Assembly (NCBI GenBank): GCA_029555965.1
Contig: JAKQHY010000081.1
Coordinates: forward strand, 1-64,000
Direction: 5' to 3'
Source: Chloroflexota bacterium
GTDB lineage: Bacteria; Chloroflexota; Anaerolineae; B4-G1; SLSP01
DNA length: 64,000 bases
Part shown: piece after piece, positions 1-64,000 of the stretch
Layout of the letters: each line of letters starts with the position of its first letter
How positions within the stretch are numbered: position 1 is the stretch's first letter
Position numbers and translations under genes: made by a program
Notes under the pieces: model-generated
Databases searched by the model: none
What the model was told of the DNA's origin: nothing
Seen by the model: only the letters and a program-made list of their open reading frames with translations

Positions 1-1422
1 CCATTCCACCTCGGTGTACTCTTCCGGCAGCGTGAAATAGGGCACAACCCGTTCCTCGGGATTTGGCCCGGTCGCCAGCGCCCAATTTAGCAAATGCGGT
101 ATAGGCATTTGGTCGCCGGCCTGAATGTTGTAAATGAAGTCAATCTCACTGTTGGTATAGTCTGACAACAAGCGCTCCATTGTTGAAAATGCGAAATACG
201 AGAGGTCATAAAAACGAATCGCGGGCTTGGGGCCGGTTTCCGGCATAACGGCCATCATTTCATCCAGCGATAAATGATGGGGCGTGAAGGGTGCAAAACC
301 GTGCTCCGCGTCGTAGCGATAAACGATGAAGTTGTCCACCCAGACCGTGCCCGGTTCTTCAATTTCCAGGCCAAAGCCACCGTGAGAAGTTGCGGGGTCT
401 GGATAGGGTGGGCCGGTGAAGTCGAAGGTGTACTGCCGCCACTCGCCCGTCACCGTCCAGGGCGTAGCTTGGCTGACCGATTCGTAATACGGGCCGGCGC
501 CCACGAAGCGCACCGCGCCACTCGCCAGTCCCTCCTGCCGTAGCCAGACCGATGCGCGGTAGGCCGCGCCCGGCTCAAGCTGACTGTACCACTGACCTTC
601 GCCGTCATCGTAGCCGTGGAACAGGTATTGCACAAAGTGGCCCCATTCTTTTTCCGGCGTGATGACCAGTTCCAGGCAAGTATCGCCCGGCTCGGTAAAT
701 GCCGGTGGAATCGCGCCCGGATGCGGCGTCAATGTGGCCGTCACACCTGCGGGGGTGGTCAAAATACCATTGTTTGCATCAAACCATTCCAGCAAACGGG
801 GGTGTACATCATTAGCGGCGATTTGCGTCTTGATGAGCGTGATGATCGCGTGGTCGCCATACGCCAGTGGGATGGCGTCGTCGCTGAGGTACACGCGGTT
901 GACCGCGCCCTCGGAGCCTTCTGCCACCCAGCCGCCATCAGGCACGGTGGTCGCGCCTAGGAAGATGACGTGGTCGGCGCCGGTCACATTCTGCATTTCC
1001 GTCCCGTTGTTGTAAGAAAGCGGCTGCCCGTCGCTGTCCACAATGCGATACAGCCGCACGTCCGCGCCATCGCCGAAGCCGGTGCGGTTCAGATCCCACA
1101 TGTGGACCCCGCCGAGGCTCTGATCCCACTCGATCCAGCCGCGGCCGGCGCGTTCTACGCGCACCAAAAAGCGGATGACCGCTGGCTCCATCCCGGAGCC
1201 ACGGATGAAGTTATTGGTGGCGAAGTTCGTCCCGCCGGTCACCTTCGTCAGATTCGCGCCGATGGGTTCAATATCGCTCATCACCACCGTGGCGTTGATC
1301 ACGATGTCCGCCGGTGTCTGCGGGCCGCCCACCTGCGCGGCCACAAACTGCGGAGTCGCCAGGCAAATGTATGCCAGAGCTAAACCCAAAATAAGTCTGG
1401 TGAAAAATTTTATAGTTTTCAT
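1..1422 (-). CDS. Secreted carbohydrate-binding protein (3' end outside window)
   Basis: Open frame running off the left edge, 474 codons visible. The ATG at 1420-1422 follows an AAGGA site about 10 bases upstream and opens a clear Sec signal peptide (MKTIKFFTRLILGLALAYIC..., cleavage near AAQ at about residue 30). Residues about 30-200 have no family I recognise. Residues about 205-360 look like a CBM4/9-type beta-sandwich (patterns such as YRASVWLRQEG, GEWRQYTFDF and VDNFIVYRYD). The last 95 visible residues (PAIRFYDLSYF..., FIYNIQAGDQMP...) probably begin a catalytic or second binding domain whose identity lies outside the window. Seen: signal peptide and CBM-like block. Inferred: an exported polysaccharide-active or polysaccharide-binding protein. 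Confidence 0.75.
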   Translation of the reverse strand, partial: MKTIKFFTRLILGLALAYICLATPQFVAAQVGGPQTPADIVINATVVMSDIEPIGANLTKVTGGTNFATNNFIRGSGMEPAVIRFLVRVERAGRGWIEWDQSLGGVHMWDLNRTGFGDGADVRLYRIVDSDGQPLSYNNGTEMQNVTGADHVIFLGATTVPDGGWVAEGSEGAVNRVYLSDDAIPLAYGDHAIITLIKTQIAANDVHPRLLEWFDANNGILTTPAGVTATLTPHPGAIPPAFTEPGDTCLELVITPEKEWGHFVQYLFHGYDDGEGQWYSQLEPGAAYRASVWLRQEGLASGAVRFVGAGPYYESVSQATPWTVTGEWRQYTFDFTGPPYPDPATSHGGFGLEIEEPGTVWVDNFIVYRYDAEHGFAPFTPHHLSLDEMMAVMPETGPKPAIRFYDLSYFAFSTMERLLSDYTNSEIDFIYNIQAGDQMPIPHLLNWALATGPNPEERVVPYFTLPEEYTEVEW

Positions 1423-1459
1423 TTGTGATGGATCCTTCGCAAAGGTAAATATTAGGTAA

Positions 1460-1707
1460 CTATTCAGGCGTGTAAAGGGGGGGCGGGAGAACGGCAGGGC
1501 GAAAAGGGGTGCCCACCAGAGCAAGGCGTAGCGCTTCCAGGACATTCTGACCATTTTTGCGCGCAGTCGAGAGGTAGCTGCGAATACGGCAAAAGACTTC
1601 GGCCCCGGTGGTGGTGCGAAAGCCGCCGACCCCTTTTGCTTGAGTTTGACCATGCGCAAGTCGCGTTCGGCCAGGTTGTTATCAAACGGCACCACCAGTT
1701 TCTCCAC
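1460..1707 (-). pseudogene. IS66-family transposase C-terminal remnant, frameshifted
   Basis: Reading the minus strand from about 1707 gives VEKLVVPFDNNLAERDLRMV, the classic IS66 (TnpC/DDE) C-terminal signature. After KLKQKG the frame breaks: in the next frame the protein continues VGGFRTTTGAEVFCRIRSYL and then STARKNGQNVLEAL, ending at a TAG at 1460-1462. One G missing from the run near 1630 explains the shift. Only the last 80 or so residues survive; the rest of the transposase and the accessory orfs are absent, so this is a dead fragment. No terminal inverted repeat was found. Confidence 0.8.
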
Positions 1708-1723
1708 TCTTCGACGAGCAGGT

Positions 1724-2593
1724 CTATGGTGTAGAATTCTGCGCCCGGCTTGAGATGTTCTTGAGCAAAACCACCACCATCACCAGGTTAACCAGAGTAA
1801 TCGTGGGGAAAACAACCAGTTCAACGGCACTGACCGGCACGCCCACCTGCGCCATGTTGAGTCCCATCAGGCTGACGGCAACGCCCATCGTCACGAACTT
1901 CAGCATCCCGACCGAGGCCAGCAGGTAGCCCCACGCGCTGCGGCGCAGCAACAGGATGCCTGCCAGCACACACAGGGGCACAATCAGCGCCAAATCCAGC
2001 GCCTGGATGAACATGCTCGTCACATTATCCAACGCAGGGATGGCGCCCGGCGTGAAGGTGGCGGCAATGCGTCCCAGCCAGGCGAGCGCCAGGAACGCCG
2101 CCGCAAAAAAGAGCAAGCCGGCTATCCAGCCGCGCGGCAGCTTCACGGAGAAGTGCGCCGGGAGCGTGTTCAGATCGAAGGACATCATACTCAAGATAAA
2201 GGCGTACAGGCTCAGGCTGAACAGCGCCACATACACCAGGAACAGCGCGTTATAGGCCGCGCCAAAGCACATGGACATGTACGTGTACAGGAAAAATCCG
2301 AGCGTGCCGGTGAGCAGCAGCCGCCCGCGCAACGAGTCGCGCCAGGCTAACCAGAAGGAAATCGCCAGCAGCGGCAGGCCGAGGCCGAGCGTGACCAGAT
2401 CGTTGGCCTGCATTTGGGCGGCGGAGCTGACCGTATCCCAATAGTACAGGCCGCGCGCGTTGAGCGTGACCTGTTCGCCGCGAAAATTGGTGAGCGGGTA
2501 GGGTTGGCCCGCCGCCGGCCACAGCCCACTCAGGGTGGCGACCAGGGTGAGCACAAAAATTAAGGGAACGAGCCATTTTAGTGCATGATTCAT
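1724..2593 (-). CDS. Multi-pass membrane protein of unknown function (paralogue of the protein at 4832)
   Basis: 289 residues starting at the ATG at 2591-2593, preceded by GAGG; a longer upstream frame exists but lacks a ribosome site. Hydropathy by eye gives an N-terminal helix (residues 5-25), an extracytoplasmic loop with LTNFRGEQVTLNARGLYYWD, then about six more helices. It shares its layout with the protein at 4832-5668: N-terminal helix, loop, GLPLL motif, Arg-rich hinge (RDSLRGRLL), YTYMSMCFGAAYN against YNTLAYVFAMP, then paired C-terminal helices with RRSAWGYLLA against RRQALGYVLG. I infer two diverged copies of one family. I do not recognise a function. Confidence 0.7.
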   Translation of the reverse strand: MNHALKWLVPLIFVLTLVATLSGLWPAAGQPYPLTNFRGEQVTLNARGLYYWDTVSSAAQMQANDLVTLGLGLPLLAISFWLAWRDSLRGRLLLTGTLGFFLYTYMSMCFGAAYNALFLVYVALFSLSLYAFILSMMSFDLNTLPAHFSVKLPRGWIAGLLFFAAAFLALAWLGRIAATFTPGAIPALDNVTSMFIQALDLALIVPLCVLAGILLLRRSAWGYLLASVGMLKFVTMGVAVSLMGLNMAQVGVPVSAVELVVFPTITLVNLVMVVVLLKNISSRAQNSTP

Positions 2594-2630
2594 GACCGCC
2601 TCGCATAGATAGATCAAGAACTTACACGGA

Positions 2631-2819
2631 CTATTTCCATACCGGTTGGAATATTTTCGCGTTTTCTGGAAAATAGACAACTGTGAGCGTATCTCCCGTC
2701 TTCACCCGCTTGAAGCGCCCCATGTCCACATGACGCCGGATCCGTCCCAGGCCGGAGAGCTTGTAAGCCCCGTAATAATCGGGGCTTTCCCCATCAGCGT
2801 ATTCAAACGTATCAACCAA
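2631..2819 (-). pseudogene. C-terminal fragment of a DUF3592-type protein
   Basis: The 62-residue frame (DTFEYADGESPDYYGAYKLS..., ending VVYFPENAKIFQPVWK) aligns end to end with the last 60 residues of the intact protein at 3665-4543 (DCFEHSDSDSTTYYIAYELP..., ending LAYLPDNPKLFRPLWE). Upstream in the same frame there is a stop six codons before the first usable TTG, and no transmembrane part, so the front three quarters of the gene are lost. It lies on the strand opposite its intact relative less than 1 kb away, which suggests an inverted duplication followed by decay. Confidence 0.65.
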
Positions 2820-2954
2820 GGAGAGTTTAAGGTGAGGTTAACCTTGTACTGAAAAATGGTAAAATTTCTGCATCCTGAAAGATGCGTCATGAGTTTAACA
2901 AAATGTTAACCGGCAGACTATACCCCGTTAACATAGTGGGTTTACCATAAAGCT

Positions 2955-3575
2955 ATGCTCGCTATCGGGATGTTTTTACAAAACCGCCATCGCCTGGAAA
3001 CCACGTTTTGGGCGCAGAAGCAGTTCATCCAGGAGGCGCAGTTGCTCTATCAACTGCGCCACCCGCACATCCCGCGCGTCATTGATTACTTCCTCATCCC
3101 GCGTCAGGGGCAATATCTGGTGATGGATTACGTCCCCGGCGAAAACCTGGAGGCCATCGTCAGGCCGCATAGCGCGCTCGGTGAGGTGGAAGCCCTGGCG
3201 TGCATGGCGCAAGTGCTGGACGCGCTCATCTACCTGCACGACCAGGCCATCATCTACCGCGACGTGAAGCCCTGGTGGATCACGCGGTCTGGACGACCGA
3301 CTCCCTGCTCACGCTCTCGCGGCGCACGCAACCACCGCCGGAAACGCCGTCGTTCCCCTTGCCGGCAGAGCGCACGGGTACGGCCGTCGTCATCAACCTG
3401 TCGTCCGCCGCGCCGGCCGCTGTTGCGCCGCTCCCCACGGCTGCGCCGGAAGTCGGCCATACCACGCCCACGCCCTCCGTTGTCTTTTTGCCAGAGTACT
3501 ATCTGGCCGAGGCGCCCGTCACTCACGCCCTGTACGTTTGCCACGCACGGGTTCCGGGTGGCGTTATCCCGCTGA
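2955..3575 (+). pseudogene. Ser/Thr protein kinase remnant (N-lobe to catalytic loop)
   Basis: The first 110 codons read as a Hanks-type kinase lacking its glycine loop: QFIQEAQLLYQLRHPHIPRV (helix C Glu), QGQYLVMDYVPGENLE (hinge), then IIYRDVKP (catalytic HRD-like loop). Immediately after the loop the frame turns into Arg/Pro-rich nonsense. The codons from about 3290 make more sense in another frame (TTDSLLTLSRRTQPPPETPS to VARVPGGVIPLIN-like text ending near 3583). No DFG or C-lobe follows. I read this as a deletion and frameshift joining a kinase N-lobe to the tail of another reading frame. Confidence 0.6.
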
Positions 3576-3591
3576 TAAACTAAAATCTTTG

Positions 3592-3617
3592 TCAACGGAT
3601 TGAGCGGATTAAGCGGA
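3592..3617. repeat. CAACGGATTGARCGGA intergenic repeat, copy 1
   Basis: Copy of a 17-base motif (tcaacggattgagcgga) found at 3592, 9455, 26172, 41953 (reverse) and 58825. Here it precedes the intact DUF3592 gene and is followed by a second unit, ttaagcggattcttgatcctctcatt. The block has its reverse-complement counterpart in the spacer upstream of the GH4 gene (41918-41970). Confidence 0.7.
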
Positions 3618-3664
3618 TTCTTGATCCTCTCATTCTGTAAATCCTGTTATTATTGGAGGGTACA

Positions 3665-4543
3665 ATGAGTGCTCCACTATTGTTCTGGCTGGTGTTTCTG
3701 TTCATCGGCGGCATCGGGCTGTTGTTCACAGGCGTTATCGTTTATCAAATGACGAAAGCGGTTAAACGCGCCGGGGGCTTGCAGGGAATCTCCAATCAAA
3801 TGCAGGCGCAGGCCGCCGCGCTCCGTCCGGCGTGGCAGTACCCCGTCGTCGCGCCGATCTGGCCGGCGGGCACGGCGCTGGGCTGCGGCTTCAGCCTGGG
3901 CCTGCTGGGGCTGATCCTGGTGGCCGGCGGTTGGCTGGCACAGCAGCATCATATTCGTGAGGTGCGGTTGTTGCAAACCGAGGGCGTCGTGGGCGTCGCG
4001 TCCGTCACCAGGCAGCGGATCTCTGAAAGCGACGACAGTGAGACTTACTACGTCACATTTGCCTTCACCGCCATCGCCAATGACCATCGGGTGGAGGTGC
4101 GGAAGGAAGTGAGTGTGCCGGAAAGTTTCTATGAACGGGTAGAGTACGGCAGCCAAATTGAGGTGGTCTACGCGCGCAGCGATCCGCACGTCGTCAAAAT
4201 CCGCGCCTTTTACACGCCGGGGAAAGTCGAATACTGGTGGCTGATCGGCCTCGGCAGCCTCGGGGCGCTGTGTCTGTTCTTTACGTGGCTGTTGCTGGGC
4301 GTCTATCGCAACGCCCGCCGCCTGGACGCGGAAGGGCTGGTCGCCAGGGTGACGTTGCTGGATTGCTTCGAGCACTCCGATTCCGACAGCACCACGTACT
4401 ACATCGCCTACGAACTGCCCGGCGTCGGCCCGGTGCGACAGGGAGTGGAGAAGAAAATCTACAACCGACTGAGCGTCGGGCAGACGTTCAACCTCGCCTA
4501 TCTGCCCGATAACCCGAAGTTATTCCGCCCGTTGTGGGAGTAA
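3665..4543 (+). CDS. DUF3592-domain membrane protein
   Basis: 292 residues. The ATG at 3665 is chosen because GGAGG lies five bases upstream (3655-3659). TM helix at residues 5-28, a second at about 75-92, then a soluble DUF3592-like beta-rich domain (residues 100-195: EGVVGVASVTRQRISESDDS, YYVTFAF, YGSQIEVVYARSDP). A third helix follows (about 205-225) and then a second, shorter DUF3592-like domain (LVARVTLLDCFEHSDSDSTT, QTFNLAYLPDNPKLFRPLWE). So it carries the domain twice with membrane segments between. Function unknown; the family is widespread in bacteria. Confidence 0.75.
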   Translation: MSAPLLFWLVFLFIGGIGLLFTGVIVYQMTKAVKRAGGLQGISNQMQAQAAALRPAWQYPVVAPIWPAGTALGCGFSLGLLGLILVAGGWLAQQHHIREVRLLQTEGVVGVASVTRQRISESDDSETYYVTFAFTAIANDHRVEVRKEVSVPESFYERVEYGSQIEVVYARSDPHVVKIRAFYTPGKVEYWWLIGLGSLGALCLFFTWLLLGVYRNARRLDAEGLVARVTLLDCFEHSDSDSTTYYIAYELPGVGPVRQGVEKKIYNRLSVGQTFNLAYLPDNPKLFRPLWE

Positions 4544-4831
4544 GGTGCTCCAGGCCGCCGCGCCGGATGCGCAGCCGGTGGACACGGCCTTCTTCGACGG
4601 CGCAGTGCTGACGAGTGCGGCGGAATTCCAACACCTTCTGCCGTGTATCAAGGTCATCGTCGGGGTAATGGCGAAAAACACACCCGATCACCGCGATTGG
4701 TAATGCCATTCGCGGGCGGGATAGCCCCCATAGAGAATTGTCTGCTGCGTCGAATAAAACGCACGTATGCCGCGTTATATAGATGGTGCAAACGACGTAT
4801 CAAACCGCCATCCAGGAAAAGTGCCTTTGGT
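4544..4831. other. Gap without a confident gene
   Basis: 288 bases. A 73-codon minus-strand frame (ATG near 4709, PDDDLDTRQKVLEFRRTRQH) and a plus-strand frame ending at TAA about 4702 (AEFQHLLPCIKVIVGVMAKN) overlap here. Neither has a ribosome site or a family I recognise. An AT-rich patch (gttatatagatgg, about 4774) may hold the promoter for the next gene. Confidence 0.4.
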
Positions 4832-5668
4832 ATGAAACCTTTCAGTCAAGAATCCGTCCCGGCCGGTCTGCCGATCACACGCTCTCTCACGCTCGTTTAC
4901 GGACTCTCGCTCGCTGTCGCCATCTTAATGACCGGCGCATCCGTCGCCGGCCTCCTCGCGCCGGATGCGCTCTATCCCACCGCCGTGTTGCGGCAATCCT
5001 CCGTGCCCAATGATGCCGTGAACCTCCTCCTCGGCCTGCCTATCCTCCTGGGCGTCATGGCGCTGACGCGGCGCGACAAGCTGCTGGGACTGCTCTTCTG
5101 GCCCGGCGCATTGCTCTACGTGCTCTACAACACTCTCGCCTACGTTTTTGCCATGCCGTTCGGTTGGATGACGGCGCTCTATGCCGCCCTGGCCCTCCTC
5201 AGCGCGGCCACGCCGGTTGCCCTTATAGCGCGGGTGGATCGGGAAGCCATCCGACGGCAGTTTGCCGACGCCGTCCCCGCGCGCGTTCCGGGCGGCGCGT
5301 TGGTGGGCTTCGGCGCGTTGTTCTTGCTGCGCGGCGCCGGCCTCGTGGCGAACGCTCTCTCCGGGCAGGCCGTACTGCTGCCGACCGAAGGCGCGCTGCT
5401 GATTGCTGACACAGTGTTCAGTGTAGCGTGGATCGTGGGCGGCGTGCTGTTGTGGCGACGCCAGGCGTTGGGCTACGTGCTGGGCGCGGGACTGCTCTTT
5501 CAGGCCAGCGCGCTTTTTGTTGGGTTGATCCTCGTCTTGCTCTTGCGCCCGCTTCTGACGCCTGCGCCCTTTGTCCTGGCCGACGTGATCGTGATTGTGG
5601 GTATGACCTTGATTTGTCTCGCGCCCTTCGCGTTGTTTACACGCGGCGTGCTCTTGCAGCAAGGGTAA
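4832..5668 (+). CDS. Multi-pass membrane protein of unknown function (paralogue of the protein at 1724)
   Basis: 278 residues from the ATG at 4832; the frame is open further upstream but that part is Arg-rich and unlike a protein. About seven hydrophobic segments, with the layout of the 1724-2593 protein: N-terminal helix, loop (LLAPDALYPTAVLRQSSVPN), NLLLGLPILLGVMALTRRDK, YVLYNTLAYVFAMPFGWM, then a middle hydrophilic stretch (ARVDREAIRRQFADAV) and four more helices ending near FALFTRGVLLQQG. The ribosome site is weak (AGGA 16 bases upstream), so the start is uncertain by a few codons. No enzymatic motif seen. Confidence 0.7.
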   Translation: MKPFSQESVPAGLPITRSLTLVYGLSLAVAILMTGASVAGLLAPDALYPTAVLRQSSVPNDAVNLLLGLPILLGVMALTRRDKLLGLLFWPGALLYVLYNTLAYVFAMPFGWMTALYAALALLSAATPVALIARVDREAIRRQFADAVPARVPGGALVGFGALFLLRGAGLVANALSGQAVLLPTEGALLIADTVFSVAWIVGGVLLWRRQALGYVLGAGLLFQASALFVGLILVLLLRPLLTPAPFVLADVIVIVGMTLICLAPFALFTRGVLLQQG

Positions 5669-5945
5669 CGCTAATGCAAATGAAAAACACCCACACTACA
5701 GCTTAAAAGAGCAATGATTTCATGCCAGCAACAGCAGACGATGACAAAGCGCAGTTGGGCGCAGACGCTCGCTATTTCAGAAGCAATGTGAGTTGCGGTG
5801 TGTTTCATCACGAGCGCGCACTCACAAATTGCGAGGGCCGTGTATAATGGCTTTATGTTCGCGCCGATTTTGACCGGTTGATTTTTACCTCAACCTGAAC
5901 GGCAAACGCTTTATCACACAACTGCATTGACACAAAGGAGAAACC
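5669..5945. other. Spacer with -10-like element before the flavodoxin cluster
   Basis: 277 bases without a gene. TATAAT at 5843-5848 is a perfect -10 hexamer, but no convincing -35 lies 16-18 bases upstream. It is about 100 bases before the flavodoxin start and may drive the 5946-8597 cluster. Confidence 0.4.
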
Positions 5946-6458
5946 ATGTCAGACTCAGTCCTCGTGACGTATGCAACCCGTTACGGTTCCACCCAGGAAG
6001 TGGCCGAAAAAGTCGCCGCGACGCTGCGCGAAAGCAGCCTGGCGGTGGACGTGCAACCCGCGAAGCAAGTGCGGTCGCTGGCGGGCTACCGCGCGGTCGT
6101 GTTGGGCGCGCCGCTCTACATCGGGAGCTGGCTCAAGGACGCACAACGCTTCCTCACGCAGCACCAGGCCGCGCTGGAAAAGCTGCCCGTCGCCCTCTTC
6201 TCACTCGGCCCGACGCGCGCCGATGAAGGGCTGGCGGAAGTGCGCGCCTCGCTGGATGCCCAGGTGGGCAAATACCCCTGGCTCAAACCGGTGGCGGTGG
6301 AACTTTTCGGCGGCAAGTATGATCCGGACAAATTGCGCTTCCCCGACACGATCCTCAAGATCATCCCCGCCAGCCCGCTCCACGGCGCGCCGGCCAGCGA
6401 CATCCGCGATTGGGACGCCATCCGCGCCTGGGCCAACAGTCTCACTGAAAAACTTTGA
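5946..6458 (+). CDS. Flavodoxin-domain protein (HemG/flavodoxin_5-like)
   Basis: 170 residues; start supported by AAAGGAG eight bases upstream. The N-terminal LVTYATRYGSTQEVAEKVA is the FMN phosphate-binding loop of the flavodoxin_5 family, which includes menaquinone-dependent protoporphyrinogen oxidase HemG. GAPLYIGSWLKDAQRFL is the second flavin loop, and FSLGPTRADEGLAEV the third region. Length matches HemG-type proteins. The family fits a flavin electron carrier or oxidase; the heme role is not shown by the context, since no hem genes are nearby. The stop codon overlaps the start of the EFR1 gene, so the two are translationally coupled. First gene of a four-gene plus-strand group. Confidence 0.8.
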   Translation: MSDSVLVTYATRYGSTQEVAEKVAATLRESSLAVDVQPAKQVRSLAGYRAVVLGAPLYIGSWLKDAQRFLTQHQAALEKLPVALFSLGPTRADEGLAEVRASLDAQVGKYPWLKPVAVELFGGKYDPDKLRFPDTILKIIPASPLHGAPASDIRDWDAIRAWANSLTEKL

Positions 6459-7336
6459 ACGCAGAGGTTTGCTACTTTTCCGGCACAGGAAACTCGTTAG
6501 CGGTCGCTCGGAAACTGGCCGAAAAACTCAACGGGACCCTGCACGCGATCCCAATCCTGATGGATCAAGAGCGGATCACCCCGCAGGCCGACGCGCTGGG
6601 TCTGGTGTTCCCCGTCTACAACAAGGGGCTGCCGCTGATTCTCAACCGTTTTGTAGATAAACTGGCGGGGTTGGAAGCCACGTATCTGTTTGCCGTCTGT
6701 ACGTATGGCGACACCATCGGTATGGCTATTCCCCATCTGGCGAAACTCATAGCGGCGCGCGGCGGGCGCCTTGCCGCCGGATTCGGCGTGCGGATGCCAT
6801 ATAACTACCTCACGCCCACCCTCAAGCTCAACGGCTTCTTCAGCGCGTTTACTCTCCGAGAAGTCCCCCTTGAGAAACAACGCGCCTTACTGGACGCGGC
6901 GCTGACGCGCATTGAACCGATCGTCGCCTACATCCGCGCCGGGCAATCGGGGGACTTTGAGATCACCGCCGATTTCCTCACCCGCCTGGCAGATCGCCTC
7001 AACTTGAATGAGACCCTCGGTAAGTCAACGTGGCTGAAAATCGCCGGCGTTACAGAACCGACTGAACTGTCCTTTTTGGAAAGTCGCCAGTTGATGGATC
7101 GGGCCTTCCATGCGGATGAGCATTGCATTGGCTGCGGCACATGCGCCCGGATTTGCCCGGTTGACAACATCCGCATCGTTGAAGGCAAACCGCAGTGGCA
7201 AGAGCGCTGCGAGCAGTGCTTCGCCTGCTTGCAGTGGTGCCCGCAGCAGGCGATCCAGTTTGGGAGCCACACCGCCGGCAAGCGGCGGTATCACCATCCT
7301 GACGTGAAATTGGCAGATATGGTGAGGGCAAAATGA
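6455..7336 (+). CDS. EFR1-family flavodoxin/2[4Fe-4S] ferredoxin fusion
   Basis: 293 residues. The start is a TTG at 6455 that overlaps the preceding TGA by 3 bases, typical coupling. Residues 1-170 are a flavodoxin-like fold (YFSGTGNSLAVARKLAEKL, VYNKGLPLILNRFV, CTYGDTIGMA). Residues 220-265 hold two [4Fe-4S] motifs: C224-x2-C227-x2-C230-x3-C234-P and C252-x2-C255-x2-C258-x3-C262-P. This is the EFR1 (flavoprotein plus ferredoxin) architecture, which moves electrons between flavin and iron-sulphur carriers in anaerobes. Its position between two flavodoxins suggests one electron-transfer module; the donor and acceptor are not known. Confidence 0.85.
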   Translation: MNAEVCYFSGTGNSLAVARKLAEKLNGTLHAIPILMDQERITPQADALGLVFPVYNKGLPLILNRFVDKLAGLEATYLFAVCTYGDTIGMAIPHLAKLIAARGGRLAAGFGVRMPYNYLTPTLKLNGFFSAFTLREVPLEKQRALLDAALTRIEPIVAYIRAGQSGDFEITADFLTRLADRLNLNETLGKSTWLKIAGVTEPTELSFLESRQLMDRAFHADEHCIGCGTCARICPVDNIRIVEGKPQWQERCEQCFACLQWCPQQAIQFGSHTAGKRRYHHPDVKLADMVRAK

Positions 7337-7485
7337 AAAGTGCGACGATGACCAGCCCGATCTCATCCCCCGGGCGCTCTACAACGAGCGATTTGAACGC
7401 TGGTTTGGCGATCTGAAACCCGGCGAGGCTCTCCGCTGAGAGTTCAGAGTGCGTATCATAAATTTAGCGAAAGGATACTTTGATC
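7337..7485. other. Spacer with possible C-terminal gene scrap
   Basis: Between 7336 and the next flavodoxin, one frame ending at the TGA 7438-7440 reads DDDQPDLIPRALYNERFERW followed by FGDLKPGEALR. It looks like the tail of a protein rather than random text, but has no start and no recognised family; probably a relic. Confidence 0.3.
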
Positions 7486-7953
7486 ATGAAAGCTTTAGTG
7501 GTCTACGATTCAGTGTTTGGCAACACGGAAAAAGTCGCGCAGGCGATAGGGACTGCGCTGGGCGCGCAAACGCTCCGCGTAGGCGACGTGAAGCCGGAGC
7601 ATCTGACCGGCCTGGATACGCTGATTGTCGGCTCGCCAACGCAAGCATTTCAACCGTTGAAACCTGTCAAAACCTGGTTGAACGCCATGCCGGCGGGGAC
7701 GCTCAAAGGCGTTAAAGTGGCGGCTTTCGACACGCGCATGGATGTCAAAGAAGTTAACAATGCGGTCCTGACCGTATTCGCCAAAATCTTCGGCTACGCC
7801 GCCGAACCGATAGCGGCGCGGTTGGTCAAGAAAGGCGGGACGCAGGCGATGCCCCCGGTGGGCTTGTTCGTCAACGGCAAGGAAGGCCCGCTGAAGGACG
7901 GTGAGTTGGCGCGCGCGGCGGCATGGGCGCGGCAACTGCAAACAGGGAAGTGA
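7486..7953 (+). CDS. Flavodoxin family protein
   Basis: 155 residues from the ATG at 7486 (aaagga upstream; an in-frame TTG two codons earlier is possible). VVYDSVFGNTEKVAQAIG is the FMN phosphate loop, TLIVGSPTQAFQPLKPVKTW the 50s-loop region, and VAAFDTRMDVKEV the third region. Short-chain flavodoxin size. Second flavodoxin in the cluster; the likely role is FMN electron carrier alongside the EFR1 protein. Followed by the GNAT gene five bases after its stop. Confidence 0.8.
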   Translation: MKALVVYDSVFGNTEKVAQAIGTALGAQTLRVGDVKPEHLTGLDTLIVGSPTQAFQPLKPVKTWLNAMPAGTLKGVKVAAFDTRMDVKEVNNAVLTVFAKIFGYAAEPIAARLVKKGGTQAMPPVGLFVNGKEGPLKDGELARAAAWARQLQTGK

Positions 7954-7958
7954 ATCCC

Positions 7959-8597
7959 ATGACGTCGGGGAAAACGAACGATTTATACCGCCTACAGAAA
8001 AAAGACATTCACCGCGCAGCCCTGATGTTGGCCGACGCCTTCCAGCACGACCCGGTATGGAACATGGTCTTTGGCGACACTACGCTGGCGCAAAGAGCGT
8101 ATGCTTTTGAGACGCCCGTCCGCTATGGCTTGAAATACGGGGAAGTTTACGCGCCTTCAGAAACGCTGGAAGGCGTCGCCGCCTGGCTGCCGGGTACGGT
8201 GGCCGATATGACCTTCTGGCGCATCCTGCGCAGCGGCGCATTATGGTCGGGGATGAAACTCGGCGCACAAATTATGGGGAAGATGCAGCCCGTCTTCCGG
8301 CCCATCCAAATAGACCGTCGCGAGACGATGCGGGGAAAATCCTACCTCTATCTCCAAATCATTGGCGTGGCCCCGGACTTTCAAGGGCAAGGGTTCGCCG
8401 GCAAACTGTTGCGCGCCCTCATCGAAAAAAGCGCGCAGGCCGGCGTTTCACTCTATCTGGAAACGGAAACCGAGGCCAATGTCAGCATGTACGAACATTT
8501 CGGGTTTACCGTCGTCAAAGAGATTGTGCTTCCCATCATTAACCTGCCGATGTGGGAAATGACGCGAATGATCGCGTCCCGGCCCGTTCTCAGTTAA
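7959..8597 (+). CDS. GNAT-family N-acetyltransferase
   Basis: 212 residues; the ATG at 7959 lies just after the flavodoxin stop with GGGAAG upstream. LYLQIIGVAPDFQGQGFAGK is motif A of GNAT enzymes (acetyl-CoA pyrophosphate loop, Q-x-x-G-x-G/A), and SLYLETETEANVSMYEHFGF is motif B with the typical Tyr. The N-terminal half (DAFQHDPVWNMVFGD, LEGVAAWLPGT) resembles the puromycin/streptothricin-like GNAT branch found in many environmental bacteria. The substrate cannot be named. It ends eight bases into a weak convergent frame at 8590. Confidence 0.8.
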   Translation: MTSGKTNDLYRLQKKDIHRAALMLADAFQHDPVWNMVFGDTTLAQRAYAFETPVRYGLKYGEVYAPSETLEGVAAWLPGTVADMTFWRILRSGALWSGMKLGAQIMGKMQPVFRPIQIDRRETMRGKSYLYLQIIGVAPDFQGQGFAGKLLRALIEKSAQAGVSLYLETETEANVSMYEHFGFTVVKEIVLPIINLPMWEMTRMIASRPVLS

Positions 8598-8853
8598 AAT
8601 GCTTCAACTTACGCGGCGCACCTAACCCCTCGCGCTGGTAGGGCGATGTACTCTCCGGCGTCGCCCGCCAGCGCACCAGCCCGATTTCCCCGTTTTGAAT
8701 TTCCAGCCCGGTGAGCGCCCTCGACCACCATTTTCTTTCTCTTCTGTTATCCTTCAAACCGATACCGATGCCCCGCACGGTGACGATCCGGGTTGGGGTA
8801 TCGGGACAGGCTGAATCTTGCAGCGCAGCCAGTGGATGGATATGAACGTCCAT
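8590..8853 (-). CDS. Hypothetical small protein (doubtful)
   Basis: 87 codons from the ATG at 8851-8853. The C-terminal half (LTGLEIQNGEIGLVRWRATP...) reads like protein, but no family is recognised and there is no clear ribosome site. The stretch just upstream (8869-8885) matches the right end of the inverted-repeat element at 33482-33593, so part of this area may be repeat-derived. Apart from this frame, the 8598-8985 stretch shows no gene. Confidence 0.25.
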   Translation of the reverse strand: MDVHIHPLAALQDSACPDTPTRIVTVRGIGIGLKDNRRERKWWSRALTGLEIQNGEIGLVRWRATPESTSPYQREGLGAPRKLKHFN

Positions 8854-8985
8854 GGTGCAACTGTCCACATTGCACAGGTTGAAAAATTGGAACAACCTTG
8901 AATAAAAGGGTTTAACACAATCAGATCAGCCACCAATGGAGTAAGTTCCGTATCAATGGCCCCTGGACGAATTTCGCGGGCGATC

Positions 8986-9690
8986 TTATATATAGTCACC
9001 CGTTTGTGCCATACAAGTTCCCAGTTCCCCCTGAATTACACATGCTGACCAATCAATGTAGCCAGTTGGATCAACACGGTTAACCGGATTGTTACTGGCA
9101 TAACGATACATCGGTGTTTGCATTAAAGTATCTGATTGTGTAAACCTGCCCGTCCCGCCATCATACCACCGCGCCCACAGATACGTCAACCCCACGCCCG
9201 CATCAAACCACTCCCCGGTGAACCCCAACCCCGTCTGCGCCCCGCCGATTTCCTCCCCATACGGCGACCACTCGCGGGCGGCAGTCACCGCGCCGGCATC
9301 GGTCTCCTGGCGCACGGAACCCAGCGCGTCGGGCAACACAAACGTCCAGTCGTCACCGCTCTGCCAGCCGAGGGTATCGTAGCCGATGAGATACAGGGAA
9401 TCGCCGTCGCTCAATAGCTCCGGCACGCCCGTGGCCCAATCCCAGGTGAAGGTGTCAACGGATTGAACGGAGGCCACGGATTGGGAACGGGCTATCCGCA
9501 GGCCATCCGCATTATACGTGTACACCAATGTTGCGGTGAGACTCTGCGCCTGCACCATCCGCCCGGCGGCGTTATAGGTGTAGGTGAACGCGCCATCGAA
9601 GGTCAGGTTGCCCCGATCATCCCAAGTGTGTACCGCGCCATCCGCACTTGTCAAGCGATTTGCCGCATCTGCGTTCCAAACAGTTGTCAA
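8986..9690 (-). pseudogene. Orphan RHS repeat-associated core, 5'-truncated
   Basis: 234 codons. Contains YD-type repeats (NRLTSADGAVHTWDDRGNL, FTYTYNAAGRMVQAQS, YTYNADGLRIARSQS), then the RHS core (LPDALGSVRQETDAG, AREWSPYGEEIGG, GLTYLWARWYDGGTGRFTQS, YRYASNNPVNRVDPTGY) and a 30-residue variable tip. The usual long shell (1000 or more residues) and signal are absent, and an in-frame stop lies 17 codons upstream of the first usable start. The variable tip (WSACVIQGELGTC) ends at TAA 8986, while another frame starting GTG at 8999 continues (KIAREIRPGAIDTELTPLVA), perhaps the shifted tip or a relic of an immunity gene. The intergenic motif tcaacggattgaacgga (9455-9471) is embedded in the coding sequence. 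Confidence 0.7.
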
Positions 9691-9770
9691 TTCCTGGTAA
9701 TCATTGTAAACTTTGATAGCAGTTTCCCCTCCGCTGAACTTAGGGTATCCTTCTGTTATCTGGTGTAGTC

Positions 9771-10031
9771 ATGATAATCGGGCCGGACGACTTTATCAAA
9801 TCTGCCATGATGCTGGCGGTGGACGTTTTTTATCATCCTGATTGCGCCGTGGCGTTCGGGGTGGGATTTTGTCATTGGGAGGATGCCGCCCCTGCCGGTG
9901 AGTGACAGGTTGCTCTTGCCGGGGTTGCCAATTATGAGCTGGGACAGTTTTACCGGCGTGAATTGCCCTGTATCCTGGCGCTACTGCAACGCCTGGGCGT
10001 CCTGCCGACTTGCCTCCTGATGGAGCAGTAG
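9771..10031 (+). pseudogene. Endonuclease V (nfi-like) N-terminal remnant with in-frame stop
   Basis: From the ATG at 9771 the frame reads a start like other endonuclease V proteins: MLAVDVFYHPDCAVAFGVGF (the first catalytic Asp lies in the AVDV motif). An in-frame TGA at 9903-9905 then interrupts it, and the same frame resumes with NYELGQFYRRELPCILALLQ, matching the conserved P-G-x-(F/L)-x-x-R-E-x-P block. It dies at a TAG at 10031 where the V-D-G-x-G active-site strand should be. So there are two lesions, a nonsense codon and loss of the C-terminal half. Endonuclease V cuts next to deaminated adenine (inosine). Confidence 0.65.
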
Positions 10032-10084
10032 TCGCGGCGACGCTTGAGAAACCATTCAATCTCCGCAGAGCATGGAGGATGACC

Positions 10085-10900
10085 ATGACAAAAACCTTTA
10101 CGGACAAAATGGCTCTATGGCCGGATGTGCCGCCGGCGTCATCGCCGGAGGATGATTTTCGCCCCTGGCTGGAAGCGTATGTGCTGCCGACCGAGACGCC
10201 GCTCGGCGCGGTGCTGGTGTGCCCCGGCGGGGGATACAACCATCGCGCCCCCCATGAGGCGGAGCCGATAGCGCGGCGTTTCAACGCGAGCGGCTACCAT
10301 GCCTTTGTCGTTCACTATCGCGTCGCGCCGCACCGCCACCCCGCGCCGCTGCTTGATGTGGCGCGGGCGCTGCGCATCATCCGCCAGCGCGCCGCCCGTT
10401 GGCGCGTGGCCCCGGCGCGCGTGGCTGTGTTAGGCTTCTCGGCCGGCGGGCACCTCGCCGCGAGCCTGGGGGTGCATTTTGGGATGACCGGGCTTCAGCA
10501 GGGGGATGCGCTGGATGCTCTCAGCCCGCGCCCCGATGCGCTCATCCTCTGCTATCCTGTGATTTCCGCCGGCATCTATGGTCACGGCGGTTCGTTCGAG
10601 TCGCTGCTTGGCCCGGCGGCATTGCCGGAATTGCGGCAGTGGATGTCATTGGAGCATCAGGTGACGGCGGAGACGCCCCCGACGTTCCTCTGGCATACGG
10701 CGGATGATGGCAGCGTGCCGGTGGAGAACAGCCTGCTCTTTGCACAGGCATTGCGCGATCACGGCGTGCCCTTTGAATTACATGTCTATCCACATGGCTC
10801 ACACGGCCTGGGCTTGGCGGAGACCTCCCCGCACATGGCTACGTGGGCCGCGCTGGCGGCGGAATGGTTGGCGGCGCTGGGGTTTGGATATTTGCCTTGA
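10085..10900 (+). CDS. Alpha/beta hydrolase (acetyl-xylan-esterase-like, BD-FAE type)
   Basis: 271 residues; the ATG at 10085 has GGAGG six bases upstream, whereas the ATG at 10079 touches it. VCPGGGYNHRAPHEAEPIAR carries the GGGY oxyanion motif, VLGFSAGGHLAASLG the Ser nucleophile (G-x-S-x-G), LWHTADDGSVPVENSLL the catalytic Asp and VYPHGSHGLGL the His. This set and the length fit the acyl-esterase/XynB-like hydrolases that deacylate plant polysaccharides. No signal peptide, so cytoplasmic. It converges on the alkaline phosphatase gene with 59 bases between the stops. Confidence 0.8.
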   Translation: MTKTFTDKMALWPDVPPASSPEDDFRPWLEAYVLPTETPLGAVLVCPGGGYNHRAPHEAEPIARRFNASGYHAFVVHYRVAPHRHPAPLLDVARALRIIRQRAARWRVAPARVAVLGFSAGGHLAASLGVHFGMTGLQQGDALDALSPRPDALILCYPVISAGIYGHGGSFESLLGPAALPELRQWMSLEHQVTAETPPTFLWHTADDGSVPVENSLLFAQALRDHGVPFELHVYPHGSHGLGLAETSPHMATWAALAAEWLAALGFGYLP

Positions 10901-10959
10901 GCGCAATTCAGACAAGACGGAGGAGATGACAAGGATGCCATCCGAGAAGAGCTTGCCGC

Positions 10960-12228
10960 TCACTGCCGCAGGATCGCCGGCACATCAATCCGCCAGTTGA
11001 ACAGCGCCGCGAGCATCACTTCATAGAGGTGCGTGTTTTCGTACTCACCGTCCAGCAAGTAGCTGACCGGCCCCTGCGCCGTCACCGGAACCGGCGTGGT
11101 CGTGTGCTCGCCGCCGGTCCAGGTGACGTAGAAGGGCGTCCCGTCCGGCATGATGAGCGGGCCATCCTCGCCTTCTGCGCCGGTGCGCGTGCGCGAGAGC
11201 GCCATTCCGCCCGTCTCGTGGTCGGCGGTGACGATGATGAGCGTCTGCGGGCGCCCCACCGCAAAGGCTTGCGCGATGGCGACGGCGTCGTCGAAGGCCA
11301 GCGTGTCGCCGATGACGTTCTCGGCGTCGTTGGCGTGCGCGGCCCAATCAATTTGGCCCCCCTCTACCATCAGGAAAAACCCCTCTGGGTCTTGCGATAA
11401 GACGATAAGGGCCGCGTGCGTCATGGTTGCCAATGTCGGGCTGTGTGGGCGCGTCATTCCCGCGTCGTCGAAGAGACCGAGCAGCCGTGAGGCATCCTCT
11501 GCCGCCGTCATCAGATGGGCGCCGTCGCAGGTGTAGGTGTACCCCTTCTCAATGGCCTCCTGAATGAGGTTGCGCCCGTCGCTGCGGTTGCCGGCCGTGG
11601 GAAAACATCCGGTCATCGAGGGCGGCAAGAAGGTATCCTCTCCGCCGCCCAGCAACACAGTGACCTTGCGTTCGATCATCTGGAGCGCGATGTCCTCCAT
11701 CTGCGAGCGAAGCGGGACGTGCGCCGCAAAAGCCGCCGGGGTAGCGTGCGCTATTTCGGTGAGGCTTACCAACCCTACAGCCATACCGCGCCGCTGGGCC
11801 TGCTCCAGGATGGTCGGCAGCGGGTTGAAGAGCGAATCCATCGCGAGCATACCGTTGAGGGTTTTGTGACCGGTGGCGAGGGCGGTCGCCGCAGCGGCGG
11901 AATCGGTCACGCCGAGGAGGGATTCCGTGCGCGCCCATCCCTGGTGCGGCATAAAGTCCATAGCTAACTTTCTCTCTTGCCCATGCGCGGCCCAACGCGC
12001 TGCCGTGCGCTGCGCTTCGCCCATCCCGTCGCCGATGAAGAGGATGATGTTGGTCGGCGGCGCGCAAGGTGGTGGGGCAACCAGGATAAATCCGGCTCTG
12101 GGGGGCGGCGGGGTCGAGGCCGTGGCCGAGCAAATGATGAGTAGCAAGAGCAGGCGGAGTCCCCCTATTTTGCCCCGGTGCGGGCGCCGGCTGCGCGCTG
12201 CGGACTGAGGATCAGCGGCGGAGGCCAT
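10960..12228 (-). CDS. phoA-like: Alkaline phosphatase, predicted lipoprotein
   Basis: 422 residues from the ATG at 12226-12228; a longer frame exists but this start sits inside the end of the upstream gene (17-base overlap), fitting coupled translation. The N-terminus has basic residues, a Leu-rich helix and a lipobox (LLLIIC). NIILFIGDGMGEAQR carries the first metal Asp, RTESLLGVTDSAAAATALAT the nucleophilic Ser, MVEGGQIDWAAHANDAEN metal ligands and IIVTADHETGGMALS the Asp-His pair. All key residues of the PhoA superfamily are present. Role: release of phosphate from monoesters outside the membrane. Partner in a two-gene minus-strand unit with the LysM/M23-like lipoprotein. Confidence 0.88.
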   Translation of the reverse strand: MASAADPQSAARSRRPHRGKIGGLRLLLLLIICSATASTPPPPRAGFILVAPPPCAPPTNIILFIGDGMGEAQRTAARWAAHGQERKLAMDFMPHQGWARTESLLGVTDSAAAATALATGHKTLNGMLAMDSLFNPLPTILEQAQRRGMAVGLVSLTEIAHATPAAFAAHVPLRSQMEDIALQMIERKVTVLLGGGEDTFLPPSMTGCFPTAGNRSDGRNLIQEAIEKGYTYTCDGAHLMTAAEDASRLLGLFDDAGMTRPHSPTLATMTHAALIVLSQDPEGFFLMVEGGQIDWAAHANDAENVIGDTLAFDDAVAIAQAFAVGRPQTLIIVTADHETGGMALSRTRTGAEGEDGPLIMPDGTPFYVTWTGGEHTTTPVPVTAQGPVSYLLDGEYENTHLYEVMLAALFNWRIDVPAILRQ

Positions 12229-13714
12229 TTTGCGCGCTCCAGTCCTCCAATGCCATGCGCGTCTGACCATTTTTGGTCAAAAAGCCGTCGTAGGGCGCTT
12301 TATCGGCTTGCGCCTGCCAACCGGAGAGGGTCAGCGGCCATTGCACGTCGTTGGCAGGCATCCACACACCGTTGTAGCGCCGGGCGAAGTGCAGGTGGGT
12401 GGCATTGGAGACGCCGCCCTCGCAGGAGGGGTGCGCGATGCGGTCGCCGGTTTGCACCGTAGTTCCGGCGGCCACGCGCCCGGCTGCATCCATGTGAAGA
12501 TAGAGCAACACCCACCCCGTGCCCACAAATCCATCGTCATCGAGGTCTTGCAGGACCATTCCGTTCTCACTGACGGCGATGGCGCCGGGCGCCGCCGCCG
12601 TCACCCAGCGCGCGCTGGCTTGACAGCCCAGATTGCGCTCCGGTGGGGCGAAATCCAGCGCCGACCACGCGCCCTGCGATCCCCAGCCGGGATGTGGGCC
12701 GCCAGTGTAGTACCACGTCTCCCCTTTGGCCCAGGGGAGTTCCAGCGCCGGGTTGTCCGTGTCCGGCGGGACGAGCGGTTCGACGGTGTATTGGAACGGG
12801 TCGCCGAACAGGGAGCGGTAGACTTCGGGAAAACGTTCCAGATCGGCGCGCCAGGCGTCGTAATCCGCCGCGCCGAAGGCGAGGGCACGCTGCACGCCGG
12901 CTGTGCCCGCGTTGAGCGCGGTCGCATACTGGATGTAGCCGCCATCTTCGGTTTGCACCAGCCATAGCGTGTCCAATCGCCAGCCGTAGAAACCCACGTT
13001 GAGTTCGTCGGCGGCCCAGGCCAGTTGGTGATAAAGGCCGTCCAGGTGGGGGAAGTCGGTGTAGCCGAGCGGGAAGGTGCGCTGTTCGGGGGCGGGGTCG
13101 GCGTTGGTGAGCCAGCCCCCGCGCAGTTCCAGCAGGGTCAGCAGTACGCGCGGGCCGACGCTGTATTCGTTAGCGACCCGTTCTACGATTTCCGGGCCGG
13201 TCAGCGTTTCCCCCGCCACCTCCTCGCTGTAATCGCGAAACAGCCCGGGGAGGCTGCGCAGGGCTTGCGCGGTGTCGAAATCCCGATAACTCGGCCCGTA
13301 GACGAGGTCGCTGTCGGGGATGAGGATGCGCGCCGGGCCGGTGTGCTGCGCTTCCAGCGTCACCTGGAGCGTTTGCCCGGCGGCCAATTGGTCCGCGTTG
13401 CGCAAGCCATTGAGGCTGAGCAGCGCTTCCACCGAGGTGCCGAAGTAGGCGGCGATGCCGGAGAGCGTGTCGCCGGGCCGCACGGTGTAGCGGATGGCGG
13501 TGCTTTCCGGCGGCGTGCGGGTGGGCGGCGGGGTGGGGGTAATGGGAGGGGGCGTGGCCGTTGGCGCGGCGGCGATGGGGGGATTCCTGGCGGCGGCCGT
13601 CGCCAGGGCCGCTTCTCCTACGTCTATCGTGTCGCGGCGGCAGCCGCTGCTAAGGAAGCTGAGCAGCAATAACAGCAGCCGTGTGAATTTCGAGGTAAGT
13701 AATGGCAAGGTCAT
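12212..13714 (-). CDS. LysM lipoprotein with M23-like peptidase domain
   Basis: 500 residues. Lipobox LSFLSSGC at residues 18-25, then an Ala/Pro/Thr-rich linker (PTATPPPITPTPPPTRTPP). A LysM domain follows (about residues 75-118: YTVRPGDTLSGIAAYFGTSV), then a central domain of about 200 residues (SVGPRVLLTLLELRGGWLTN...) and a C-terminal LytM-type domain (about 335-500). Putative zinc ligands: His in GGPHPGWG, Asp in SALDFAPP, and the final H-x-H in ATHLHFARR; VLLYLHMD supplies another His. Conserved ligands suggest an active peptidoglycan endopeptidase held at the outer membrane face or cell surface by lipid. Overlaps the phosphatase start. Confidence 0.8.
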   Translation of the reverse strand: MTLPLLTSKFTRLLLLLLSFLSSGCRRDTIDVGEAALATAAARNPPIAAAPTATPPPITPTPPPTRTPPESTAIRYTVRPGDTLSGIAAYFGTSVEALLSLNGLRNADQLAAGQTLQVTLEAQHTGPARILIPDSDLVYGPSYRDFDTAQALRSLPGLFRDYSEEVAGETLTGPEIVERVANEYSVGPRVLLTLLELRGGWLTNADPAPEQRTFPLGYTDFPHLDGLYHQLAWAADELNVGFYGWRLDTLWLVQTEDGGYIQYATALNAGTAGVQRALAFGAADYDAWRADLERFPEVYRSLFGDPFQYTVEPLVPPDTDNPALELPWAKGETWYYTGGPHPGWGSQGAWSALDFAPPERNLGCQASARWVTAAAPGAIAVSENGMVLQDLDDDGFVGTGWVLLYLHMDAAGRVAAGTTVQTGDRIAHPSCEGGVSNATHLHFARRYNGVWMPANDVQWPLTLSGWQAQADKAPYDGFLTKNGQTRMALEDWSAQNGLRR

Positions 13715-13793
13715 TTCCTTTCATCAGAGCCTGCGCCAGCGCGGACTTCCGCGGCGGCGCTCCCATTGTACCCAAAGTGGGGAGAACGGCAAC

Positions 13794-13820
13794 AAAAAGA
13801 GCCTGCGGTTCAGCAGGCTC
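13794..13820 (-). terminator. Intrinsic terminator of the small LysM gene
   Basis: On the minus strand, GAGCCTGC (13813-13820) and GCAGGCTC (13799-13806) form an 8-bp stem with a 6-base loop, followed by TTTTT (13794-13798). It lies 27 bases after the stop of the LysM gene at 13847 and insulates it from the lipoprotein gene downstream. Confidence 0.8.
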
Positions 13821-13846
13821 CGGGTTTGAAAGGCAGTCGTGTGGCT

Positions 13847-14107
13847 TCAGGCCGGAATGACCAGTTTTTGACCCACGCTCAGGACGTTGGGGTCTTTGAT
13901 GGTATCCTGGTTGGCTTCGTAGATTTCCTTCCAGCGGTTGGCGTCGCCCAGCAATTCTTTGGCGATTTTGCTCAGGCTGTCGCCGGCTTTGACTACGTAG
14001 GTCTGCGATGCTGCCGCGACTTCCCTGACGGCGGCGCCATGGCCGCGCGCCCACACACCTTGGGCCTCTTCTGTTTCGCTGATCTTCATCTTCTTTTCGA
14101 CTGGCAT
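13847..14107 (-). CDS. Small cytoplasmic LysM-domain protein
   Basis: 86 residues; AAAGGAG lies eight bases before the ATG. The first 35 residues are charged (MPVEKKMKISETEEAQG) with no signal sequence. Residues 36-84 are a complete LysM domain (TYVVKAGDSLSKIAKELLGD, ANRWKEIYEANQDTIKDPNV, GQKLVIP). The architecture recalls the LysM half of the Kbp/YgaU potassium-binding protein, but the BON domain is missing. It may be a cytoplasmic LysM protein of the YgaU type rather than a cell-wall binder; this is inference from the absent signal peptide. Has its own terminator downstream. Confidence 0.8.
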   Translation of the reverse strand: MPVEKKMKISETEEAQGVWARGHGAAVREVAAASQTYVVKAGDSLSKIAKELLGDANRWKEIYEANQDTIKDPNVLSVGQKLVIPA

Positions 14108-14212
14108 GACTTTCTCCTTTGCTTAACTGGAAACTGGACATGGGTAATTGGAACTGCGCCATGAGTAACGCATGGCCGATTGCTGGTTGCTAATTACCCC
14201 TTATGAATTCCG

Positions 14213-17047
14213 TTATAGACCCTGACTGTCTTTTTCCACTTCTTTGCTCAGTGTTTCTACCCATTGTTCCAGTCCATCCGGGCCGCCGCAATAGTCCGCG
14301 CCTTTTTCGAGCACTTCCTCAAGGTCTTCGATGGCGTCGTGCATGGTGACGACGACGATGCTTGCGGATTGGGTTTCTCGCGTGCATTTAAGGGTGCGCA
14401 GAATTTCGTAATCATTCATGCGCGAGAGGAGCGCGTTCAGAATGATGAAACGCGGTTGCTCGGCCAGCGCCTTGCTGACGCCTTCGGTGGTATCCGTGGC
14501 GCTGACGACATCGTACCCTTTCTCGTGGAACACCTTGGTGATGGTGTCTACCGCCGAGGCGTCTTCCTCGATGACCAGCACTTTTTTGCGTCCCTCGCCG
14601 CGCGCGGCGCGCATCAGCAACCGTTCGACCGTGGCTAATACTTCGCCAATGTTGATCGGTTTGGTCAAATAGGCGTCAGCGCCCAGGCGGTAGCCTTTTT
14701 CGCGATCTTCCAACACGGAGAGGATCATAACCGGGATGTCGGCGGTTTTTTCATCACTGCGCAGGGCGCTGATGGCGTCGAAGCCGCTGATGCCGGGCAT
14801 CATCAAATCCATAATGATGAGATTGGGTCGGGCTACCCGCGCGGCATTGAGGCCCGCCACGCCATCGGCTGCCTGGAGAACCGTGTAGCCGGCCTCGGTC
14901 AACTCCTGGTCGAGAAGCTCGCGGATGTTGCTTTCGTCATCTACGACCAGAATGCGCAGCCCTTGGGGGGCAAGCTCGCCGGTGACTTCAGTATGCGCCC
15001 GGATTTCTTCCACCAGGGGCGCGAGGGTGGGCTGCTGGTTCCGCGCCGGCAGCACAAAGGTGAAGGTGCTGCCCTGTCCCAGGCTGCTTTCCGCCCAGAT
15101 GCGCCCGCCGTGATGTTCCACGATTTCTTTGGAGATGGTCAGCCCCAGGCCGGTGCCTTTGGGCCGATTCGTCATCAGGTCGCCCACCTGTTTGAATTTC
15201 TCAAAGACTTTTTCCAAATCCTCCTGGGCGATGCCAATGCCGGTATCCTGCACGCTCACCGCAATCCACGGCCCTTCCGCCAGGTCGTGCAGATGCGCGC
15301 CGAAGGGTAATTCTGGCGTTCCGACGCCATCCGCCTGAAGCGTGAACGACTGCGCGCTGACCTGGATGCTGCCGGCGTCGGTGAACTTGATGGCGTTGGA
15401 AAGCAGGTTGGTGACGACCTGCGTCATGCGATCCCGATCTATGTAGACTTGCGGCAGAGAGGGCGCGGAAATAGTTTCTACCGACAACCCTTTGCTCTGC
15501 GCCAGGGCCGAAGTGGCTGCGATGGCGTTCTGGATAACGTCGGCAAGGTGGGCGTTGTCCATGTGCCACTCCACCTTGCCGGCCTCGATTTTGGCAATAT
15601 CCAGCACGTCATTGATGAGTCGGGTGAGGCGTTCGGCCTCAGTCACGATGATGTCCAGATTGTCGCGGATGCGCTGGGTAGCTTGCTGCGCGCGCCGGTC
15701 GTCTTCTGGAATCAGCGGGGCAATATTGCGTTCGAACGTTTTGAGAATGAGCTTGCCAAACCCCAGCACTGAGGTCAACGGGGTGCGCAATTCGTGGGAG
15801 ACGGTGGAGATGAAGTCGGTCTTCATCTGATCTACCTCGGCCTCATGGGTGATGTCGTGCAGAATGGCGACGGCGCCCAGAACGGTGGCGAGCGCTTCGC
15901 GTTCCACCAGCGCACAGGCCACGACTTTGTAGACGCGCGCCTTGCCGTCTCCAGGGATTTTCCAGAGGATGTTGAGCGTGAAGATCTGTTCCGGCATTGT
16001 GAGCGCTTCCGCCACCAATGCCATCAATTCGGGGATGGGCAAAACGGTGTGGAGCGCTTGCCCGCGCAGTTGTTCGCCCGGCTGCGCGACAATCTGCGCG
16101 AAGGCCGGGTTTGCCAGCGCAATCCGACCGTCAAGTTGGGTGACGACCAGACCTTCGGCGATGTTGAGGAGAATGGTGTTGAGGCGGTTGCGTTCTTCAC
16201 GCACTTCGGCGGTGCGCTCCTTGACCCGCTCCTCAAGTTCGTGATTGTAGGCCTGCAATTTTCCATAGAGCTGGCTGATTTTGATAGACATCTGGTTGAA
16301 GGCGCGCGCCAGGTCGCCGATTTCATCGTTGGAAATTTGCGGGATGGTGTAGCCGAAGTGCCCCTGGAGCAGTTCGGCGGCGCCCTTGTGCAATTGCTGG
16401 ACGGGATGATAAAAGACGACAATCATCAACAGCGTGGCCGCTGCGATCGCCAGGAGAATGCCGCCGCCCAGGATGGGCGCTACTTGTGAAAGCGTGCGTT
16501 GTTCCAGCAACTGGCTGGCCTCAGCGCTGAGCGAGGCTTCGAGGATGCCGATGATCGCCTCGCCATCCTCGGTCGGCGCCACAAGGGGGGCGACGAAGCC
16601 GTAATAGGCTCCAAACTCGTCTGTATAACGGACCGGGCGAGTCTGCCCGTCGGCAAGGGTCGCCCGGTGCGCGTCGGTGGGGTAGAAGAAGGGATATCCT
16701 ACGCCGCTGTAGTCGCTGTCTACCCAATAGTAGAAATACCCGTCTTTGGCGTAGTAGATACCAATCCATTCGATGTTGCCCATAGCGACGGCGCGCGCGA
16801 GCGTCTCCGCGACTGCGGCATAGGCGTCGCCGTTTACGTCAATGGGGTGGTGAACCTGTTGGAGGGTGGGGAGGTCCACTTCGGCGGCGGTCAGCGCGGC
16901 GACGTGTTCCAGCCGGCGATCCATCTCCATTTGCCAGCGTTGGGTGCTGGCCTGGTAGATGCGATAGCCCGACAGTCCGATGCTCAGGACGATGATGAGG
17001 ATCAGGGGGGCGGTAATTTTAATGGAAACCGGGATCCGCAGTTTCAT
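14213..17047 (-). CDS. Hybrid sensor histidine kinase with two receiver domains
   Basis: 944 residues. TM1 at 10-30, extracytoplasmic sensor 31-190 (dCache-like, WIGIYYAKDGYFYYWVDSDY), TM2 about 193-213, HAMP 214-267 with coiled coil to 287, PAS about 290-400, HisKA with H418 (STVSHELRTPLTS), HATPase with NLLSNAIKF, DTGIGI and GTGLGLTIS, first receiver 698-812 (D747, K796) and second receiver 822-940. In the second receiver the phospho-acceptor position is Asn (N871 in FIILNALL) and the switch Lys is gone (YCGGPDG), so it is probably a pseudo-receiver. Last gene of a five-gene operon; its ATG overlaps the preceding TGA. Signals through H418 to D747; no separate response regulator is nearby. 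Confidence 0.92.
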   Translation of the reverse strand: MKLRIPVSIKITAPLILIIVLSIGLSGYRIYQASTQRWQMEMDRRLEHVAALTAAEVDLPTLQQVHHPIDVNGDAYAAVAETLARAVAMGNIEWIGIYYAKDGYFYYWVDSDYSGVGYPFFYPTDAHRATLADGQTRPVRYTDEFGAYYGFVAPLVAPTEDGEAIIGILEASLSAEASQLLEQRTLSQVAPILGGGILLAIAAATLLMIVVFYHPVQQLHKGAAELLQGHFGYTIPQISNDEIGDLARAFNQMSIKISQLYGKLQAYNHELEERVKERTAEVREERNRLNTILLNIAEGLVVTQLDGRIALANPAFAQIVAQPGEQLRGQALHTVLPIPELMALVAEALTMPEQIFTLNILWKIPGDGKARVYKVVACALVEREALATVLGAVAILHDITHEAEVDQMKTDFISTVSHELRTPLTSVLGFGKLILKTFERNIAPLIPEDDRRAQQATQRIRDNLDIIVTEAERLTRLINDVLDIAKIEAGKVEWHMDNAHLADVIQNAIAATSALAQSKGLSVETISAPSLPQVYIDRDRMTQVVTNLLSNAIKFTDAGSIQVSAQSFTLQADGVGTPELPFGAHLHDLAEGPWIAVSVQDTGIGIAQEDLEKVFEKFKQVGDLMTNRPKGTGLGLTISKEIVEHHGGRIWAESSLGQGSTFTFVLPARNQQPTLAPLVEEIRAHTEVTGELAPQGLRILVVDDESNIRELLDQELTEAGYTVLQAADGVAGLNAARVARPNLIIMDLMMPGISGFDAISALRSDEKTADIPVMILSVLEDREKGYRLGADAYLTKPINIGEVLATVERLLMRAARGEGRKKVLVIEEDASAVDTITKVFHEKGYDVVSATDTTEGVSKALAEQPRFIILNALLSRMNDYEILRTLKCTRETQSASIVVVTMHDAIEDLEEVLEKGADYCGGPDGLEQWVETLSKEVEKDSQGL

Positions 17048-18024
17048 GGGGTGACCTCAAGGGTTTGCCGCACGGCGCCATCCGCGCCAAAAACCCAGGC
17101 GACGTTGTTGTAGCCATCTGTGGCGTACACCGCGCCATCGGGGCCGACGGCCAGTTGCAGGACTTGCCAGAGTTCGATGTTCGGCGGGGCGATGCTGGCG
17201 ATCAGGCGTCCCTCTGGATCGAAACTCTGAATGCGGCGGTTGGCATTGTCGGCGACGTACAGCCGCCCTGTGACCTCATCCACGGCCAGGCCCTGCGGAT
17301 AGGCCAGTTGCGCCGGGCCGTCGCCATATTCGCCAAAGCTGTTGCGATAGGTGAGGGTTGGGACGCCCTCCGCTGTGAAATCCAGGGTGAATTGCTGGAT
17401 GCGACTGTTGATGTTGTCCGAAAGGTAGACAAAGTCGCGGGTGTCATCCACGGCTACGTCGTTGATGCCGTTGAACTGGCCGGCGGCGCTGCCAACTTCG
17501 CCAAAGAAGACGCCGAGCAGGTTGCCCTCGGCATTGAAGATGCGCAGGGTGTTGGTGTTGAAACCCACGATGTAAAGCCGATCCTGTGTGTCAATGTCCA
17601 GGCCATAGGGTTTCTCGGTGGGAAGCTCGGTGTTCAGGTAGTCCTGCCCCCCGACCTCGCGTATGAACTGACCGTTGGGGGAGAAGACCCGCACGCCATC
17701 ATGAATCAGGTCGCCCTCGCTTGAAAGGATGAAATTGCAGACGGCGATGTTGCCTTGCGAGTCCAGGGCGGTGTCCCACCCCGTGTGCAGGTCGCTCGGT
17801 CCAACTCCGAACTTGCCGAAGGTCCCTAATACTTTGCCCGCTGCGCTGAAGTGGACGATACGGTAGTTGCCGCGATCCATCACGTAAACGCTGCCGTCCG
17901 GCGCGACCGCCACCCCGTTGGGCCGCAGCAGCGGCTTGGGCGCGCAGGCGGTGAGGAGCAATAGGGCGAATAGCAAATAGCGAATGGCGAATAATGAGGG
18001 GTAGCGCCGGGTTTTCGGCTTCAT
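17044..18024 (-). CDS. NHL-repeat lipoprotein
   Basis: 326 residues from the ATG at 18022-18024, which overlaps the methyltransferase stop (ATGA). Lipobox LLLLTAC at about residues 21-27. Then six NHL-type beta-propeller blades, e.g. PNGVAVAPDGSVYVMDRGNY, GWDTALDSQGNIAVCNF, PYGLDIDTQDRLYIVGFNTN, INDVAVDDTRDFVYLSDNIN, PQGLAVDEVTGRLYVADNAN and LQLAVGPDGAVYATDGYNNV. Probably a ligand- or protein-binding propeller on the outside of the membrane. Its stop overlaps the start of the hybrid kinase, so it may present a signal to that sensor; that link is inference from coupling. Confidence 0.8.
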   Translation of the reverse strand: MKPKTRRYPSLFAIRYLLFALLLLTACAPKPLLRPNGVAVAPDGSVYVMDRGNYRIVHFSAAGKVLGTFGKFGVGPSDLHTGWDTALDSQGNIAVCNFILSSEGDLIHDGVRVFSPNGQFIREVGGQDYLNTELPTEKPYGLDIDTQDRLYIVGFNTNTLRIFNAEGNLLGVFFGEVGSAAGQFNGINDVAVDDTRDFVYLSDNINSRIQQFTLDFTAEGVPTLTYRNSFGEYGDGPAQLAYPQGLAVDEVTGRLYVADNANRRIQSFDPEGRLIASIAPPNIELWQVLQLAVGPDGAVYATDGYNNVAWVFGADGAVRQTLEVTP

Positions 18025-18707
18025 AAGCGTTTCCACCATACGCCGGTACACTCCGGCACAATCACCCCATACTGCGCGACGATGTCTTTGGCGAATTTCT
18101 CACCAAAGAAGAAGCCGGTGAGGGCTTCTGCCTGGGCTTCATCGTCAAACTGGAAGTCGGTGCGAATCCAGGTGGACTCAAACCCTTGTGTTTTGAGAAA
18201 GGTGTAATAATCGGCCAGGTTGGGATAGTCAACGGGCGTTTCGTGGCCGGTGCCTTTGGTTTCGATGATGATGATAGTTCCACCGGGGCGTAGCACGCGC
18301 TCAAATTCGCGCAGCGTTTGGGCGACCTGCGTTTGCCACGTCTCCCGGTAGTTGACAACGAGCATACACACGCTCCACCCGGAAAGAACGAGGTCGGCGC
18401 TGGCGTCCGGCGCGGGCAGCGCGCGATGGTCGGCCACGGCAAAGTGTGTGTTGCGCGCCTCGTGGCATAGCCGGGCCGCTTCGCCGAGCATCGCCGGCGA
18501 GAGGTCGAAAGCGCGTAGACTGTAAACGTGCGGGGCCAGCAGCGCCGTCAACCGCCCCGTCCCCGCGCCGCTTTCGATCACGTCCCGCCCCGCCGCCGGG
18601 ACGATGGCGTTGAGCGTCGGCAGCAGGTTGTGTTCGTAATCTTCATAGGCGACCAATTGTGCGTACAGGTCAGCCTGGTGGTTGTAGATATGGTTATAAT
18701 CGGGCAT
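18021..18707 (-). CDS. SAM-dependent methyltransferase (class I)
   Basis: 228 residues. Motif I is DVIESGAGTGRLTALLAPHV, an E-x-G-x-G-x-G variant of the SAM loop; motif II region LRAFDLSPAMLGEAARLCH; motif III SADLVLSGWSVCMLVVNYRE; post-motif LREFERVLRPGGTIIIIETK. This fits Methyltransf_11/25 small-molecule methyltransferases. The substrate is unknown. Two bases separate it from the preceding DUF4230 gene, and it shares ATGA with the next, so it is an internal operon gene. No membrane segments. Confidence 0.8.
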   Translation of the reverse strand: MPDYNHIYNHQADLYAQLVAYEDYEHNLLPTLNAIVPAAGRDVIESGAGTGRLTALLAPHVYSLRAFDLSPAMLGEAARLCHEARNTHFAVADHRALPAPDASADLVLSGWSVCMLVVNYRETWQTQVAQTLREFERVLRPGGTIIIIETKGTGHETPVDYPNLADYYTFLKTQGFESTWIRTDFQFDDEAQAEALTGFFFGEKFAKDIVAQYGVIVPECTGVWWKRL

Positions 18708-18709
18708 AG

Positions 18710-19471
18710 CTACTCATTCTTAATTTCAATCCGTATGAATTCAAATCCCAACGATCTCAGGAAGCTTTCCAGATACAGTTTACCATTTTTCTCGGCCTGT
18801 TCCAAGATGCCACGCTCCTGCGCCCAACTGAGGAGGTGCGCTTCGGCGATGCGGCGGGCCTCGGTCTCCAGATTGGGATCGGGCTTGCGGAAGAGGCCGG
18901 TGGCGCGCTCGTAGACGAAGGTGCATTCATTGTCAATGCGGCTGTACAGGATTTCGGCCGGCGGCAGGATAATGACGACGGATTTGCCGCTCACGGTGAT
19001 GTCGGCCTCGGTCACTTTCATCATGTCGAACCCGGCGACGACTTCACCCTCAGCGATGAGCAGCAGGCGGTCTTTGGCGAACTGCTCCCACAGACTGCTC
19101 GGTGGATCGTGAACTTCGACGATGTCGCGCATGGTAAACTGCGTCGTTTCCAACTTGCCGAAGGCGTGGATGCCGGTGATGACGATGATGGGGGTGGGGG
19201 AGGGTGTGAGCGTTGGGGTCCAGGTCGGCGTGGGGGGCGGCGTTCTGGTCGGCGTAGGTGTGGCTGTGCTGGTGGCGGTGGCTGTCGGCGTGGGCGTGCG
19301 GGTGGGTGCGCGGGTGGGGGTGGGGGGGATGACGGTGGCTGTCGGCGTGGGCGCCCCGCGAAGTTGCAGCAGCGTGATCAGGCCGATGACGCCTAGCAGG
19401 ACGCCAATCGCGGCGGCGATAAGGATGAGGAGCTGCCAGAGGGGAAGTTCGGTTAATTTGCGGGTGAACAT
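18710..19471 (-). CDS. DUF4230-domain membrane-anchored protein
   Basis: 253 residues. TM helix at about 13-37, then a 55-residue Thr/Pro linker (TPTRAPTRTPTPTATATSTA...), then a DUF4230 domain (about 105-250: LETTQFTMRDIVEVHDPPSS, LLLIAEGEVVAGFDMMKVTE, VIILPPAEILYSRIDNECTF). The family is a membrane-tethered domain of unknown function. It sits one base after the DUF1475 gene stop and two bases before the methyltransferase start. The linker DNA is a GT-rich low-complexity repeat (19190-19350). Confidence 0.75.
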   Translation of the reverse strand: MFTRKLTELPLWQLLILIAAAIGVLLGVIGLITLLQLRGAPTPTATVIPPTPTRAPTRTPTPTATATSTATPTPTRTPPPTPTWTPTLTPSPTPIIVITGIHAFGKLETTQFTMRDIVEVHDPPSSLWEQFAKDRLLLIAEGEVVAGFDMMKVTEADITVSGKSVVIILPPAEILYSRIDNECTFVYERATGLFRKPDPNLETEARRIAEAHLLSWAQERGILEQAEKNGKLYLESFLRSLGFEFIRIEIKNE

Positions 19472-19472
19472 T

Positions 19473-19802
19473 TCACTCTACCCGTCCCCCCATCCAAAAC
19501 CTCTTCCAATCCCCCTGACTCTTCACCAGTGCCAGCAGCACATACAGCGCCGCCGTCCAATTCCCCAGGATCATCATCAGAACAACCCAGACGACCGCGG
19601 CGATTAAGGATTTCTCGCGGTACACAATCCACATCGAGAAGATGATGAACCCCACGTACAGATCCACCAGCGACACGATCCCCCACGGATGCGACGTGAT
19701 CCACGCGCCTTCCGTGGCAAAATCGCCGGCTACAAACGCATACAGAATCGCGCCGGTCATAGCAATCAGGCCGATAAGGGCGATGATTTTGGCGATGTTC
19801 AT
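19473..19802 (-). CDS. DUF1475-family membrane protein
   Basis: 109 residues with GGAGG before the ATG. Four predicted short membrane segments (KIIALIGLIAMTGAILYAFV, WGIVSLVDLYVGFIIFSMWI, LIAAVVWVVLMMILGNWTAA, ALYVLLALV). The motifs HPWGIVSLVDLYVGF and YREKSLIAAVVWVVLMM match my memory of the DUF1475 family, small membrane proteins of unknown role. First gene of the operon running down to the hybrid kinase at 14213. Confidence 0.65.
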   Translation of the reverse strand: MNIAKIIALIGLIAMTGAILYAFVAGDFATEGAWITSHPWGIVSLVDLYVGFIIFSMWIVYREKSLIAAVVWVVLMMILGNWTAALYVLLALVKSQGDWKRFWMGGRVE

Positions 19803-19868
19803 AGAGCCTCCTGTTCCGTATTACGTAGTGCGTATGGCGTGAGGCTGTCGCCCCTCACTCCTAACTCC

Positions 19869-20654
19869 TCACTTCCCCTTCGGAAACCACGGGATAAACT
19901 CGCTCGTTCGTTCCGCATATTCTTTGTAACCGGGCTTGGTTTCCTTGAGGGACTTTTCCAACAGTGACACGCCGGAGACGCGCAGGAGCAGACCGGTCAT
20001 CAGGATGGGGCTGAAGATCGTCCAACCACCGCCCGCCGCCAGCGCGACGAGGTAGTACGCCCACCACTGCGTTGCGTCGCCAAAATAGTTGGGATGCCGG
20101 GTGTATCGCCAGACGCCGGTGTCAAGCACTTTGCCCTTGTTGGCCGGGTTTGCCTTGAAGCGCGCCAACTGCCAGTCGCCGACGCCCTCGAAGAAGAAGC
20201 CGACAAGCCAAACCGGCAGGGCGAGGAAATCCAGCCAGATCAGCCGCGCCGGATGCGCGCCAATCTGCGCGGCGAGCAGGGGCGCGGCCACGATCCATAA
20301 GATCACGCCTTGCACAAAGAATACCTTGAAGAAGCTGTACCACCACCATTTGGCGCCCGCTTCTTTGCGCCATGCCTGATAGCGAAAGTCCTCCGGCTTG
20401 CCCCAGTTGCGGATGAGGATGTGCAGCGACAGCCGCAGCCCCCACACCGTCACCAGCCCGCAAAGCAGCGCCTTGCGCGTCACCACCCCGCCGGGCGTGA
20501 GCAGAAACGCTGCCCACGCTATGATGACGAACCCCGTCCCCCAAAAGATGTCCACGATGCTGGAGTTTTTCAGCGCGAGACTGACCAGCCACAATGTCGT
20601 CATCAGACCAAGAATGAGAAGACCGAGCGTTAAGTAGATGGGTAAGAAGTTCAT
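19869..20654 (-). CDS. DUF1295 / steroid 5-alpha-reductase-like membrane protein
   Basis: 261 residues from the ATG at 20652-20654 with AAGGAG upstream; the longer frame upstream is repeat-derived (SRKGAKTQRF). About six membrane helices. The signature GVWRYTRHPNYFGDATQWWA is the conserved C-terminal block of the DUF1295 / isoprenylcysteine methyltransferase-like fold, and PGYKEYAERTSEFIPWFP the usual tail. NSSIVDIFWGTGFV is the N-terminal conserved block. The family includes NAD(P)H-dependent enoyl/steroid reductases but most bacterial members are uncharacterised. Stands alone; 66 bases to the next gene. Confidence 0.85.
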   Translation of the reverse strand: MNFLPIYLTLGLLILGLMTTLWLVSLALKNSSIVDIFWGTGFVIIAWAAFLLTPGGVVTRKALLCGLVTVWGLRLSLHILIRNWGKPEDFRYQAWRKEAGAKWWWYSFFKVFFVQGVILWIVAAPLLAAQIGAHPARLIWLDFLALPVWLVGFFFEGVGDWQLARFKANPANKGKVLDTGVWRYTRHPNYFGDATQWWAYYLVALAAGGGWTIFSPILMTGLLLRVSGVSLLEKSLKETKPGYKEYAERTSEFIPWFPKGK

Positions 20655-20705
20655 AGAGATACTCCTTCCAAATGGCGAATAACGAATGGCGAATGGCGAG
20701 TTACA

Positions 20706-20738
20706 AAACCTTTGCGTCTTTGCGCCTTTGCGTGAAAA
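20706..20738. repeat. Intergenic repeat of ctttgcg units
   Basis: acctttgcgtctttgcgcctttgcgtgaaaa, a 9-base-periodic motif also seen at 53809-53840, 53898-53925, 55051-55080 and 55101-55138, often as facing inverted pairs. Confidence 0.7.
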
Positions 20739-20742
20739 AAAA

Positions 20743-21588
20743 TCAGGGTTGCGCTGGCGCGCTGATGACCGCAAAGCCCACCGCGTCCGGCCCGATATGC
20801 GCGCCGATGACTGGCGTGATGTCCATTGTCAGGATGTCGCCGTCCGGCAGTAGCGCCGCCGCCCGCTCGCGCAGCTCGGCGACACGGTCGGACGTGTGCG
20901 TGTGGACGATGGCGACGCGCTCCTGCGCGCCGACCTCACGCAGCATTTCGATCACCCGCTGCGTGGCGCGCTCCCGTGTCCGTACTCGCTCCGATCCAGG
21001 TTTGCCGTTGTGCATCGTCAGAATGGGTTTGAGTTGCAGGAGCGATCCGATCCCAGCAACGAAGGCGTTCATCCGGCCGCTGCGCCTCAGAAATTCCAGT
21101 GTGTCGAGCGCGGCGAACACGCGCGAACGTTGAATTTGGGCATTGAGCGCGGCCAGGATTTCAACAACGGGGCGCCCGGCTGCTGCCAACTTCGCCGCCG
21201 TCTCGACGAGAAAGCCGGTTCCCAAACTCAATTGCTGGGAATCGAACACCATGACCGGTATTGAAGTAGTCTCTTCGGCCGCTTTGAGCGCCACATTGAC
21301 CATCGCGCTCAGGGCCGATGAGATGTGGATGGATAGCACCGAGGTTGCGCCCTCATCGGCCAACATGTTATAGATCGCGTGGAACTTCTGTAGTGACGGG
21401 ACTGCCGTGGTGGGGTGGACGGGGAAGGTTGGCAGTCTCGTGTAAAATTCCTCGCGCGTCATATCAATGCCGTCGAGGTAACTCTGCTTGCCTACATTGA
21501 TGTAGAGTGGTATGACTTGAATGGCGTATCGCGCAATCGTCTCGGCGGGTAGATCGCAGGTGCTGTCGGTCACGATTCTGACAGTCAT
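20743..21588 (-). CDS. degV-like: DegV family protein (fatty-acid-binding)
   Basis: 281 residues, AAGGAG before the ATG. IVTDSTCDLPAETIARYAIQ is the N-terminal DegV signature; TREEFYTRLPTFPVHPTTAV (with the lipid-head-contacting TT pair), LSIHISSALSAM and VFDSQQLSLGTGFLV follow in order, then the C-terminal lobe (SGRMNAFVAGIGSLLQLKPI). Length is typical (280). The related FakB proteins bind fatty acids for the FakA kinase; no fakA is seen in this window. Ten bases from the DUF4345-like gene that precedes it on the minus strand. Confidence 0.9.
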   Translation of the reverse strand: MTVRIVTDSTCDLPAETIARYAIQVIPLYINVGKQSYLDGIDMTREEFYTRLPTFPVHPTTAVPSLQKFHAIYNMLADEGATSVLSIHISSALSAMVNVALKAAEETTSIPVMVFDSQQLSLGTGFLVETAAKLAAAGRPVVEILAALNAQIQRSRVFAALDTLEFLRRSGRMNAFVAGIGSLLQLKPILTMHNGKPGSERVRTRERATQRVIEMLREVGAQERVAIVHTHTSDRVAELRERAAALLPDGDILTMDITPVIGAHIGPDAVGFAVISAPAQP

Positions 21589-21597
21589 GGTAGCTCC

Positions 21598-21939
21598 TTA
21601 GAGGACTAAAATGACGCCCAGCACTACTTCAATGGCAAGACTGATGAGGTTCGACTGCGCGTAAGATTTGTCAAACACAATGGAGAACGCGCGTGCGGCG
21701 GCAATCGCCAGGTAGCCGATGCCGAGCATCAGATACGCCGTGTCGCCGAGGAACAGCGGCGTCACGCCCATGGCGATGAATAGCCCGCCGAAGATCGCGC
21801 GCATCTCTGATACACCGCGCACCCCCTCAGCTTTCAGGCCGATGAATCCGTAAGCCGCGGAGGGTTTGACGAAGGCCAGCAATCCGGTCGCTGTGGTGAC
21901 CAGCGCCGCGACAAGCTTCAAAACCATTCCGATGCTCAT
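21598..21939 (-). CDS. DUF4345-like small membrane protein
   Basis: 113 residues; GGAGGGGAT precedes the ATG at 21937-21939, which overlaps the upstream TGA (ATGA). Four predicted helices (MVLKLVAALVTTATGLLAFV, MRAIFGGLFIAMGVTPLFLG, AYLMLGIGYLAIAAARAFSI, NLISLAIEVVLGVILVL). The E-M-R-A-I-F-G-G-L block resembles DUF4345. Function unknown. Coupled to the pyrimidine-dimer glycosylase gene. Confidence 0.7.
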   Translation of the reverse strand: MSIGMVLKLVAALVTTATGLLAFVKPSAAYGFIGLKAEGVRGVSEMRAIFGGLFIAMGVTPLFLGDTAYLMLGIGYLAIAAARAFSIVFDKSYAQSNLISLAIEVVLGVILVL

Positions 21940-22403
21940 ATCCCCTCCAGCGAATCTTGCATGCGTGTTTCCGAACGTGTTTTTTCCCAGTCCGCCACCA
22001 CCCCTTCGATTACTGTGAAGCTGGGGTGTGGCGCCGGTGTGGTGATGGTCGCGAGCCTTTCGTAGCGTTCTCTGCTGCGCACTTTCAGCTTTTCCTTCAG
22101 GTGCTGCCACTCGTAGGCCAGTTGCCCCGTTGTCACCGTCAGGTGTTTTTCCGAAAAGTGCGGCCCGATTTTCTCCCGATTGAACGCAAATCCTCGCCGG
22201 GCGGCCTCTTCCCATATCGCCAGCAAATACCTGTCCAGCACGGCGACCGGCTCTGCCTGCGCCCTGAACCGTTCCAGTTGGGGATGATGTTGATAACCCT
22301 CAGTTTCGCCCAGCAGCACCTTGCGAGCTAACAGCCCTTCACGCCAGCAGGCTGTCAGCCCCCTGGCATCGAGGTAAGAGGGATGGATGCTCCATAACCG
22401 CAT
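21936..22403 (-). CDS. Pyrimidine dimer DNA glycosylase family protein
   Basis: 155 residues. MRLWSIHPSYLDARGLTACW, REGLLARKVLLGETEGYQHH, PQLERFRAQAEP and RGFAFNREKIGP match the Pyr_excise (PF03013) family, which is related to T4 endonuclease V and acts on UV-induced pyrimidine dimers by glycosylase/AP-lyase chemistry. The length is typical. Coupled by ATGA to a DUF4345-like membrane gene, so it is the first gene of a short unit that may include DegV. Activity is inferred from the family; many members are untested. Confidence 0.75.
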   Translation of the reverse strand: MRLWSIHPSYLDARGLTACWREGLLARKVLLGETEGYQHHPQLERFRAQAEPVAVLDRYLLAIWEEAARRGFAFNREKIGPHFSEKHLTVTTGQLAYEWQHLKEKLKVRSRERYERLATITTPAPHPSFTVIEGVVADWEKTRSETRMQDSLEGI

Positions 22404-22512
22404 AAGAGTTTTCCTGGAAAGTATTTCAACAGTATAACGGCATTATACAATGATTGGTATATCAGGTAAAATTCAGGTGTGATGTGCTGAACGTGACTAC
22501 ACGACTATCAGA

Positions 22513-22693
22513 CTAAGAACCTATCCGAAAATTATAGCGGCGTTGTGCCGCTGCGCCGGGTCTTGCGGCTAAAGCCGCTTTCAGGAAGGTATTTTTTCGT
22601 GGGCGGGCGTAGCCCGCCCACGAAAAATACCCTTCAAACCGCGCCTTTAGGCGCAAATCGTGGGCCAAAACGAATTTTCGGATAGATTCTAAG
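22513..22693. mobile_element. Palindromic MITE-like element, copy A
   Basis: 181 bp. Terminal inverted repeats: 22513-22533 (ctaagaacctatccgaaaat...) and 22673-22693, 18-19 of 21 matching. Both sides carry the direct repeat gactatcaga (22503-22512 and 22694-22703), fitting a 10-bp target duplication. Core of three hairpins: gcggctaaagccgc (22565-22578), a long stem with gggcgggcgtagcccgccc in its centre (22589-22630) and gcgcctttaggcgc (22641-22654). No coding capacity. It fills most of the spacer upstream of the FAH gene. Confidence 0.75.
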
Positions 22694-22726
22694 GACTATC
22701 AGACTATTTTTAAGGAGATCGCAACG

Positions 22727-23494
22727 ATGTCAACTAAGTTTGTTCGTGTATTGGATACCAGACGCCCGATTTGGGGAATTGTCGAGGGCAATGTGGTGTA
22801 TCACCTGGAAGGCTCCCCCTACGGGAAGTGGCAACGCGGCGCAATGCTGGGCGCGTTGCACGCGCTGCCGCTATTGCCTCCCACAGAACCCACCAAAATC
22901 ATCTGCGTGGGGCGCAATTACGCTGCACACGCGGCGGAGCATAACAGCCCGGTGCCGGAAGCGCCGCTGCTCTTCCTCAAGCCGCCGAGCAGTGTCGTCG
23001 GCCCCGACGCTGCGATTGTGCTGCCCACACTCTCGCAGCGGATTGAGCACGAGGCGGAGCTGGCCGTCGTCATCGCTCGGCCCTGTCGTGACGTGACGCC
23101 GGAGGAGGCGTGGGACTACGTCCTGGGCGTGACGTGCGGCAACGACGTGACGGCGCGCGACTTGCAGCGGCAGGACGGTCAGTGGACGCGCGGCAAAGGC
23201 TTCGACACGTTCTGTCCGCTTGGCCCATGGATCGTCGCGGGGTTGACGGCGGCTGACATCGCCGACTTGGCGGTGACATGCCGCGTCAACGGCGACCTGC
23301 GCCAGCAGGGCCGCACCAGCGAGATGGTGTTCTCGCCTGCCTACATTGTCTCTTACGCCGCCGCCGTGATGACGCTCATGCCCGGCGATGTGCTCCTCAC
23401 CGGCACGCCCGCCGGCGTCGGCCCGCTGACCGCCGGGGATGTGGTGGACGTGGAGGTTGAAGGGATCGGCGTGCTGCGGAATCCGGTGCGCTAA
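22727..23494 (+). CDS. Fumarylacetoacetate hydrolase family protein
   Basis: 255 residues; AAGGAG eight bases before the ATG. KIICVGRNYAAHAAEHNSPV, PLLFLKPPSSVVGPDAAIVL, RIEHEAELAVVI (metal Glu pair), GVTCGNDVTARDLQRQDGQW, RGKGFDTFCPLGPWIV and LMPGDVLLTGTPAGVGPL are the ordered FAH-fold motifs. The size and the N-terminal 50-residue extension fit the HHDD isomerase / acylpyruvase branch, which acts on short beta-diketo acids with Mg2+. No aromatic-degradation genes are adjacent, so the substrate stays open. The start lies just after MITE copy A and a leader motif shared with other genes. Confidence 0.88.
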   Translation: MSTKFVRVLDTRRPIWGIVEGNVVYHLEGSPYGKWQRGAMLGALHALPLLPPTEPTKIICVGRNYAAHAAEHNSPVPEAPLLFLKPPSSVVGPDAAIVLPTLSQRIEHEAELAVVIARPCRDVTPEEAWDYVLGVTCGNDVTARDLQRQDGQWTRGKGFDTFCPLGPWIVAGLTAADIADLAVTCRVNGDLRQQGRTSEMVFSPAYIVSYAAAVMTLMPGDVLLTGTPAGVGPLTAGDVVDVEVEGIGVLRNPVR

Positions 23495-23500
23495 TTCCTG

Positions 23501-23570
23501 AAACGTAAAACGTGAAACGTAAAACGTGAGGCTTTTACAGTGAAATCATTACGGTTTACGTTTTACGCAT
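23501..23570. repeat. Intergenic repeat of aaacgt units, inverted
   Basis: gaaacgtaaaacgtgaaacg... at 23500-23528 faces ggtttacgttttacgcatta at 23553-23572; an imperfect inverted repeat in the spacer between the FAH and band-7 genes. Confidence 0.6.
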
Positions 23571-23651
23571 TATGTTTCCTGTAGATTTCTACAGTAGACT
23601 CCCGCTTCCCGATCTGCTACACTGAGCGTATCACATATAGGGAGGTGTGGA

Positions 23652-24614
23652 ATGACACAAATGAATGTTTCTCCGTTGGAGCCGCGCCCGGCGCCGACCG
23701 GCCCGGCGCGCAGCGCCGGGTTGGGGTCGTTAGAGCGCCTGTTCAAGTCGGCAATGGTGGCGCTGGCCGGCTTGACTGTCCTGGGCCTGCTGATGGTGAT
23801 CGGGCGGTCCGCCATCTACAAGATTCACGAGTACGAGCGTGGCCTGCACTTACGGGGCGGACAGTTCGTGGCGGTGGACGGCCCCGGCTGGCATATCCAG
23901 ATTCCGTTGGTGGACACCGTCATCATTGTCAAGGTAAACGAGCGCCTGGGCTACGTCGAACAAGTCCCGGCAATGACATCCGACGATGTGACGATGGACG
24001 TTTCGTTGCAATATACCTATCGCGTGACCGACCCGCAGCGTTTTGCGTTGGAAGTGGACGACCCGGAGCGCATCATTTTTGAGTTTGTCCAGGGCAAACT
24101 GCGCGACGTGGTCAACACGAAGGAGATGACGGTGGTGATGCACAGCCGCGCCGAGATGAGCGGGGAAGTGATGGCCGCGTTGCGCGAGAAAGAGGCGCAG
24201 TATGGCGTGGAGTTCATCACTGTGCAGATTCAGAGCGCGTCCCCGCCGGAGGAAGTCGTCACGGCGATCAAGGATCGCATGGTGGCCGTGCAGCGCCAGG
24301 AACAGTCGCAGGCCGAGGCTGCGCAGCGCCGCACTCTGGCCGACGCCGATTTCTACACCGCGCAGAAGCAGGCGGAGGGCGCTGCCTACGAGATCACGAA
24401 GATGGCCGAGGCCGACGCGCAGCGCATCACCCTCACGTCCGTGGCCGAGCGCGAGGCCATGCAATCCCTGCTGGCGGGATTGCAGGGCAAAGGCGCGCTC
24501 GCCGAGCAGTATATGCAACTCCTTATTGCGCAAGAATTGAAGGAAAACAGCAAATGGATCATCAGCGGCAATGGCGAGATGGCTCCTGTGGTCGAACTGC
24601 GGACGACGCCCTGA
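23652..24614 (+). CDS. SPFH/band-7 membrane protein
   Basis: 320 residues; GGGAGG precedes the ATG. One TM helix at about 34-52, then the SPFH domain (YKIHEYERGLHLRGGQFVAV, PGWHIQIPLVDTVIIVKVNE, TSDDVTMDVSLQYTYRVTDP) and a long Ala/Glu/Gln-rich helix (AEAAQRRTLADADFYTAQKQ, AEGAAYEITKMAEADAQRIT) typical of prohibitin/stomatin-like coiled coils. These proteins scaffold membrane microdomains and protease complexes. No NfeD partner is adjacent. Its TGA shares an A with the next ATG (TGATG), so it is coupled to the EEP enzyme. Confidence 0.88.
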   Translation: MTQMNVSPLEPRPAPTGPARSAGLGSLERLFKSAMVALAGLTVLGLLMVIGRSAIYKIHEYERGLHLRGGQFVAVDGPGWHIQIPLVDTVIIVKVNERLGYVEQVPAMTSDDVTMDVSLQYTYRVTDPQRFALEVDDPERIIFEFVQGKLRDVVNTKEMTVVMHSRAEMSGEVMAALREKEAQYGVEFITVQIQSASPPEEVVTAIKDRMVAVQRQEQSQAEAAQRRTLADADFYTAQKQAEGAAYEITKMAEADAQRITLTSVAEREAMQSLLAGLQGKGALAEQYMQLLIAQELKENSKWIISGNGEMAPVVELRTTP

Positions 24615-25633
24615 TGACGGCGAGCGTGACGCGGGATGCCCTCGGGGATCAGGTCGTGAACCTGGGTTGGATCAGTTACGCGCTGGCGTTGTGGGGGTGG
24701 GCTGGGGCCTGGCGCCTCTGGGGCGACCGTTGGGTCTGGTTGTTTGTTCTCAACACCTTTGCCCCTTTTCTCTTCGTGCCGCTGCCGTTTTTGATCCTGT
24801 TTGCCGTCCGTCTGCGTCGCCGCGTTCTAGGCGTATGCGCCTGCGCCGGGGTAGTGTTGTGGGGCCTGTTGTACGCTGAACTTTGGCTGCCTCAGGCTGT
24901 TTCGGTCCAGGCCGGCGAGACCCGCTTGACTGTGATGACTTACAACCTGCTTGTCGGCAACCAGCACTTCGATCAGGTGCGTCAGACCATCCATGCTTCT
25001 GACGTGGATGTGGTGGCGTTCCAGGAATTGACCCCGCAAGTCGCGGCGATGATACGGCAGGAGTTGCGCGCGGATTATCCCTATCAGGCCCTTGAGCCGG
25101 TGCCGGGAACCCGTGGGATGGGGGTGATCAGCCGTTATCCGTTGGCTACCAGTGCGATGACGCTGGATGGGAACTGGAACACCCCTCCCCAGGTATTGAC
25201 GCTGGACTTTGCCGGGACGGCGGTGACGCTGATCCACGCACATTTCCAACCCACCACATCGCCGACCGCCGAGGTCGTCCGCGCCACGGTGGCCCGGCGG
25301 ATGCAGCAGGCGCAGGCAGTGCAGGATTTTGCCGCGCAGCACCCCGGCCCGTTGTTGGTCGTGTGTGATGGCAATATGGCGGAGTTCAGCCGCGAGTATG
25401 CGGTGTTGGCGCGCACACTCAAGGATGCCTGGCGCGAAGTCGGCTGGGGCCTGGGGCATACCTGGCCGACGCCTTCGGGCTATGTCGGGCTGGGGCGCTG
25501 GCTGGGCCTGCGTCTGGCGCGCATTGACTACCTCTGGTACTCAACGCATTTCCAGGCCGTGCGCGCCGCATTAGGGGCGGCAGATGGCTATTCAGATCAT
25601 CGCCCGGTTGTGGCGACGTTGGTTTGGCGATGA
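24614..25633 (+). CDS. Membrane-anchored endonuclease/exonuclease/phosphatase (EEP) protein
   Basis: 339 residues from the ATG at 24614 (TGATG overlap). Three hydrophobic helices (about residues 17-95) precede the EEP domain: LTVMTYNLLVGNQHFDQVRQ, VDVVAFQELTPQVAAMI (catalytic Glu), GMGVISRYPLA, VTLIHAHFQPTTSPT, LLVVCDGNMAEFSREYAVLA (Asp-Asn pair), RIDYLWYSTHF and YSDHRPVVATL (Asp-His). All catalytic positions are present, with the enzyme domain outside the membrane by the positive-inside pattern. Family members cleave phosphodiesters in lipids or nucleic acids; the substrate is unknown. Confidence 0.82.
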   Translation: MTASVTRDALGDQVVNLGWISYALALWGWAGAWRLWGDRWVWLFVLNTFAPFLFVPLPFLILFAVRLRRRVLGVCACAGVVLWGLLYAELWLPQAVSVQAGETRLTVMTYNLLVGNQHFDQVRQTIHASDVDVVAFQELTPQVAAMIRQELRADYPYQALEPVPGTRGMGVISRYPLATSAMTLDGNWNTPPQVLTLDFAGTAVTLIHAHFQPTTSPTAEVVRATVARRMQQAQAVQDFAAQHPGPLLVVCDGNMAEFSREYAVLARTLKDAWREVGWGLGHTWPTPSGYVGLGRWLGLRLARIDYLWYSTHFQAVRAALGAADGYSDHRPVVATLVWR

Positions 25634-25645
25634 AGGGGTGAGGGT

Positions 25646-26122
25646 ATGAAGCAACGAGTAGGATGGCTGTTGATCATTCTGGCAGTTTGCATTTTGAGTG
25701 CGGGGATTCTGGGGTGGTTCTGGCAGGAAGCCCCCCCGGTGCAGCAGAGCGCCCTGTCGTCTCCGCGCATCTACGCTTACCGTGATTGGCAAAGCCTTGG
25801 CCTCCAGTTGAACCCCGGCGAGGTTGTCCGTTTGCGGGCGCAGGGGACGTGGCTCTACACGCCGGGTGAGTATCACGGCCCGGAAGGGCACCATAAATAC
25901 CCCTCGCCGGATACTTACCCGATCAACCGGGCGCCCGGCGGCGTCTTGATTGGGCGATTTGGCGAGACGGGCACTCCTTTCCTCGTTGGGCGCGGCGGGA
26001 CGTTTATGGCGGATGTGGCGGGCCGGTTGTATTTGCGCATCAACGATGACATCTTGAGCGATAACGAGGGGTTCGTGACCATTGAGGTAAGCATTACACC
26101 GCCTGAAACTCCTCGGCCATAA
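25646..26122 (+). CDS. Membrane-anchored LecA-like (PA-IL) lectin-domain protein
   Basis: 158 residues. An N-terminal signal anchor at 7-25 is followed by a beta-sandwich. The C-terminal part, PGGVLIGRFGETGTPFLVGR, then RLYLRINDDILSDNEGFVTI, has the calcium/galactose-binding pattern of the PA-IL (LecA) family, where I-N-D-D and the following D-N give the metal and sugar ligands. An internal insertion, YTPGEYHGPEGHHKYPSPDT, is rich in His and Pro. Lies 12 bases after the EEP gene and closes that unit. Binding of galactosides is inferred from the family. It could also be a calcium-binding adhesin-like domain. Confidence 0.65.
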   Translation: MKQRVGWLLIILAVCILSAGILGWFWQEAPPVQQSALSSPRIYAYRDWQSLGLQLNPGEVVRLRAQGTWLYTPGEYHGPEGHHKYPSPDTYPINRAPGGVLIGRFGETGTPFLVGRGGTFMADVAGRLYLRINDDILSDNEGFVTIEVSITPPETPRP

Positions 26123-26170
26123 GCGCCCAAACATTGAGAGGCGGCGGCCCCGCCTTTCCTACCTTTCTCC

Positions 26171-26233
26171 CTCAACGGATTGAGCGGATGGTAGCGGATA
26201 AACGTTTCCGTTACATCGCTTCAATCCGTTGAG
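26171..26233. repeat. Inverted copy pair of the CAACGGATTGA repeat
   Basis: ctcaacggattga (26171-26183) faces tcaatccgttgag (26221-26233), a perfect 13-bp inverted repeat around a 37-base centre (gcggatggtagcggataaac...). It sits in the spacer after the lectin gene and could act as a weak terminator. Confidence 0.7.
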
Positions 26234-26337
26234 CTATTTTTAAATTTGCGCTATCATATAAGCGAGGAGGCGCACAAGCCTGCGAATGACCTTGACGCCA
26301 CCCATGACAACGATGATCAAACTACTTTCGATGGTTC

Positions 26338-26396
26338 AACGTTCCAGCGTTCCAACGTTCCAACGTTCTAACGTTCCAACGTTCCAACGTTCCAAC
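26338..26396. repeat. 8-bp tandem repeat, unit aacgttcc
   Basis: Seven copies of aacgttcc with two single-base variants, immediately upstream of the cyclase/ATPase gene. The AACGTT centre is palindromic, so each unit is a potential protein site; equally it may be a slippage-prone microsatellite. It runs into the shared leader motif actaccggactattttca (26395-26412). Confidence 0.85.
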
Positions 26397-26418
26397 TACC
26401 GGACTATTTTCAGAGGAG
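26395..26418 (+). promoter_or_regulatory. Leader motif with Shine-Dalgarno shared with other genes
   Basis: actaccggactattttca (26395-26412) followed by gaggag. The same 18 bases occur at 57339-57356 before the Wzz-like gene, and a close relative (gactatcagactattttt, 22694) precedes the FAH gene; each abuts the ribosome site. Confidence 0.6.
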
Positions 26419-26424
26419 ATGAGG

Positions 26425-29400
26425 ATGACCATAGCGAAGCTCGATAGCGCCACCACTGCCGAGACGGGCGCGGTAGACTGGTTGGGGCGCTTGTTGCACT
26501 ACCAGCCCTCTTTGCCGGTTTATATCCGGGATCTGTTGGAGGCCGTGACAGCGTATGTGCCGCGCCTGGTGGCAGATTATTGGCTAGAATCATCGCCGTC
26601 CGGCGCGCTGGCATTGTCGCTTGAGGGAACGTTGATGTTTGCGGATGTGGATGGCTTTACCCCGTTGGCCGAACGTTTCGCCCAGGTGGCGTCGCAGGAG
26701 GGGGCGGAAGAGTTGACCGAGCTGATTGACCGCTTCCTGGAAATCCTGATCCGCATCTGCGCCAAATACGGCGGCGATCTACAGAAATTTGGCGGCGACG
26801 CGGGCCTGCTTTTCTTCCAGGGGGAAGATCACGCGTTACGCGCCGTGGCTGCGTCTTTGGAAGTCCAGAGGGCGATGAAAACACAGATGGGGCAGGTAGA
26901 AACGTCGCTCGGCGTCTTCCCGCTGCGCATTGCGATTGGCCTGGGAAGCGGTCGCCTGATCGGTTTCAGCCTGGGAGACCCGCAGGGGCAGGAATTCCTG
27001 ATTGTCGGGCCGCCCCTGGCGGCGATGGGCCGGGCGCAAATGGCCGCGCCGCCGGATGAGACGGTGGTGGATGCGGGGACGTTGGACGCCTGCGGCGCCG
27101 CGCTGTCTTATACTCTCCTTGAGGATAAATTGTATCAGGTGACCGGTTTGCGGTACACGGGGGCGGCGCAGAGCTTGCCGGCGCTATTGCGGATGCCTCA
27201 GTTGGAGGAACGCGAGCGAATGCAGTGGATGCTGGAACGGCTTGATGCACTGACGCCCTATCTGGCGCCGGACTTGTTGGACCGCCTCATCCCGGCCTCT
27301 TCGTTGGAGCGAATTCACCTGTTGAGTGAGCATCGCCTGGTGACTGTTATGATGCTTTCCGTGCCCGGCCTTGAGGATTTCATGCCCTATTGGGGTGACG
27401 CGACGCGGTTGCAGTCAGCCCTTGGCACGCCGCATGAAGCCTTCATCCGCGTGCGCGAAGCTGTCTTGCGCTACGATGGTATTGTTAACAAAATCGGCGT
27501 GTCGCCAAAAGAACCGTACGTGGTCGTGCTTTTTGGCGCGCCACACGCTCACGAAGATGACCCGCTCCGGGCGGTGTTGGCGGCCCTGGAATTGCAAGAA
27601 TTGTTCGGTGGAACGCTGCGTTTTGGCATCAACACCGGCTACGTTTTTGCCGGCGACATCGGCACCGACACCCGCCGCGAGTATACGGTGATGGGCGACG
27701 CGGTTAACCTGGCGGCGCGGCTGATGGCGCGCTGCCGTCCGGGAGAAATCTGGCTTGGGCCGCAAACCTCAAATCATCCCGCTGTGATGCTGCGGGTCGC
27801 CGGAGAGTTCGCGGCCCCTATCAAATTCAAGGGCAAGGCCGAACCGTTATCCCCTTTTATTGTCAATGGCCTGCGTCCCACATTCGCCGATGTGACGGCG
27901 CCCGACGTGACGCTGGTGGGGCGGGACGCGGAAGTGGCGCGTTTGACCCAGTTACTGTATCTGGCTCAATCCGGGCACACTCAGGTCGTCTTGCTCCACG
28001 GACGGGTGGGAGTCGGGAAGACGCAGGTGGCGCAGGCCGTGGCTCGCTATGCCACCGACCATGGCTGTGCGGTGTGCCTTGGGGCGCCTCCTTCTTATGG
28101 CGAACATCTCCCGTTTGCCGGTTGGGAAAGCGTTCTGCTCGCGTTGTTAGAATTGGATTCGACGCCGCAGTCCTCACGCACGGAGGGGCTGGTGGCCGCG
28201 CTGACGCGCTACGAATTGGGCGCGTGGGCTGCCCTCATTGCCCCGTTACTGGGGGTGGCGTTGGCGCCTTCATCGGAAGTTCTCTCCTTGCCGCCGGATA
28301 TGCGCGACATGCAGCGGCAAAGCGCGTTGCGGGACTTATTGCAGAAAGCGGCGCAGGAGCGTCCCCGTGTGCTGATTTTCGATAATGTGCAATGGATGTC
28401 GGCGGCTTCATTGGAGCTGCTGGACACTTTATTGACGCTGCCCGGCACGGATCCCTTGATGTTGGTATTAACCTACCGTGACGAATGGTCCCGGGCGGAA
28501 CGCTGGGAAACCGATGCGAATGTGGTGGATCTGCCGCTAGGGACATTGGCGGATGGAGCGATGGGCGAATTGGTGCAACAGCTATTCGCGGAGGCGCCGT
28601 TGCCGGCCCAGGTGGTTGAGTGGGTTGTGGCGCGCAGCAGCGGCCTGCCTTTGTTCGCCACCGAGGCCGTGCGCGCGTTGATTGACTCCGGTGTGTTGCG
28701 GCGGCGCAATGCGGTATGGGAACTGTCCGGTTCGCTGGACGATTTCCCTTTGCCGGACATGGTTTATGGCCTGATCCAGAGCCGTATTGACCAACTCTCG
28801 CCGCCCAATCGCCACTTGTTGCGCGCGGCTGCGGCCGTTGGCGATGTACTCACGCTGCCCATGTTGGTGGCGGCCTATGGCGAGGAAAACGAACCGGCCG
28901 TGCGCCGGCGCCTGCCGCAGTTGACGCCCCTGGGGTTAATGCCCCGTGACTTTGCCGGCGAAGTATTCGCTTTTCAGCAACCCTTGGTGCGCGAGGTGGC
29001 GTATCGTGGCCTGCCGTATCGTGTGCAGCGCGTGATCCACCAACGGCTGACCGACTACCTGGACTATCACCGCGAGCGCGCCACGCCCAAATGGCTGACC
29101 TTGATGGCCTATCACGCCTATGAGGGGCAACTTTGGGCAAAAGCTGTGGAGGTCAACCTGGCGTTGGGGCAGCAGGCGGCCCATTCGTTCCTGCCGGATC
29201 AAGCGCGCCAGGCCTTGACCCGCGTGTTGCTCGCTGCCGATTCCGGCGCTTTGCCGGCGCCGGAAGCGCGTTTTGAGGCGCATCATCTGTTGGGCGATAC
29301 CCTGACCAGTTTTGGTCAGTATGATGAGGCGCTCCAGCACTTAAATGAGGCGCGCCGCATGATTCCGCCGGAGCCGCGCGATGCCCGCGATGTGGCCTGC

Positions 29401-29721
29401 TTGGCCGATTTGGACTACCACGAGGCCGCGTTGTTGGAGGCGCAAGGCGAGTACGCGCGGGCGTTGGGGGTGGTGGAACGCGGTCTGGACCTTCCCGGCG
29501 TGGAAGGCACTCTGGAATGTGCGCGGCTTTATTTGGTTGGCGCCGGATTATACCGACGCCAGAAGGAGTACGACCAGGCGCGGGAATGGGCTAACCGCAG
29601 TCTGGAAATGACGGCTTTGTATCCTGATATGGAGCGCGCGCATCAAATTCGCTCGCGGGCCATGTACATGATCGCCCTTTTGGCGTCGCTGCAACGCTTC
29701 AAGGGGTCGGCCAAACTGTAG
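26425..29721 (+). CDS. Adenylate/guanylate cyclase-AAA ATPase-TPR signalling protein
   Basis: 1098 residues from the ATG at 26425 (AGGAG six bases upstream; the ATG at 26419 touches it). Two class III cyclase domains: the first at about 65-235 with the metal motif GTLMFADVDGFTPLAERF; the second at about 300-485, where the metal Asp is replaced (LVTVMMLSVPGLEDF) but the C-terminal part is conserved (GINTGYVFAGDIGTDTRREY, VMGDAVNLAARL). An AAA/STAND-type ATPase follows, with Walker A HGRVGVGKTQ near 526-536 and Walker B VLIFDNVQW near 650, then winged-helix-like text and TPRs from about 930. It ends abruptly after two or three TPRs; relatives usually have more. Role: cyclic-nucleotide or STAND-type regulator, cytoplasmic. 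First of three signalling genes. Confidence 0.85.
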   Translation: MTIAKLDSATTAETGAVDWLGRLLHYQPSLPVYIRDLLEAVTAYVPRLVADYWLESSPSGALALSLEGTLMFADVDGFTPLAERFAQVASQEGAEELTELIDRFLEILIRICAKYGGDLQKFGGDAGLLFFQGEDHALRAVAASLEVQRAMKTQMGQVETSLGVFPLRIAIGLGSGRLIGFSLGDPQGQEFLIVGPPLAAMGRAQMAAPPDETVVDAGTLDACGAALSYTLLEDKLYQVTGLRYTGAAQSLPALLRMPQLEERERMQWMLERLDALTPYLAPDLLDRLIPASSLERIHLLSEHRLVTVMMLSVPGLEDFMPYWGDATRLQSALGTPHEAFIRVREAVLRYDGIVNKIGVSPKEPYVVVLFGAPHAHEDDPLRAVLAALELQELFGGTLRFGINTGYVFAGDIGTDTRREYTVMGDAVNLAARLMARCRPGEIWLGPQTSNHPAVMLRVAGEFAAPIKFKGKAEPLSPFIVNGLRPTFADVTAPDVTLVGRDAEVARLTQLLYLAQSGHTQVVLLHGRVGVGKTQVAQAVARYATDHGCAVCLGAPPSYGEHLPFAGWESVLLALLELDSTPQSSRTEGLVAALTRYELGAWAALIAPLLGVALAPSSEVLSLPPDMRDMQRQSALRDLLQKAAQERPRVLIFDNVQWMSAASLELLDTLLTLPGTDPLMLVLTYRDEWSRAERWETDANVVDLPLGTLADGAMGELVQQLFAEAPLPAQVVEWVVARSSGLPLFATEAVRALIDSGVLRRRNAVWELSGSLDDFPLPDMVYGLIQSRIDQLSPPNRHLLRAAAAVGDVLTLPMLVAAYGEENEPAVRRRLPQLTPLGLMPRDFAGEVFAFQQPLVREVAYRGLPYRVQRVIHQRLTDYLDYHRERATPKWLTLMAYHAYEGQLWAKAVEVNLALGQQAAHSFLPDQARQALTRVLLAADSGALPAPEARFEAHHLLGDTLTSFGQYDEALQHLNEARRMIPPEPRDARDVACLADLDYHEAALLEAQGEYARALGVVERGLDLPGVEGTLECARLYLVGAGLYRRQKEYDQAREWANRSLEMTALYPDMERAHQIRSRAMYMIALLASLQRFKGSAKL

Positions 29722-29904
29722 TTGCCTATCTCCCATGGGCGCGGTTTGAGCCTGGTCCCCCGCAGGGGGTGCAGGTTCCCTCATTGGGGCGTTATGTGAT
29801 TTTGTAACTTTCTGTTATGATTGGTTTTAGACAGTATAGAAGATACGTTTGGGGTGTGTTCCACCCCCAAAAGCCCTGTTGATAAACTGAGAGAATGAAG
29901 GTTC

Positions 29905-30552
29905 ATGCAAACAACCCCGGTTAATTGGAGAAGTGCTTGGCGCGGATTGCGGGTCTGGTTGGGGATCGTGGTCTTGATGGTAGTTACCGTGCTCCTGTTG
30001 ATGCGTCCCAAACCGGTTGCCCCGCCCCCAGTGGAGGAGGAGGCGGCGGCGCCTACCGCGGAGCTTTTGCCTACGATCACACCACTGCCCTCCCTGACGC
30101 CGTTCCCTACGCATACGCCCTTGCCGACAATGACTCTGGCGCCCACCGCCGCCCCCACAATGGCGGCGCTGGTGACGACGGATACGCTTACGGCGACGGC
30201 CGCATTGACCTCTACCACGGTGGTGACGTATGTGGTCAAAGGAGGCGACACCCTTTCGGAGATTGCGGCTGATTACCAGGTGACGGTAGATGATTTGATG
30301 GTAGCCAACGATCTGGCAGATGAATTGCTCGACGTGGGGCAGGTTTTGACAATCCCGCCGGCGGGGACGGCAGGAGACCTGGTGGGAACGGTGCGGTTGG
30401 AGACCTACGTGGTAAAATCTGGCGATACCCTGGGGGGGATTGCCGCACGGTATCAGGTTTCCGTGGACGACCTGATAGCGGCCAATGATTTAAGCTCTGA
30501 TTTTCTTCAATTGGGGCAAAAGTTGGTCATTCCTGCCGGGGACAGTGACTGA
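29905..30552 (+). CDS. Membrane-anchored double-LysM protein
   Basis: 215 residues; the ATG at 29905 follows GAAGG. TM helix at 15-33, acidic patch (PVEEEAAAP), Thr/Pro linker (LLPTITPLPSLTPFPTHTPL...) to about residue 100, then two LysM domains: about 107-152 (TYVVKGGDTLSEIAADYQVT) and 165-211 (TYVVKSGDTLGGIAARYQVS, FLQLGQKLVIP). Topology implies the LysM pair faces the wall or periplasm. Lies between the cyclase/ATPase gene and the kinase-FHA gene and could sense or bind peptidoglycan for them; that is inference from position. Confidence 0.85.
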   Translation: MQTTPVNWRSAWRGLRVWLGIVVLMVVTVLLLMRPKPVAPPPVEEEAAAPTAELLPTITPLPSLTPFPTHTPLPTMTLAPTAAPTMAALVTTDTLTATAALTSTTVVTYVVKGGDTLSEIAADYQVTVDDLMVANDLADELLDVGQVLTIPPAGTAGDLVGTVRLETYVVKSGDTLGGIAARYQVSVDDLIAANDLSSDFLQLGQKLVIPAGDSD

Positions 30553-30603
30553 GTTTCTCATAGAATCCGCCACTTTAGCAACCTATTGGCGAAGGAGAGG
30601 GGT

Positions 30604-31830
30604 ATGACGGGCTGGAAAGATCAGACCATCGGCAGTTATCATTTGGTGGAGGAGATTGGGCGGGGCGGCTCCGCAGTTGTCTATCGCGCTTACCAGGCGC
30701 AGTTGGAACGCTGGGTCGCCGTCAAGTTGTTGGAAGTCAAAGGCTCGGGGGGAAAGCAGTTCTTGCACCATTTCCGCCACGAGGCGCGTGCGATTGCCGC
30801 TTTGCGCCATCCCAATATTCTCAATATCTACGATTATGGCGAGGATAAGGGCTGCGCCTATATTGTAATGGAATACGTGGAGGGGGGGGCGCTGAGCCGT
30901 CGCATGGCCGACGCGCCACTGCCCCTGTTGGACGCGCTGAATCTGGTGACGCCGATTGGCGATGCCCTGGCGTATGCTCACTCTCAGGGGATTGTGCATC
31001 AGGATGTCCGACCTTCCAATGTCCTGCTGATTCGTCCTGATTGGCCGTTGTTGATGGATTTTGGTCTGGCCAAGGCGGTCGCGCCACGCCCCCGTGGCAC
31101 ATTGAGCGGGACCGGCTCCATGGGGTTTTATCTGGCGCCAGAACAGTTGACCGATCAAGAAGTGGACTCGCGCGCTGATATGTACAGTTTGGGATTAGTG
31201 TTGTACGAATTGTTGACGGGCAAACTCCCTTTTCAACCACCGAGTGGGGCGCCGGCAGATAGAGTCATGATGCGCCTGCATGAACCGCCGATTTCCCCTA
31301 GTACCCTGAACGCCACCCTCGCCGGCCCTGCAGAGACGCTGCTGCTCAAGATGTTGGAGCGTGATCCGGGAATGCGGTATGCCACAATGGAGGCGTTGGT
31401 TGCCGATTTGCGGCAGCTTGTGGAACGCAGCCGGCGGATGGGGACGCCGATTGCCGAACCCAAGACGACCCCAATGATTACGACGCGCCTCAGTGTTCAA
31501 CCGGCTATGCAAGGCCCGCAGTTGTTCATTGCCACGTCCGGGGTGGCGCTGCCCATTCCCGCTTTGGACGCGGTGCAGATTGGCCGCCGCAATCCGGCCG
31601 CCTCGCAGTCGCCGGACCTGGACCTGGAGCCGTTCGGCGCCGGCTCTGCCGGCGTTTCTCGCCAGCACGCCCGTTTGCTGCATCAGGCCGAAGGCTGGTT
31701 TTTGGAAGATTTGCAGAGCACCAACGGTTCCTACGTGAATGAGGTGCGGCTGTTGCCGCGCCGCCCGGTCAAGTTGCGCTCCGGCGACCTGGTACGCTTT
31801 GGGCAGATGACCTTGGTGTTTGAGGAATAA
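30604..31830 (+). CDS. Ser/Thr protein kinase with C-terminal FHA domain
   Basis: 408 residues from the ATG at 30604 (GAAGGAGAGG upstream). Kinase at 12-285: glycine loop GRGGSAVVY (19-27), K41, helix-C E60, hinge MEYVEGG, catalytic loop H132-Q133-D134 then V-R136-P-S-N139, DFG at 152-154, LAPEQL. The HRD Arg is Gln and the catalytic-loop Lys is Arg (HQDVRPSN), so it is a non-RD kinase with an atypical loop, probably active because Asp, Asn and VAVK Lys remain. FHA at about 315-408 (QIGRRNPAAS, SRQHARLLHQ, LQSTNGSYVN) binds phosphothreonine. No TM segment. Last gene before a terminator. Confidence 0.88.
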   Translation: MTGWKDQTIGSYHLVEEIGRGGSAVVYRAYQAQLERWVAVKLLEVKGSGGKQFLHHFRHEARAIAALRHPNILNIYDYGEDKGCAYIVMEYVEGGALSRRMADAPLPLLDALNLVTPIGDALAYAHSQGIVHQDVRPSNVLLIRPDWPLLMDFGLAKAVAPRPRGTLSGTGSMGFYLAPEQLTDQEVDSRADMYSLGLVLYELLTGKLPFQPPSGAPADRVMMRLHEPPISPSTLNATLAGPAETLLLKMLERDPGMRYATMEALVADLRQLVERSRRMGTPIAEPKTTPMITTRLSVQPAMQGPQLFIATSGVALPIPALDAVQIGRRNPAASQSPDLDLEPFGAGSAGVSRQHARLLHQAEGWFLEDLQSTNGSYVNEVRLLPRRPVKLRSGDLVRFGQMTLVFEE

Positions 31831-31845
31831 GCCCATCCACACAGA

Positions 31846-31871
31846 AACCCGGCCTATACGGTCGGGTTTTT
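31846..31871 (+). terminator. Intrinsic terminator after the kinase-FHA gene
   Basis: aacccggcctatacggtcgggttttt forms an AACCCG/CGGGTT stem with inner GCC/GGT pairing and a T run; it lies 16 bases after the kinase stop and before msrP. Confidence 0.75.
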
Positions 31872-31895
31872 GGTTTATCATGAAAGGAGTGTGCG

Positions 31896-32831
31896 ATGAT
31901 CAAAATTCATTCTTCGGAAATCACGCCGGAGCACGTCTACCTCTCCCGGCGGCAATTCTTGCAGGGTATGGGCCTGGTGGCCGGTCATGCACTGCTCACC
32001 GCGTGTGGCGCGCGGACGTCGCCTCCGCCGGCAGGGGACAGTGCGCTTCCCACATCATCCGCGACAGACGAGTTGGGCAACGCCCTCACCCCCTTTGACG
32101 CTGTGACCGGCTACAACAACTTCTACGAATTCACGCTGCGCAAGGAGGGCGTCGCCCGGTTGACCAAAGATTTTGTGACCGAGCCATGGACGGTGACAGT
32201 GGATGGACTTGTCAGCCAGCCCCGGACGTTTGGGATGGAGGAACTGCTCAAGTTTACGCAGGAGGAGCGCGTTTATCGGATGCGGTGCGTGGAGGCGTGG
32301 GCGATGGTTATACCCTGGCAGGGATTCCCGCTGGCGCAGCTCCTTAAAGCCATGGAGCCGCTTTCCTCCGCCCGCTACGTGCAATTTGAGACGCTGTACG
32401 ATCCGGAGTCCATGCCGGGGCAGAAGGACAAGTCGTTCCCCTGGCCCTACGTGGAGGGGCTACGCCTGGACGAGGCGCTGCACGATCTGACATTGCTTTC
32501 TACTGGCCTGTACGGCCAAACGCTCTTGCCGCAGAACGGCGCGCCGCTCCGATTGGTGGTCCCCTGGAAGTATGGTTTCAAAAGCATCAAATCCATCGTC
32601 AAAATCACGCTGACGGAGGCGCAGCCGACGACGTTGTGGATGGCCGCCGGCCCCACGGAATACGGTTTCTGGGCCAACGTCAACCCCAAGGTGGATCACC
32701 CCCGCTGGTCGCAGGCCACCGAGCGGCGCATCGGCGAAAACAAGCGGGTGGAGACGTTGTTTTTCAACGGCTATGCGGACGAAGTCGCCGATCTCTACCC
32801 TGACCTGGATAAACGGAGCTGGTACTATTGA
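31896..32831 (+). CDS. msrP: Protein-methionine-sulfoxide reductase catalytic subunit MsrP
   Basis: 311 residues; AAAGGAG upstream. Tat signal [10 protein letters not shown] (Arg18-Arg19) with a lipoprotein-like LLTAC near residue 37, followed by the SUOX-fold molybdopterin domain: [33 protein letters not shown] with the Mo-binding Cys131, [22 protein letters not shown] and [18 protein letters not shown]. These are the MsrP (YedY) hallmarks: a periplasmic enzyme that repairs oxidised methionine in exported proteins, fed by quinol through MsrQ. The next gene is msrQ, overlapping it. Confidence 0.93.
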
Positions 32832-33439
32832 TCGCCTGGTGGAAACGTCATGGCCTACGCGTTGTCGTGCATCTGGCCGCGTTGATGCCTCTGGCGGCGC
32901 TGGTCTGGGATTACGTCACCGGCGGTTTCCTGGCGGATCCGGCGCGGCAAACCATCACCCGCACCGGCGATGCGGCTTTGATTCTGCTGCTGGCCTCGCT
33001 GGCATGCACGCCAGTCGCGCTGTGGTTGCGGCGGCCGCAACTGAAACCGCTGCGCCGCCCGCTGGGACTGTATGCTTTCGGCTACGCCACGCTGCATTTG
33101 TTGGCATTTGCCGGGTGGGATTACGGCTTCAACTGGCGATTGCTCTGGCCGGCCATCGCCTCCCAACGTTTCGTCCTGGTGGGGAGCGCGGCCTGGGCGA
33201 TCTTGCTGGCGCTGGCGGTCACTTCGACGCGGGGGGCGCAGCGGCGGTTAGGGCGCCGTTGGCAAGGGCTGCATCGCGCCGTGTATGGCGCGGCGGCGCT
33301 GGTGATTCTGCACTTCGCCCTGGCCGTCAAGACGCCGCGCGCGTCCTTCCTCTACGGCGTGGCGCTGGTCGTGCTGCTGCTCGCGCGGCTGCCAGCGGCG
33401 CGGCGGGCTATTGCGCGCAAGCGTAGCGCTTCTCTGTAA
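32828..33439 (+). CDS. msrQ: Heme membrane subunit MsrQ
   Basis: 203 residues; the start is a TTG at 32828 overlapping the msrP stop. Five to six helices with conserved His residues ([43 protein letters not shown]) that bind the b-type hemes, and the [17 protein letters not shown] block of the ferric-reductase-like (YedZ) fold. It delivers electrons from the quinone pool to MsrP. The coupled pair is a complete MsrPQ system. Confidence 0.92.
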
Positions 33440-33481
33440 AAGTCACGGAGAGCACAGAGTTCATAGAGAAAACAAAAAGTT

Positions 33482-33593
33482 CGACCTGTGCAATAGCATT
33501 ACTGAATAACCTATTTTCTGTCAGCAGATCTAGCGGATTAAGAGAAAAAATCTGCGTAATCTGCTGATAAATTTCTCCCTATTGCACAGGTTG
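33482..33593. mobile_element. Short inverted-repeat element (112 bp)
   Basis: Ends cgacctgtgcaatag (33482-33496) and ctattgcacaggttg (33579-33593) pair at 14 of 15 positions. The flanks carry the direct repeat aaaagtt (33475-33481, 33594-33600). The inside holds a second inverted motif (cagcagatct... and aatctgctga). A 17-base piece of the right end, attgcacaggttgaaaa, recurs at 8869-8885. Noncoding MITE-like unit. Confidence 0.6.
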
Positions 33594-33598
33594 AAAAG

Positions 33599-33626
33599 TT
33601 GATAGATACTCCATTTGAGCTAGAAT
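33599..33626 (+). promoter_or_regulatory. Sigma-70-like promoter before the lipoprotein gene
   Basis: TTGATA (33599-33604), 16-base spacer, TAGAAT (33621-33626), 31 bases before the start at 33658. The -35 overlaps the flank of the inverted-repeat element. Confidence 0.5.
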
Positions 33627-33657
33627 AACACCATATTGACTCTCGCAAGGGGGGACT

Positions 33658-34581
33658 ATGCGTAAATTATTCTTGCTTCTGGTAATCCTGTTGTTGACAG
33701 CCTGTGAAACAGAGACGCCATCCGTCGAGTTGGTCATTCAACCGGTGACGCCAGTGGCGACGTTGCCAGCGTTGCCCACGCGGGGCGCGGCGACGCTCAA
33801 GAGCTATGCCGACGCCAGCGCCCAGGCAACTGAGGTCAAGGCGCTCATTGCCGACGCCGGCGGACTGCTGGATGTGGCGGCGGATGGGGGAACGTTCGAT
33901 TGTGAGCGCTACTTCGACTTGTATCAGACAGGGGCGGCGTTGCCGGTTTTGACGGCAGCTAAATCCGACGATGCCTTGTTAGTGTGGGCCGCCGCCGAGT
34001 ATAACGAGGCTATCGCCGGATTGCTGGATGCCGGGGGTGACACCTATCGGCATTGTGAGGCGTTTTTGTTAGGTAAAGCTACTCAAAGTGAGGTTAGCGC
34101 GTTGGCGTGGACTTATGCACGCTTTGGCGTGACCGAGGCCATTGCCAACCTGGACGCCATCATCACACGGATGCGCGATGAATTGCCCGACCCGACAACT
34201 TACGTAGGCGTGGGTGGGCAAGTGCTCAAGGCGACGCGAGAGGCTATAGATGTGATGGGGGATATGGGATATGAGTTCGATAAGCGGGTGGTGGTGTGTC
34301 CGACGTTTATCGAGAAATATGAGCAGATGACCGCGTTGCCCGAAATCACTATAGTGACTGCCGACGCGACTGTGCAAGCCGCCTACGAGAAATATCGGTG
34401 GGCAGTGGCTGAAGCGACGCGCACATCCCGCGATCAATATCTGGATTGTAAAGATATCATGGCTATCGGCAAGGGTCGTTACATCCCGGAATTGACGTGG
34501 GAAACGGCCCGCAAGGGGTTGAATGATGCGATGGCCGCGCTGCATCAGGCTGAGGAATGGTTGCAGCCGTATGGGAAATAG
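33658..34581 (+). CDS. Lipoprotein with internally duplicated helical domain
   Basis: 307 residues, AAGGGGGG before the ATG. Lipobox LLLTAC (residues 11-16), then a short linker. Two related halves: about 80-175 (FDCERYFDLYQTGAALPVLT, AAAEYNEAIAGLLDAGGDTY, RHCEAFLLGKATQSEVSALA) and 212-305 (VVCPTFIEKYEQMTALPEIT, AYEKYRWAVAEATRTSRDQY, LDCKDIMAIGKGRYIPELTW). Each has a Cys pair at the same spacing, probably a disulphide. No known family is recognised. It is exported and tethered; function unknown. Confidence 0.7.
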   Translation: MRKLFLLLVILLLTACETETPSVELVIQPVTPVATLPALPTRGAATLKSYADASAQATEVKALIADAGGLLDVAADGGTFDCERYFDLYQTGAALPVLTAAKSDDALLVWAAAEYNEAIAGLLDAGGDTYRHCEAFLLGKATQSEVSALAWTYARFGVTEAIANLDAIITRMRDELPDPTTYVGVGGQVLKATREAIDVMGDMGYEFDKRVVVCPTFIEKYEQMTALPEITIVTADATVQAAYEKYRWAVAEATRTSRDQYLDCKDIMAIGKGRYIPELTWETARKGLNDAMAALHQAEEWLQPYGK

Positions 34582-34613
34582 TTGCGACTTGCTAGACAGG
34601 TTAACCTAACACC

Positions 34614-37600
34614 ATGTCCCTAGAAGCCATCCAACGCTACCACGCCAAAATCGAAAAAATCATCCAGTACGGCGGCTCGCGCAACGAGAGCAGCGTGCGC
34701 TTTGCCTTCCAGAATTTGCTGGAAAGCTACTGCGCCGAAACCCACCTTGAACTGATCGCCGAACTGGACTACAAGACGCCCACCGGCGCGACCGTCCGCC
34801 CCGACGGGACGCTCAAGGACGCGCTGCGCCAGGATTGGGGCTACTGGGAGAGCAAAGACCAGTACGACGACCTCGCCGCCGAAATTGCCGCCAAATTCGC
34901 CAAGGGCTACCCCAAGACCAACATCCTCTTCGAGGATAGCCAGACCGCCGTCTTGATCCAGGATGGCGCGGAAGTGGCTCGCGCCGCCTTCACCGACGCG
35001 CCCGCGCTGGACGCCCTGCTCACGGCCTTCGTCCACTACGAGCCGCCGCGCGTGCAGACCTTCCGCGCGGCCATCGAGAAGTTCAAGGAAGACCTGCCCG
35101 CCCTGCTGGAGATGCTGCGCGAGACGATTGAGGCGCAGGCCGATAGCAACCCCGCCTTCCGTCAGGCCCGCGCCGCCTTCCTGGAACTGTGCCAGAAATC
35201 CATCAACCCCCATTTGGTGATGGCGGACGTGCGCGAAATGATCATCCAGCACATCCTCACCGAAGACATCTTCATCACAGTCTTCGAAGACGCTCAATTC
35301 CACCGCGAAAACAACATCGCCCGCGAACTCTACCGCGTCACCGGGACGTTTTACAAAGGCGACCTGCGTCGCAACATCGAGCGCCGCCTGGACGCCTACG
35401 TCAAAGTCATCAAAGCCGCCGCCGCCGAAATCGTAAACCACCACGAAAAGCAGCGCTTCCTCAAAGCCGTCTACGAAAACTTCTACAAAGCCTACAACCC
35501 CGCCGGCGCCGACCGCCTGGGCATCGTCTACACCCCCGACGAGATCGTGCGCTTTATGATTGAGGCCGCCGACCACCTGGTCCACCAGCACTTCGGGCGC
35601 TTCCTGGCCGACCAGGACGTGGACATCCTCGACCCGGCGACCGGCACGGGAACGTTCATCACCGAATTGATCGAATACCTGCCCAAGCACAGTCTGCCCT
35701 ACAAATACGAGCACGAGCTTCACTGCAACGAAGTCGCCATCCTCCCCTACTACATCGCCAACCTCAACATTGAGTATGCCTACGGGCAGAAGATGGGGCG
35801 CTACAAGGAATTTGCCAACATTTGCTTCGTGGACACGCTGGACAACCTGGGCTTTGCCTTCGACGGCAAACAGTACAGTATGTTCGACCTCTCCGCCGAG
35901 AACCTGGAGCGCATCCAACGCCAGAACCGGCGCAAGATTTCCGTCATCATCGGCAACCCACCGTACAACGCGCTTCAAAAGAACTGGAATGATTACAACC
36001 AGAATCGCGAGTATGAAGGGGTGGATAGACGAATCAAAGAGACGTATATCAAACATAGTGATGCCCAGAACCTGACGAAACTCTATGATATGTACACGCG
36101 CTTCCTGCGCTGGGCCAGCGACCGATTGGCGGAGAATGGGGTGATTGCCTTTGTCTCGAATAATTCTTTCATTGACGCGCGTGTGTATGATGGTTTTCGC
36201 AAGGTCGTGGCGGAGGAATTTAACACTATTTACATTGTGGATATGAAAGGTGATGCCCATACCAGCGGCGAACGGCGGCAGCGCGAGGGCGGCAACGTGT
36301 TCAGCGACGAAATCCGTGTGGGCGTCGCCATTTACTTCCTGGTGCGCCAGGCGGGGGCCACCGGCTGCCAGATTTACTACACCTGCGTGGACGACTATAT
36401 GAAAGCCCCAGAGAAAAAAGCCTTCCTCCGCGAGCACCGTTTACAAGATTTGCCCTTCGACCACATCCAACCCGACACACACCATACTTGGATCAACCAG
36501 GCCGAACACAACTGGGATGATTACGTGCCAATTGCAACTAAGCGAACTAAACAGGCTGGCAAAGTAGGAGAAATTAAGGCTATCTTCAAAGCTTTCTTTA
36601 TTGGTGTTGTGACGGCACGAGATGAATGGGTAATTGATGTTTCAAAGCAAAGCCTGACTAACAAAGTGACATTCTTTGCAAATCACTACAATTCGTACCA
36701 ATCTGTAGATGGTGCGTCCGACACAACGATAAAGTGGTCAAGGAATTTACGACGAAACTTCGAGCGGGGAACAAAGGAGTCCTTTGATTCTGATCGTATT
36801 CGACACACGTTATATCGTCCTTTTTGTAGATGCTATTTTTATGACTCGGATGTTTTTGTCAATGACCGTGCAATAGCACGTGAGATGTTGCAAGGCGACA
36901 ATATTGCTATCGCTTTTAATTTTGGCTGTCCACAATTTGCTTGTTTGGCCTCAAATACGGCGTCGGACTATGCTCTTTTGAAATTTGGGAACGGCGGTAC
37001 TCAATCTCTCCCCCATTACACCTACACCCCCGACGGCGCGCGCCATGACAACATCACCGATTGGGCCGTGGAACAATTCGCGGAGCATTACCATCTCACC
37101 CCCTCCCCTGAGCTGCGCGACCAGATTTTCGCCTACGTCTACGCCATCCTCCACGATCCCGCCTACCGCGCCAAATACGAGATCAACCTCAAACGCGAGT
37201 TCCCCCGCATCCCATTTTACGCTGACTTCGCGCAGTGGGCCGCGTGGGGGCAGCAGTTGCTCGACCTGCACCTGAACTTTGAGACTGTTGACCCGCATCC
37301 GCTGCGCCGGACGGATGCTCCCTACGACCCGGATCGTCCGCCCAAGCCCGCCCTCAAAGCCGACAAAGCCGCCGGAGAAATCATCCTCGACACCGCCACC
37401 ACCCTCGCCGGCGTCCCGTCCGAGGCGTGGGAGTACCGCCTCGGCAACCGCACGGCCATCGAATGGGTGCTGGAATACCACAAAGAGTCCACCCCGCGCG
37501 ATCCCACCATCCGCGACAAATTCAACACCTATCGCTTCGCCGACTACAAAGAGCCGGTAGTGGACTTACTGCGGCGCGTCGTCACCGTGAGCGTGGAGAC

Positions 37601-37652
37601 GGTTAAGATCGTCAACGCTATGGCCGCCGGTCATCGAGACTCAGGGGCGTAA
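34614..37652 (+). CDS. Single-chain type ISP-like restriction-modification enzyme
   Basis: 1012 residues. N-terminal PD-(D/E)xK nuclease-like region (VRPDGTLKDAL with D64; GYWESKD with E79-x-K81), a helical coupler (about 165-320), then an N6-adenine methyltransferase with SAM motif DPATGTGTFIT near 340 and catalytic N-P-P-Y near 447-450, then a target-recognition region and the type ISP C-terminal domain (about 800-1012, FAHYHLTPSPELRDQIFAYV-like). The helicase of LlaGI-type ISP enzymes is absent, so it is closer to a compact cut-and-methylate enzyme. DNA at about 36530-37000 (residues 640-796) is clearly AT-richer than both flanks, suggesting a swapped specificity module. No separate specificity or immunity gene adjacent. 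Confidence 0.85.
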   Translation: MSLEAIQRYHAKIEKIIQYGGSRNESSVRFAFQNLLESYCAETHLELIAELDYKTPTGATVRPDGTLKDALRQDWGYWESKDQYDDLAAEIAAKFAKGYPKTNILFEDSQTAVLIQDGAEVARAAFTDAPALDALLTAFVHYEPPRVQTFRAAIEKFKEDLPALLEMLRETIEAQADSNPAFRQARAAFLELCQKSINPHLVMADVREMIIQHILTEDIFITVFEDAQFHRENNIARELYRVTGTFYKGDLRRNIERRLDAYVKVIKAAAAEIVNHHEKQRFLKAVYENFYKAYNPAGADRLGIVYTPDEIVRFMIEAADHLVHQHFGRFLADQDVDILDPATGTGTFITELIEYLPKHSLPYKYEHELHCNEVAILPYYIANLNIEYAYGQKMGRYKEFANICFVDTLDNLGFAFDGKQYSMFDLSAENLERIQRQNRRKISVIIGNPPYNALQKNWNDYNQNREYEGVDRRIKETYIKHSDAQNLTKLYDMYTRFLRWASDRLAENGVIAFVSNNSFIDARVYDGFRKVVAEEFNTIYIVDMKGDAHTSGERRQREGGNVFSDEIRVGVAIYFLVRQAGATGCQIYYTCVDDYMKAPEKKAFLREHRLQDLPFDHIQPDTHHTWINQAEHNWDDYVPIATKRTKQAGKVGEIKAIFKAFFIGVVTARDEWVIDVSKQSLTNKVTFFANHYNSYQSVDGASDTTIKWSRNLRRNFERGTKESFDSDRIRHTLYRPFCRCYFYDSDVFVNDRAIAREMLQGDNIAIAFNFGCPQFACLASNTASDYALLKFGNGGTQSLPHYTYTPDGARHDNITDWAVEQFAEHYHLTPSPELRDQIFAYVYAILHDPAYRAKYEINLKREFPRIPFYADFAQWAAWGQQLLDLHLNFETVDPHPLRRTDAPYDPDRPPKPALKADKAAGEIILDTATTLAGVPSEAWEYRLGNRTAIEWVLEYHKESTPRDPTIRDKFNTYRFADYKEPVVDLLRRVVTVSVETVKIVNAMAAGHRDSGA

Positions 37653-37992
37653 CCCGCACAGGAGAACGCTGAACACTCTACTGGCTCACCCGCCTGCACA
37701 TCACAGGACTTACGCAAGGAAGCTGCTTTTTCACCGCTGAGAGCGCTGAGGACGCTGATGAATTGCAAAAAATTTCTGCGTGCTCTGTGTGCTCTGCGGT
37801 GAATTTCCCTTCGTTTGTGTAAGCCCTGATCATAAAAATGATCGAGTGTATCCGTTGGGATCCGGCCTGGCGCGTCAAATACCTCCCGCAACCCGTCGCG
37901 CCGGAGAAACCTCTCCGGCGCGACAATTTTCGTGTGGACTCTTTTCAGGCGGCGGCTTGCGCCAGTCCTGCCGCTTGCGAGACTAACGGCTC
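37653..37992. other. Intergenic region with repeat element and strong hairpin
   Basis: 340 bases without a gene. Holds the inverted-repeat element 37704-37828 and a perfect 13-bp stem, gtcgcgccggaga (37898-37910) and tctccggcgcgac with a 4-base loop, that could stop transcription from either side, although no strong T tract follows. Confidence 0.6.
37704..37828. mobile_element. Inverted-repeat element with CAGGRCTTACRCAA ends
   Basis: Ends caggacttacgcaa (37704-37717) and ttgtgtaagccctg (37815-37828) pair at 12 of 14 positions; flanks share atca. The inside has facing motifs (gagcgctgaggacgctga, and tgctctgtgtgctctgcggt). GGACTTACGCA-type ends are common among MITEs of other bacteria. Noncoding. 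Confidence 0.55.
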
Positions 37993-39396
37993 TCAGCGGG
38001 TTGCATTCTCACCCGCGATCACCCCAAACACCGCCAGTTCCAGCAATGCGCTCCCACCGATGTAATCCGCCCCATGGACGCCCCCGGTGATTTGGCCCAC
38101 CGCATACAATCCGGGAATAGGCCGCCCCATTGAATCGAGCACCTGCGCTTGCGGGCTGATCCTCAGTCCGCCCAGCGTCTGCACGATGGCCGGCTTGTAG
38201 CGCAACGCATAGAAAGGCGGCTGTTCGATTTTGCCCAGGCTTTCCGTCCGCCCAAAGGCTGTGTCTTTTCCCCCTTCCACGTCCCGATTCCATTGCGCAA
38301 CGGTTTCTTCTAACGCCGTGGACGGAATCGCGATCTTCTCGGCCAATTCGGCCAGGGTAGGCGCTTGCGCTGCTACCAACCCGTCGTTTACCGCGCTCTC
38401 TAATTGCGCTTCGAAGGTCTTCTCGGGCAGCCAGGCGGTGGCGGTCGCCATGCGGCCATCGAAGATCAAGAAATAGAATGATCCATGCGTCATTGCGGCC
38501 TGGACAACTTCAAAACTGCGCCCCATTTCATCGTAAAAGCGTTTGCCGTCGGCGCCGACCAAAATGGCGCCTTGCGCCCGCGTGTGCGCCATCATGTAGG
38601 TCGGATGCAGGACTTTGTGTTTGACGTCGGCCCCCGTCTGGATGACCCGGAAAGCATCCAACGGCATGTCAGGGTAACTGACCACAGCGGCGCCAATGGC
38701 CTGGGCCATCTGAATCCCATCGCCGGTGTTGCCGGGGGAACTCCACGAAACCGCCTCCACCAGAGCCGGGCAGGTTTCCTTAACCATCTCCCGGTTGCGC
38801 CCGAATCCGCCGCTGGCTAGAATCACGCTGTCGGCCTGATACGTTACCGGTTGGCCGTCCTGTTCGGCCTTTACCCCCACCACGCGCCCGTCCTCGACGA
38901 GAAGGTCTGTGGCGCGGGTGTTGTAGAAAATTTGGACGCCACGGGCCAATGCGGCTTGTTTTAACGGGGGAATCATTCCCGGCGGCAGCAATTTCACACT
39001 CCGCGCCAGGCTATGATCGTGTTGGACGTGCAGCGCTTCAGGGCCGGGGAACTGGCACCCTTTATCCGCCAACCAGGCCCAGGCCGCCGCCCCCTTTTGA
39101 ATTAACGTGGCGGCCAAAACGATATCGCTTTTATAGCGCCCGCCTTTGAGGTGATCGACCAAATACTGGTGCGGGGTATCTACAATGCCGGCTTTCGCTT
39201 GTAGTTCGGTTCCCGCCGCCGAAATGATCTGGTCAGAAATGAGCGTATCCCCTCCCAGATGGGGTAGTTTTTCCAGCAGCGTCACCTCCCCGGCCCCTGC
39301 TTCACTTGCCGCGATCGCCGCGCACAACCCGCCGCCGCCGCCGCCCACCACCACCACTTTATTGTTTTTGGAACCACCAGAATTTGCAGATTTCAT
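37993..39396 (-). CDS. FAD-dependent fumarate-reductase-like flavoprotein
   Basis: 467 residues from the ATG at 39394-39396 (AGGAGG upstream). KVVVVGGGGGGLCAAIAASE is the FAD Rossmann loop and VTLLEKLPHLGGDTLISDQI the E and G-G-x-T block; VILASGGFGRNREMVKE, FYDEMGRSFEVVQAAM and PPFYALRYKPAIVQTLGGLR follow, and the C-terminal flavin loop is GLYAVGQITGGVHGADYIGG. This is the FAD_binding_2 / fumarate-urocanate reductase family. The His/Arg acid-base set suggests reduction of an alpha,beta-unsaturated acid, with electrons from a quinol or cytochrome partner not found next to it. Cytoplasmic, no signal. Confidence 0.85.
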   Translation of the reverse strand: MKSANSGGSKNNKVVVVGGGGGGLCAAIAASEAGAGEVTLLEKLPHLGGDTLISDQIISAAGTELQAKAGIVDTPHQYLVDHLKGGRYKSDIVLAATLIQKGAAAWAWLADKGCQFPGPEALHVQHDHSLARSVKLLPPGMIPPLKQAALARGVQIFYNTRATDLLVEDGRVVGVKAEQDGQPVTYQADSVILASGGFGRNREMVKETCPALVEAVSWSSPGNTGDGIQMAQAIGAAVVSYPDMPLDAFRVIQTGADVKHKVLHPTYMMAHTRAQGAILVGADGKRFYDEMGRSFEVVQAAMTHGSFYFLIFDGRMATATAWLPEKTFEAQLESAVNDGLVAAQAPTLAELAEKIAIPSTALEETVAQWNRDVEGGKDTAFGRTESLGKIEQPPFYALRYKPAIVQTLGGLRISPQAQVLDSMGRPIPGLYAVGQITGGVHGADYIGGSALLELAVFGVIAGENATR

Positions 39397-39414
39397 TCTT
39401 CCTCCTCTGAAAAT

Positions 39415-39477
39415 AGCCACAGAGATCACAGAGTTCACAGAGAAAACCCTTTGTGTCCTTCGTGTCCTTTGTGGTGA
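39415..39477. repeat. Intergenic repeat of cacagag / ctttgtg units
   Basis: ccacagagatcacagagttc and cctttgtgtccttcgtgtcc face each other in the spacer before the flavoprotein gene; related units occur at 33441-33468 and 37765-37805. Confidence 0.6.
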
Positions 39478-39522
39478 AAATTTTCATCCAACCGCGCTTT
39501 TTCGCGTTCTTGCGCGCTTGCT

Positions 39523-40506
39523 TTACCCTCCCCGCTTCAAGAATTTCTGCGCGGTAGCGATGACCGTCTGGCGCAAGGGCCGGTAATCCACCCCGGCCTG
39601 CTCCATCCCCAGGAGCACTCCGCCGACGACCGGCGGCGCAGTGAGGCGCACCGCCCGCGCGCCCGGCGCCACAACCTGCACCGTCGCCATCAGCGTCTCG
39701 CCCAGGGCCGGGCTGCCCTTGAACAGGCTGCCGATTTGCACGACCTCAAAATTCAGCGCCTCAAAGTGCAGTTGGCGGATGACGCCGATGACGAGGCTGC
39801 CCAACTCCCGTCCCGCCCAGCGGATGAGGTCTTGCGCTGCCATGTCGCCCGCTTCTGCCGTTTGGAACACCAGCGGGGCCGCCGCCGATCCCAGCGTGTA
39901 GCGATGCAGGTACAGCCCTTCCAGCAAGTCCTCCGCATCGGTGGCGCCGACGTGCGCTCTGAAGACCTCGGTGAGGCGCGTGGCCGGGCCGCGCCGCGTC
40001 CACGCTAGCGCGACGGCCTGCACTGCCGCGTTCACCAGGTCGCTGCCGCCCGCGTACTCGGCGAACATCACGCCGCCGCCGGTGACGCGCCCCTCGCGTC
40101 CCTCGCGGTCGCGCCCGTAGCAGTTGCTCCCCGTGCCGGCGACGACGCCCACGCCCCAGCCCTCCGTCGCCCCGGCCATCAGCCCGATGAGCGTGTCGTT
40201 GACCAACCCGCACGGCGCGGAAAGGCCGAGTCCGCCGATGATCTCCATATGCCGATCCCACAGGCACGGCCAATCGTACCCGGCGATGCCGAAGCCCGCC
40301 CCGGCGATAGCCGCTTTGGGGATGCCGGCGGAAGCGACCGCCTGTTCGGCTACAATGTGCAGCACCGCTTGCAGTCCTTCCCAATCCACGACTTCGTAAC
40401 TGCCCGGCCCGGCCAGCCCAAAGCCGACGACCTGCCCGGTCTCATCCGCCAGCAAAGCGTGGCTCTTCGTCGCGCCAATGTCTACACCAAGAAAATAATG
40501 GGTCAT
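39523..40506 (-). CDS. BadF/BadG-type sugar kinase (N-acetylglucosamine kinase-like)
   Basis: 327 residues; GGAG before the ATG. ASKHA-fold phosphate loops: LGVDIGATKSHALLADETGQ, then VNDTLIGLMAGATEGWGVGV, VVAGTGSNCYGRDREGREGR and EYAGGSDLVNAAVQAVALA. The BadF/BadG/BcrA family includes eukaryote-like GlcNAc kinase NAGK, and the G-T-G-S-N motif and size (about 330) favour an amino-sugar kinase. It lies 101 bases downstream of the GH4 gene on the same strand, a pairing that fits uptake and breakdown of a disaccharide. The spacer holds a GA-rich repeat. Confidence 0.82.
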   Translation of the reverse strand: MTHYFLGVDIGATKSHALLADETGQVVGFGLAGPGSYEVVDWEGLQAVLHIVAEQAVASAGIPKAAIAGAGFGIAGYDWPCLWDRHMEIIGGLGLSAPCGLVNDTLIGLMAGATEGWGVGVVAGTGSNCYGRDREGREGRVTGGGVMFAEYAGGSDLVNAAVQAVALAWTRRGPATRLTEVFRAHVGATDAEDLLEGLYLHRYTLGSAAAPLVFQTAEAGDMAAQDLIRWAGRELGSLVIGVIRQLHFEALNFEVVQIGSLFKGSPALGETLMATVQVVAPGARAVRLTAPPVVGGVLLGMEQAGVDYRPLRQTVIATAQKFLKRGG

Positions 40507-40524
40507 TGTTGTGCTCCATAAAAT

Positions 40525-40605
40525 GTGAGGGAGAGAGGGGGAGAGGGGGGGAGCAGGGGAAATTTTGTCTCCCCCTCTCCTTGTCTCCCCCTCTCCCCCT
40601 CACTT
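40525..40605. repeat. GA-rich intergenic repeat with inverted halves
   Basis: gagagagggggagagggggg faces tctccccctctccccctcac around gcaggggaaattttgtctcc. On the minus strand, 23 bases (about 40577-40599) are identical to a stretch inside the ABC-F gene at about 49656-49678. A related run lies at 58021-58045. Confidence 0.75.
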
Positions 40606-40607
40606 GG

Positions 40608-41900
40608 TCACTTCCAGAACTGCGGCAGATACGCCCGGTTGGTTTCCAGCATGTCGTCCAGCACGGCCTGGACTTTGTCCGCTGACGGCCCCAACGGGTG
40701 GACGAGAAGGGCTTGATAGGCGGCGTCACGGTCGCCGTGGACGGCGGCGGCGACGGTCAGCAGTTCGTAGGATTTCACGGCGGCCAGCAGGCCGAAGCAG
40801 ACCGGCGGCAGCGGCGCGGCGGGCAGCGGGGTGATTCCGGCGCGTCCGACGCGGCAGGGCAGCTCCAGCACCCAATCCGCCGGCCAGCCGGGGACCGCGC
40901 CGCCGTGCGGGACGTTGACCACGTGAACCTCGTTCAGGTCGTTATAGTGCGCGTTGAGCAGTTGCGTCGCCACGGTGGAGTAGTACGCGCCGCCGCGCTC
41001 CATCAGGCCCTCCGGCGGTGCGGCGCGATCTGGTTCCGCGTATTGCGCCAGCAGCTTTTCCTCAATCGCGGCTACCTGCTCGGCGCGGGAGGGCGGCCAC
41101 TGATCCTGCGCGGCGCGTTTGCGGGCGGTGTAGTAATAGTATTGCAGGTAGTAGTTGGGAATCATCTTCAGCGTCTCGATCAGGCGGACGTCCCACTCCG
41201 GCGCTTCCTCGGCGCGGAGGTGGTCCAGGGCGGCGATCAGGACTTGCGGCCAGACGTCCACGCCATCCACCGTGAACCCGCGATGCCACGAGAGGTGGTT
41301 GAGTCCCAGGGTGAGCAGTTGCGCGCGTTCTGGCGCGATGGTCTCGCCGGTTTGCGCCTGCAACCCTTTGAGGATGTCCATTTTGGCGTTGATGGCGACG
41401 TTGCAGACGCCCACCGATGGCACGTCGGGCGCGTGGCGCGCGAGGGCTTCCGTGATCAGCCCGGAGGGATTGGTGAAGTTGACCAGCAGCGCGCCGGGCG
41501 CGAGTTCGCGCATGTCGTTGGCGAGGGCGAGGATGACGGGGATGGTGCGCATCGCCTTCGCCATGCCGCCGACGCCGGTGGTCTCTTGCCCAATGAGGCC
41601 GTGACGGTGGCCGAGGTACTCGTCGCCCCGGCGGGCCGCCATCATCCCCACGCGCAATTGGGTGGTGACGTATTGCGCGCCGCGCACCGCCTCGCGCTGG
41701 TCGGTGGTCAGGTGGACGGTGAAGGGCGCGCCTTTTGCCGCTGTCATCCGCTGCGCGAAGCCGCCAACGACGTCCAGCCGCGCCGGATCAACGTCCATCA
41801 GCCAGAGTTCGGTGAGTGGCAGTGAGCCAACGCGCTCCAAAAAGCCGTTGATCAATTCCGGCGTATAGGTTGAGCCTCCGCCGATAACCGCGATTTTCAT
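40608..41900 (-). CDS. Family 4 glycosidase (6-phospho-beta-glucosidase-like)
   Basis: 430 residues; GGAGG before the [23 protein letters not shown] is the NAD+-binding loop with the GH4 S-T-Y-T motif; [40 protein letters not shown] and [15 protein letters not shown] (N144) follow. C166 (SVGVCNV) and H202 (GLNHLSW) are the Mn2+-binding Cys-His pair. GH4 enzymes oxidise C3 with NAD+ and eliminate the glycoside. The C-G pattern around 166 and length suit the 6-phospho-beta-glucosidase branch, but without a PTS nearby the substrate may not be phosphorylated. Two-gene unit with the sugar kinase. Confidence 0.88.
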
Positions 41901-41952
41901 GGTTGCCTCCTGAAAAATAACAGGATTTTCGGAATGATAGGATTGGAGAAAC

Positions 41953-41969
41953 TCCGTTCAATCCGTTGA
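41953..41969. repeat. CAACGGATTGAACGGA repeat, reverse copy
   Basis: tccgttcaatccgttga is the exact reverse complement of the 9455 and 58825 copies; lies upstream of the GH4 gene next to an aataacaggatt unit like that before 3665. Confidence 0.7.
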
Positions 41970-42042
41970 GAGATCGGCATCACTTGGATTCAGTTGACTT
42001 CACTTATAGTCGCAAGTGTGAAATTTGTCAACGGTTTGACAG

Positions 42043-42227
42043 CAGGGCTTTATCATTCTCGTTGCCCCACGCTTACCGGGCAGATTTTGCGGCTGAAGCC
42101 GCCGGTAAAAAGGCGGTTTTGTGGTGACGGGCCACCGCCCGTCACCACAAAACCCCTTTAAGAATCACGGCTTTAGCCGTCTCCTGTATCGCGGCGCACC
42201 ATCCGGCGGGAGAATGATAAGACCCTG
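42043..42227. mobile_element. Palindromic MITE-like element, copy B
   Basis: 185 bp. Ends cagggctttatcattctc (42043-42060) and gagaatgataagaccctg (42210-42227) pair at 16 of 18. Both flanks carry ggtttgacag (42033-42042 and 42228-42237), a clean 10-bp target duplication. Core hairpins: gcggctgaagccgc (42089-42102), a long stem (42115-42154, with gtgacgggc... and gcccgtcac) and acggctttagccgt (42167-42180). Noncoding; lies between the divergent GH4 and 42296 genes. Confidence 0.82.
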
Positions 42228-42295
42228 GGTTTGACAGTTTTCCAGGTTGGTAGTAAGTTACAGTCATCAAATCAGCGGGGGTAAGAAACGTGGTT

Positions 42296-42670
42296 ATGAT
42301 AATCGAGATATTTTCTATGTTGTTGCTGGGGTGGGTCGCGTTCGGGGCGGTCGGACGCTCGATGGAAAGTGGGGAGTGGGAAGGTTTTGTGATGTTTGGG
42401 CGGGGTGGGGATAGCTTCAAACCCTGCGGTTCCCGCGAGACGTGGTGGATCAAGGTGAAGGGATTCAGTCGGGCGCTGGATGAGCTGCGGGCGCAGTACA
42501 ACGAGATTGCCGAACACCCGTATGATCCGGTTTATCTCCGCATCAGCGGCGAGGTCAGCAAGAAGGGACAGTTTGGCCCCTTGGGATCGTATCAGCGCGT
42601 GGTCTATGTGGAGGAAGTGTTAGAGGTGCGCACGCGGCAGGATAACGACTGCCGCAAGCGGCGCGTGTAG
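42296..42670 (+). CDS. Small conserved protein with N-terminal hydrophobic segment
   Basis: 124 residues from the ATG at 42296 (a GTG two codons earlier is possible; GGGGG lies upstream). Hydrophobic residues 2-15 then a soluble domain: GEWEGFVMFGRGGDSFKPCG, TWWIKVKGFSRALDELR, YDPVYLRISGEVSKKGQFGP and RVVYVEEVLEVR. The F-x-P-C-G-S-x-x-x-W-W pattern recalls a beta-barrel domain in small envelope lipoproteins (NlpE/META-like); here no lipobox Cys is present. Probably exported or membrane-anchored; function unknown. Followed by a strong terminator. Confidence 0.55.
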   Translation: MIIEIFSMLLLGWVAFGAVGRSMESGEWEGFVMFGRGGDSFKPCGSRETWWIKVKGFSRALDELRAQYNEIAEHPYDPVYLRISGEVSKKGQFGPLGSYQRVVYVEEVLEVRTRQDNDCRKRRV

Positions 42671-42686
42671 GCTGGAGGACAATGAG

Positions 42687-42713
42687 AAAGCCCCGGATTT
42701 CCGGGGCTTTTTT
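42687..42713. terminator. Bidirectional intrinsic terminator
   Basis: aaagccccggatttccggggcttttttag: stem AAAGCCCCGG/CCGGGGCTTT, loop ATTT, T run on the plus strand and a shorter AAAG/T side on the minus. It separates the convergent genes ending at 42670 (+) and 42712 (-). Confidence 0.88.
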
Positions 42714-43758
42714 AGTCTTTTTCGGCGCGAAGGGGAGCAATGAGGCCAAATTTGATGTCGTCCGGTGGCGTGGCGCGGGTCACGATTTCCGGCCACAGTT
42801 CCAGCGGCGGGGTGGCGATCAGGGCGGTGGAGAGGCGGAGGGTGTTCAGGTCGTCGTGCAGGTAGGGGCGCTGCCCGCAGTGGAGGGCGTCGCAGGATTG
42901 GCGGAGACCCGGCCCGCATTGCTTCCAGGGGCACAGCCGTCCCAGGTACTCGTGTTGCGGGTCGGCCAGGAACACATCGGCGCTTCGGCTGAAGCTTTGC
43001 GCGTGGCCGCGCAGCTTGCGTCCCAATTCGGCCAGGTCAGGTAGGCGAACGTTGGCGTCAACCGTCACCAGCAGGTCGGCGTCCTGCGGCTCCGGCTTTT
43101 CGGTGGTCAGCGAGCCGATCAGGGCGATGCGCGTCACGCCCGGCAGCTTGCGGGCCGCGCGCACGAACCCCAACACTTCGGCAATGAGCCGCGCTCGGAT
43201 TGTGGAATCGTATCCCGGCGTTCCTTCCGGTTCCCCCCATTCGATCCCCTCGTGGGTCAACCAGGTCTGCACGCGCTGGCGCGCCTGTTCGGCAGAGAAA
43301 CCCAGCCAATGTTTGCGCAGGGTAGGGTGCTCGGCCATCGCGTCCTTAAATTGCCGGAAAGCGCCCTGCCCGCTGATCGCACGCCAAAGCTTTTGACGAA
43401 GGTCTTTGTCTTCGAGGGTGTTGATGAAGGTGTGCATATCGTTGTAGGCGGCGCTGCTGTCGCTTTTGGGGACGTCCAGGTAGCGCGTGAGGTAGCCTTG
43501 TTCGATGGCGTGCGCCTGAAGCAAGGCCTGTTGTCGCCATTCCGGTAAATGCCGTTGTTGAAGGATGTTGGGCATGTTGAAGTGTTCCGGGGCGTTGGGG
43601 TCATAAAATTCTTCGTAGATGGCTTCCAGTTCCCATTGCACCTCGGTCAATGCCATCAACACATGGCCGGTTTCCATATCCAGATAATAGTTGATAGCGT
43701 CGCTGCTGTATTCAAAAGCAGCCAGTAGTGCATCCAAATCCACATAAATTTTGTTCAT
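42712..43758 (-). CDS. UPF0158-nucleotidyltransferase fusion with Cys4 motif
   Basis: 348 residues. Residues 1-175 are a UPF0158 domain (VDLDALLAAFEYSSDAINYY, FINTLEDKDLRQKLWRAISG, GAFRQFKDAMAEHP). Residues 185-345 are a polymerase-beta-type nucleotidyltransferase: G215-S216 with D226-x-D228 (LIGSLTTEKPEPQDADLLV) and the third Asp at D261 (SADVFLAD). After it, C276-x4-C281-x7-C289-x4-C294 looks like a zinc site. Catalytic residues are intact, so nucleotidyl transfer is likely, perhaps onto protein, RNA or a small molecule. UPF0158 has no known role. Ends inside the terminator shared with the convergent gene. Confidence 0.8.
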   Translation of the reverse strand: MNKIYVDLDALLAAFEYSSDAINYYLDMETGHVLMALTEVQWELEAIYEEFYDPNAPEHFNMPNILQQRHLPEWRQQALLQAHAIEQGYLTRYLDVPKSDSSAAYNDMHTFINTLEDKDLRQKLWRAISGQGAFRQFKDAMAEHPTLRKHWLGFSAEQARQRVQTWLTHEGIEWGEPEGTPGYDSTIRARLIAEVLGFVRAARKLPGVTRIALIGSLTTEKPEPQDADLLVTVDANVRLPDLAELGRKLRGHAQSFSRSADVFLADPQHEYLGRLCPWKQCGPGLRQSCDALHCGQRPYLHDDLNTLRLSTALIATPPLELWPEIVTRATPPDDIKFGLIAPLRAEKD

Positions 43759-43767
43759 AGGCTCATT

Positions 43768-45471
43768 TTACTTCCGATTCCCTTTTCCTACCACCACGTC
43801 CTTCTGTCGCTGTTTGCCCCGCAGGTCTTTTTCCACGAACAGGCGCTCGCCGGTGAACGGGTCCATTTCAGTATAGTACATCACGCTGGCATAGGTGGAT
43901 GGGGTGGGGGTGAAGATTTGCACCTGCTCTGGTTGAAGTTTCAGCTCTCGTGTGGCGAAGTCTCTCAACCGCTCCATATCTTCCAGCGTGCAGCCGGGAT
44001 GCGCCGCGATGAGGTAATAGGTGAGAAACTGCTTTTGCCCGGCGGCCTCCGTTTCCCGGTAGAATCGGTCGCGGAAAGCGAGCAGCGGCTTGACGCCAGG
44101 CTTGCCCATCCGCCGCAGCACGTGATGCACCGTATGCTCCGGCGCGATTTTCATCTGCCCGGACGTGTGTCGGGCGACGATCTGGCGCAGGTAGGCGCGC
44201 CCGTGCGCTTTGTCGGCCAGCACCATGTCGTAGCGGATGCCGGAGGCGACGAAGACTTTCTTGACGCCTTCGAGTTGGCCGAGCTTTTGCAATAATGCCA
44301 TTTGATGTTGGTGGTCAATGGGCAACTGCGGGCACGGCTCCGGGTAGAGGCAACGTTTGTGTTCACAGACGCCGTGCTCTTGTTTTTTGGCGCACTCGAA
44401 GCCGTACATGTTCGCCGTCGGGCCGCCCACATCTTGCAGATAGCCCTTGAAATCCGGGCGCCGGGTCAACTGCCGCGCCTCTTTCAAAATCCCCGCCTCG
44501 CTGCGCCAGCGCACCGTGCGCCCCTCGTGGACGGCGATGGCGCAGAAGTTGCACTCGCCGTAGCAGCCCCGGTGCGTGGTCAGCGCAAATTGGATGGTGT
44601 CCTGCGCCCGCACCGCGCCCTGCTGCGCGTAGAACGGATGCACGTCGCGGGTGAAGGGCAGCGCGTACACCGCGTCCAGTTCCGCCTGGGTCAAATACGG
44701 CTGCGGCGGATTCTGCACCAGGTAACGGGTGTCCTGCTGCTGGCATAGCCCTTTGGCCGTGCGCGGATCGGTGTTGCGGTAGAAGGTGTGGAACATCTCA
44801 ATAAAGGCGTGCTTGTCGGCGACGGCGGCGGCGTAGGCGGGCAGCTCTACATAATCCGCCGGTTTTTCCGCCGCAACGTAACACAGACCGCGCACTTGCT
44901 GCGCCCGCGCCAGATCGCCGTCGCGGAGCGCGTCCACCAGTTCCACGATGGCGCGCTCGGCCATCCCGTAGACCAGATAGTCTGCTTTGGCGTCGAAAAG
45001 CAGCGAGCGCCGCACGCTGTCGCTCCAGTAGTCGTAATGGGCGATGCGCCGCAAACTGGCCTCGATCCCGCCGAGGACGATGGGCGCGACGGGCTTGCAG
45101 TGCTGTTTGATCAGGTTCGTGTAGACGATGACGGCGCGATCCGGGCGGCGCGTGTTTTGGCCGCCGGGCGTGTAGTCATCCGATTTGCGGCGCTTCTTCG
45201 TCGCCGTGTAGTTGGCAACCATCGAGTCAATGCTGCCGCCGGTGACGCCCCAGAACAGGCGCGGCGTCCCCAGGCGCGTGATGTCGTCCGCGCTGTGGAT
45301 GTCCGGCTGCGCGATCACGCCTACGCGGTAGCCCGCGTCCGCCAGCACCCGTCCCATCACCGCTACGCCGATGAAGGGGCTGTCAATGTAAGCGTCGCCG
45401 GTGACGAGGATGACATCCAGCGCATCCCAGCCGAGCGTCGTTAATTCTTGGGGGGTGGTCGGTAGGAACAT
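43768..45471 (-). CDS. YgiQ-family radical SAM protein
   Basis: 567 residues. N-terminal domain with GWDALDVILVTGDAYIDSPF, the hallmark UPF0313/YgiQ opening, and RLFWGVTGGSIDSMVANYTA, KRRKSDDYTPGG. The radical SAM cluster is C303-x3-C307-x2-C310 (HRGCYGECNFCAI). VGGPTANMYGFECAKKQEHG is the conserved YgiQ block, and the C-terminal basic tail is typical. Needs [4Fe-4S] and SAM; the reaction is not known. Nine bases after the stop of this gene lies the start of the UPF0158 fusion, so the two are probably co-transcribed. Confidence 0.93.
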   Translation of the reverse strand: MFLPTTPQELTTLGWDALDVILVTGDAYIDSPFIGVAVMGRVLADAGYRVGVIAQPDIHSADDITRLGTPRLFWGVTGGSIDSMVANYTATKKRRKSDDYTPGGQNTRRPDRAVIVYTNLIKQHCKPVAPIVLGGIEASLRRIAHYDYWSDSVRRSLLFDAKADYLVYGMAERAIVELVDALRDGDLARAQQVRGLCYVAAEKPADYVELPAYAAAVADKHAFIEMFHTFYRNTDPRTAKGLCQQQDTRYLVQNPPQPYLTQAELDAVYALPFTRDVHPFYAQQGAVRAQDTIQFALTTHRGCYGECNFCAIAVHEGRTVRWRSEAGILKEARQLTRRPDFKGYLQDVGGPTANMYGFECAKKQEHGVCEHKRCLYPEPCPQLPIDHQHQMALLQKLGQLEGVKKVFVASGIRYDMVLADKAHGRAYLRQIVARHTSGQMKIAPEHTVHHVLRRMGKPGVKPLLAFRDRFYRETEAAGQKQFLTYYLIAAHPGCTLEDMERLRDFATRELKLQPEQVQIFTPTPSTYASVMYYTEMDPFTGERLFVEKDLRGKQRQKDVVVGKGNRK

Positions 45472-45497
45472 GACTTCAGTATCGAGACTATGAATGG

Positions 45498-45566
45498 AAC
45501 GCAGATTTGCGCAGATGGACGCAGATAAAATTTAAAAAATCCGCGTTCATCCGCGTTTATCCGCGT
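45498..45566. repeat. Intergenic inverted repeat of gcagat / atccgc units
   Basis: aacgcagatttgcgcagatg faces atccgcgttcatccgcgttt; separates the YgiQ and acyltransferase genes. This kind of periodic inverted unit is widespread in bacterial spacers. Confidence 0.6.
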
Positions 45567-45575
45567 CCTGATTTT

Positions 45576-46328
45576 TTAGCGTTGCAGATTGTTAGCCTCT
45601 GGTCTATCAAATCGCAGATAGGTCTGCGTGGCGTTGTCCAGATTGGCGTAGACGCCCCGGTATTCCGGCGGGAGTAGCGCGGCGATCTGGTACATCATCT
45701 CGTCGGTGATTTGCTGGCGCACGGCGCGGGTCACTTTAACGTCGTTGGTTTCTATTCGGAAAGGCTCGCCCACGGCGATGTGATACTCCGTCCGGCGCAG
45801 GCGTTTGATGTTCTCCGCGAACTTTTCCCCGCCGTAGCAGGCGACCGGCACCACCCGCGCGCCGGTGCGCTGCGCGAGCATCACCACGCCGGGCTTCCCG
45901 GCTTGTAGGTAGCCGTCATGACTGCGCGTGCCCTCCGGCGCGATGAAGAGGATGCGGCCTTGTTCCAGGGCTTCGATGCCCCGTCGTAGCGCCGTCAGGT
46001 CTACCTCCTCGCGGTTGATGGGGATGACGTCCCACACGCTAAACAGGATGCGATAAAACCAGATTTTCCAGTTTTCTTCTTTGGAAAAACCGATCCCCAG
46101 ATCGCTGGGCACACGGGGATAGATCATCGGCAGTTCCAGGAAGTTGACGTGGTTGGAGATGACGATGAGCGGCCCGACCAGCGGGACTTTGTTGAGCTGA
46201 TCCGCGTCCACTTTGCAGATGATGTTGGTGAGAAGTTTGATGATCTGATTAAAAACTACTCGAACCACCTTTTTCCCTGGCGGCAAAAAGCGTTGGGGGT
46301 TGACCAGTGTGGCGGCGTTTTCGGTCAT
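45576..46328 (-). CDS. 1-acylglycerol-3-phosphate acyltransferase-like (PlsC family)
   Basis: 250 residues from the ATG at 46326-46328 (GGAG upstream). Motif I is normally N-H-x4-D; here it reads SNHVNFLELP, so the acid is Glu (H-x4-E). Motif II region WKIWFYRILFSVWDVIPINR, motif III FIAPEGTRSHDGYLQAGKPG (E-G-T-R), motif IV VVPVACYGGEKF. The family transfers acyl chains to lysophosphatidate in phospholipid synthesis; the Glu substitution may alter activity or define a subfamily. One amphipathic or membrane-associated N-terminal segment (VVRVVFNQIIKLLTNIICKV). Confidence 0.85.
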   Translation of the reverse strand: MTENAATLVNPQRFLPPGKKVVRVVFNQIIKLLTNIICKVDADQLNKVPLVGPLIVISNHVNFLELPMIYPRVPSDLGIGFSKEENWKIWFYRILFSVWDVIPINREEVDLTALRRGIEALEQGRILFIAPEGTRSHDGYLQAGKPGVVMLAQRTGARVVPVACYGGEKFAENIKRLRRTEYHIAVGEPFRIETNDVKVTRAVRQQITDEMMYQIAALLPPEYRGVYANLDNATQTYLRFDRPEANNLQR

Positions 46329-46404
46329 GGTATTCTCCAAACTTTTATGATGCGTGAGGTGTGAAACATGAAAGGCGAGGTCGGCATACTCAAACTCTCA
46401 CGTT

Positions 46405-47115
46405 TCATAAAATAGCTTTTTGTAACACTGTCACCAAGTCGCGCAGCTCCCCACGATAGGTGGGCGTTGGGACGCCGGCTTCTATTTCCGTCGCCGGGCC
46501 GGGCACCAGGAATGTGGAACAGCCCAGTTCCGCCGCGACCATATCCATCTCCTCGTCGCCTATGATGAGCGCCTCTTCCGGCGCGCAAGCCAGTTCGTCC
46601 AGAATTTCGGTGAAGTAGCGCAGGTCGGGCTTGGCGAAGTGGCTGTTTTCGTAGTGCGTCACCTTTTGGTAGGGGAAGTTGTCCACGTCCGCCCAGGCCA
46701 TACGTTGGCGGGTGGCGATCTCCGGGAAGTAGGGGTTGGTGGCGATGACCACGGTGTACCCCAGGTCGAAGGCGGCTTGCACGACGCCGCGCGCTTCCGG
46801 CTTGCGGCGCGTGTAGCGGCGCAGTTTGGGGAATTCGTGTTCATAGAAGTGCATAATGGCCGGTTCCAACGTTTCGCGCGGCGTCCCAACGTAGGGATAG
46901 AAGACGTCCGCAAAAACCGCTTCATTGGTGCGTTGCCCGTCGTTGCGGCTGACCGCGTCGGATCCGGCCAGGATGCCTTTCACCACCCGCTCCGGCGGCG
47001 CGAGGTGCGCCACGCTGGCCGACAACGCGCTGAGGTACGGCGGCAGGAAATCGCGCCGCATATCGTACTCCAGCAGCGTGCCGTCAAGATCGAAGAGAAT
47101 GGCTTTGAGGGTCAT
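46405..47115 (-). CDS. HAD-superfamily hydrolase
   Basis: 236 residues. Motif I ILFDLDGTLLEYD (D-x-D-G-T), cap insert, motif II VVIATNPYFPEI, motif III Lys in AKPDLRYFTEIL, motif IV EALIIGDEEMDMVAAELGCS. Complete catalytic set of a subclass I HAD phosphatase. The substrate is unknown. Two bases after the preceding gene stop (CC between TAA and ATG), so it is second in a two-gene unit with the secreted protein at 47118. Confidence 0.87.
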   Translation of the reverse strand: MTLKAILFDLDGTLLEYDMRRDFLPPYLSALSASVAHLAPPERVVKGILAGSDAVSRNDGQRTNEAVFADVFYPYVGTPRETLEPAIMHFYEHEFPKLRRYTRRKPEARGVVQAAFDLGYTVVIATNPYFPEIATRQRMAWADVDNFPYQKVTHYENSHFAKPDLRYFTEILDELACAPEEALIIGDEEMDMVAAELGCSTFLVPGPATEIEAGVPTPTYRGELRDLVTVLQKAIL

Positions 47116-47117
47116 GG

Positions 47118-47783
47118 TTACCGGCGGTAGCCTTCGGCAACAATTTCATCGGATTTGAACGTAACGGCCTCCAGGCACACCTCTGTGGGCCAGTTGTCGC
47201 TCACGATAGTGTCAATTTCCCCTCTGACGAGGAACGCCACCCCAATGCCGTTCACCCGCAACTTTTTCAGCGTGATGACCGGCATACAGCCGGCCGCAGT
47301 GACCTCAATGCTGCCATCCACTTTGAGTTCCTGCCCGTCGATGAAAGGCAGCTCCACGCCGGCCTCCACCAGAGTGTCTCCGTCAATTTTCACCTCAAAG
47401 CTGAGCAAATCCTCCGCCACGTCCACGGTGACGCTGTCCAGCCCCGGCACCTCGCTGTTGTTCTCGGCGATGAGCGTGTTCAACGTCTCTTCGGTGATCA
47501 TCAGGCGCACACTTTGCCCAGCTTCCACCTCGGTTTGCAAGTCCGTAGCGTCCGCCACCGTTTCGATGGTGTATTCCGGCAGATCGCGCAGCGGCGCTTC
47601 CTCGACGACTTCCGGCTCCGGCTCGACGACGCCCAGCCACACCAGCACCGGCCCGATAAGCGGCCATTCTGGGACTGGCGGCAGCAGTTGCGGCTGCGCC
47701 ACTTCGCGCGCGTAGACGGGCGCAGCGCCGGCCAGCAGCGCCACAAAGACCCATAGATTAAACCATTTTGACAAGCGTTTCAT
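47118..47783 (-). CDS. Exported protein of unknown function
   Basis: 221 residues with a signal peptide (WVFVALLAGAAPVYAREVAQ, cleavage near AYA/AREV). A Pro/Glu-rich stretch (VVEPEPEVVEEAPLRDLPEY) precedes a beta-rich domain: SVRLMITEETLNTLIAENNS, LSFEVKIDGDTLVEAGVELP and LKKLRVNGIGVAFLVRGEID. The alternation recalls LmeA/DUF2993-type lipid-binding beta-wrap proteins, but this is only a resemblance. Co-transcribed with the HAD hydrolase. Confidence 0.6.
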   Translation of the reverse strand: MKRLSKWFNLWVFVALLAGAAPVYAREVAQPQLLPPVPEWPLIGPVLVWLGVVEPEPEVVEEAPLRDLPEYTIETVADATDLQTEVEAGQSVRLMITEETLNTLIAENNSEVPGLDSVTVDVAEDLLSFEVKIDGDTLVEAGVELPFIDGQELKVDGSIEVTAAGCMPVITLKKLRVNGIGVAFLVRGEIDTIVSDNWPTEVCLEAVTFKSDEIVAEGYRR

Positions 47784-47809
47784 TTTTATTCTCCGTATTA
47801 TTTTTTCTT

Positions 47810-47872
47810 CAGCAGATTTAGCTGATTCAGCAGATTAAATCCAAAATCTGCTCAATCTGCTTAATCTGCTGA
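47810..47872. repeat. Intergenic inverted repeat of cagcagatt units
   Basis: cagcagatttagctgattca faces aatctgcttaatctgctg; the same family is the inside of the element at 33482-33593. Confidence 0.6.
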
Positions 47873-47880
47873 CAAAACTC

Positions 47881-48873
47881 TTAATCTTCCTCAATGCCCC
47901 ACCAGTACATATCCGCCAGTTTCCGATGTTCCTGGTGCAGGCGCACATAGCTCGCGTGGCGGTGATCGTCAATCGCGCCCTCCGCCAGGGCCGCGAGGAC
48001 GGCGCACCCCGGCTCGACCGTGTGGCTGCAATCGGAGAAGTCGCAGTGGGGGACGTAGGGCGCGATGTCGGGGAAGTAGGCGTCAATCTCCTCCGGGTCC
48101 AGGTCGAAGAGGGCGAGCGCGCGGATGCCGGGCGTATCGGCCACCCAGCCGCCGACGGCCAGCGGCGTCATCTCGGCGACGGTGGTGGCGTGGCGTCCCT
48201 TGCCGGTGACGCGGCTCACGTTCATCACCCGCTTGCCCAATCCCGGCTCTAGCGCGTTGAGCAGGCTTGTCTTGCCGACGCCTGACGGCCCGATCAACGC
48301 CGAGGTCTTGCCGCGCAGCCGCTCGCGCAGCGCATCAATGCCCGACTTCTGAGCGGCGCTGGTGTGAATAACCTCGTACCCGATGCGCTCGTAAACGGCG
48401 AACATGCGCCGGGCTTCCTCTTCGGTAATCAAATCCATTTTGTTGGCGCAGATCAAACTGGGGATTTCCTGGCGTTCCGCGCCGACCAACAGCCGATCCA
48501 GCATCTTCAAATGGGGCGCGGGGTTGGCGCAGGCGACGACAAACACCACCTGATCCGGGTTCGCCATGATGACCTGCTCCCGTTCGCGCAGATAGCCCTG
48601 CCGATCCCAGCGCCGCGATCCCCTCCCGGAGGCCAACGGCTTGAGCCGGGTCAACGCGCGCGTGCGCTCTTCTACATCCTCGATCACATTGCTGCCATCG
48701 GGAAGGTTTTCCCACTGCACGCGATCCCCGACGGCCACAATGGTGGCTTCCTGGCGTTCCTTCTTCAGCCGCCCGCGCAAATGCGCGACGATGGCTTGAC
48801 CGTCATCGGTCAGAATCGTGTAAAACCCGCTTTGCGACTTGATCACCAGCCCGGACTGCAAACTTTCCCCCAT
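47881..48873 (-). CDS. rsgA: Small ribosomal subunit biogenesis GTPase RsgA
   Basis: 330 residues from the ATG at 48871-48873 (CAGGAGG upstream; the longer frame is repeat sequence). OB-fold N-terminus (GLVIKSQSGFYTILTDDGQA), then a circularly permuted GTPase: G4 LICANKMDLITEEE before G1 ALIGPSGVGKTSLLNALEPG, G2/G3 ATTVAEMTPLAVGGWVADTP. The zinc motif of the C-terminal knuckle is HCDFSDCSHTVEPGC. All features of RsgA/YjeQ, which matures the 30S subunit with GTP. Good length. Confidence 0.95.
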   Translation of the reverse strand: MGESLQSGLVIKSQSGFYTILTDDGQAIVAHLRGRLKKERQEATIVAVGDRVQWENLPDGSNVIEDVEERTRALTRLKPLASGRGSRRWDRQGYLREREQVIMANPDQVVFVVACANPAPHLKMLDRLLVGAERQEIPSLICANKMDLITEEEARRMFAVYERIGYEVIHTSAAQKSGIDALRERLRGKTSALIGPSGVGKTSLLNALEPGLGKRVMNVSRVTGKGRHATTVAEMTPLAVGGWVADTPGIRALALFDLDPEEIDAYFPDIAPYVPHCDFSDCSHTVEPGCAVLAALAEGAIDDHRHASYVRLHQEHRKLADMYWWGIEED

Positions 48874-48906
48874 TCGCCTCCTGCGAGTGTTTTTTGGGAA
48901 ACTGGA

Positions 48907-48998
48907 AATGAGTAATGGGTAATGGGTAATGAGTGATGAGTAATGAGTGATGAGCGCCACTCTTTACTCATTTCTCATTTCTCCTTACTCATTTCTGA
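48907..48998. repeat. Intergenic repeat of atgagtaatg / catttctcat units
   Basis: Tandem aatgagtaatgggtaatggg-type units (48907-48953) face ttactcatttctcatttctc (48964-48995). Low-complexity spacer between rsgA and the ABC-F gene. Confidence 0.6.
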
Positions 48999-49030
48999 TT
49001 ACAGCTATTGTACCGGGTGAACCTACCCTG

Positions 49031-50731
49031 TCAATGCCTTTTATGTTCGGCGTAATAGGTGTAATCGCCTAAATATTCTGTCAGCGCGCCGTCTTCCAGT
49101 TCTACCACGCGCTCTACCACGCGGTTCAGGAAGTAGCGGTCGTGCGAGATGACCAGCACCGTCCCCTGGAAGTCGTCTATCGCCTGTTCCAGCACCTCGC
49201 AGGACGGCAGATCGAGATTGTTGGTCGGCTCGTCCAGCAGCAGGAAATTGGCGTCGGAGAGCATCAGCTTGGCGAGTTGCAAGCGGCTGCGCTCCCCGCC
49301 AGACAGCGTGGAGACGGTATCCCGTGCGCGCTCGTAGGGGAAGAGGAAGCGCCGCAGGAAGTTCACTGCTGCGTGTTCCGACATGGATTTGGCGTCCCAA
49401 ATGCTTTCGATCAGCGTGCGATTTGGGTCCAACGTCTGATGCTGCTGCGCGTAATATCCGATCCGCACGCTCGGCCCGACCTTGATGACGCCGTCCGTCG
49501 GCTCCTCCTGCCCCAGGATGCAGCGAAACAACACACTCTTGCCGCTGCCGTTGGCGCCGATCAACCCCACGCGCTCCCCATGCCACAACAGCAACTCCAA
49601 CCCCATCAACACAATCTTCTCCCCTTCTCCCTCTCTCCCTCTCTCCCCCTCGCCTTGTCTCCCCCTCTCCCCCTCGCCCGGAAACACCTTGTCCAAATCC
49701 ACAATCTCCAACACCTTATTCGACCCCCGCCAGCCGTTCAACTCCAACCCCATCTTCTCGCGCTCGAAAATCGGCTTCTCGATGATCTCGCCGTTCTTCT
49801 CCATCCGATCCAGCATCTTTTGGCGGGAGCGCGCCTGGCGGATGTGGCGCTCATCAATGACGATGCTCGCCCAATACTCGAAGCGCGCAATCGCGGCCTC
49901 GATGCGGGCGATTTCCTTCTGCTGCGCGGCGTACATCTGCTGCTGGCGCAGCAGGCGCAGTTGCTTGGTCGTGGCGTAGGCTGAGTAGTTTCCCTGGTAG
50001 ACCGTGATGTGGTGGTCTTCCAGTTCGGCAATGCCCTCCGCGACTTCGTCCAGCAGATAGCGGTCGTGCGAGACGATGATGACGGCGCCGGGGTAGGTGC
50101 GGATGAACGTTTCCAGTCGCGTCTTGCCCGCCAGGTCGAGGTGGTTGTCCGGCTCGTCGAGCAGCAGCAGATCGCACTGCATCGCCAGCAGCTTCGCCAG
50201 CCCCAACATCTTCTGCTGGCCGCCGGAAAGCACGCCGACCGACAGCTCGAAATCGCTTTCGGCGAAGCCGACGTTTTGGAGCGCCTGCTTGACGCGGCTC
50301 TCGTAGCGATAGCCGTCGCGCTGCTCAAACTCTTCCTGCGCGCGGGTGAGGGCGGCCATGGCGCGCGCGAGCTGCCGCTCGTCGTTGTAGACGGCGGGAT
50401 CGCCCAGGCGCGCTTCCAGGCGGCGCATCTCGGCCTCCAGGTGATGCAACTCGGCGTTGGCCGACAGCGCTTCCTCCCAGACCGTGCGGCTCGCATCCAG
50501 GTGAGGCGTCTGCGCCAGGTAGCCGACCTGAGCGACGCGCCGCGCGACGAAGCCCGCGTCGGCCTGCAATTCCCCGACGATGAGGCGCAGCAGCGTGGAC
50601 TTCCCCGCGCCGTTCGGTCCCACCAGCCCGATCTTCTGCCCGGCCTGAATCTCCCACGCGAGCTTGTCCAACACCCGTTGCGCGCCGTGGTAGAAGCTGA
50701 CTTTATCCACATTGACAATCACAGTACCCAT
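49031..50731 (-). CDS. ABC-F family ATPase (ribosome-associated or antibiotic-resistance type)
   Basis: 566 residues from the ATG at 50729-50731 (GGAGGAAGAT upstream). Two nucleotide-binding domains, no membrane part: NBD1 GLVGPNGAGKSTLLRLIVGE, LSGGQQKMLGLAK, LLLLDEPDNHLDL; linker of about 90 residues with a coiled-coil arm (RQQQMYAAQQKEIARIEAAI); NBD2 GLIGANGSGKSVLFRC, LSGGERSRLQLAK, LLLDEPTNNLDL. ABC-F proteins act on the ribosome E site. Near residues 350-369 an insertion rich in G, E and R (FPGEGERGRQGEGERGREGE) sits in the loop before the NBD2 Walker A strand; it matches an intergenic GA repeat. The upstream leader carries a uORF and a terminator, suggesting inducible expression as in macrolide/lincosamide resistance ABC-F genes. 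Confidence 0.9.
   Translation of the reverse strand: MGTVIVNVDKVSFYHGAQRVLDKLAWEIQAGQKIGLVGPNGAGKSTLLRLIVGELQADAGFVARRVAQVGYLAQTPHLDASRTVWEEALSANAELHHLEAEMRRLEARLGDPAVYNDERQLARAMAALTRAQEEFEQRDGYRYESRVKQALQNVGFAESDFELSVGVLSGGQQKMLGLAKLLAMQCDLLLLDEPDNHLDLAGKTRLETFIRTYPGAVIIVSHDRYLLDEVAEGIAELEDHHITVYQGNYSAYATTKQLRLLRQQQMYAAQQKEIARIEAAIARFEYWASIVIDERHIRQARSRQKMLDRMEKNGEIIEKPIFEREKMGLELNGWRGSNKVLEIVDLDKVFPGEGERGRQGEGERGREGEGEKIVLMGLELLLWHGERVGLIGANGSGKSVLFRCILGQEEPTDGVIKVGPSVRIGYYAQQHQTLDPNRTLIESIWDAKSMSEHAAVNFLRRFLFPYERARDTVSTLSGGERSRLQLAKLMLSDANFLLLDEPTNNLDLPSCEVLEQAIDDFQGTVLVISHDRYFLNRVVERVVELEDGALTEYLGDYTYYAEHKRH
49625..49685. repeat. GA-rich intergenic-type repeat inside the ABC-F coding sequence
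   Basis: ctctccctctctccccctcg and cttgtctccccctctccccc. On the minus strand it contains a 23-base stretch identical to the spacer repeat at 40525-40605. It is in frame and adds about 20 residues of G/E/R to a surface loop. Confidence 0.8.
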
Positions 50732-50817
50732 ATCTTCCTCCCTATGAAGACAGGGATTTGGGATTGGGGAGTGGGCATGACCCAATCCCTACTCCCTCAT
50801 TCCTAATCCCCTGATGA

Positions 50818-50853
50818 AATAAAAAGGCCGTGGGAGTTCTCGCTCCCACGGCC
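50818..50853 (-). terminator. Intrinsic terminator in the ABC-F leader (attenuator)
   Basis: Minus strand: ggccgtgggag (50853 to 50843), 6-base loop, ctcccacggcc (50836 to 50826), TTTTT and ATTT. An 11-bp perfect stem with T run, about 90 bases before the ABC-F start and downstream of the uORF. It would stop transcription before the gene unless unfolded. Confidence 0.85.
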
Positions 50854-50887
50854 CAGGAAGGGTGCTGCTGGCTATTAGAAAACAGAA

Positions 50888-50915
50888 AGCCGCAGGCGCG
50901 AGCGCGCCCACGGCT
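50888..50915 (-). promoter_or_regulatory. Second leader hairpin (possible antiterminator arm)
   Basis: Minus strand agccg-tg-ggcgcg-ct-cgcgcc-tg-cggct: a 5+6-bp stem. Its 5' arm, gccgtggg (50914 to 50907), is also exactly complementary to cccacggc (50834 to 50827) of the terminator, so the two structures exclude each other. Confidence 0.65.
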
Positions 50916-50961
50916 CTCAACGAACTAAACAAGTATAGATGTGACGGACGGGTTGTTCGCA

Positions 50962-50984
50962 GGCGCACCTAGAGACGGTGCGCC
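50962..50984 (-). promoter_or_regulatory. Hairpin overlapping the uORF stop codon
   Basis: Minus strand ggcgcacc (50984 to 50977) and ggtgcgcc (50969 to 50962) with the uORF TAG ending at 50969. A ribosome on the last codons would melt it. Its 3' arm, tgcgcc, can instead pair with ggcgcg of the second hairpin (50908 to 50903). Confidence 0.65.
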
Positions 50985-51046
50985 CCGCTGGACCCGATGA
51001 ATCCGTATATCCCGATGAACGTTTTGCCTAAACTGATCGTTAACAT
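50969..51046 (-). CDS. Leader peptide (uORF) of the ABC-F gene
   Basis: A 25-codon ORF from the ATG 51046-51044 to a TAG at 50971-50969, preceded by GAGGA five bases upstream and an extended -10 promoter 24 bases upstream. The peptide starts MLTISLGKTF, has two F-I-G units with IY between them (FIGIYGFIG), and ends GSSGAHRL. It is too short for ordinary gene finding. Known leaders of erm and ABC-F genes are of this size and stall ribosomes when a drug is bound; that this one does so is inference from its position over the first of three mutually exclusive hairpins. Confidence 0.6.
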   Translation of the reverse strand: MLTISLGKTFIGIYGFIGSSGAHRL

Positions 51047-51069
51047 TGTGTCCTCACTTGATGAACGGC

Positions 51070-51078
51070 ATTATACCA
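51070..51078 (-). promoter_or_regulatory. Extended -10 promoter of the ABC-F leader
   Basis: Minus strand TGGTATAAT: perfect TATAAT (51075 to 51070) with the TGn extension and no recognisable -35. Transcription would start near 51063, giving a leader of about 330 bases. It lies 26 bases from the end of MITE copy C. Confidence 0.6.
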
Positions 51079-51103
51079 TATTTGCTAAAACGTGGTACTT
51101 GCT

Positions 51104-51278
51104 CAGGGCTATTGCATTTCGAAAACTTCTTCCCGTCAAGCAGCCTGTTTTGCCGCTGAAGCGGCGTTTTTAAGGGGGGATTTTTGCGGCGGGGCGAAGC
51201 CCCGCCGCAAAAATCCCTTTTATCCCCGGCCTTTAGGCCGTATTCAGTTGCCGGACGTGATCAAATGCGATAGCCCTG
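51104..51278. mobile_element. Palindromic MITE-like element, copy C
   Basis: 175 bp. Ends cagggctattgcattt (51104-51119) and its inverted partner (aaatgcgatagccctg, 51263-51278) pair at 15 of 16. Core: gccgctgaagcggc (51152-51165), a long stem with gcggggcgaagccccgc (51178-51216) and cggcctttaggccg (51227-51240). The end sequence resembles copy B (cagggctttatcatt). No clear target duplication. Adjacent to the ABC-F leader promoter. Confidence 0.75.
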
Positions 51279-51331
51279 GAACGCTGCATCACATTGGACA
51301 AATATGCAGAACACGGTAGTATACTAGCCTT

Positions 51332-53806
51332 ATGCTGAGTGCAATCCTAACCTGGTATCTCGTGCTGCAAGGGCTGGCGTTGGCGGGGACGCCGCTGGCG
51401 TTGGCGTGGCTGCGACATCTGCCCTCCCGTGGGTACGCCGCCGCCAAAGCCCTGGGCCTCTTGTTGACCGGCGTGTTGTTCTGGTGGGGCTGCATTTTGC
51501 ATCTGTGGGCCAATACGGCGGCAGCCGCGTTGACGTCCGCTGCGCTGATCTTCGCCCTGGGCCTGTGGCTGCTGCGTGGCCGTTGGGGCGAGGTGGCTGC
51601 GTGGTGGCGAGAGAACCGGCGCTTTGTCGTCGTCACCGAAAGCCTCTTCCTGCTCGCGTTGATCGCGTGGGCGCTGGTGCGCGCCGCCCAACCGCAGTTG
51701 GAGACGGCCGGCGGCGAGAAGTGGATGGAGATCGCGTTCCTCAATGCCGTGCTGCGCGCGCCCGCGATGCCCCCGCACGATCCCTGGCTCTCCGGCTACG
51801 CGATCTCCTACTATTACCTGGGCTATTTGCTGCTCGGCCTCGTGACCCGCCTGTCGGGACTGCCGGCGACGGTGGCCTTCAACCTGGGGAACGCCGGCTG
51901 GTACGCGCTGGCGGCGGTTGGCGCGTATGGGATCGTCTACGATCTGCTCGCGCCGCGCGTGGGCAAGGTGCGCGACGCCGTCCGCCCGTTGTTCGCGCCA
52001 CTGTTGTTGCTGGTGACGGGCAACGGCGAGGGATTATTGGAGTCGCTCCATTCGCGGGGCCTGCTACCCCCGGCCTTTTGGGCCTGGCTGGACATCCGCA
52101 ATCTCGACGGCGCGCCGCAACCGCCGTTCTCCTGGATCCCGCAGCGCTTCTTCTGGTGGTGGCAGGCTTCGCGCACCCTGCGCGACTACTCGCCCTGGGG
52201 CGAATACCTGGAAGTGATTGACGAATTCCCCGCTTTCAGCTTCATCCTGGGGGACATGCACCCGCATGTCCTGGCGCTGCCGTTTGTCCTGCTGATCGTC
52301 GCGCTGGCGCTCAATCTGTACCGGCGCGGCGCACCGGCGCGCGTGTGGGATTGGAAAACCCTCTTGCCGCGCCTGACGCCCCTGCTCCCGTATGCGATCG
52401 TGCTGGGGACGTTGGGCTTCCTCAACACCTGGGATTTGCCGATCTACTGGGCCTTGATGTTCGGAGCATTGGTGCTGGGGCGGATTTCAGATACCGATGA
52501 TGCGCTGGAGACGGTGGTCGCTTCTTCGACGCGCGAGGCGTGGCCCCCGCTATTTGAGCGGGCTTGGCGTTTGGCACCGGAGGGCGTCTTCCTGGGCGTC
52601 CTTAGCATTGCGCTGTACTTCCCCTTCTGGTATGCGCTGCGCTCGCAGGCGGGCGGGATTCTGCCGAATCTCTTCAATGCCACGCGCCTGCCGCACTTCG
52701 TGGTGATGTTCGCGCCGTTGCTCGTCCCCCTGGGCGGTTTGCTCGTTGGCGCGGCGCGGCGCGCGCGGCTTAGCTTGTGGGCTATCCTGGGGTGGAACGC
52801 GGCCTTCCTGGGCGGGATCGCGGTTGCGGGCCTGATCATGGGGGCGGCGGCGGCTTATCCGTACCTGATGAGCATCCTGCGCCGCGAGACGGTGCAGGGT
52901 TACAGCCTGTCGCCGGAGCAGACGACCGCCGCCGTGCTGAACCGCCTGGCGAATCCGTGGGTGGGGGGGCTGCTGGCGCTAGGCGTGAGTATTTGCGTGC
53001 TGACGTTTATGCGGCGGATGGAACATACTGAAAAAGAGGCTGTTTCTTCCGATTCCGCCGACCTTTTCCCTTTGTTGCTGGCCTTTTTGGGATTGGGATT
53101 GACGCTCGCGCCGGAATTCCTCTACTTGAAGGACATTTTCATGACGCGCATGAATACGATCTTCAAGTTTTACTTCCAGGCGTGGGTGCTGTGGAGTTTG
53201 GCCGGGGCGTGGCAGTTAGCGCGCTGGACGACGCCGGACGACGCGGAGGATGCGCCTTCTCCGGTGCGGCGTTACGGGCTGGCGGCGTTATCGGGACTCC
53301 TCATTCTGGCGGGACTGGTTTATACGTTCCTGGCGATTCCGGCGCGGGCGCAAGAGCACGGCGTTCCCTGGACGCTAGATGGGGCGGCGTGGCTGGACGC
53401 GCGTTATCCCCAGGATGCTGCAGCGATTCGGTGGCTTAACACCAACGTCACCGGCGTACCGGTCATCGTGGAAACACCGGCCGACGCGCACCGCGCCTAC
53501 GCCTACGAGGGCCGCGTCGCCTCGCTGACGGGGTTGCCTACCGTGTTGGGCTGGAGCAGCCATGAGTTACAGTGGCGCGGCAATTACGACGAGCCGGGGC
53601 AGCGCGAGGTGGCCCTGGAGCAGTTGTTCACCACGCTCGATCCCGAAGTGGCGCGGCAAGTTTTAGCGCATTACGCGGTCGAGTACATCTACGTCGGTCC
53701 GGTGGAGATCGGTCGCTATCCCGCCGACGGATTGGCGAAGTTTGCGGCGATGTTCCCTACCGTCTATGCTGCGGACGGCGTCACCATTTATCGCGTGAGG
53801 CCCTGA
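51332..53806 (+). CDS. DUF2298 (YYY-motif) multi-pass membrane protein
   Basis: 824 residues with about 14 to 18 predicted helices. The hallmark LSGYAISYYYLGYLLLGL is the Y-Y-Y block of the DUF2298 / chlor-arch-YYY family; AAPQPPFSWIPQRFFWWW-like text, EFPAFSFILGDMHPHVLALP (conserved D-x-H-x-H) and TRMNTIFKFYFQAWVLWSLA follow. The C-terminal 150 residues form a soluble domain (AIRWLNTNVTGVPVIVETPA...). The family occurs mainly in Chloroflexota and archaea next to Agl23-like proteins and is thought to handle lipid-linked sugars; direct evidence is lacking. Likely related to the gene at 55162. Confidence 0.88.
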   Translation: MLSAILTWYLVLQGLALAGTPLALAWLRHLPSRGYAAAKALGLLLTGVLFWWGCILHLWANTAAAALTSAALIFALGLWLLRGRWGEVAAWWRENRRFVVVTESLFLLALIAWALVRAAQPQLETAGGEKWMEIAFLNAVLRAPAMPPHDPWLSGYAISYYYLGYLLLGLVTRLSGLPATVAFNLGNAGWYALAAVGAYGIVYDLLAPRVGKVRDAVRPLFAPLLLLVTGNGEGLLESLHSRGLLPPAFWAWLDIRNLDGAPQPPFSWIPQRFFWWWQASRTLRDYSPWGEYLEVIDEFPAFSFILGDMHPHVLALPFVLLIVALALNLYRRGAPARVWDWKTLLPRLTPLLPYAIVLGTLGFLNTWDLPIYWALMFGALVLGRISDTDDALETVVASSTREAWPPLFERAWRLAPEGVFLGVLSIALYFPFWYALRSQAGGILPNLFNATRLPHFVVMFAPLLVPLGGLLVGAARRARLSLWAILGWNAAFLGGIAVAGLIMGAAAAYPYLMSILRRETVQGYSLSPEQTTAAVLNRLANPWVGGLLALGVSICVLTFMRRMEHTEKEAVSSDSADLFPLLLAFLGLGLTLAPEFLYLKDIFMTRMNTIFKFYFQAWVLWSLAGAWQLARWTTPDDAEDAPSPVRRYGLAALSGLLILAGLVYTFLAIPARAQEHGVPWTLDGAAWLDARYPQDAAAIRWLNTNVTGVPVIVETPADAHRAYAYEGRVASLTGLPTVLGWSSHELQWRGNYDEPGQREVALEQLFTTLDPEVARQVLAHYAVEYIYVGPVEIGRYPADGLAKFAAMFPTVYAADGVTIYRVRP

Positions 53807-53808
53807 AA

Positions 53809-53928
53809 AGTTTCACGCAAAGGCGCAAAGGCGCGAAGCTCCTAAACGGCTGATTTTGGGGCTGGTTCTTGAAGCAAGGCATAGTTTTTTCCTTAGCGTC
53901 TTAGCATCTTTGCGTGAGATTTTAATTT
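53809..53928. repeat. Inverted pair of ctttgcg repeats before the sugar kinase
   Basis: gtttcacgcaaaggcgcaaa (53809) and gcatctttgcgtgagatttt (53908) face each other around the spacer. Confidence 0.6.
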
Positions 53929-53946
53929 TTCGTGGAGTTAACCAGT

Positions 53947-55041
53947 ATGCAGGATATTATCGCCGTTGCCCGGCAATTCATCCCTGATGGTGAAGTCGCC
54001 ACGGTGCGCGAGTATGGTTCCGGCAACATCAATAACACCTTTGTGGTCACACCGGCCCAGGGGGCGCGCTTCATTTTGCAATGGATCAATCAGCGCGTGT
54101 TTCCTGAACCGGCGTTGATTATGCACAACTTCCGCACCTTCTCCGAGCATTTGCAGGCGCGGTTGCGGCAAGACCCGGTGGCGCCGGGCCGTCGCTGGGA
54201 GATGCCGGCTATCCTCCCCACCCGCAGCGGTGCGGATTATTGGGTGGATGTGGACGGAGGTTTCTGGCGCGCCGTCACCTTCGTCGAGGGGGCGCAGACT
54301 CACCCGTTTATCCGCGACGCCGCGCACGCCCACGAAGTCGGCTACGCGCTGGGAACGTTCCACCGGTTGATCAGCGACCTCGATCCGACGCGACTCTACG
54401 ACACACTCAAAGGCTTTCACCTCGTGCCGATGTATTTGCTGCATTACGACGAGGTGTTGCAATCCCCCAAGGTCGCCTTGACTGCGCCAGACGTGCAGCA
54501 CTGTATGCGCGTGATTGCGCGGGCGCGGCAGTGGGGTGCCGTTTTGGAAGAGGCGCGCGCGCGCGGTGCTTTGCAGGTGCGTCCCGTCCATGGCGACCCC
54601 AAAGTGGACAACATTATGATAGACAACGTCACCGGCCAGGCCGTCAGCCTGATTGACCTGGATACGGTCAAGCCGGGATTGATTCACTACGACATCGGCG
54701 ATTGCCTGCGTTCCGGCTGCAACCCCCTGGGCGAAGAGCCGGACGATCCGAGCGGCGTGCGCTTTGAAACAGCCCTGTGCCGCGCCATCTTGGGCGGCTA
54801 TCTGCCGGAGGCGAAGTGCTTCTTGACCCCGGCGGATTATGAGTATCTTTACGATGGGCTGCGCGTGTTGGCATTTGAGATGGGGCTGCGCTTCTTCACC
54901 GACTATGTGGAAGGGGATGTCTATTTCAAGGTGCGGGACGCCCGCCACAATCTCTTGCGCGCGCTGGTGCAGTTCAAATTGTTGGCGAGCATTGAGTCTC
55001 ACGAGGCGGACATCCGCGCGATCATTCGCGATCTGAGGTGA
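53947..55041 (+). CDS. Phosphotransferase (N-acetylhexosamine 1-kinase-like)
   Basis: 364 residues from the ATG at 53947 (GGAG upstream). EYGSGNINNTFVV and RFILQWINQRVFPEPALIMH match the N-lobe of NahK-type kinases; RPVHGDPKVDNIMIDNVTG has the catalytic H-G-D-x-x-x-x-N of the aminoglycoside-phosphotransferase fold; SLIDLDTVKPGLIHYDIGDC gives the metal Asp. NahK phosphorylates GlcNAc/GalNAc at C1 in lacto-N-biose recycling, so an amino sugar or related hexose is likely. Flanked on both sides by facing ctttgcg repeats (53809-53928 and 55051-55138). Confidence 0.82.
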   Translation: MQDIIAVARQFIPDGEVATVREYGSGNINNTFVVTPAQGARFILQWINQRVFPEPALIMHNFRTFSEHLQARLRQDPVAPGRRWEMPAILPTRSGADYWVDVDGGFWRAVTFVEGAQTHPFIRDAAHAHEVGYALGTFHRLISDLDPTRLYDTLKGFHLVPMYLLHYDEVLQSPKVALTAPDVQHCMRVIARARQWGAVLEEARARGALQVRPVHGDPKVDNIMIDNVTGQAVSLIDLDTVKPGLIHYDIGDCLRSGCNPLGEEPDDPSGVRFETALCRAILGGYLPEAKCFLTPADYEYLYDGLRVLAFEMGLRFFTDYVEGDVYFKVRDARHNLLRALVQFKLLASIESHEADIRAIIRDLR

Positions 55042-55050
55042 GTTTTTGTG

Positions 55051-55138
55051 AGTTTCACGCAAAGGCGCAAAGTCGCCAAGAAAAATCAATGAGAAGTATT
55101 TGAAATCTTTGCGTCTTTGCGCCTTTGCGTGAAAATTC
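55051..55138. repeat. Inverted pair of ctttgcg repeats after the sugar kinase
   Basis: gtttcacgcaaaggcgcaaa (55051) and tctttgcgcctttgcgtgaa (55114) form a facing pair like that upstream of the kinase gene. Confidence 0.65.
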
Positions 55139-55161
55139 CCCTTTTTCGGGAGAGCTAGGGA

Positions 55162-56916
55162 ATGATGATGGATCGAGCGATACCCATAGACCAATCAAAG
55201 TGGCTGCGGTGGGCGTGGCTGCTGTTGGCGCTGGCAGTGGCGGCGCTGCGGATTGTCGGGCTGGCCCAGACGCCGCTGTCACCGGCTGAGGCGACGCGCG
55301 CGCTCGCGGCTTGGGACGCGGCGGAGGGGCGCGGCTGGCCCGCGCAGAGCGATGGCTCACTGCTGTTGGTGGGGAACACCCTGCTGTTTGCCGCCTTCGG
55401 CGCGGGTGATGGGGTGGCGCGCTGCCTCCCGATGCTGGCCGGCATCGCGTTGACACTGCTGCCCTGGCTCTGGCGCAGGCGGCTGGGAGATGTGGGCGCG
55501 TTCGCGGCGGCGGTCGTGCTGGGCTGCTCGCCGCTGCTGCTGGCTGCGTCGCGCCGCGTGGAGGGGACAACGCTGGGCTTGCTCGGCGCGGCGCTGCTGG
55601 CGACGGCGCTGTTTTCCGCCGAAGAGCCGGATGCAGCCGGGCCATCCCGCCGGATGCTGCCCGCGTTGATCATCACCGGGCTTGCGGTGGGGCTGACCGG
55701 CGGCGCATCCTTTTTCGATGGCCTGCTGCCGCTGGCGGGGGCGTGGCTGCTGGCGCATTGGCTGCTGCGTCAACCGGCCGCTTTCAAATCATCCGACTGG
55801 CTGCGCCCGGCGTTGTTGGGGGTGGTCGGCGCGCTGCTGATCTCGCTCGGCTTCGGGTTCCGCCTGGGCGGGTGGAGTGGGCCGTTGGAGGGATTGGCGG
55901 CGTGGACTTCTCGTTGGGGCGGCGCGCGCGTTTCTGGCGTCGGGATGTTTGGGCTGTACGAGCCGTTGACTCTGGCGCTGGCGTTGCTGGGAGGCGCCTG
56001 GGCTATCGCGCGCCGTGAGAGGGCGGCGTTGCTGCTGGCTGTTTGGGGCGTGCTCGCGCTGCTGCTGGCCGTTGTGCGCCCGGCTTTGCCCGCGACGGGG
56101 TGGGGGAGTGTGGTTTTGCCGTTCGCCTTGCTCGCCGGGCATGGGATACAGCGGATGGCGGATACCCTGGAAGCTCCGGTCGTCCACTGGGTCCTGCTGC
56201 ACATCGGCGTCAGCGTGCTTTTCTGGCTGCCGGCCGGACTTGCTATGGCGGGGCATGCCGCGCGGGTGGCATTGATTAGCGATACCGCCGGTTCCGTTTC
56301 TCAGTGGGTGCTGCTGTTGGGAGTGATCGTCTTGGTATCGCTCCATGGGTTGATCGCGTTGCTCTTTTTCTATATCATGCCTACGAAATTCATCTGGCGC
56401 GGGGCAGTGTTGGGGTTTGCGGGTGCGCTGCTGCTCATTCAACTGAGCTTTGCGTGCGGATTGTCCCATGGGCGGCCCACGTCCCCGGCGGAACCGGCGG
56501 CCGCGGCATCCACCTCACCGGATGTGTGGGCGTTGCGTCGCAGTGTGGATGAAATCGCCGTATTGCATGGGCGGCGGCAGGACACTATGACGGTGGCCCT
56601 GGTTGGGATGGACGCGGACCTGTCCGCTGTGCTGCGCTGGGCGCTGCGGGAGGTGGGGCGGGTATCCGTGATGGCTGAGTGGCCGGATGCATCCCCGGAT
56701 GTGGTGATCACGCCATTGGATTTCGTCGCGCCCACGTCGCCGGCGCAGGGGTGGGCCGGGATGGCTTTTGTGGTGCGGCTGCGCGCCATTACATCCGCGC
56801 CCCGGTGCGTTTCGCTCATTCCGCCGGATTGCGCCAACTTTGCGCAGTGGTATTTATTTCGTACCGCGCCGGACATGGGCGCGTCCGACCGGGTGGTGTT
56901 GTGGAAGAGCGACTGA
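55162..56916 (+). CDS. Agl23-like multi-pass membrane protein
   Basis: 584 residues. About 11 to 13 hydrophobic helices in residues 15-430, opening with LALAVAALRIVGLAQTPLSP, where the loop after the first helix (S-P-A-E-A) fits the GT-C glycosyltransferase/flippase-associated Agl23 family. A soluble C-terminal part (about 440-584: ALRRSVDEIAVLHGRRQDTM...) follows. In related genomes this family sits beside the DUF2298 protein, as here (51332), which supports a joint role with lipid-linked sugars. No catalytic proof in sequence. Confidence 0.7.
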   Translation: MMMDRAIPIDQSKWLRWAWLLLALAVAALRIVGLAQTPLSPAEATRALAAWDAAEGRGWPAQSDGSLLLVGNTLLFAAFGAGDGVARCLPMLAGIALTLLPWLWRRRLGDVGAFAAAVVLGCSPLLLAASRRVEGTTLGLLGAALLATALFSAEEPDAAGPSRRMLPALIITGLAVGLTGGASFFDGLLPLAGAWLLAHWLLRQPAAFKSSDWLRPALLGVVGALLISLGFGFRLGGWSGPLEGLAAWTSRWGGARVSGVGMFGLYEPLTLALALLGGAWAIARRERAALLLAVWGVLALLLAVVRPALPATGWGSVVLPFALLAGHGIQRMADTLEAPVVHWVLLHIGVSVLFWLPAGLAMAGHAARVALISDTAGSVSQWVLLLGVIVLVSLHGLIALLFFYIMPTKFIWRGAVLGFAGALLLIQLSFACGLSHGRPTSPAEPAAAASTSPDVWALRRSVDEIAVLHGRRQDTMTVALVGMDADLSAVLRWALREVGRVSVMAEWPDASPDVVITPLDFVAPTSPAQGWAGMAFVVRLRAITSAPRCVSLIPPDCANFAQWYLFRTAPDMGASDRVVLWKSD

Positions 56917-56970
56917 TGAAGAACGGATCAGTGGAATCGCTGGTCCGTGAAGAATTGATAGGGGACAAAG

Positions 56971-57273
56971 ATGCCAGCTTATCGTAAGGCCAGTATTCGG
57001 GAGTTAATCCGCTCAGCGTATGAATTGGACGGGCGTTTTATTGAGGGCCGCTTGCACCGGGAGGCGGAGGGCGGCCGGTGGTTGGTGGGTGATATCCCTT
57101 TGGACGAGTGGCTGTCTCAGAACGAGGGGCAAAACATTACGTTGCTGTTGTTGTCTCTGGATGATGAACGTCCGATGGAAGAGCGCGTGTGCATGACCTG
57201 CGGGCGAAAGTACATTGGTGTGGAGTGCCCACACTGCCGCGAGGTACGCACCCGATTGCGGGGACCGCGATAG
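56971..57273 (+). CDS. Small protein with C-terminal zinc ribbon
   Basis: 100 residues. The N-terminal 65 residues (IRELIRSAYELDGRFIEGRL, RWLVGDIPLDEWLSQNEGQN) form a small alpha/beta region; the C-terminus has RVCMTCGRKYIGVECPHCRE, a C-x2-C...C-x2-C zinc ribbon, then a basic tail (RTRLRGPR). May bind nucleic acid or protein; not recognised as a known family. Starts 54 bases after the Agl23-like gene. Confidence 0.6.
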   Translation: MPAYRKASIRELIRSAYELDGRFIEGRLHREAEGGRWLVGDIPLDEWLSQNEGQNITLLLLSLDDERPMEERVCMTCGRKYIGVECPHCREVRTRLRGPR

Positions 57274-57370
57274 TTTTTTTTGTCAACAGATTGCGCAGAG
57301 ACGCGGAGTTTTTTGACTATGTGACTATGCGACTGACGACTACCGGACTATTTTCAAGGGAGGTTAAAGA
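57274..57370 (+). promoter_or_regulatory. Spacer with shared leader motif before the Wzz-like gene
   Basis: Repeat text (tttttgtcaacagattgcgc) followed by actaccggactattttca (57339-57356), identical over 18 bases to the leader at 26395, then gggaggttaaaga as the ribosome site. Confidence 0.55.
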
Positions 57371-58021
57371 GTGAATATTTTGGAGTATATTCGCATCCTA
57401 CGGCAGCGTGGTTGGATCATCATTCTGGCGGCCGTGATCACGGCCGCCAGCGCACTGCTGTTCAGTAAATTGCAGCAACCGGAATACCGTTCGAGCATTC
57501 AGGTGATGATTGAGTTGGCTCGCCCGGATTTCGGTCTGACGCAGTCCATTAAGCAGTTGTTGCGCAGCTATGCGACAGGGATGTGGTCGAAGCAGCGGGC
57601 GCAGCAGGTGATCAACCGATTGGACTTGCTATACACGCCGGAAGACCTGATCGGGGACGTGAAGATTGTGCCGGACGAGTCTATTATGGTGATCCAGATT
57701 GACGTGGACAACTACGATGGGCCGACCGCTGACGCGATCGCCAATGCCTGGGCGCAATTGCTTGTGGAGTGGCGCAATGAGCAAAATGACAAGCAGGACA
57801 AGGAAAACCGGGTGTTCGCCACTATCATAGACCCGGCAACCCATCACCAAATTCGTCCCAAAACACTCATCAACGTGGCGGCGGGCGGTATTTTCGGGCT
57901 GGTCCTCGGCGCTGTGGTGGTGTTCATCCTGGAATGGTTGGAGGCCGGCATTGTGCATGATCCACGCTCCCTGGAACGTGAAACCGGTTTGACGATCATT
58001 GGGGTGATCCCACCGGAGTAG
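57371..58021 (+). CDS. Wzz-like chain-length determinant / BY-kinase modulator
   Basis: 216 residues; the start is a GTG at 57371 with GGGAGG eight bases upstream. Two TM helices: about 14-33 (WIIILAAVITAASALLFSKL) and 166-187 (INVAAGGIFGLVLGAVVVFI), with an extracytoplasmic domain between (EYRSSIQVMIELARPDFGLT...). This is the Wzz/CapA topology that sets polysaccharide chain length. The C-terminal cytoplasmic part is short (WLEAGIVHDPRSLERETGLT...), and the matching ATPase follows at 58162, so the two likely act as a pair. Confidence 0.85.
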   Translation: MNILEYIRILRQRGWIIILAAVITAASALLFSKLQQPEYRSSIQVMIELARPDFGLTQSIKQLLRSYATGMWSKQRAQQVINRLDLLYTPEDLIGDVKIVPDESIMVIQIDVDNYDGPTADAIANAWAQLLVEWRNEQNDKQDKENRVFATIIDPATHHQIRPKTLINVAAGGIFGLVLGAVVVFILEWLEAGIVHDPRSLERETGLTIIGVIPPE

Positions 58022-58161
58022 AGAGGGGGAGAGAGGGAGCGGGGGAGACCGGGTGACAAGGTGACAAGGCGATTGTCAACCTACCCACTAACTCTTCACT
58101 CCTAACCCCTAACTCCTCACTCGCAATTCGCAATTCGTAATTCGTAACTCGGAAGGAAACG
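58022..58161. other. Repeat-rich spacer between the Wzz-like and CpsD-like genes
   Basis: Starts with a GA-rich run (gagagggggagagagggagc) related to the repeat at 40525, then gtgacaaggtgacaagg and several aactcctcactcgcaattcg units. No gene. Confidence 0.6.
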
Positions 58162-58821
58162 ATGATGGCCGATATGAACTTGATTACGTTGACCAATCCC
58201 CAGGCGCCGGCGGCGGAGGCTTACCGCGCCTTGCGGATGAATCTGGCATTCGCCAGTGTGGATAAGGGCTTAGAGAGCCTGGTGGTTTCTTCGCCTGCGT
58301 CTGACGATACCAAGTCGGCGGTGGCGGCGAATCTGGCGGTGGTGATGGCGCAGGCGGGCGGGCGGGTGATTTTGGTGGATGCAGATTTGCGCCGCCCGCA
58401 CCTGCATGCGTTATTTGGTGTGTCTCAAGAACCGGGGCTGACGACGGTGATGTTGAGTCAGGAGAACGGTGTGAAGTTGCCCCTGCTAGAAACATCCATT
58501 CCCGGCTTGCGCGTTTTGCCGGCTGGCGCGCTGCCGCCCAATCCCGCGGACATCTTGAGTTCACAGAAGATGCAGCACTTGCTGGAACAACTCAAGGCCA
58601 ATACCGATGTGGTGATTCTGGACGCGCCGCCGGTGACGGTGGCCGTGGACGCGGCGGCGCTGGCTGCGCGCACGGACGGGTTGTTGTTGGTCGTGCGCGC
58701 CGGGCACACGCGCCGCGACCGCATCACACAGGCTCAGGAGATGTTGGAACGCTTTCGCGTGCGGCTGTTGGGCGCCGTCTTCACCGACGCCTCCGGCGGC
58801 GGGTTGCTCACGGGTTATTGA
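58162..58821 (+). CDS. CpsD/CapB-like ATPase with altered Walker A
   Basis: 219 residues. Opens NPQAPAAEAYRALRMNLAFA, the conserved BY-kinase block, then the Walker A region VVSSPASDDTKSAVAANLAV, where the usual G-E-G-K-S/T is replaced by D-D-T-K-S (K51, S52). Walker A' VILVDADLRRPHLHALF and Walker B DVVILDAPPVTVAVDA are normal. The C-terminal Tyr cluster of classical tyrosine kinases is missing (only a final GY). ATP binding may persist through K51, but kinase activity is uncertain. It pairs with the Wzz-like protein for capsule or exopolysaccharide assembly. Confidence 0.8.
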   Translation: MMADMNLITLTNPQAPAAEAYRALRMNLAFASVDKGLESLVVSSPASDDTKSAVAANLAVVMAQAGGRVILVDADLRRPHLHALFGVSQEPGLTTVMLSQENGVKLPLLETSIPGLRVLPAGALPPNPADILSSQKMQHLLEQLKANTDVVILDAPPVTVAVDAAALAARTDGLLLVVRAGHTRRDRITQAQEMLERFRVRLLGAVFTDASGGGLLTGY

Positions 58822-58824
58822 GTT

Positions 58825-58872
58825 TCAACGGATTGAACGGATCCAACGGAAAATTCGTTCAATCCACTGAAA
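58825..58872. repeat. CAACGGATTGAACGGA repeat, inverted pair
   Basis: tcaacggattgaacgga (58825-58841) and the weaker facing copy ttcgttcaatccactga (58855-58871). Identical over 17 bases to the copy embedded in the RHS remnant at 9455. Confidence 0.7.
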
Positions 58873-58879
58873 AACAAGG

Positions 58880-58908
58880 ACGCCCCGCTGCTTTCAGCGG
58901 GGCGTTTA
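58880..58908. terminator. Hairpin terminator between convergent genes
   Basis: acgccccgct (58880-58889), loop gctttc, agcggggcgt (58896-58905), then tttaa; on the minus strand aaacgccccgct and a run ttgtttttc downstream. Serves both the CpsD-like gene and the kinase-like gene at 58920. Confidence 0.8.
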
Positions 58909-58919
58909 ACTTATGCGAT

Positions 58920-59666
58920 TTACAACGCCATTGTATGACCGAGGCGTTGCGCGGCCTCACTGATTAAGTGTGTACTTAAATCCACTGAGATTTTGCCGGT
59001 ATTGACGACCATGTGATAGAGGTCGGGATCCTCCCAGGCCACATCGTAGAAATGCTTCAAGTAGCGGGCGCGCTCCTTGTCACTCTGGTTGATTTGTTTT
59101 TCAGCTTCTTTGGCATCCAGCCCCAGTCGTTCTACCAGGCGTTGGATGCGCAAGGGTTTGGGGGCCATGACCCGAATGTGCAAAACATTGGCGTGATCGT
59201 GGAGGAGCACCTGTCCGCCACGACCGACGATGATGACATTGCCTACTTGCGCGTATTCCTGAATCACTTGCCGCATCAACTCGGTGTAGGACTCGCTGGC
59301 TTCCACGCGGCGCTCATGTTCCACCTGACGGCGCAGCAGCGCCTCATCCCGACCAATACTTTCCTGGAGCATCAAGGTGGCAACTTTTTCATCGTAGGTA
59401 TACCCTTCGCGCAATGTGGCGCTGGCAATGGTCGGGATCATCGGCAGCGAATTCATCGCTATAAGAAAACGATCCAAGAAACCGGGGACTCTTTCCTTGT
59501 TTTCCAGTTGTGCGACCATGGCCTCGTCGGGGTACCCGGCAATTTCGGCGGCGCGGTTGAGGATTTCGCGGTCAATATAACGCAGATTGAGGCGCTTGGC
59601 AACAGCCGTGGCAATGTAGCTGCCCCGGCTGCCTAGCTGTCGTGAAATCGTGATAACAATGCTCAT
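58920..59666 (-). CDS. Cytidylate-kinase-like family protein
   Basis: 248 residues; GGAG before the ATG. ITISRQLGSRGSYIATAVAK is the P-loop of the Cytidylate_kin_like family, in which the usual Lys of G-x4-G-K is absent (G-S-R-G-S); YIDREILNRAAEIAGY follows, then long helices (MLQESIGRDEALLRRQVEHE), VIIVGRGGQVLLHDHANVLH and the LID-like ERLGLDAKEAEKQINQSDKE. Adenylate-kinase fold; the substrate is unknown and may not be CMP. A good promoter lies upstream. Confidence 0.85.
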   Translation of the reverse strand: MSIVITISRQLGSRGSYIATAVAKRLNLRYIDREILNRAAEIAGYPDEAMVAQLENKERVPGFLDRFLIAMNSLPMIPTIASATLREGYTYDEKVATLMLQESIGRDEALLRRQVEHERRVEASESYTELMRQVIQEYAQVGNVIIVGRGGQVLLHDHANVLHIRVMAPKPLRIQRLVERLGLDAKEAEKQINQSDKERARYLKHFYDVAWEDPDLYHMVVNTGKISVDLSTHLISEAAQRLGHTMAL

Positions 59667-59721
59667 AGTGGTCTCCTTTCAATGAGGAAATAACATTGAG
59701 ACACAATGCCTCTTTGCTCTT

Positions 59722-59750
59722 ATGTTAACACCTAAAAACATGCAAGTCAA
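59722..59750 (-). promoter_or_regulatory. Sigma-70-like promoter of the cytidylate-kinase-like gene
   Basis: Minus strand TTGACT (59750 to 59745), 17-base spacer, TAACAT (59727 to 59722), about 55 bases before the start at 59666. MITE copy D begins 17 bases beyond the -35. Confidence 0.65.
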
Positions 59751-59767
59751 TATTCTGTATTCTCTGA

Positions 59768-59963
59768 GGGGCGTTTCAAAAAAAGGCAATCTGGTTGCCG
59801 CCTGTCAGGTGCGGTTAAAGCTGCGATTTAAGAGGTGATTTTTCGCGGCCGCGCGAACGCGGCCACGAAAAATCACTCCTTTATCGGCCTTTAGGCCGCC
59901 ATTGGTCATTGGGTAAATCTGCTGGGCCGTTACCGGCTCTCTGCCCTACATTTGAAATGCCCC
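59768..59963. mobile_element. Palindromic MITE-like element, copy D
   Basis: About 196 bp. Ends ggggcgtttcaaa (59768-59780) and tttgaaatgcccc (59951-59963) pair at 12 of 13. Core: gcggttaaagctgc (59811-59824), a long stem with cgcggccgcgcgaacgcggc (59835-59876) and cggcctttaggccg (59885-59898). No clear target duplication. Noncoding; fills most of the 59667-60090 spacer. Confidence 0.7.
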
Positions 59964-60090
59964 CATAGTTTCCCCGCCAGGTGATTTTGACGTTAGCGTA
60001 AGTATAGGGGGGGATGGTAAATGTTGCAAGTGGACGGATTCTGAAACAGAAGACGCGCGCGGGGAACCCGGAGGCAATCGCGCTTTCCAC

Positions 60091-60134
60091 ACTCAAGAAG
60101 AGCCGCTGGAAGGGTATCCAGCGGCTCTTGAGTT
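60091..60134 (-). terminator. Strong hairpin after the giant exported protein gene
   Basis: agagccgctgg (60099-60109) and ccagcggctct (60118-60128) with outer actca/tgagt pairing; 36 bases after the stop at 60170. No T run on the minus strand, so it may be an RNA-stabilising end rather than a simple terminator. Confidence 0.6.
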
Positions 60135-60169
60135 AAGCGGGCCTGTTGTCAGGCCTTACGTGGCTGAAG

Positions 60170-63100
60170 CTAGCGCCCGTAATTGCGACAGACGAGGGGC
60201 AGGTAGATGCCGTAGGTTGCAACCGTGATCACCACGGTATCCGGCGTAAGTGCGGGCATCCCAAGGCTGTCGGTGACCATGAGTGTGAAGGTCAGAACGC
60301 CCGGCTCCGGGGCGATGAAGGTGGTGCGGCTGAGGGTGGGGGTGAAGCTTACTGCGGTTCCGCCTACTTGCGTCCAGCCATAGGTCAACGGGTCGCCGTC
60401 GGGATCGGCGGAGGCCGTACCGTCCAGGGTCACGACATTGCCGGGTTTGACGGTTTGGTTACCACCGGCGTCGGCCACCGGCGGACGATTGGTGCCCTTG
60501 AGCGTGAACGTTGCAGTTAGCACCTTGTCCGTATTCATGAGCACGGCGCAGGTCGGCGCGGCGCCGGTGCAAGCCCCTTGCCAGCCGGCGAAGTCGGAAT
60601 CGGCCTGGGCCGTGGCGGTGATGAGGACCGTCGCGCCGCTGAGATACTCGTGTATGCCCACCGGCGGGGTGAGGGTGCCGTTGCCGGTGCCTGCCTGGGC
60701 GACCGTCAGCGTGTAGCTCACGGGGGTCACGGACTTCAGCGTGAACGTCGCCGTCACCGCTTTGTCCGCATCCATGAGCACGGCGCAGGTCGGGGTGGCG
60801 CCGGTGCAGGCTCCTTGCCAGCCAGCGAAGTCGGAGTCGGGCGCGGCGGTGGCGGTGATGAGGGCCGTTGCGCCGCTAAGATACTCGTGTCCGCCTACTG
60901 GTGGGGTGAGGGTGCCGTTGCCGTCGCCCGCCTGGGCAACCGTCAGTGTGTAGCTCACGGGGGTCACGGACTTCAGCGTGAACGTCGCTGTCACGGCTTT
61001 GTCCGCATCCATCCACAGCGCGCAGGTTGGGGCGGCGCCGGTGCAAGCCCCTTGCCAGCCGGCGAAGTCGGAGTCGGCTTGCGCTACGGCGGAGACGAGG
61101 GCCATTGTGCCACTGAGATACTCATGTGCGCCCACCGTCGGAGTGAGGATACCGTTGCCGTCGCCTGTCTGGGCGACCGTCAGCGTGTAACTCACGGGAG
61201 TCTCAGGCATCATGGCGAAGGCGGCGCTGATGGTGTGATTGGCACGGACGTTGTTGAAGGTGTAACTGGTCAGCACGCCCTGCGAGACACCGTCCACGCC
61301 CACGTTGGTGATGTAGTAGTCGGGATCCGGCGTGATGGTGAAGCTCTGGCTGCCGTCATACGCGACGGTCTGCGGGGTGGCCGGGGTGATGCTCCCGCCG
61401 AGGCCCGCCGTCGGCGTGATGATGTAGGTGTTGATGGCGAAGGTGGCGGTTACGACCTTGTCACTATCCATCGTGAGTGCCTCGGGGTTAGCCGCGCCGC
61501 TCAGATCGCCCGTCCAGCCGGTGAAACTCCAGCCGGTTGTCGCCGTCGCCGTCAGTATGACCTGCGCGCCGTTGTCGTACAGGCCGCCCGCCGGGTTGAG
61601 TTCAACACTGCCGCCCTCGGCTGGATCCGCATTGACCGTCAGTTGGTAGGTCAGCGCGGCGTCCACGGTGAGTACGGCGGTGGCTACGTCTGTCTGGCAG
61701 GCGTTGTAGGCGGTGAGGGTCACGGTGTACGTGCCGGCAGCCGCGTACGTGTATGCCGGGTTTTCCAGCGTGCTGGTCATACCGTCGCCAAAGGCCCACA
61801 GATAACCATCGGCATACTGCGAGGTGTTGGTGAAGACCACATGCAGGTATTGACTTGCATAGTCGAAACCGGCGGTCGCCAACGGCAGAACCTCAAGGGT
61901 TCCGGTAACCTCATCGTTGCCAAAGTCGTTGCTGGCCAGCAAGGCGATGGGGTAGCTGCCCGCCAGGGCGTAGGGGTGCGTCGGCGCGGAGAGGGTGCTG
62001 GTGACGCCGTTGCCCAGATCCCACAGATAAGCGACCGGCAGAGTGCCCGTGAGCAACGTGCTGGTGAAGTGCGCTGTGTCGCCCAGGCAGACGGGGCTGT
62101 TGCTAGTGAAGTCTACCACCGGCGCGAGACCTACCGTCACAGACTTGGCCGCCATCTGGATACCGCACGCATTGGATGCATACAACGTCACGGTATACGC
62201 GCCTTCCGCGGCATAAGTGTAGCTGGGAGCGGCGAGCGTGCTGGTCATCCCATCGCCGAATTCCCACAGGTAGCTGGCGGCGTTCGTCGAGCTGTTGACC
62301 AACGTGACGCTCAGTTCGGCCACGCTGTAGTCAAAGTCCGCTGTCACTGCCCCAAGTACTGCGATCTCCTCGGCGTGGGTGTCGCACAGGTCAAACAGAC
62401 TTTCGCACACTTCCAGCGTCACGGTATAGGCGCCGGCGACGCTATAGGTGTGGGTCACGGCTTCTGGGCCGGAGAGCGTGGTTGTCACGCCGTCGCCGAA
62501 GTCCCATGCATAGGAATCGGCCGGCGGGACGCCTGCATTACCCGTGAAGGCGAAGGTTACCTCTGCGTTCACGCAGGTCAGTGTGTGGGTGAAGGCCGCC
62601 GTGGGGGTGACCGGCTCCTCAATGATGTGCAACTCGGCCGGAATCACCGCGTTGCCCGCATTGGTGTTCAGTTGGAGGTCGGTTGTGTAGAGTCCCAGCG
62701 GCATGGGCGTCAGGTCGGTGTAGAGCGCGGTGAAGGTGATGTTGCTGGCGGCGGCGCCCAACGAAGGCACCGTCCCCGTCATGGGGTCTGCCCCTACCCA
62801 GGTCATAGGCTCGACGATCTCGTACTCCAGCGGGCGCCCACCCTGGTTCGTCAGCGCGATGACCTCCGGGTGCGTGTAGACGGCCGTGCCGGTGATCAGC
62901 CACGACTCAAACAGCGCGGGCGCTTGCAACGCCAGACAGGGCGCATCGGGGAGCAGGGTGATGTCGCCCGATATGACCTGCTGCGCCAGGATAGTCATCA
63001 CCTCTGTGCGCGTCAGGTAATCCGGCGCGGTGAAGGTGAATTCGTAGGGGCCTTGCTCCAGCCAGAGGCTGTACCGGCCATCCGCTCCGCTCATGGTTTG

Positions 63101-64000
63101 GGTGAGCGGAATACCGCCGGAGATGGCGATGGAGGCGGTGATCGGCGCGCCGGTGCAGTTGTCGGTGACGTAGCCGACGATCTTACCCCATGTGGCCGGA
63201 ACTTGGACCACCATCGTCACGGGGACGGCGTACGCGCCGTACAGGGGGTCGTTGTTCTCGACGGTGAGGGTGGCGTAGTACTCGCCGGGCTGCATAACGG
63301 AGGCATCCATGGTCACATCCACCACGGCGGAGCCGCCATCGGCGGCCAGCGTGCCGGTGATGGGGACTTCGCTCAGCCACGGCACATCGACCGGAGCCAG
63401 GAAGTCCATAATGCGCTCAACCAATTCGACTTCGTCCGAGTTGGCGGCCATATAGTTAAAGTCAAACGCGGTGTAGATCGCTCTATAGCCGCCGCGCTCA
63501 ACCGCTGCGCCGGCCGCGTAACCATCGCCATCGCCGCCCACGTAGCGGAAGATGCGCGCGCCCTCGGCGCCAACCGTGAAATAGTCTGGGTAGGGGTCGG
63601 TGCTGAGGTTGAGGTCGAGGCCGGCCATGATGGCTTCACCGACCGCCGGCCCGCCGCCATTCTGAACGCCGTCGTCTTCAACGTAGGCGGCCTGCAAGTA
63701 GGTCTGGTAGAAGGCTGTTGTGCGATGCGAGTACCCCAAATCGTTGTCGGAGATGTAGAGCGCCCCGCCCGCGTCCAGGTAGGCCCTTGCCTTGGCCCAG
63801 GCATCGCCGGTGCCGCTGCCTATGTAGAACACCGCTTTGTACTCCAGCAGGTCCGCCACGGCCATGGTCTGGAAGGCGGTGTTTTCCACGTCCAGCCAAC
63901 TGTAGCCCAGGGTGGTCAGGGCCGCTTCTACGGGAGCCGCCGCGGTATTGTCATAGCTGACGACTAGCACTTGCTCGCCGGCGGTCAGGAAAACGCCCCC
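60170..64000 (-). CDS. Giant exported PKD/InlB-repeat protein (5' end outside window)
   Basis: At least 1277 residues; the frame is still open at 64000. Visible order: a glutamine-amidotransferase-like or ThuA-type region (GEQVLVVSYDNTAAAPVEAA, VFYIGSGTGDAWAKARAYLD), a CarboxypepD_reg/Big-like unit (GKIVGYVTDNCTGAPITASI), beta-sandwiches, four PKD domains (YAWDFGDGVTTTLSGPEAVT, YLWEFGDGMTSTLAAPSYTY and relatives), two divergent then three nearly identical InlB B-type repeats of 79 residues (GDGNGTLTPPVGGHEYLSGA...), a final PKD-like K319 unit (ADAGGNQTVKPGNVVTLDGT) and the tail TYGIYLPLVCRNYGR. Secreted or surface multi-domain protein, perhaps a peptidase or adhesin whose catalytic part is upstream. 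Confidence 0.85.
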   Translation of the reverse strand, partial: GGVFLTAGEQVLVVSYDNTAAAPVEAALTTLGYSWLDVENTAFQTMAVADLLEYKAVFYIGSGTGDAWAKARAYLDAGGALYISDNDLGYSHRTTAFYQTYLQAAYVEDDGVQNGGGPAVGEAIMAGLDLNLSTDPYPDYFTVGAEGARIFRYVGGDGDGYAAGAAVERGGYRAIYTAFDFNYMAANSDEVELVERIMDFLAPVDVPWLSEVPITGTLAADGGSAVVDVTMDASVMQPGEYYATLTVENNDPLYGAYAVPVTMVVQVPATWGKIVGYVTDNCTGAPITASIAISGGIPLTQTMSGADGRYSLWLEQGPYEFTFTAPDYLTRTEVMTILAQQVISGDITLLPDAPCLALQAPALFESWLITGTAVYTHPEVIALTNQGGRPLEYEIVEPMTWVGADPMTGTVPSLGAAASNITFTALYTDLTPMPLGLYTTDLQLNTNAGNAVIPAELHIIEEPVTPTAAFTHTLTCVNAEVTFAFTGNAGVPPADSYAWDFGDGVTTTLSGPEAVTHTYSVAGAYTVTLEVCESLFDLCDTHAEEIAVLGAVTADFDYSVAELSVTLVNSSTNAASYLWEFGDGMTSTLAAPSYTYAAEGAYTVTLYASNACGIQMAAKSVTVGLAPVVDFTSNSPVCLGDTAHFTSTLLTGTLPVAYLWDLGNGVTSTLSAPTHPYALAGSYPIALLASNDFGNDEVTGTLEVLPLATAGFDYASQYLHVVFTNTSQYADGYLWAFGDGMTSTLENPAYTYAAAGTYTVTLTAYNACQTDVATAVLTVDAALTYQLTVNADPAEGGSVELNPAGGLYDNGAQVILTATATTGWSFTGWTGDLSGAANPEALTMDSDKVVTATFAINTYIITPTAGLGGSITPATPQTVAYDGSQSFTITPDPDYYITNVGVDGVSQGVLTSYTFNNVRANHTISAAFAMMPETPVSYTLTVAQTGDGNGILTPTVGAHEYLSGTMALVSAVAQADSDFAGWQGACTGAAPTCALWMDADKAVTATFTLKSVTPVSYTLTVAQAGDGNGTLTPPVGGHEYLSGATALITATAAPDSDFAGWQGACTGATPTCAVLMDADKAVTATFTLKSVTPVSYTLTVAQAGTGNGTLTPPVGIHEYLSGATVLITATAQADSDFAGWQGACTGAAPTCAVLMNTDKVLTATFTLKGTNRPPVADAGGNQTVKPGNVVTLDGTASADPDGDPLTYGWTQVGGTAVSFTPTLSRTTFIAPEPGVLTFTLMVTDSLGMPALTPDTVVITVATYGIYLPLVCRNYGR
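60495..61205. repeat. Three tandem 237-bp repeats within the giant gene
   Basis: Units at about 60495-60731, 60732-60968 and 60969-61205, each encoding 79 residues of an InlB B-type repeat. The spacing is exact and the DNA is highly alike, so they are recent duplications and liable to expand or shrink. Confidence 0.85.

Follow-up and report, generated by a model that had tools for sequence, protein, structure and literature searches.

A predicted ribosome-mediated attenuator in the leader of a Chloroflexota ABC-F gene, and related leaders upstream of resistance-type genes

Most known cases of inducible resistance through ribosome-mediated attenuation come from Bacillota and Actinomycetota. 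The question raised by the present locus is whether control of this kind also acts in Chloroflexota, on an ABC-F ATPase gene encoded on the minus strand of the window (the whole 64,000-nucleotide stretch of DNA that was analysed). A preliminary description had read the leader of this gene as a ribosome-mediated attenuator built from an upstream open reading frame (uORF) and three hairpins. The leader is very probably a three-structure ribosome-mediated transcription attenuator and a member of a Chloroflexota-wide family found before resistance-type genes, a reading supported by the sequence elements, by their conservation and covariation, and by the gene context. The kind of regulation first proposed stands on the conservation of uORF, first hairpin and terminator, on covariation and on geometry, but the wiring had to be redrawn, with the predicted antiterminator now formed by the 3' arm of the first hairpin (H1) and the 5' arm of the first terminator (T1). 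The features of the locus are as follows.

51070..51078, minus strand: extended -10 TGGTATAAT (-10 TATAAT at 51075-51070), predicted transcript start at about 51063; from sequence
51051..51058, minus strand: Shine-Dalgarno (SD) site of the uORF, AGTGAGGA; from sequence, predicted anti-SD duplex -7.4 kcal/mol
50969..51046, minus strand: uORF of 25 codons, ATG to TAG, encoding MLTISLGKTFIGIYGFIGSSGAHRL and a stop; from sequence and conserved frame
50984..50998, minus strand: predicted productive stall window, P-site codons 17-21 (IGSSG); from geometry
50962..50984, minus strand: H1, anti-antiterminator hairpin (segments 1:2) spanning the uORF stop; 5' arm 50984-50977, 3' arm 50969-50962
50957..50970, minus strand: antiterminator 5' strand, the H1 3' arm plus the next UGCG; 12-bp duplex with 50912-50901, -22.8 kcal/mol
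50878..50916, minus strand: T1, intrinsic terminator; 5' arm 50916-50904, 3' arm 50899-50887, U-tract 50888-50878; from a terminator scan
50855..50861, minus strand: CCUUCCU, predicted to sequester the ABC-F SD site; pairing with 50743-50737, probability about 0.96 in the full leader
50838..50855, minus strand: relay segment, the T2 5' arm region, which can pair with a freed T1 3' arm (50903-50886); -26.9 kcal/mol, z -3.3 against shuffles
50817..50854, minus strand: T2, second intrinsic terminator; stem 50854-50825, U-tract 50825-50817; from a terminator scan
50737..50743, minus strand: SD site of the ABC-F gene; from sequence and predicted pairing
49031..50731, minus strand: ABC-F ATPase, the regulated gene, 566 aa (P0001); from NCBIfam and Pfam

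The upstream part of the leader reads as the preliminary description had it, with the extended -10 at 51078-51070, the 25-codon uORF at 51046-50969 behind a good SD site (51058-51051), and a hairpin across the uORF stop (H1, 50984-50962, GGCGCACC-GTCTCTA-GGTGCGCC) whose 3' arm is complementary to, and can pair with, the second hairpin. The two downstream hairpins are also real, but their roles had in part been read wrongly. Hairpin 2 (50916-50887) is not merely a switch element, as it has its own U-tract (TTTCTGTTTTC, 50888-50878) and scores as a terminator, T1; the terminator further downstream (stem 50854-50825) is not the conserved one but a lineage-specific second terminator, T2. A consensus scan found no good candidate for a -35 box at the window promoter, and of 13 leaders from the window family and the groups nearest to it, 10 have the TG-extended -10. 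The minimum free energy of the window leader is -141 kcal/mol, against -107.8 (sd 5.5) in shuffles (z = -6.0), and the terminator scan returned two terminators on the minus strand of the leader, compared with 0.9 in shuffles for both strands together. A long perfect GC-rich inverted repeat (window 51175-51225, GGGATTTTTGCGGCGGGG-CTTC-GCCCCGCCGCAAAAATCCC) separates the divergent gene from the promoter.

The switch that these elements could form is set out here as a prediction, which extends to the arrest, the drug behind it, antitermination, switch kinetics and the relay. Without inducer, the 25-codon uORF would be completed and H1 (1:2) would re-form, retaining its 3' arm; with H1 formed, T1 (3:4) would form and RNA polymerase would stop about 150 nt upstream of the ABC-F gene. 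T2 (5:6) would catch polymerases that pass T1, and the ABC-F SD site would also be sequestered. A ribosome arrested with one of codons 17-21 in the P-site would cover the 5' arm of H1 and leave the 3' arm free, such that segment 2 could pair with the emerging segment 3 as the antiterminator and prevent T1. The T1 3' arm so freed (segment 4) could in turn pair with the T2 5' arm (segment 5), and the ABC-F protein would be expressed. The arrest would most likely come from an antibiotic at the peptidyl transferase centre or the exit tunnel. The predicted folds also make a translational layer of control likely, through sequestration of the ABC-F SD site, of the kind found in vmlR and cplR.

In folds of the window leader and in pairing tests across leaders, the antiterminator and H1 are mutually exclusive. 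If a ribosome at codon 19 hides the 5' arm of H1, the pairing of lowest energy is 2:3 for as long as segment 4 has yet to be transcribed. When the ribosome is modelled at codon 7 instead, H1 stays intact and termination follows. Once fully transcribed, T1 is favoured over the antiterminator by 11 kcal/mol, or by 4.6 kcal/mol with the relay, and because T1 wins at equilibrium the switch would have to be kinetic, by trapping. The same 1:2, 2:3, 3:4 logic, with segment 1 masked by the ribosome, underlies the trp-type attenuator of E. coli; the window leader differs from it in having no regulatory codon run, in its resistance-type targets, and in the extra segments 5 and 6.

The position of the ribosome is tightly constrained in this scheme, as codons 17-21 are the sole P-site positions from which a ribosome reaching to +16 hides the 5' arm of H1 and spares the 3' arm. 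Arrest at the uORF stop codon was considered and rejected for the window, since both arms of H1 would then lie under the ribosome, leaving T1 to form. An amino-acid attenuator was likewise rejected, the uORFs being without any amino-acid codon run. Two measures, both taken from eight groups of gap-free uORFs with the H1 region left out, bear on translation. The ratio pN/pS is 0.69 in the window family (six leaders, common pattern G-[KQE]-[STN]...G-[VF]-[VI]) and 0.30-0.60 in the seven other groups, and changes at codon positions 1, 2 and 3 number 491, 371 and 667 across the eight groups. The range of pN/pS (0.30-0.69) and the third-position excess together indicate that the uORF frame is under selection as coding sequence, and fixed frame lengths with pN/pS below 1 in all eight groups suggest that the uORF is translated.

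When the predicted stall window is placed by the geometry of each leader, [AGST][SCF] stands at its start in 18 of 46 leaders, compared with about 4% at other offsets. Many leaders have Ala, Ser or Thr at this point and some have Gly or Cys, the residues including RIAS-W, RKAS-N, LLAS-S, QAS-I, GVVAS, GVVSF and FIGS-S. Chloramphenicol and linezolid arrest ribosomes when the penultimate residue is Ala or, less so, Ser or Thr (PMC8987054), and the motif may offer a lead towards a drug class of the phenicol/oxazolidinone type. A further property of the uORFs is that 32 of 51 are predicted to be leaderless, with 6-9 nt from -10 to ATG, no SD site and a mean SD energy of -1.4 kcal/mol, where transcript starts were taken from the -10 only. 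In the other 19 leaders, the window's included, the distance from -10 to start is 15-29 nt and an SD site is present (mean -7.3).

Conservation was assessed by collecting ABC-F orthologs from the family, the class and a species-level genome collection and reading their upstream regions. Promoter, uORF, H1 and T1 are present together in 51 Anaerolineae ABC-F leaders, and the element is absent upstream of some tens of other ABC-F orthologs; one genome occurs in two collections (L019 and L030, at least one such pair) and was counted once in groupings. In the window family (L001, L010, L011, L012, L017, L021), the uORF has 25 codons in 6 of 6 leaders. Whereas uORF, H1 and T1 are conserved, T2 is confined to some lineages: it is present in L012, L021 and some distant leaders, and elsewhere is replaced by a degenerate hairpin or by none. 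T1 is the conserved terminator: nearly every relative has it, including many that lack T2.

Covariation follows the same elements. In an alignment of 23 leaders (A1), 89.8% of T1 cells pair, with both-side changes at 7 of 10 pairs (24 cells), and the covariation score is reached by none of 500 shuffles. For the antiterminator, pair counting by fixed MAFFT columns gave 73.4% paired against 73.3% in shuffles, yet above all slid versions, a result that probably reflects out-of-register arms and short-stem families, and alignment-free tests of own against regrouped partners were used in its place. In these, the two H1 arms of a leader fit each other better than they fit arms exchanged between groups (matched in 10 of 20000 regroupings), and the pairing of H1 3' arm with T1 5' arm in ABC-F leaders has an own mean of -17.3 kcal/mol against -14.9 (sd 0.55) when regrouped (1 of 20000). 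The antiterminator test gave the same count, 1 of 20000, when repeated in 44 separate, later-found leaders; leaders within groups share kinship, and the permutation counts are to be read as support and not as strict probabilities. Examples of matched arms are GCGUCCAC with GUGGACGC (L084) and GUACCCGGC with GCCGAGGUAC (L099). With regard to the relay, the T1 3' arm scores a z below -1.64 against the downstream region in 24 of the 40 leaders having a long downstream region, and in L015, L016, L018 and L019 its partner is a non-terminator hairpin before the ABC-F SD site. Because in leaders with copied arms the duplication by itself would give such a signal, the relay is put forward only as a suggestion. 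A conserved linker motif (TTATGTAAAGT, TTATGTCAA or TTATGTAAACT) lies 14-16 nt past the H1 3' arm and before T1 in L013, L016, L035, L084, L099 and others, and is missing from the window family; it is possibly an RNA polymerase pause.

The presence of two terminators invites other readings of the wiring. Hairpin 2 might be a switch element only, with T2 as the single controlled terminator, released when hairpin 2 pairs with the T2 3' arm (3:6). As had been pointed out, GCCGTGGG (50914-50907) in the hairpin 2 5' arm and CCCACGGC (50834-50827) in the T2 3' arm are perfectly complementary over 8 bp, a match that reaches 10 bp in a suboptimal fold, and T2 has the better U-tract. The complementarity is exact because the arms of T1 and T2 are near-identical, however, and the 3:6 pairing is a by-product of duplicated arms. 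Hairpin 2 moreover has its own U-tract and occurs in essentially all relatives, many without a T2 to control, and its 5' arm, once taken by the H1 3' arm, would be unavailable to T2, all of which makes this wiring highly improbable. Marginally less credible still is that the terminators are constitutive, a tandem pair that insulates or lowers ABC-F expression beside a fortuitous uORF. Both are strong and thermodynamically dominant, as such a pair would be, but they lie downstream of the same transcript's conserved promoter, and the uORF frame, H1 and the antiterminator pairing are conserved and coevolving.

A more serious competitor, though one we consider unlikely, retains the attenuator and changes its signal: the leader would report general translation stress, through any slowing of ribosomes (a block in initiation, a shortage of tRNA), and not a particular antibiotic class. 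The wide variation of uORF peptides between families would fit a sensor of this sort, as would leaders in which the SD site itself forms H1, where any ribosome near the start would induce. The lack of amino-acid codon runs nevertheless speaks against an amino-acid leader, and peptide conservation within families, together with [AGST][SCF] at the predicted P-site, points to arrest that depends on the nascent chain. A riboswitch, T-box or other known RNA was also considered and set aside, with no Rfam match at the gathering score and, in E-value mode, chance matches mostly to microRNA models.

The preferred reading, an attenuator that responds to drug-arrested ribosomes, gains a wider setting from covariance searches. 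A model built from the ABC-F leaders (R1) has matches in 85 of 296 Anaerolineae genomes, and a second model (R2) in 50 of 350 Chloroflexota genomes, including classes besides Anaerolineae. The targets of R1 other than ABC-F genes are DrrA-type ATPases, ABC-2 permeases, MsbA-like exporters, Acetyltransf_9 and other GNAT acetyltransferases, and MFS pumps, and R2 matches precede the same kinds of gene. One MFS pump downstream of the element is related to Mef(A). Nearly all targets are thus export, acetyltransferase or ribosome-protection genes, as classed by Pfam/NCBIfam in a sample and by eye in the others; a minority of weaker matches (for example L202, L216, L218, L225) have no clear downstream gene. 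Leaders of genes other than ABC-F also have a uORF and a T1-like terminator, often in tandem, together with a block around AGUGCGCC. They represent a second architecture, in which the SD region of the uORF itself supplies the 5' arm of H1, and SD and block coevolve (0 of 20000 regroupings; GGACGCAC:GUGCGUCC, AUGGGCAU:AUGCCCAU and GCGCACUAC:GUAGUGCGC are examples). We lean, if only slightly, towards a single antibiotic-sensing attenuator family across a Chloroflexota resistance regulon of ABC-F proteins, DrrA- and MsbA-type exporters, MFS pumps and GNAT acetyltransferases. Its members would be built in two ways, with H1 either placed late in a uORF that is often leaderless or made from the uORF SD. 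They would have an arrest motif in common, and some lineages would add a six-segment relay by which one stalled ribosome frees two terminators.

The window's own leader was missed by R1 at E 0.001, probably due to the long linker of the window family. R2 did find it, at first by aligning T2 to the 3' arm of T1 and then as H1-T1 at E 0.09. At R2 E < 0.01 the window genome has two leaders only, that of the window and that of an ABC-F paralog on contig 132. The latter (L002, R2 E 0.002) has a uORF, MIVMLHALSYCGRMASLFH and a stop, and a terminator, with H1 and the antiterminator less distinct.

Rfam has no match in the window or in 18 loci, and no paper on a Chloroflexota attenuator of this type was found in the open-access literature, in agreement with the lack of precedent that the preliminary description had assumed. 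Attenuators of similar logic control vmlR (PMC9226507), msrD (PMC10314930) and cplR (PMC10201436). The leader of vmlR in Bacillus subtilis shares with the window an ABC-F target, a uORF, an anti-antiterminator, an antiterminator, an intrinsic terminator and an SD-sequestering hairpin, but its uORF has 3 codons within SL-1 with arrest at initiation, whereas the window uORF has 25 codons with predicted late arrest; the window also has two terminators and a possible relay, and no sequence relation to vmlR (PMC9226507). Upstream of msrD, another ABC-F gene, arrest on a leader peptide (MsrDL, 6 residues as against 25 codons) prevents an intrinsic terminator, as predicted for the window; the ribosome there covers the terminator's first half, whereas in the window it would cover H1, one step upstream (PMC10314930). 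Transcriptional and translational attenuation of an ABC-F gene, predicted for the window, are combined in cplR of Clostridioides difficile, but with two hairpins, a 3-codon uORF and a terminator that itself sequesters the SD site (PMC10201436). Homology of the window leader to those of vmlR and cplR found no backing in an Rfam match, and the uORFs are unrelated to their 3-codon ones. The mechanism is therefore of a known kind, and to our knowledge the RNA family, its host phylum, the dual architecture, the leaderless sensors and the tandem terminators are new.

A phylum-wide family, if real, would mean that the largely uncultured Chloroflexota sense ribosome-targeting compounds, and dozens of exporters, acetyltransferases and ABC-F proteins that are still uncharacterised could be picked out as likely resistance genes by their leader alone. 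For context-dependent drug action, leaderless sensor uORFs in which the arrest motif is conserved would also be a useful model.

For the window ABC-F itself, P0001 scores 440 bits against NCBIfam NF000355 ('ribosomal protection-like ABC-F', cut-off 380), the only one passed; it falls below the cut-offs of EttA and Uup and of the named resistance families Vga, Msr, Lsa, Sal, OptrA and CplR. Pfam ABC_tran and ABC_tran_Xtn match the protein, its PDB relatives YheS, EttA, VmlR, Uup and PoxtA have similar scores, and it has relatives in Chloroflexi/Anaerolineae MAGs. The protein may act in ribosome protection. The contig-132 paralog is the second full-length ABC-F match in the window genome, with 41% identity. 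At the start of the second ATPase domain of the window protein is a low-complexity GEGERGRQGEGERGREGEGE insert (window 49610-49680) encoded by a purine repeat. Downstream of the gene and on the same strand lies an ORF named by eye as an RsgA-type ribosome-associated GTPase (window 47881-48960), and in another class an R2 match (L241) lies upstream of an RsgA-like ORF. Both intergenic regions flanking the ABC-F gene (50745-50810 and 48880-49000) contain imperfect inverted or short direct repeats (GGGATTAGG.., ACTCATTACTCATCACTCATT), and a similar repeat occurs in the leader of the contig-132 paralog.
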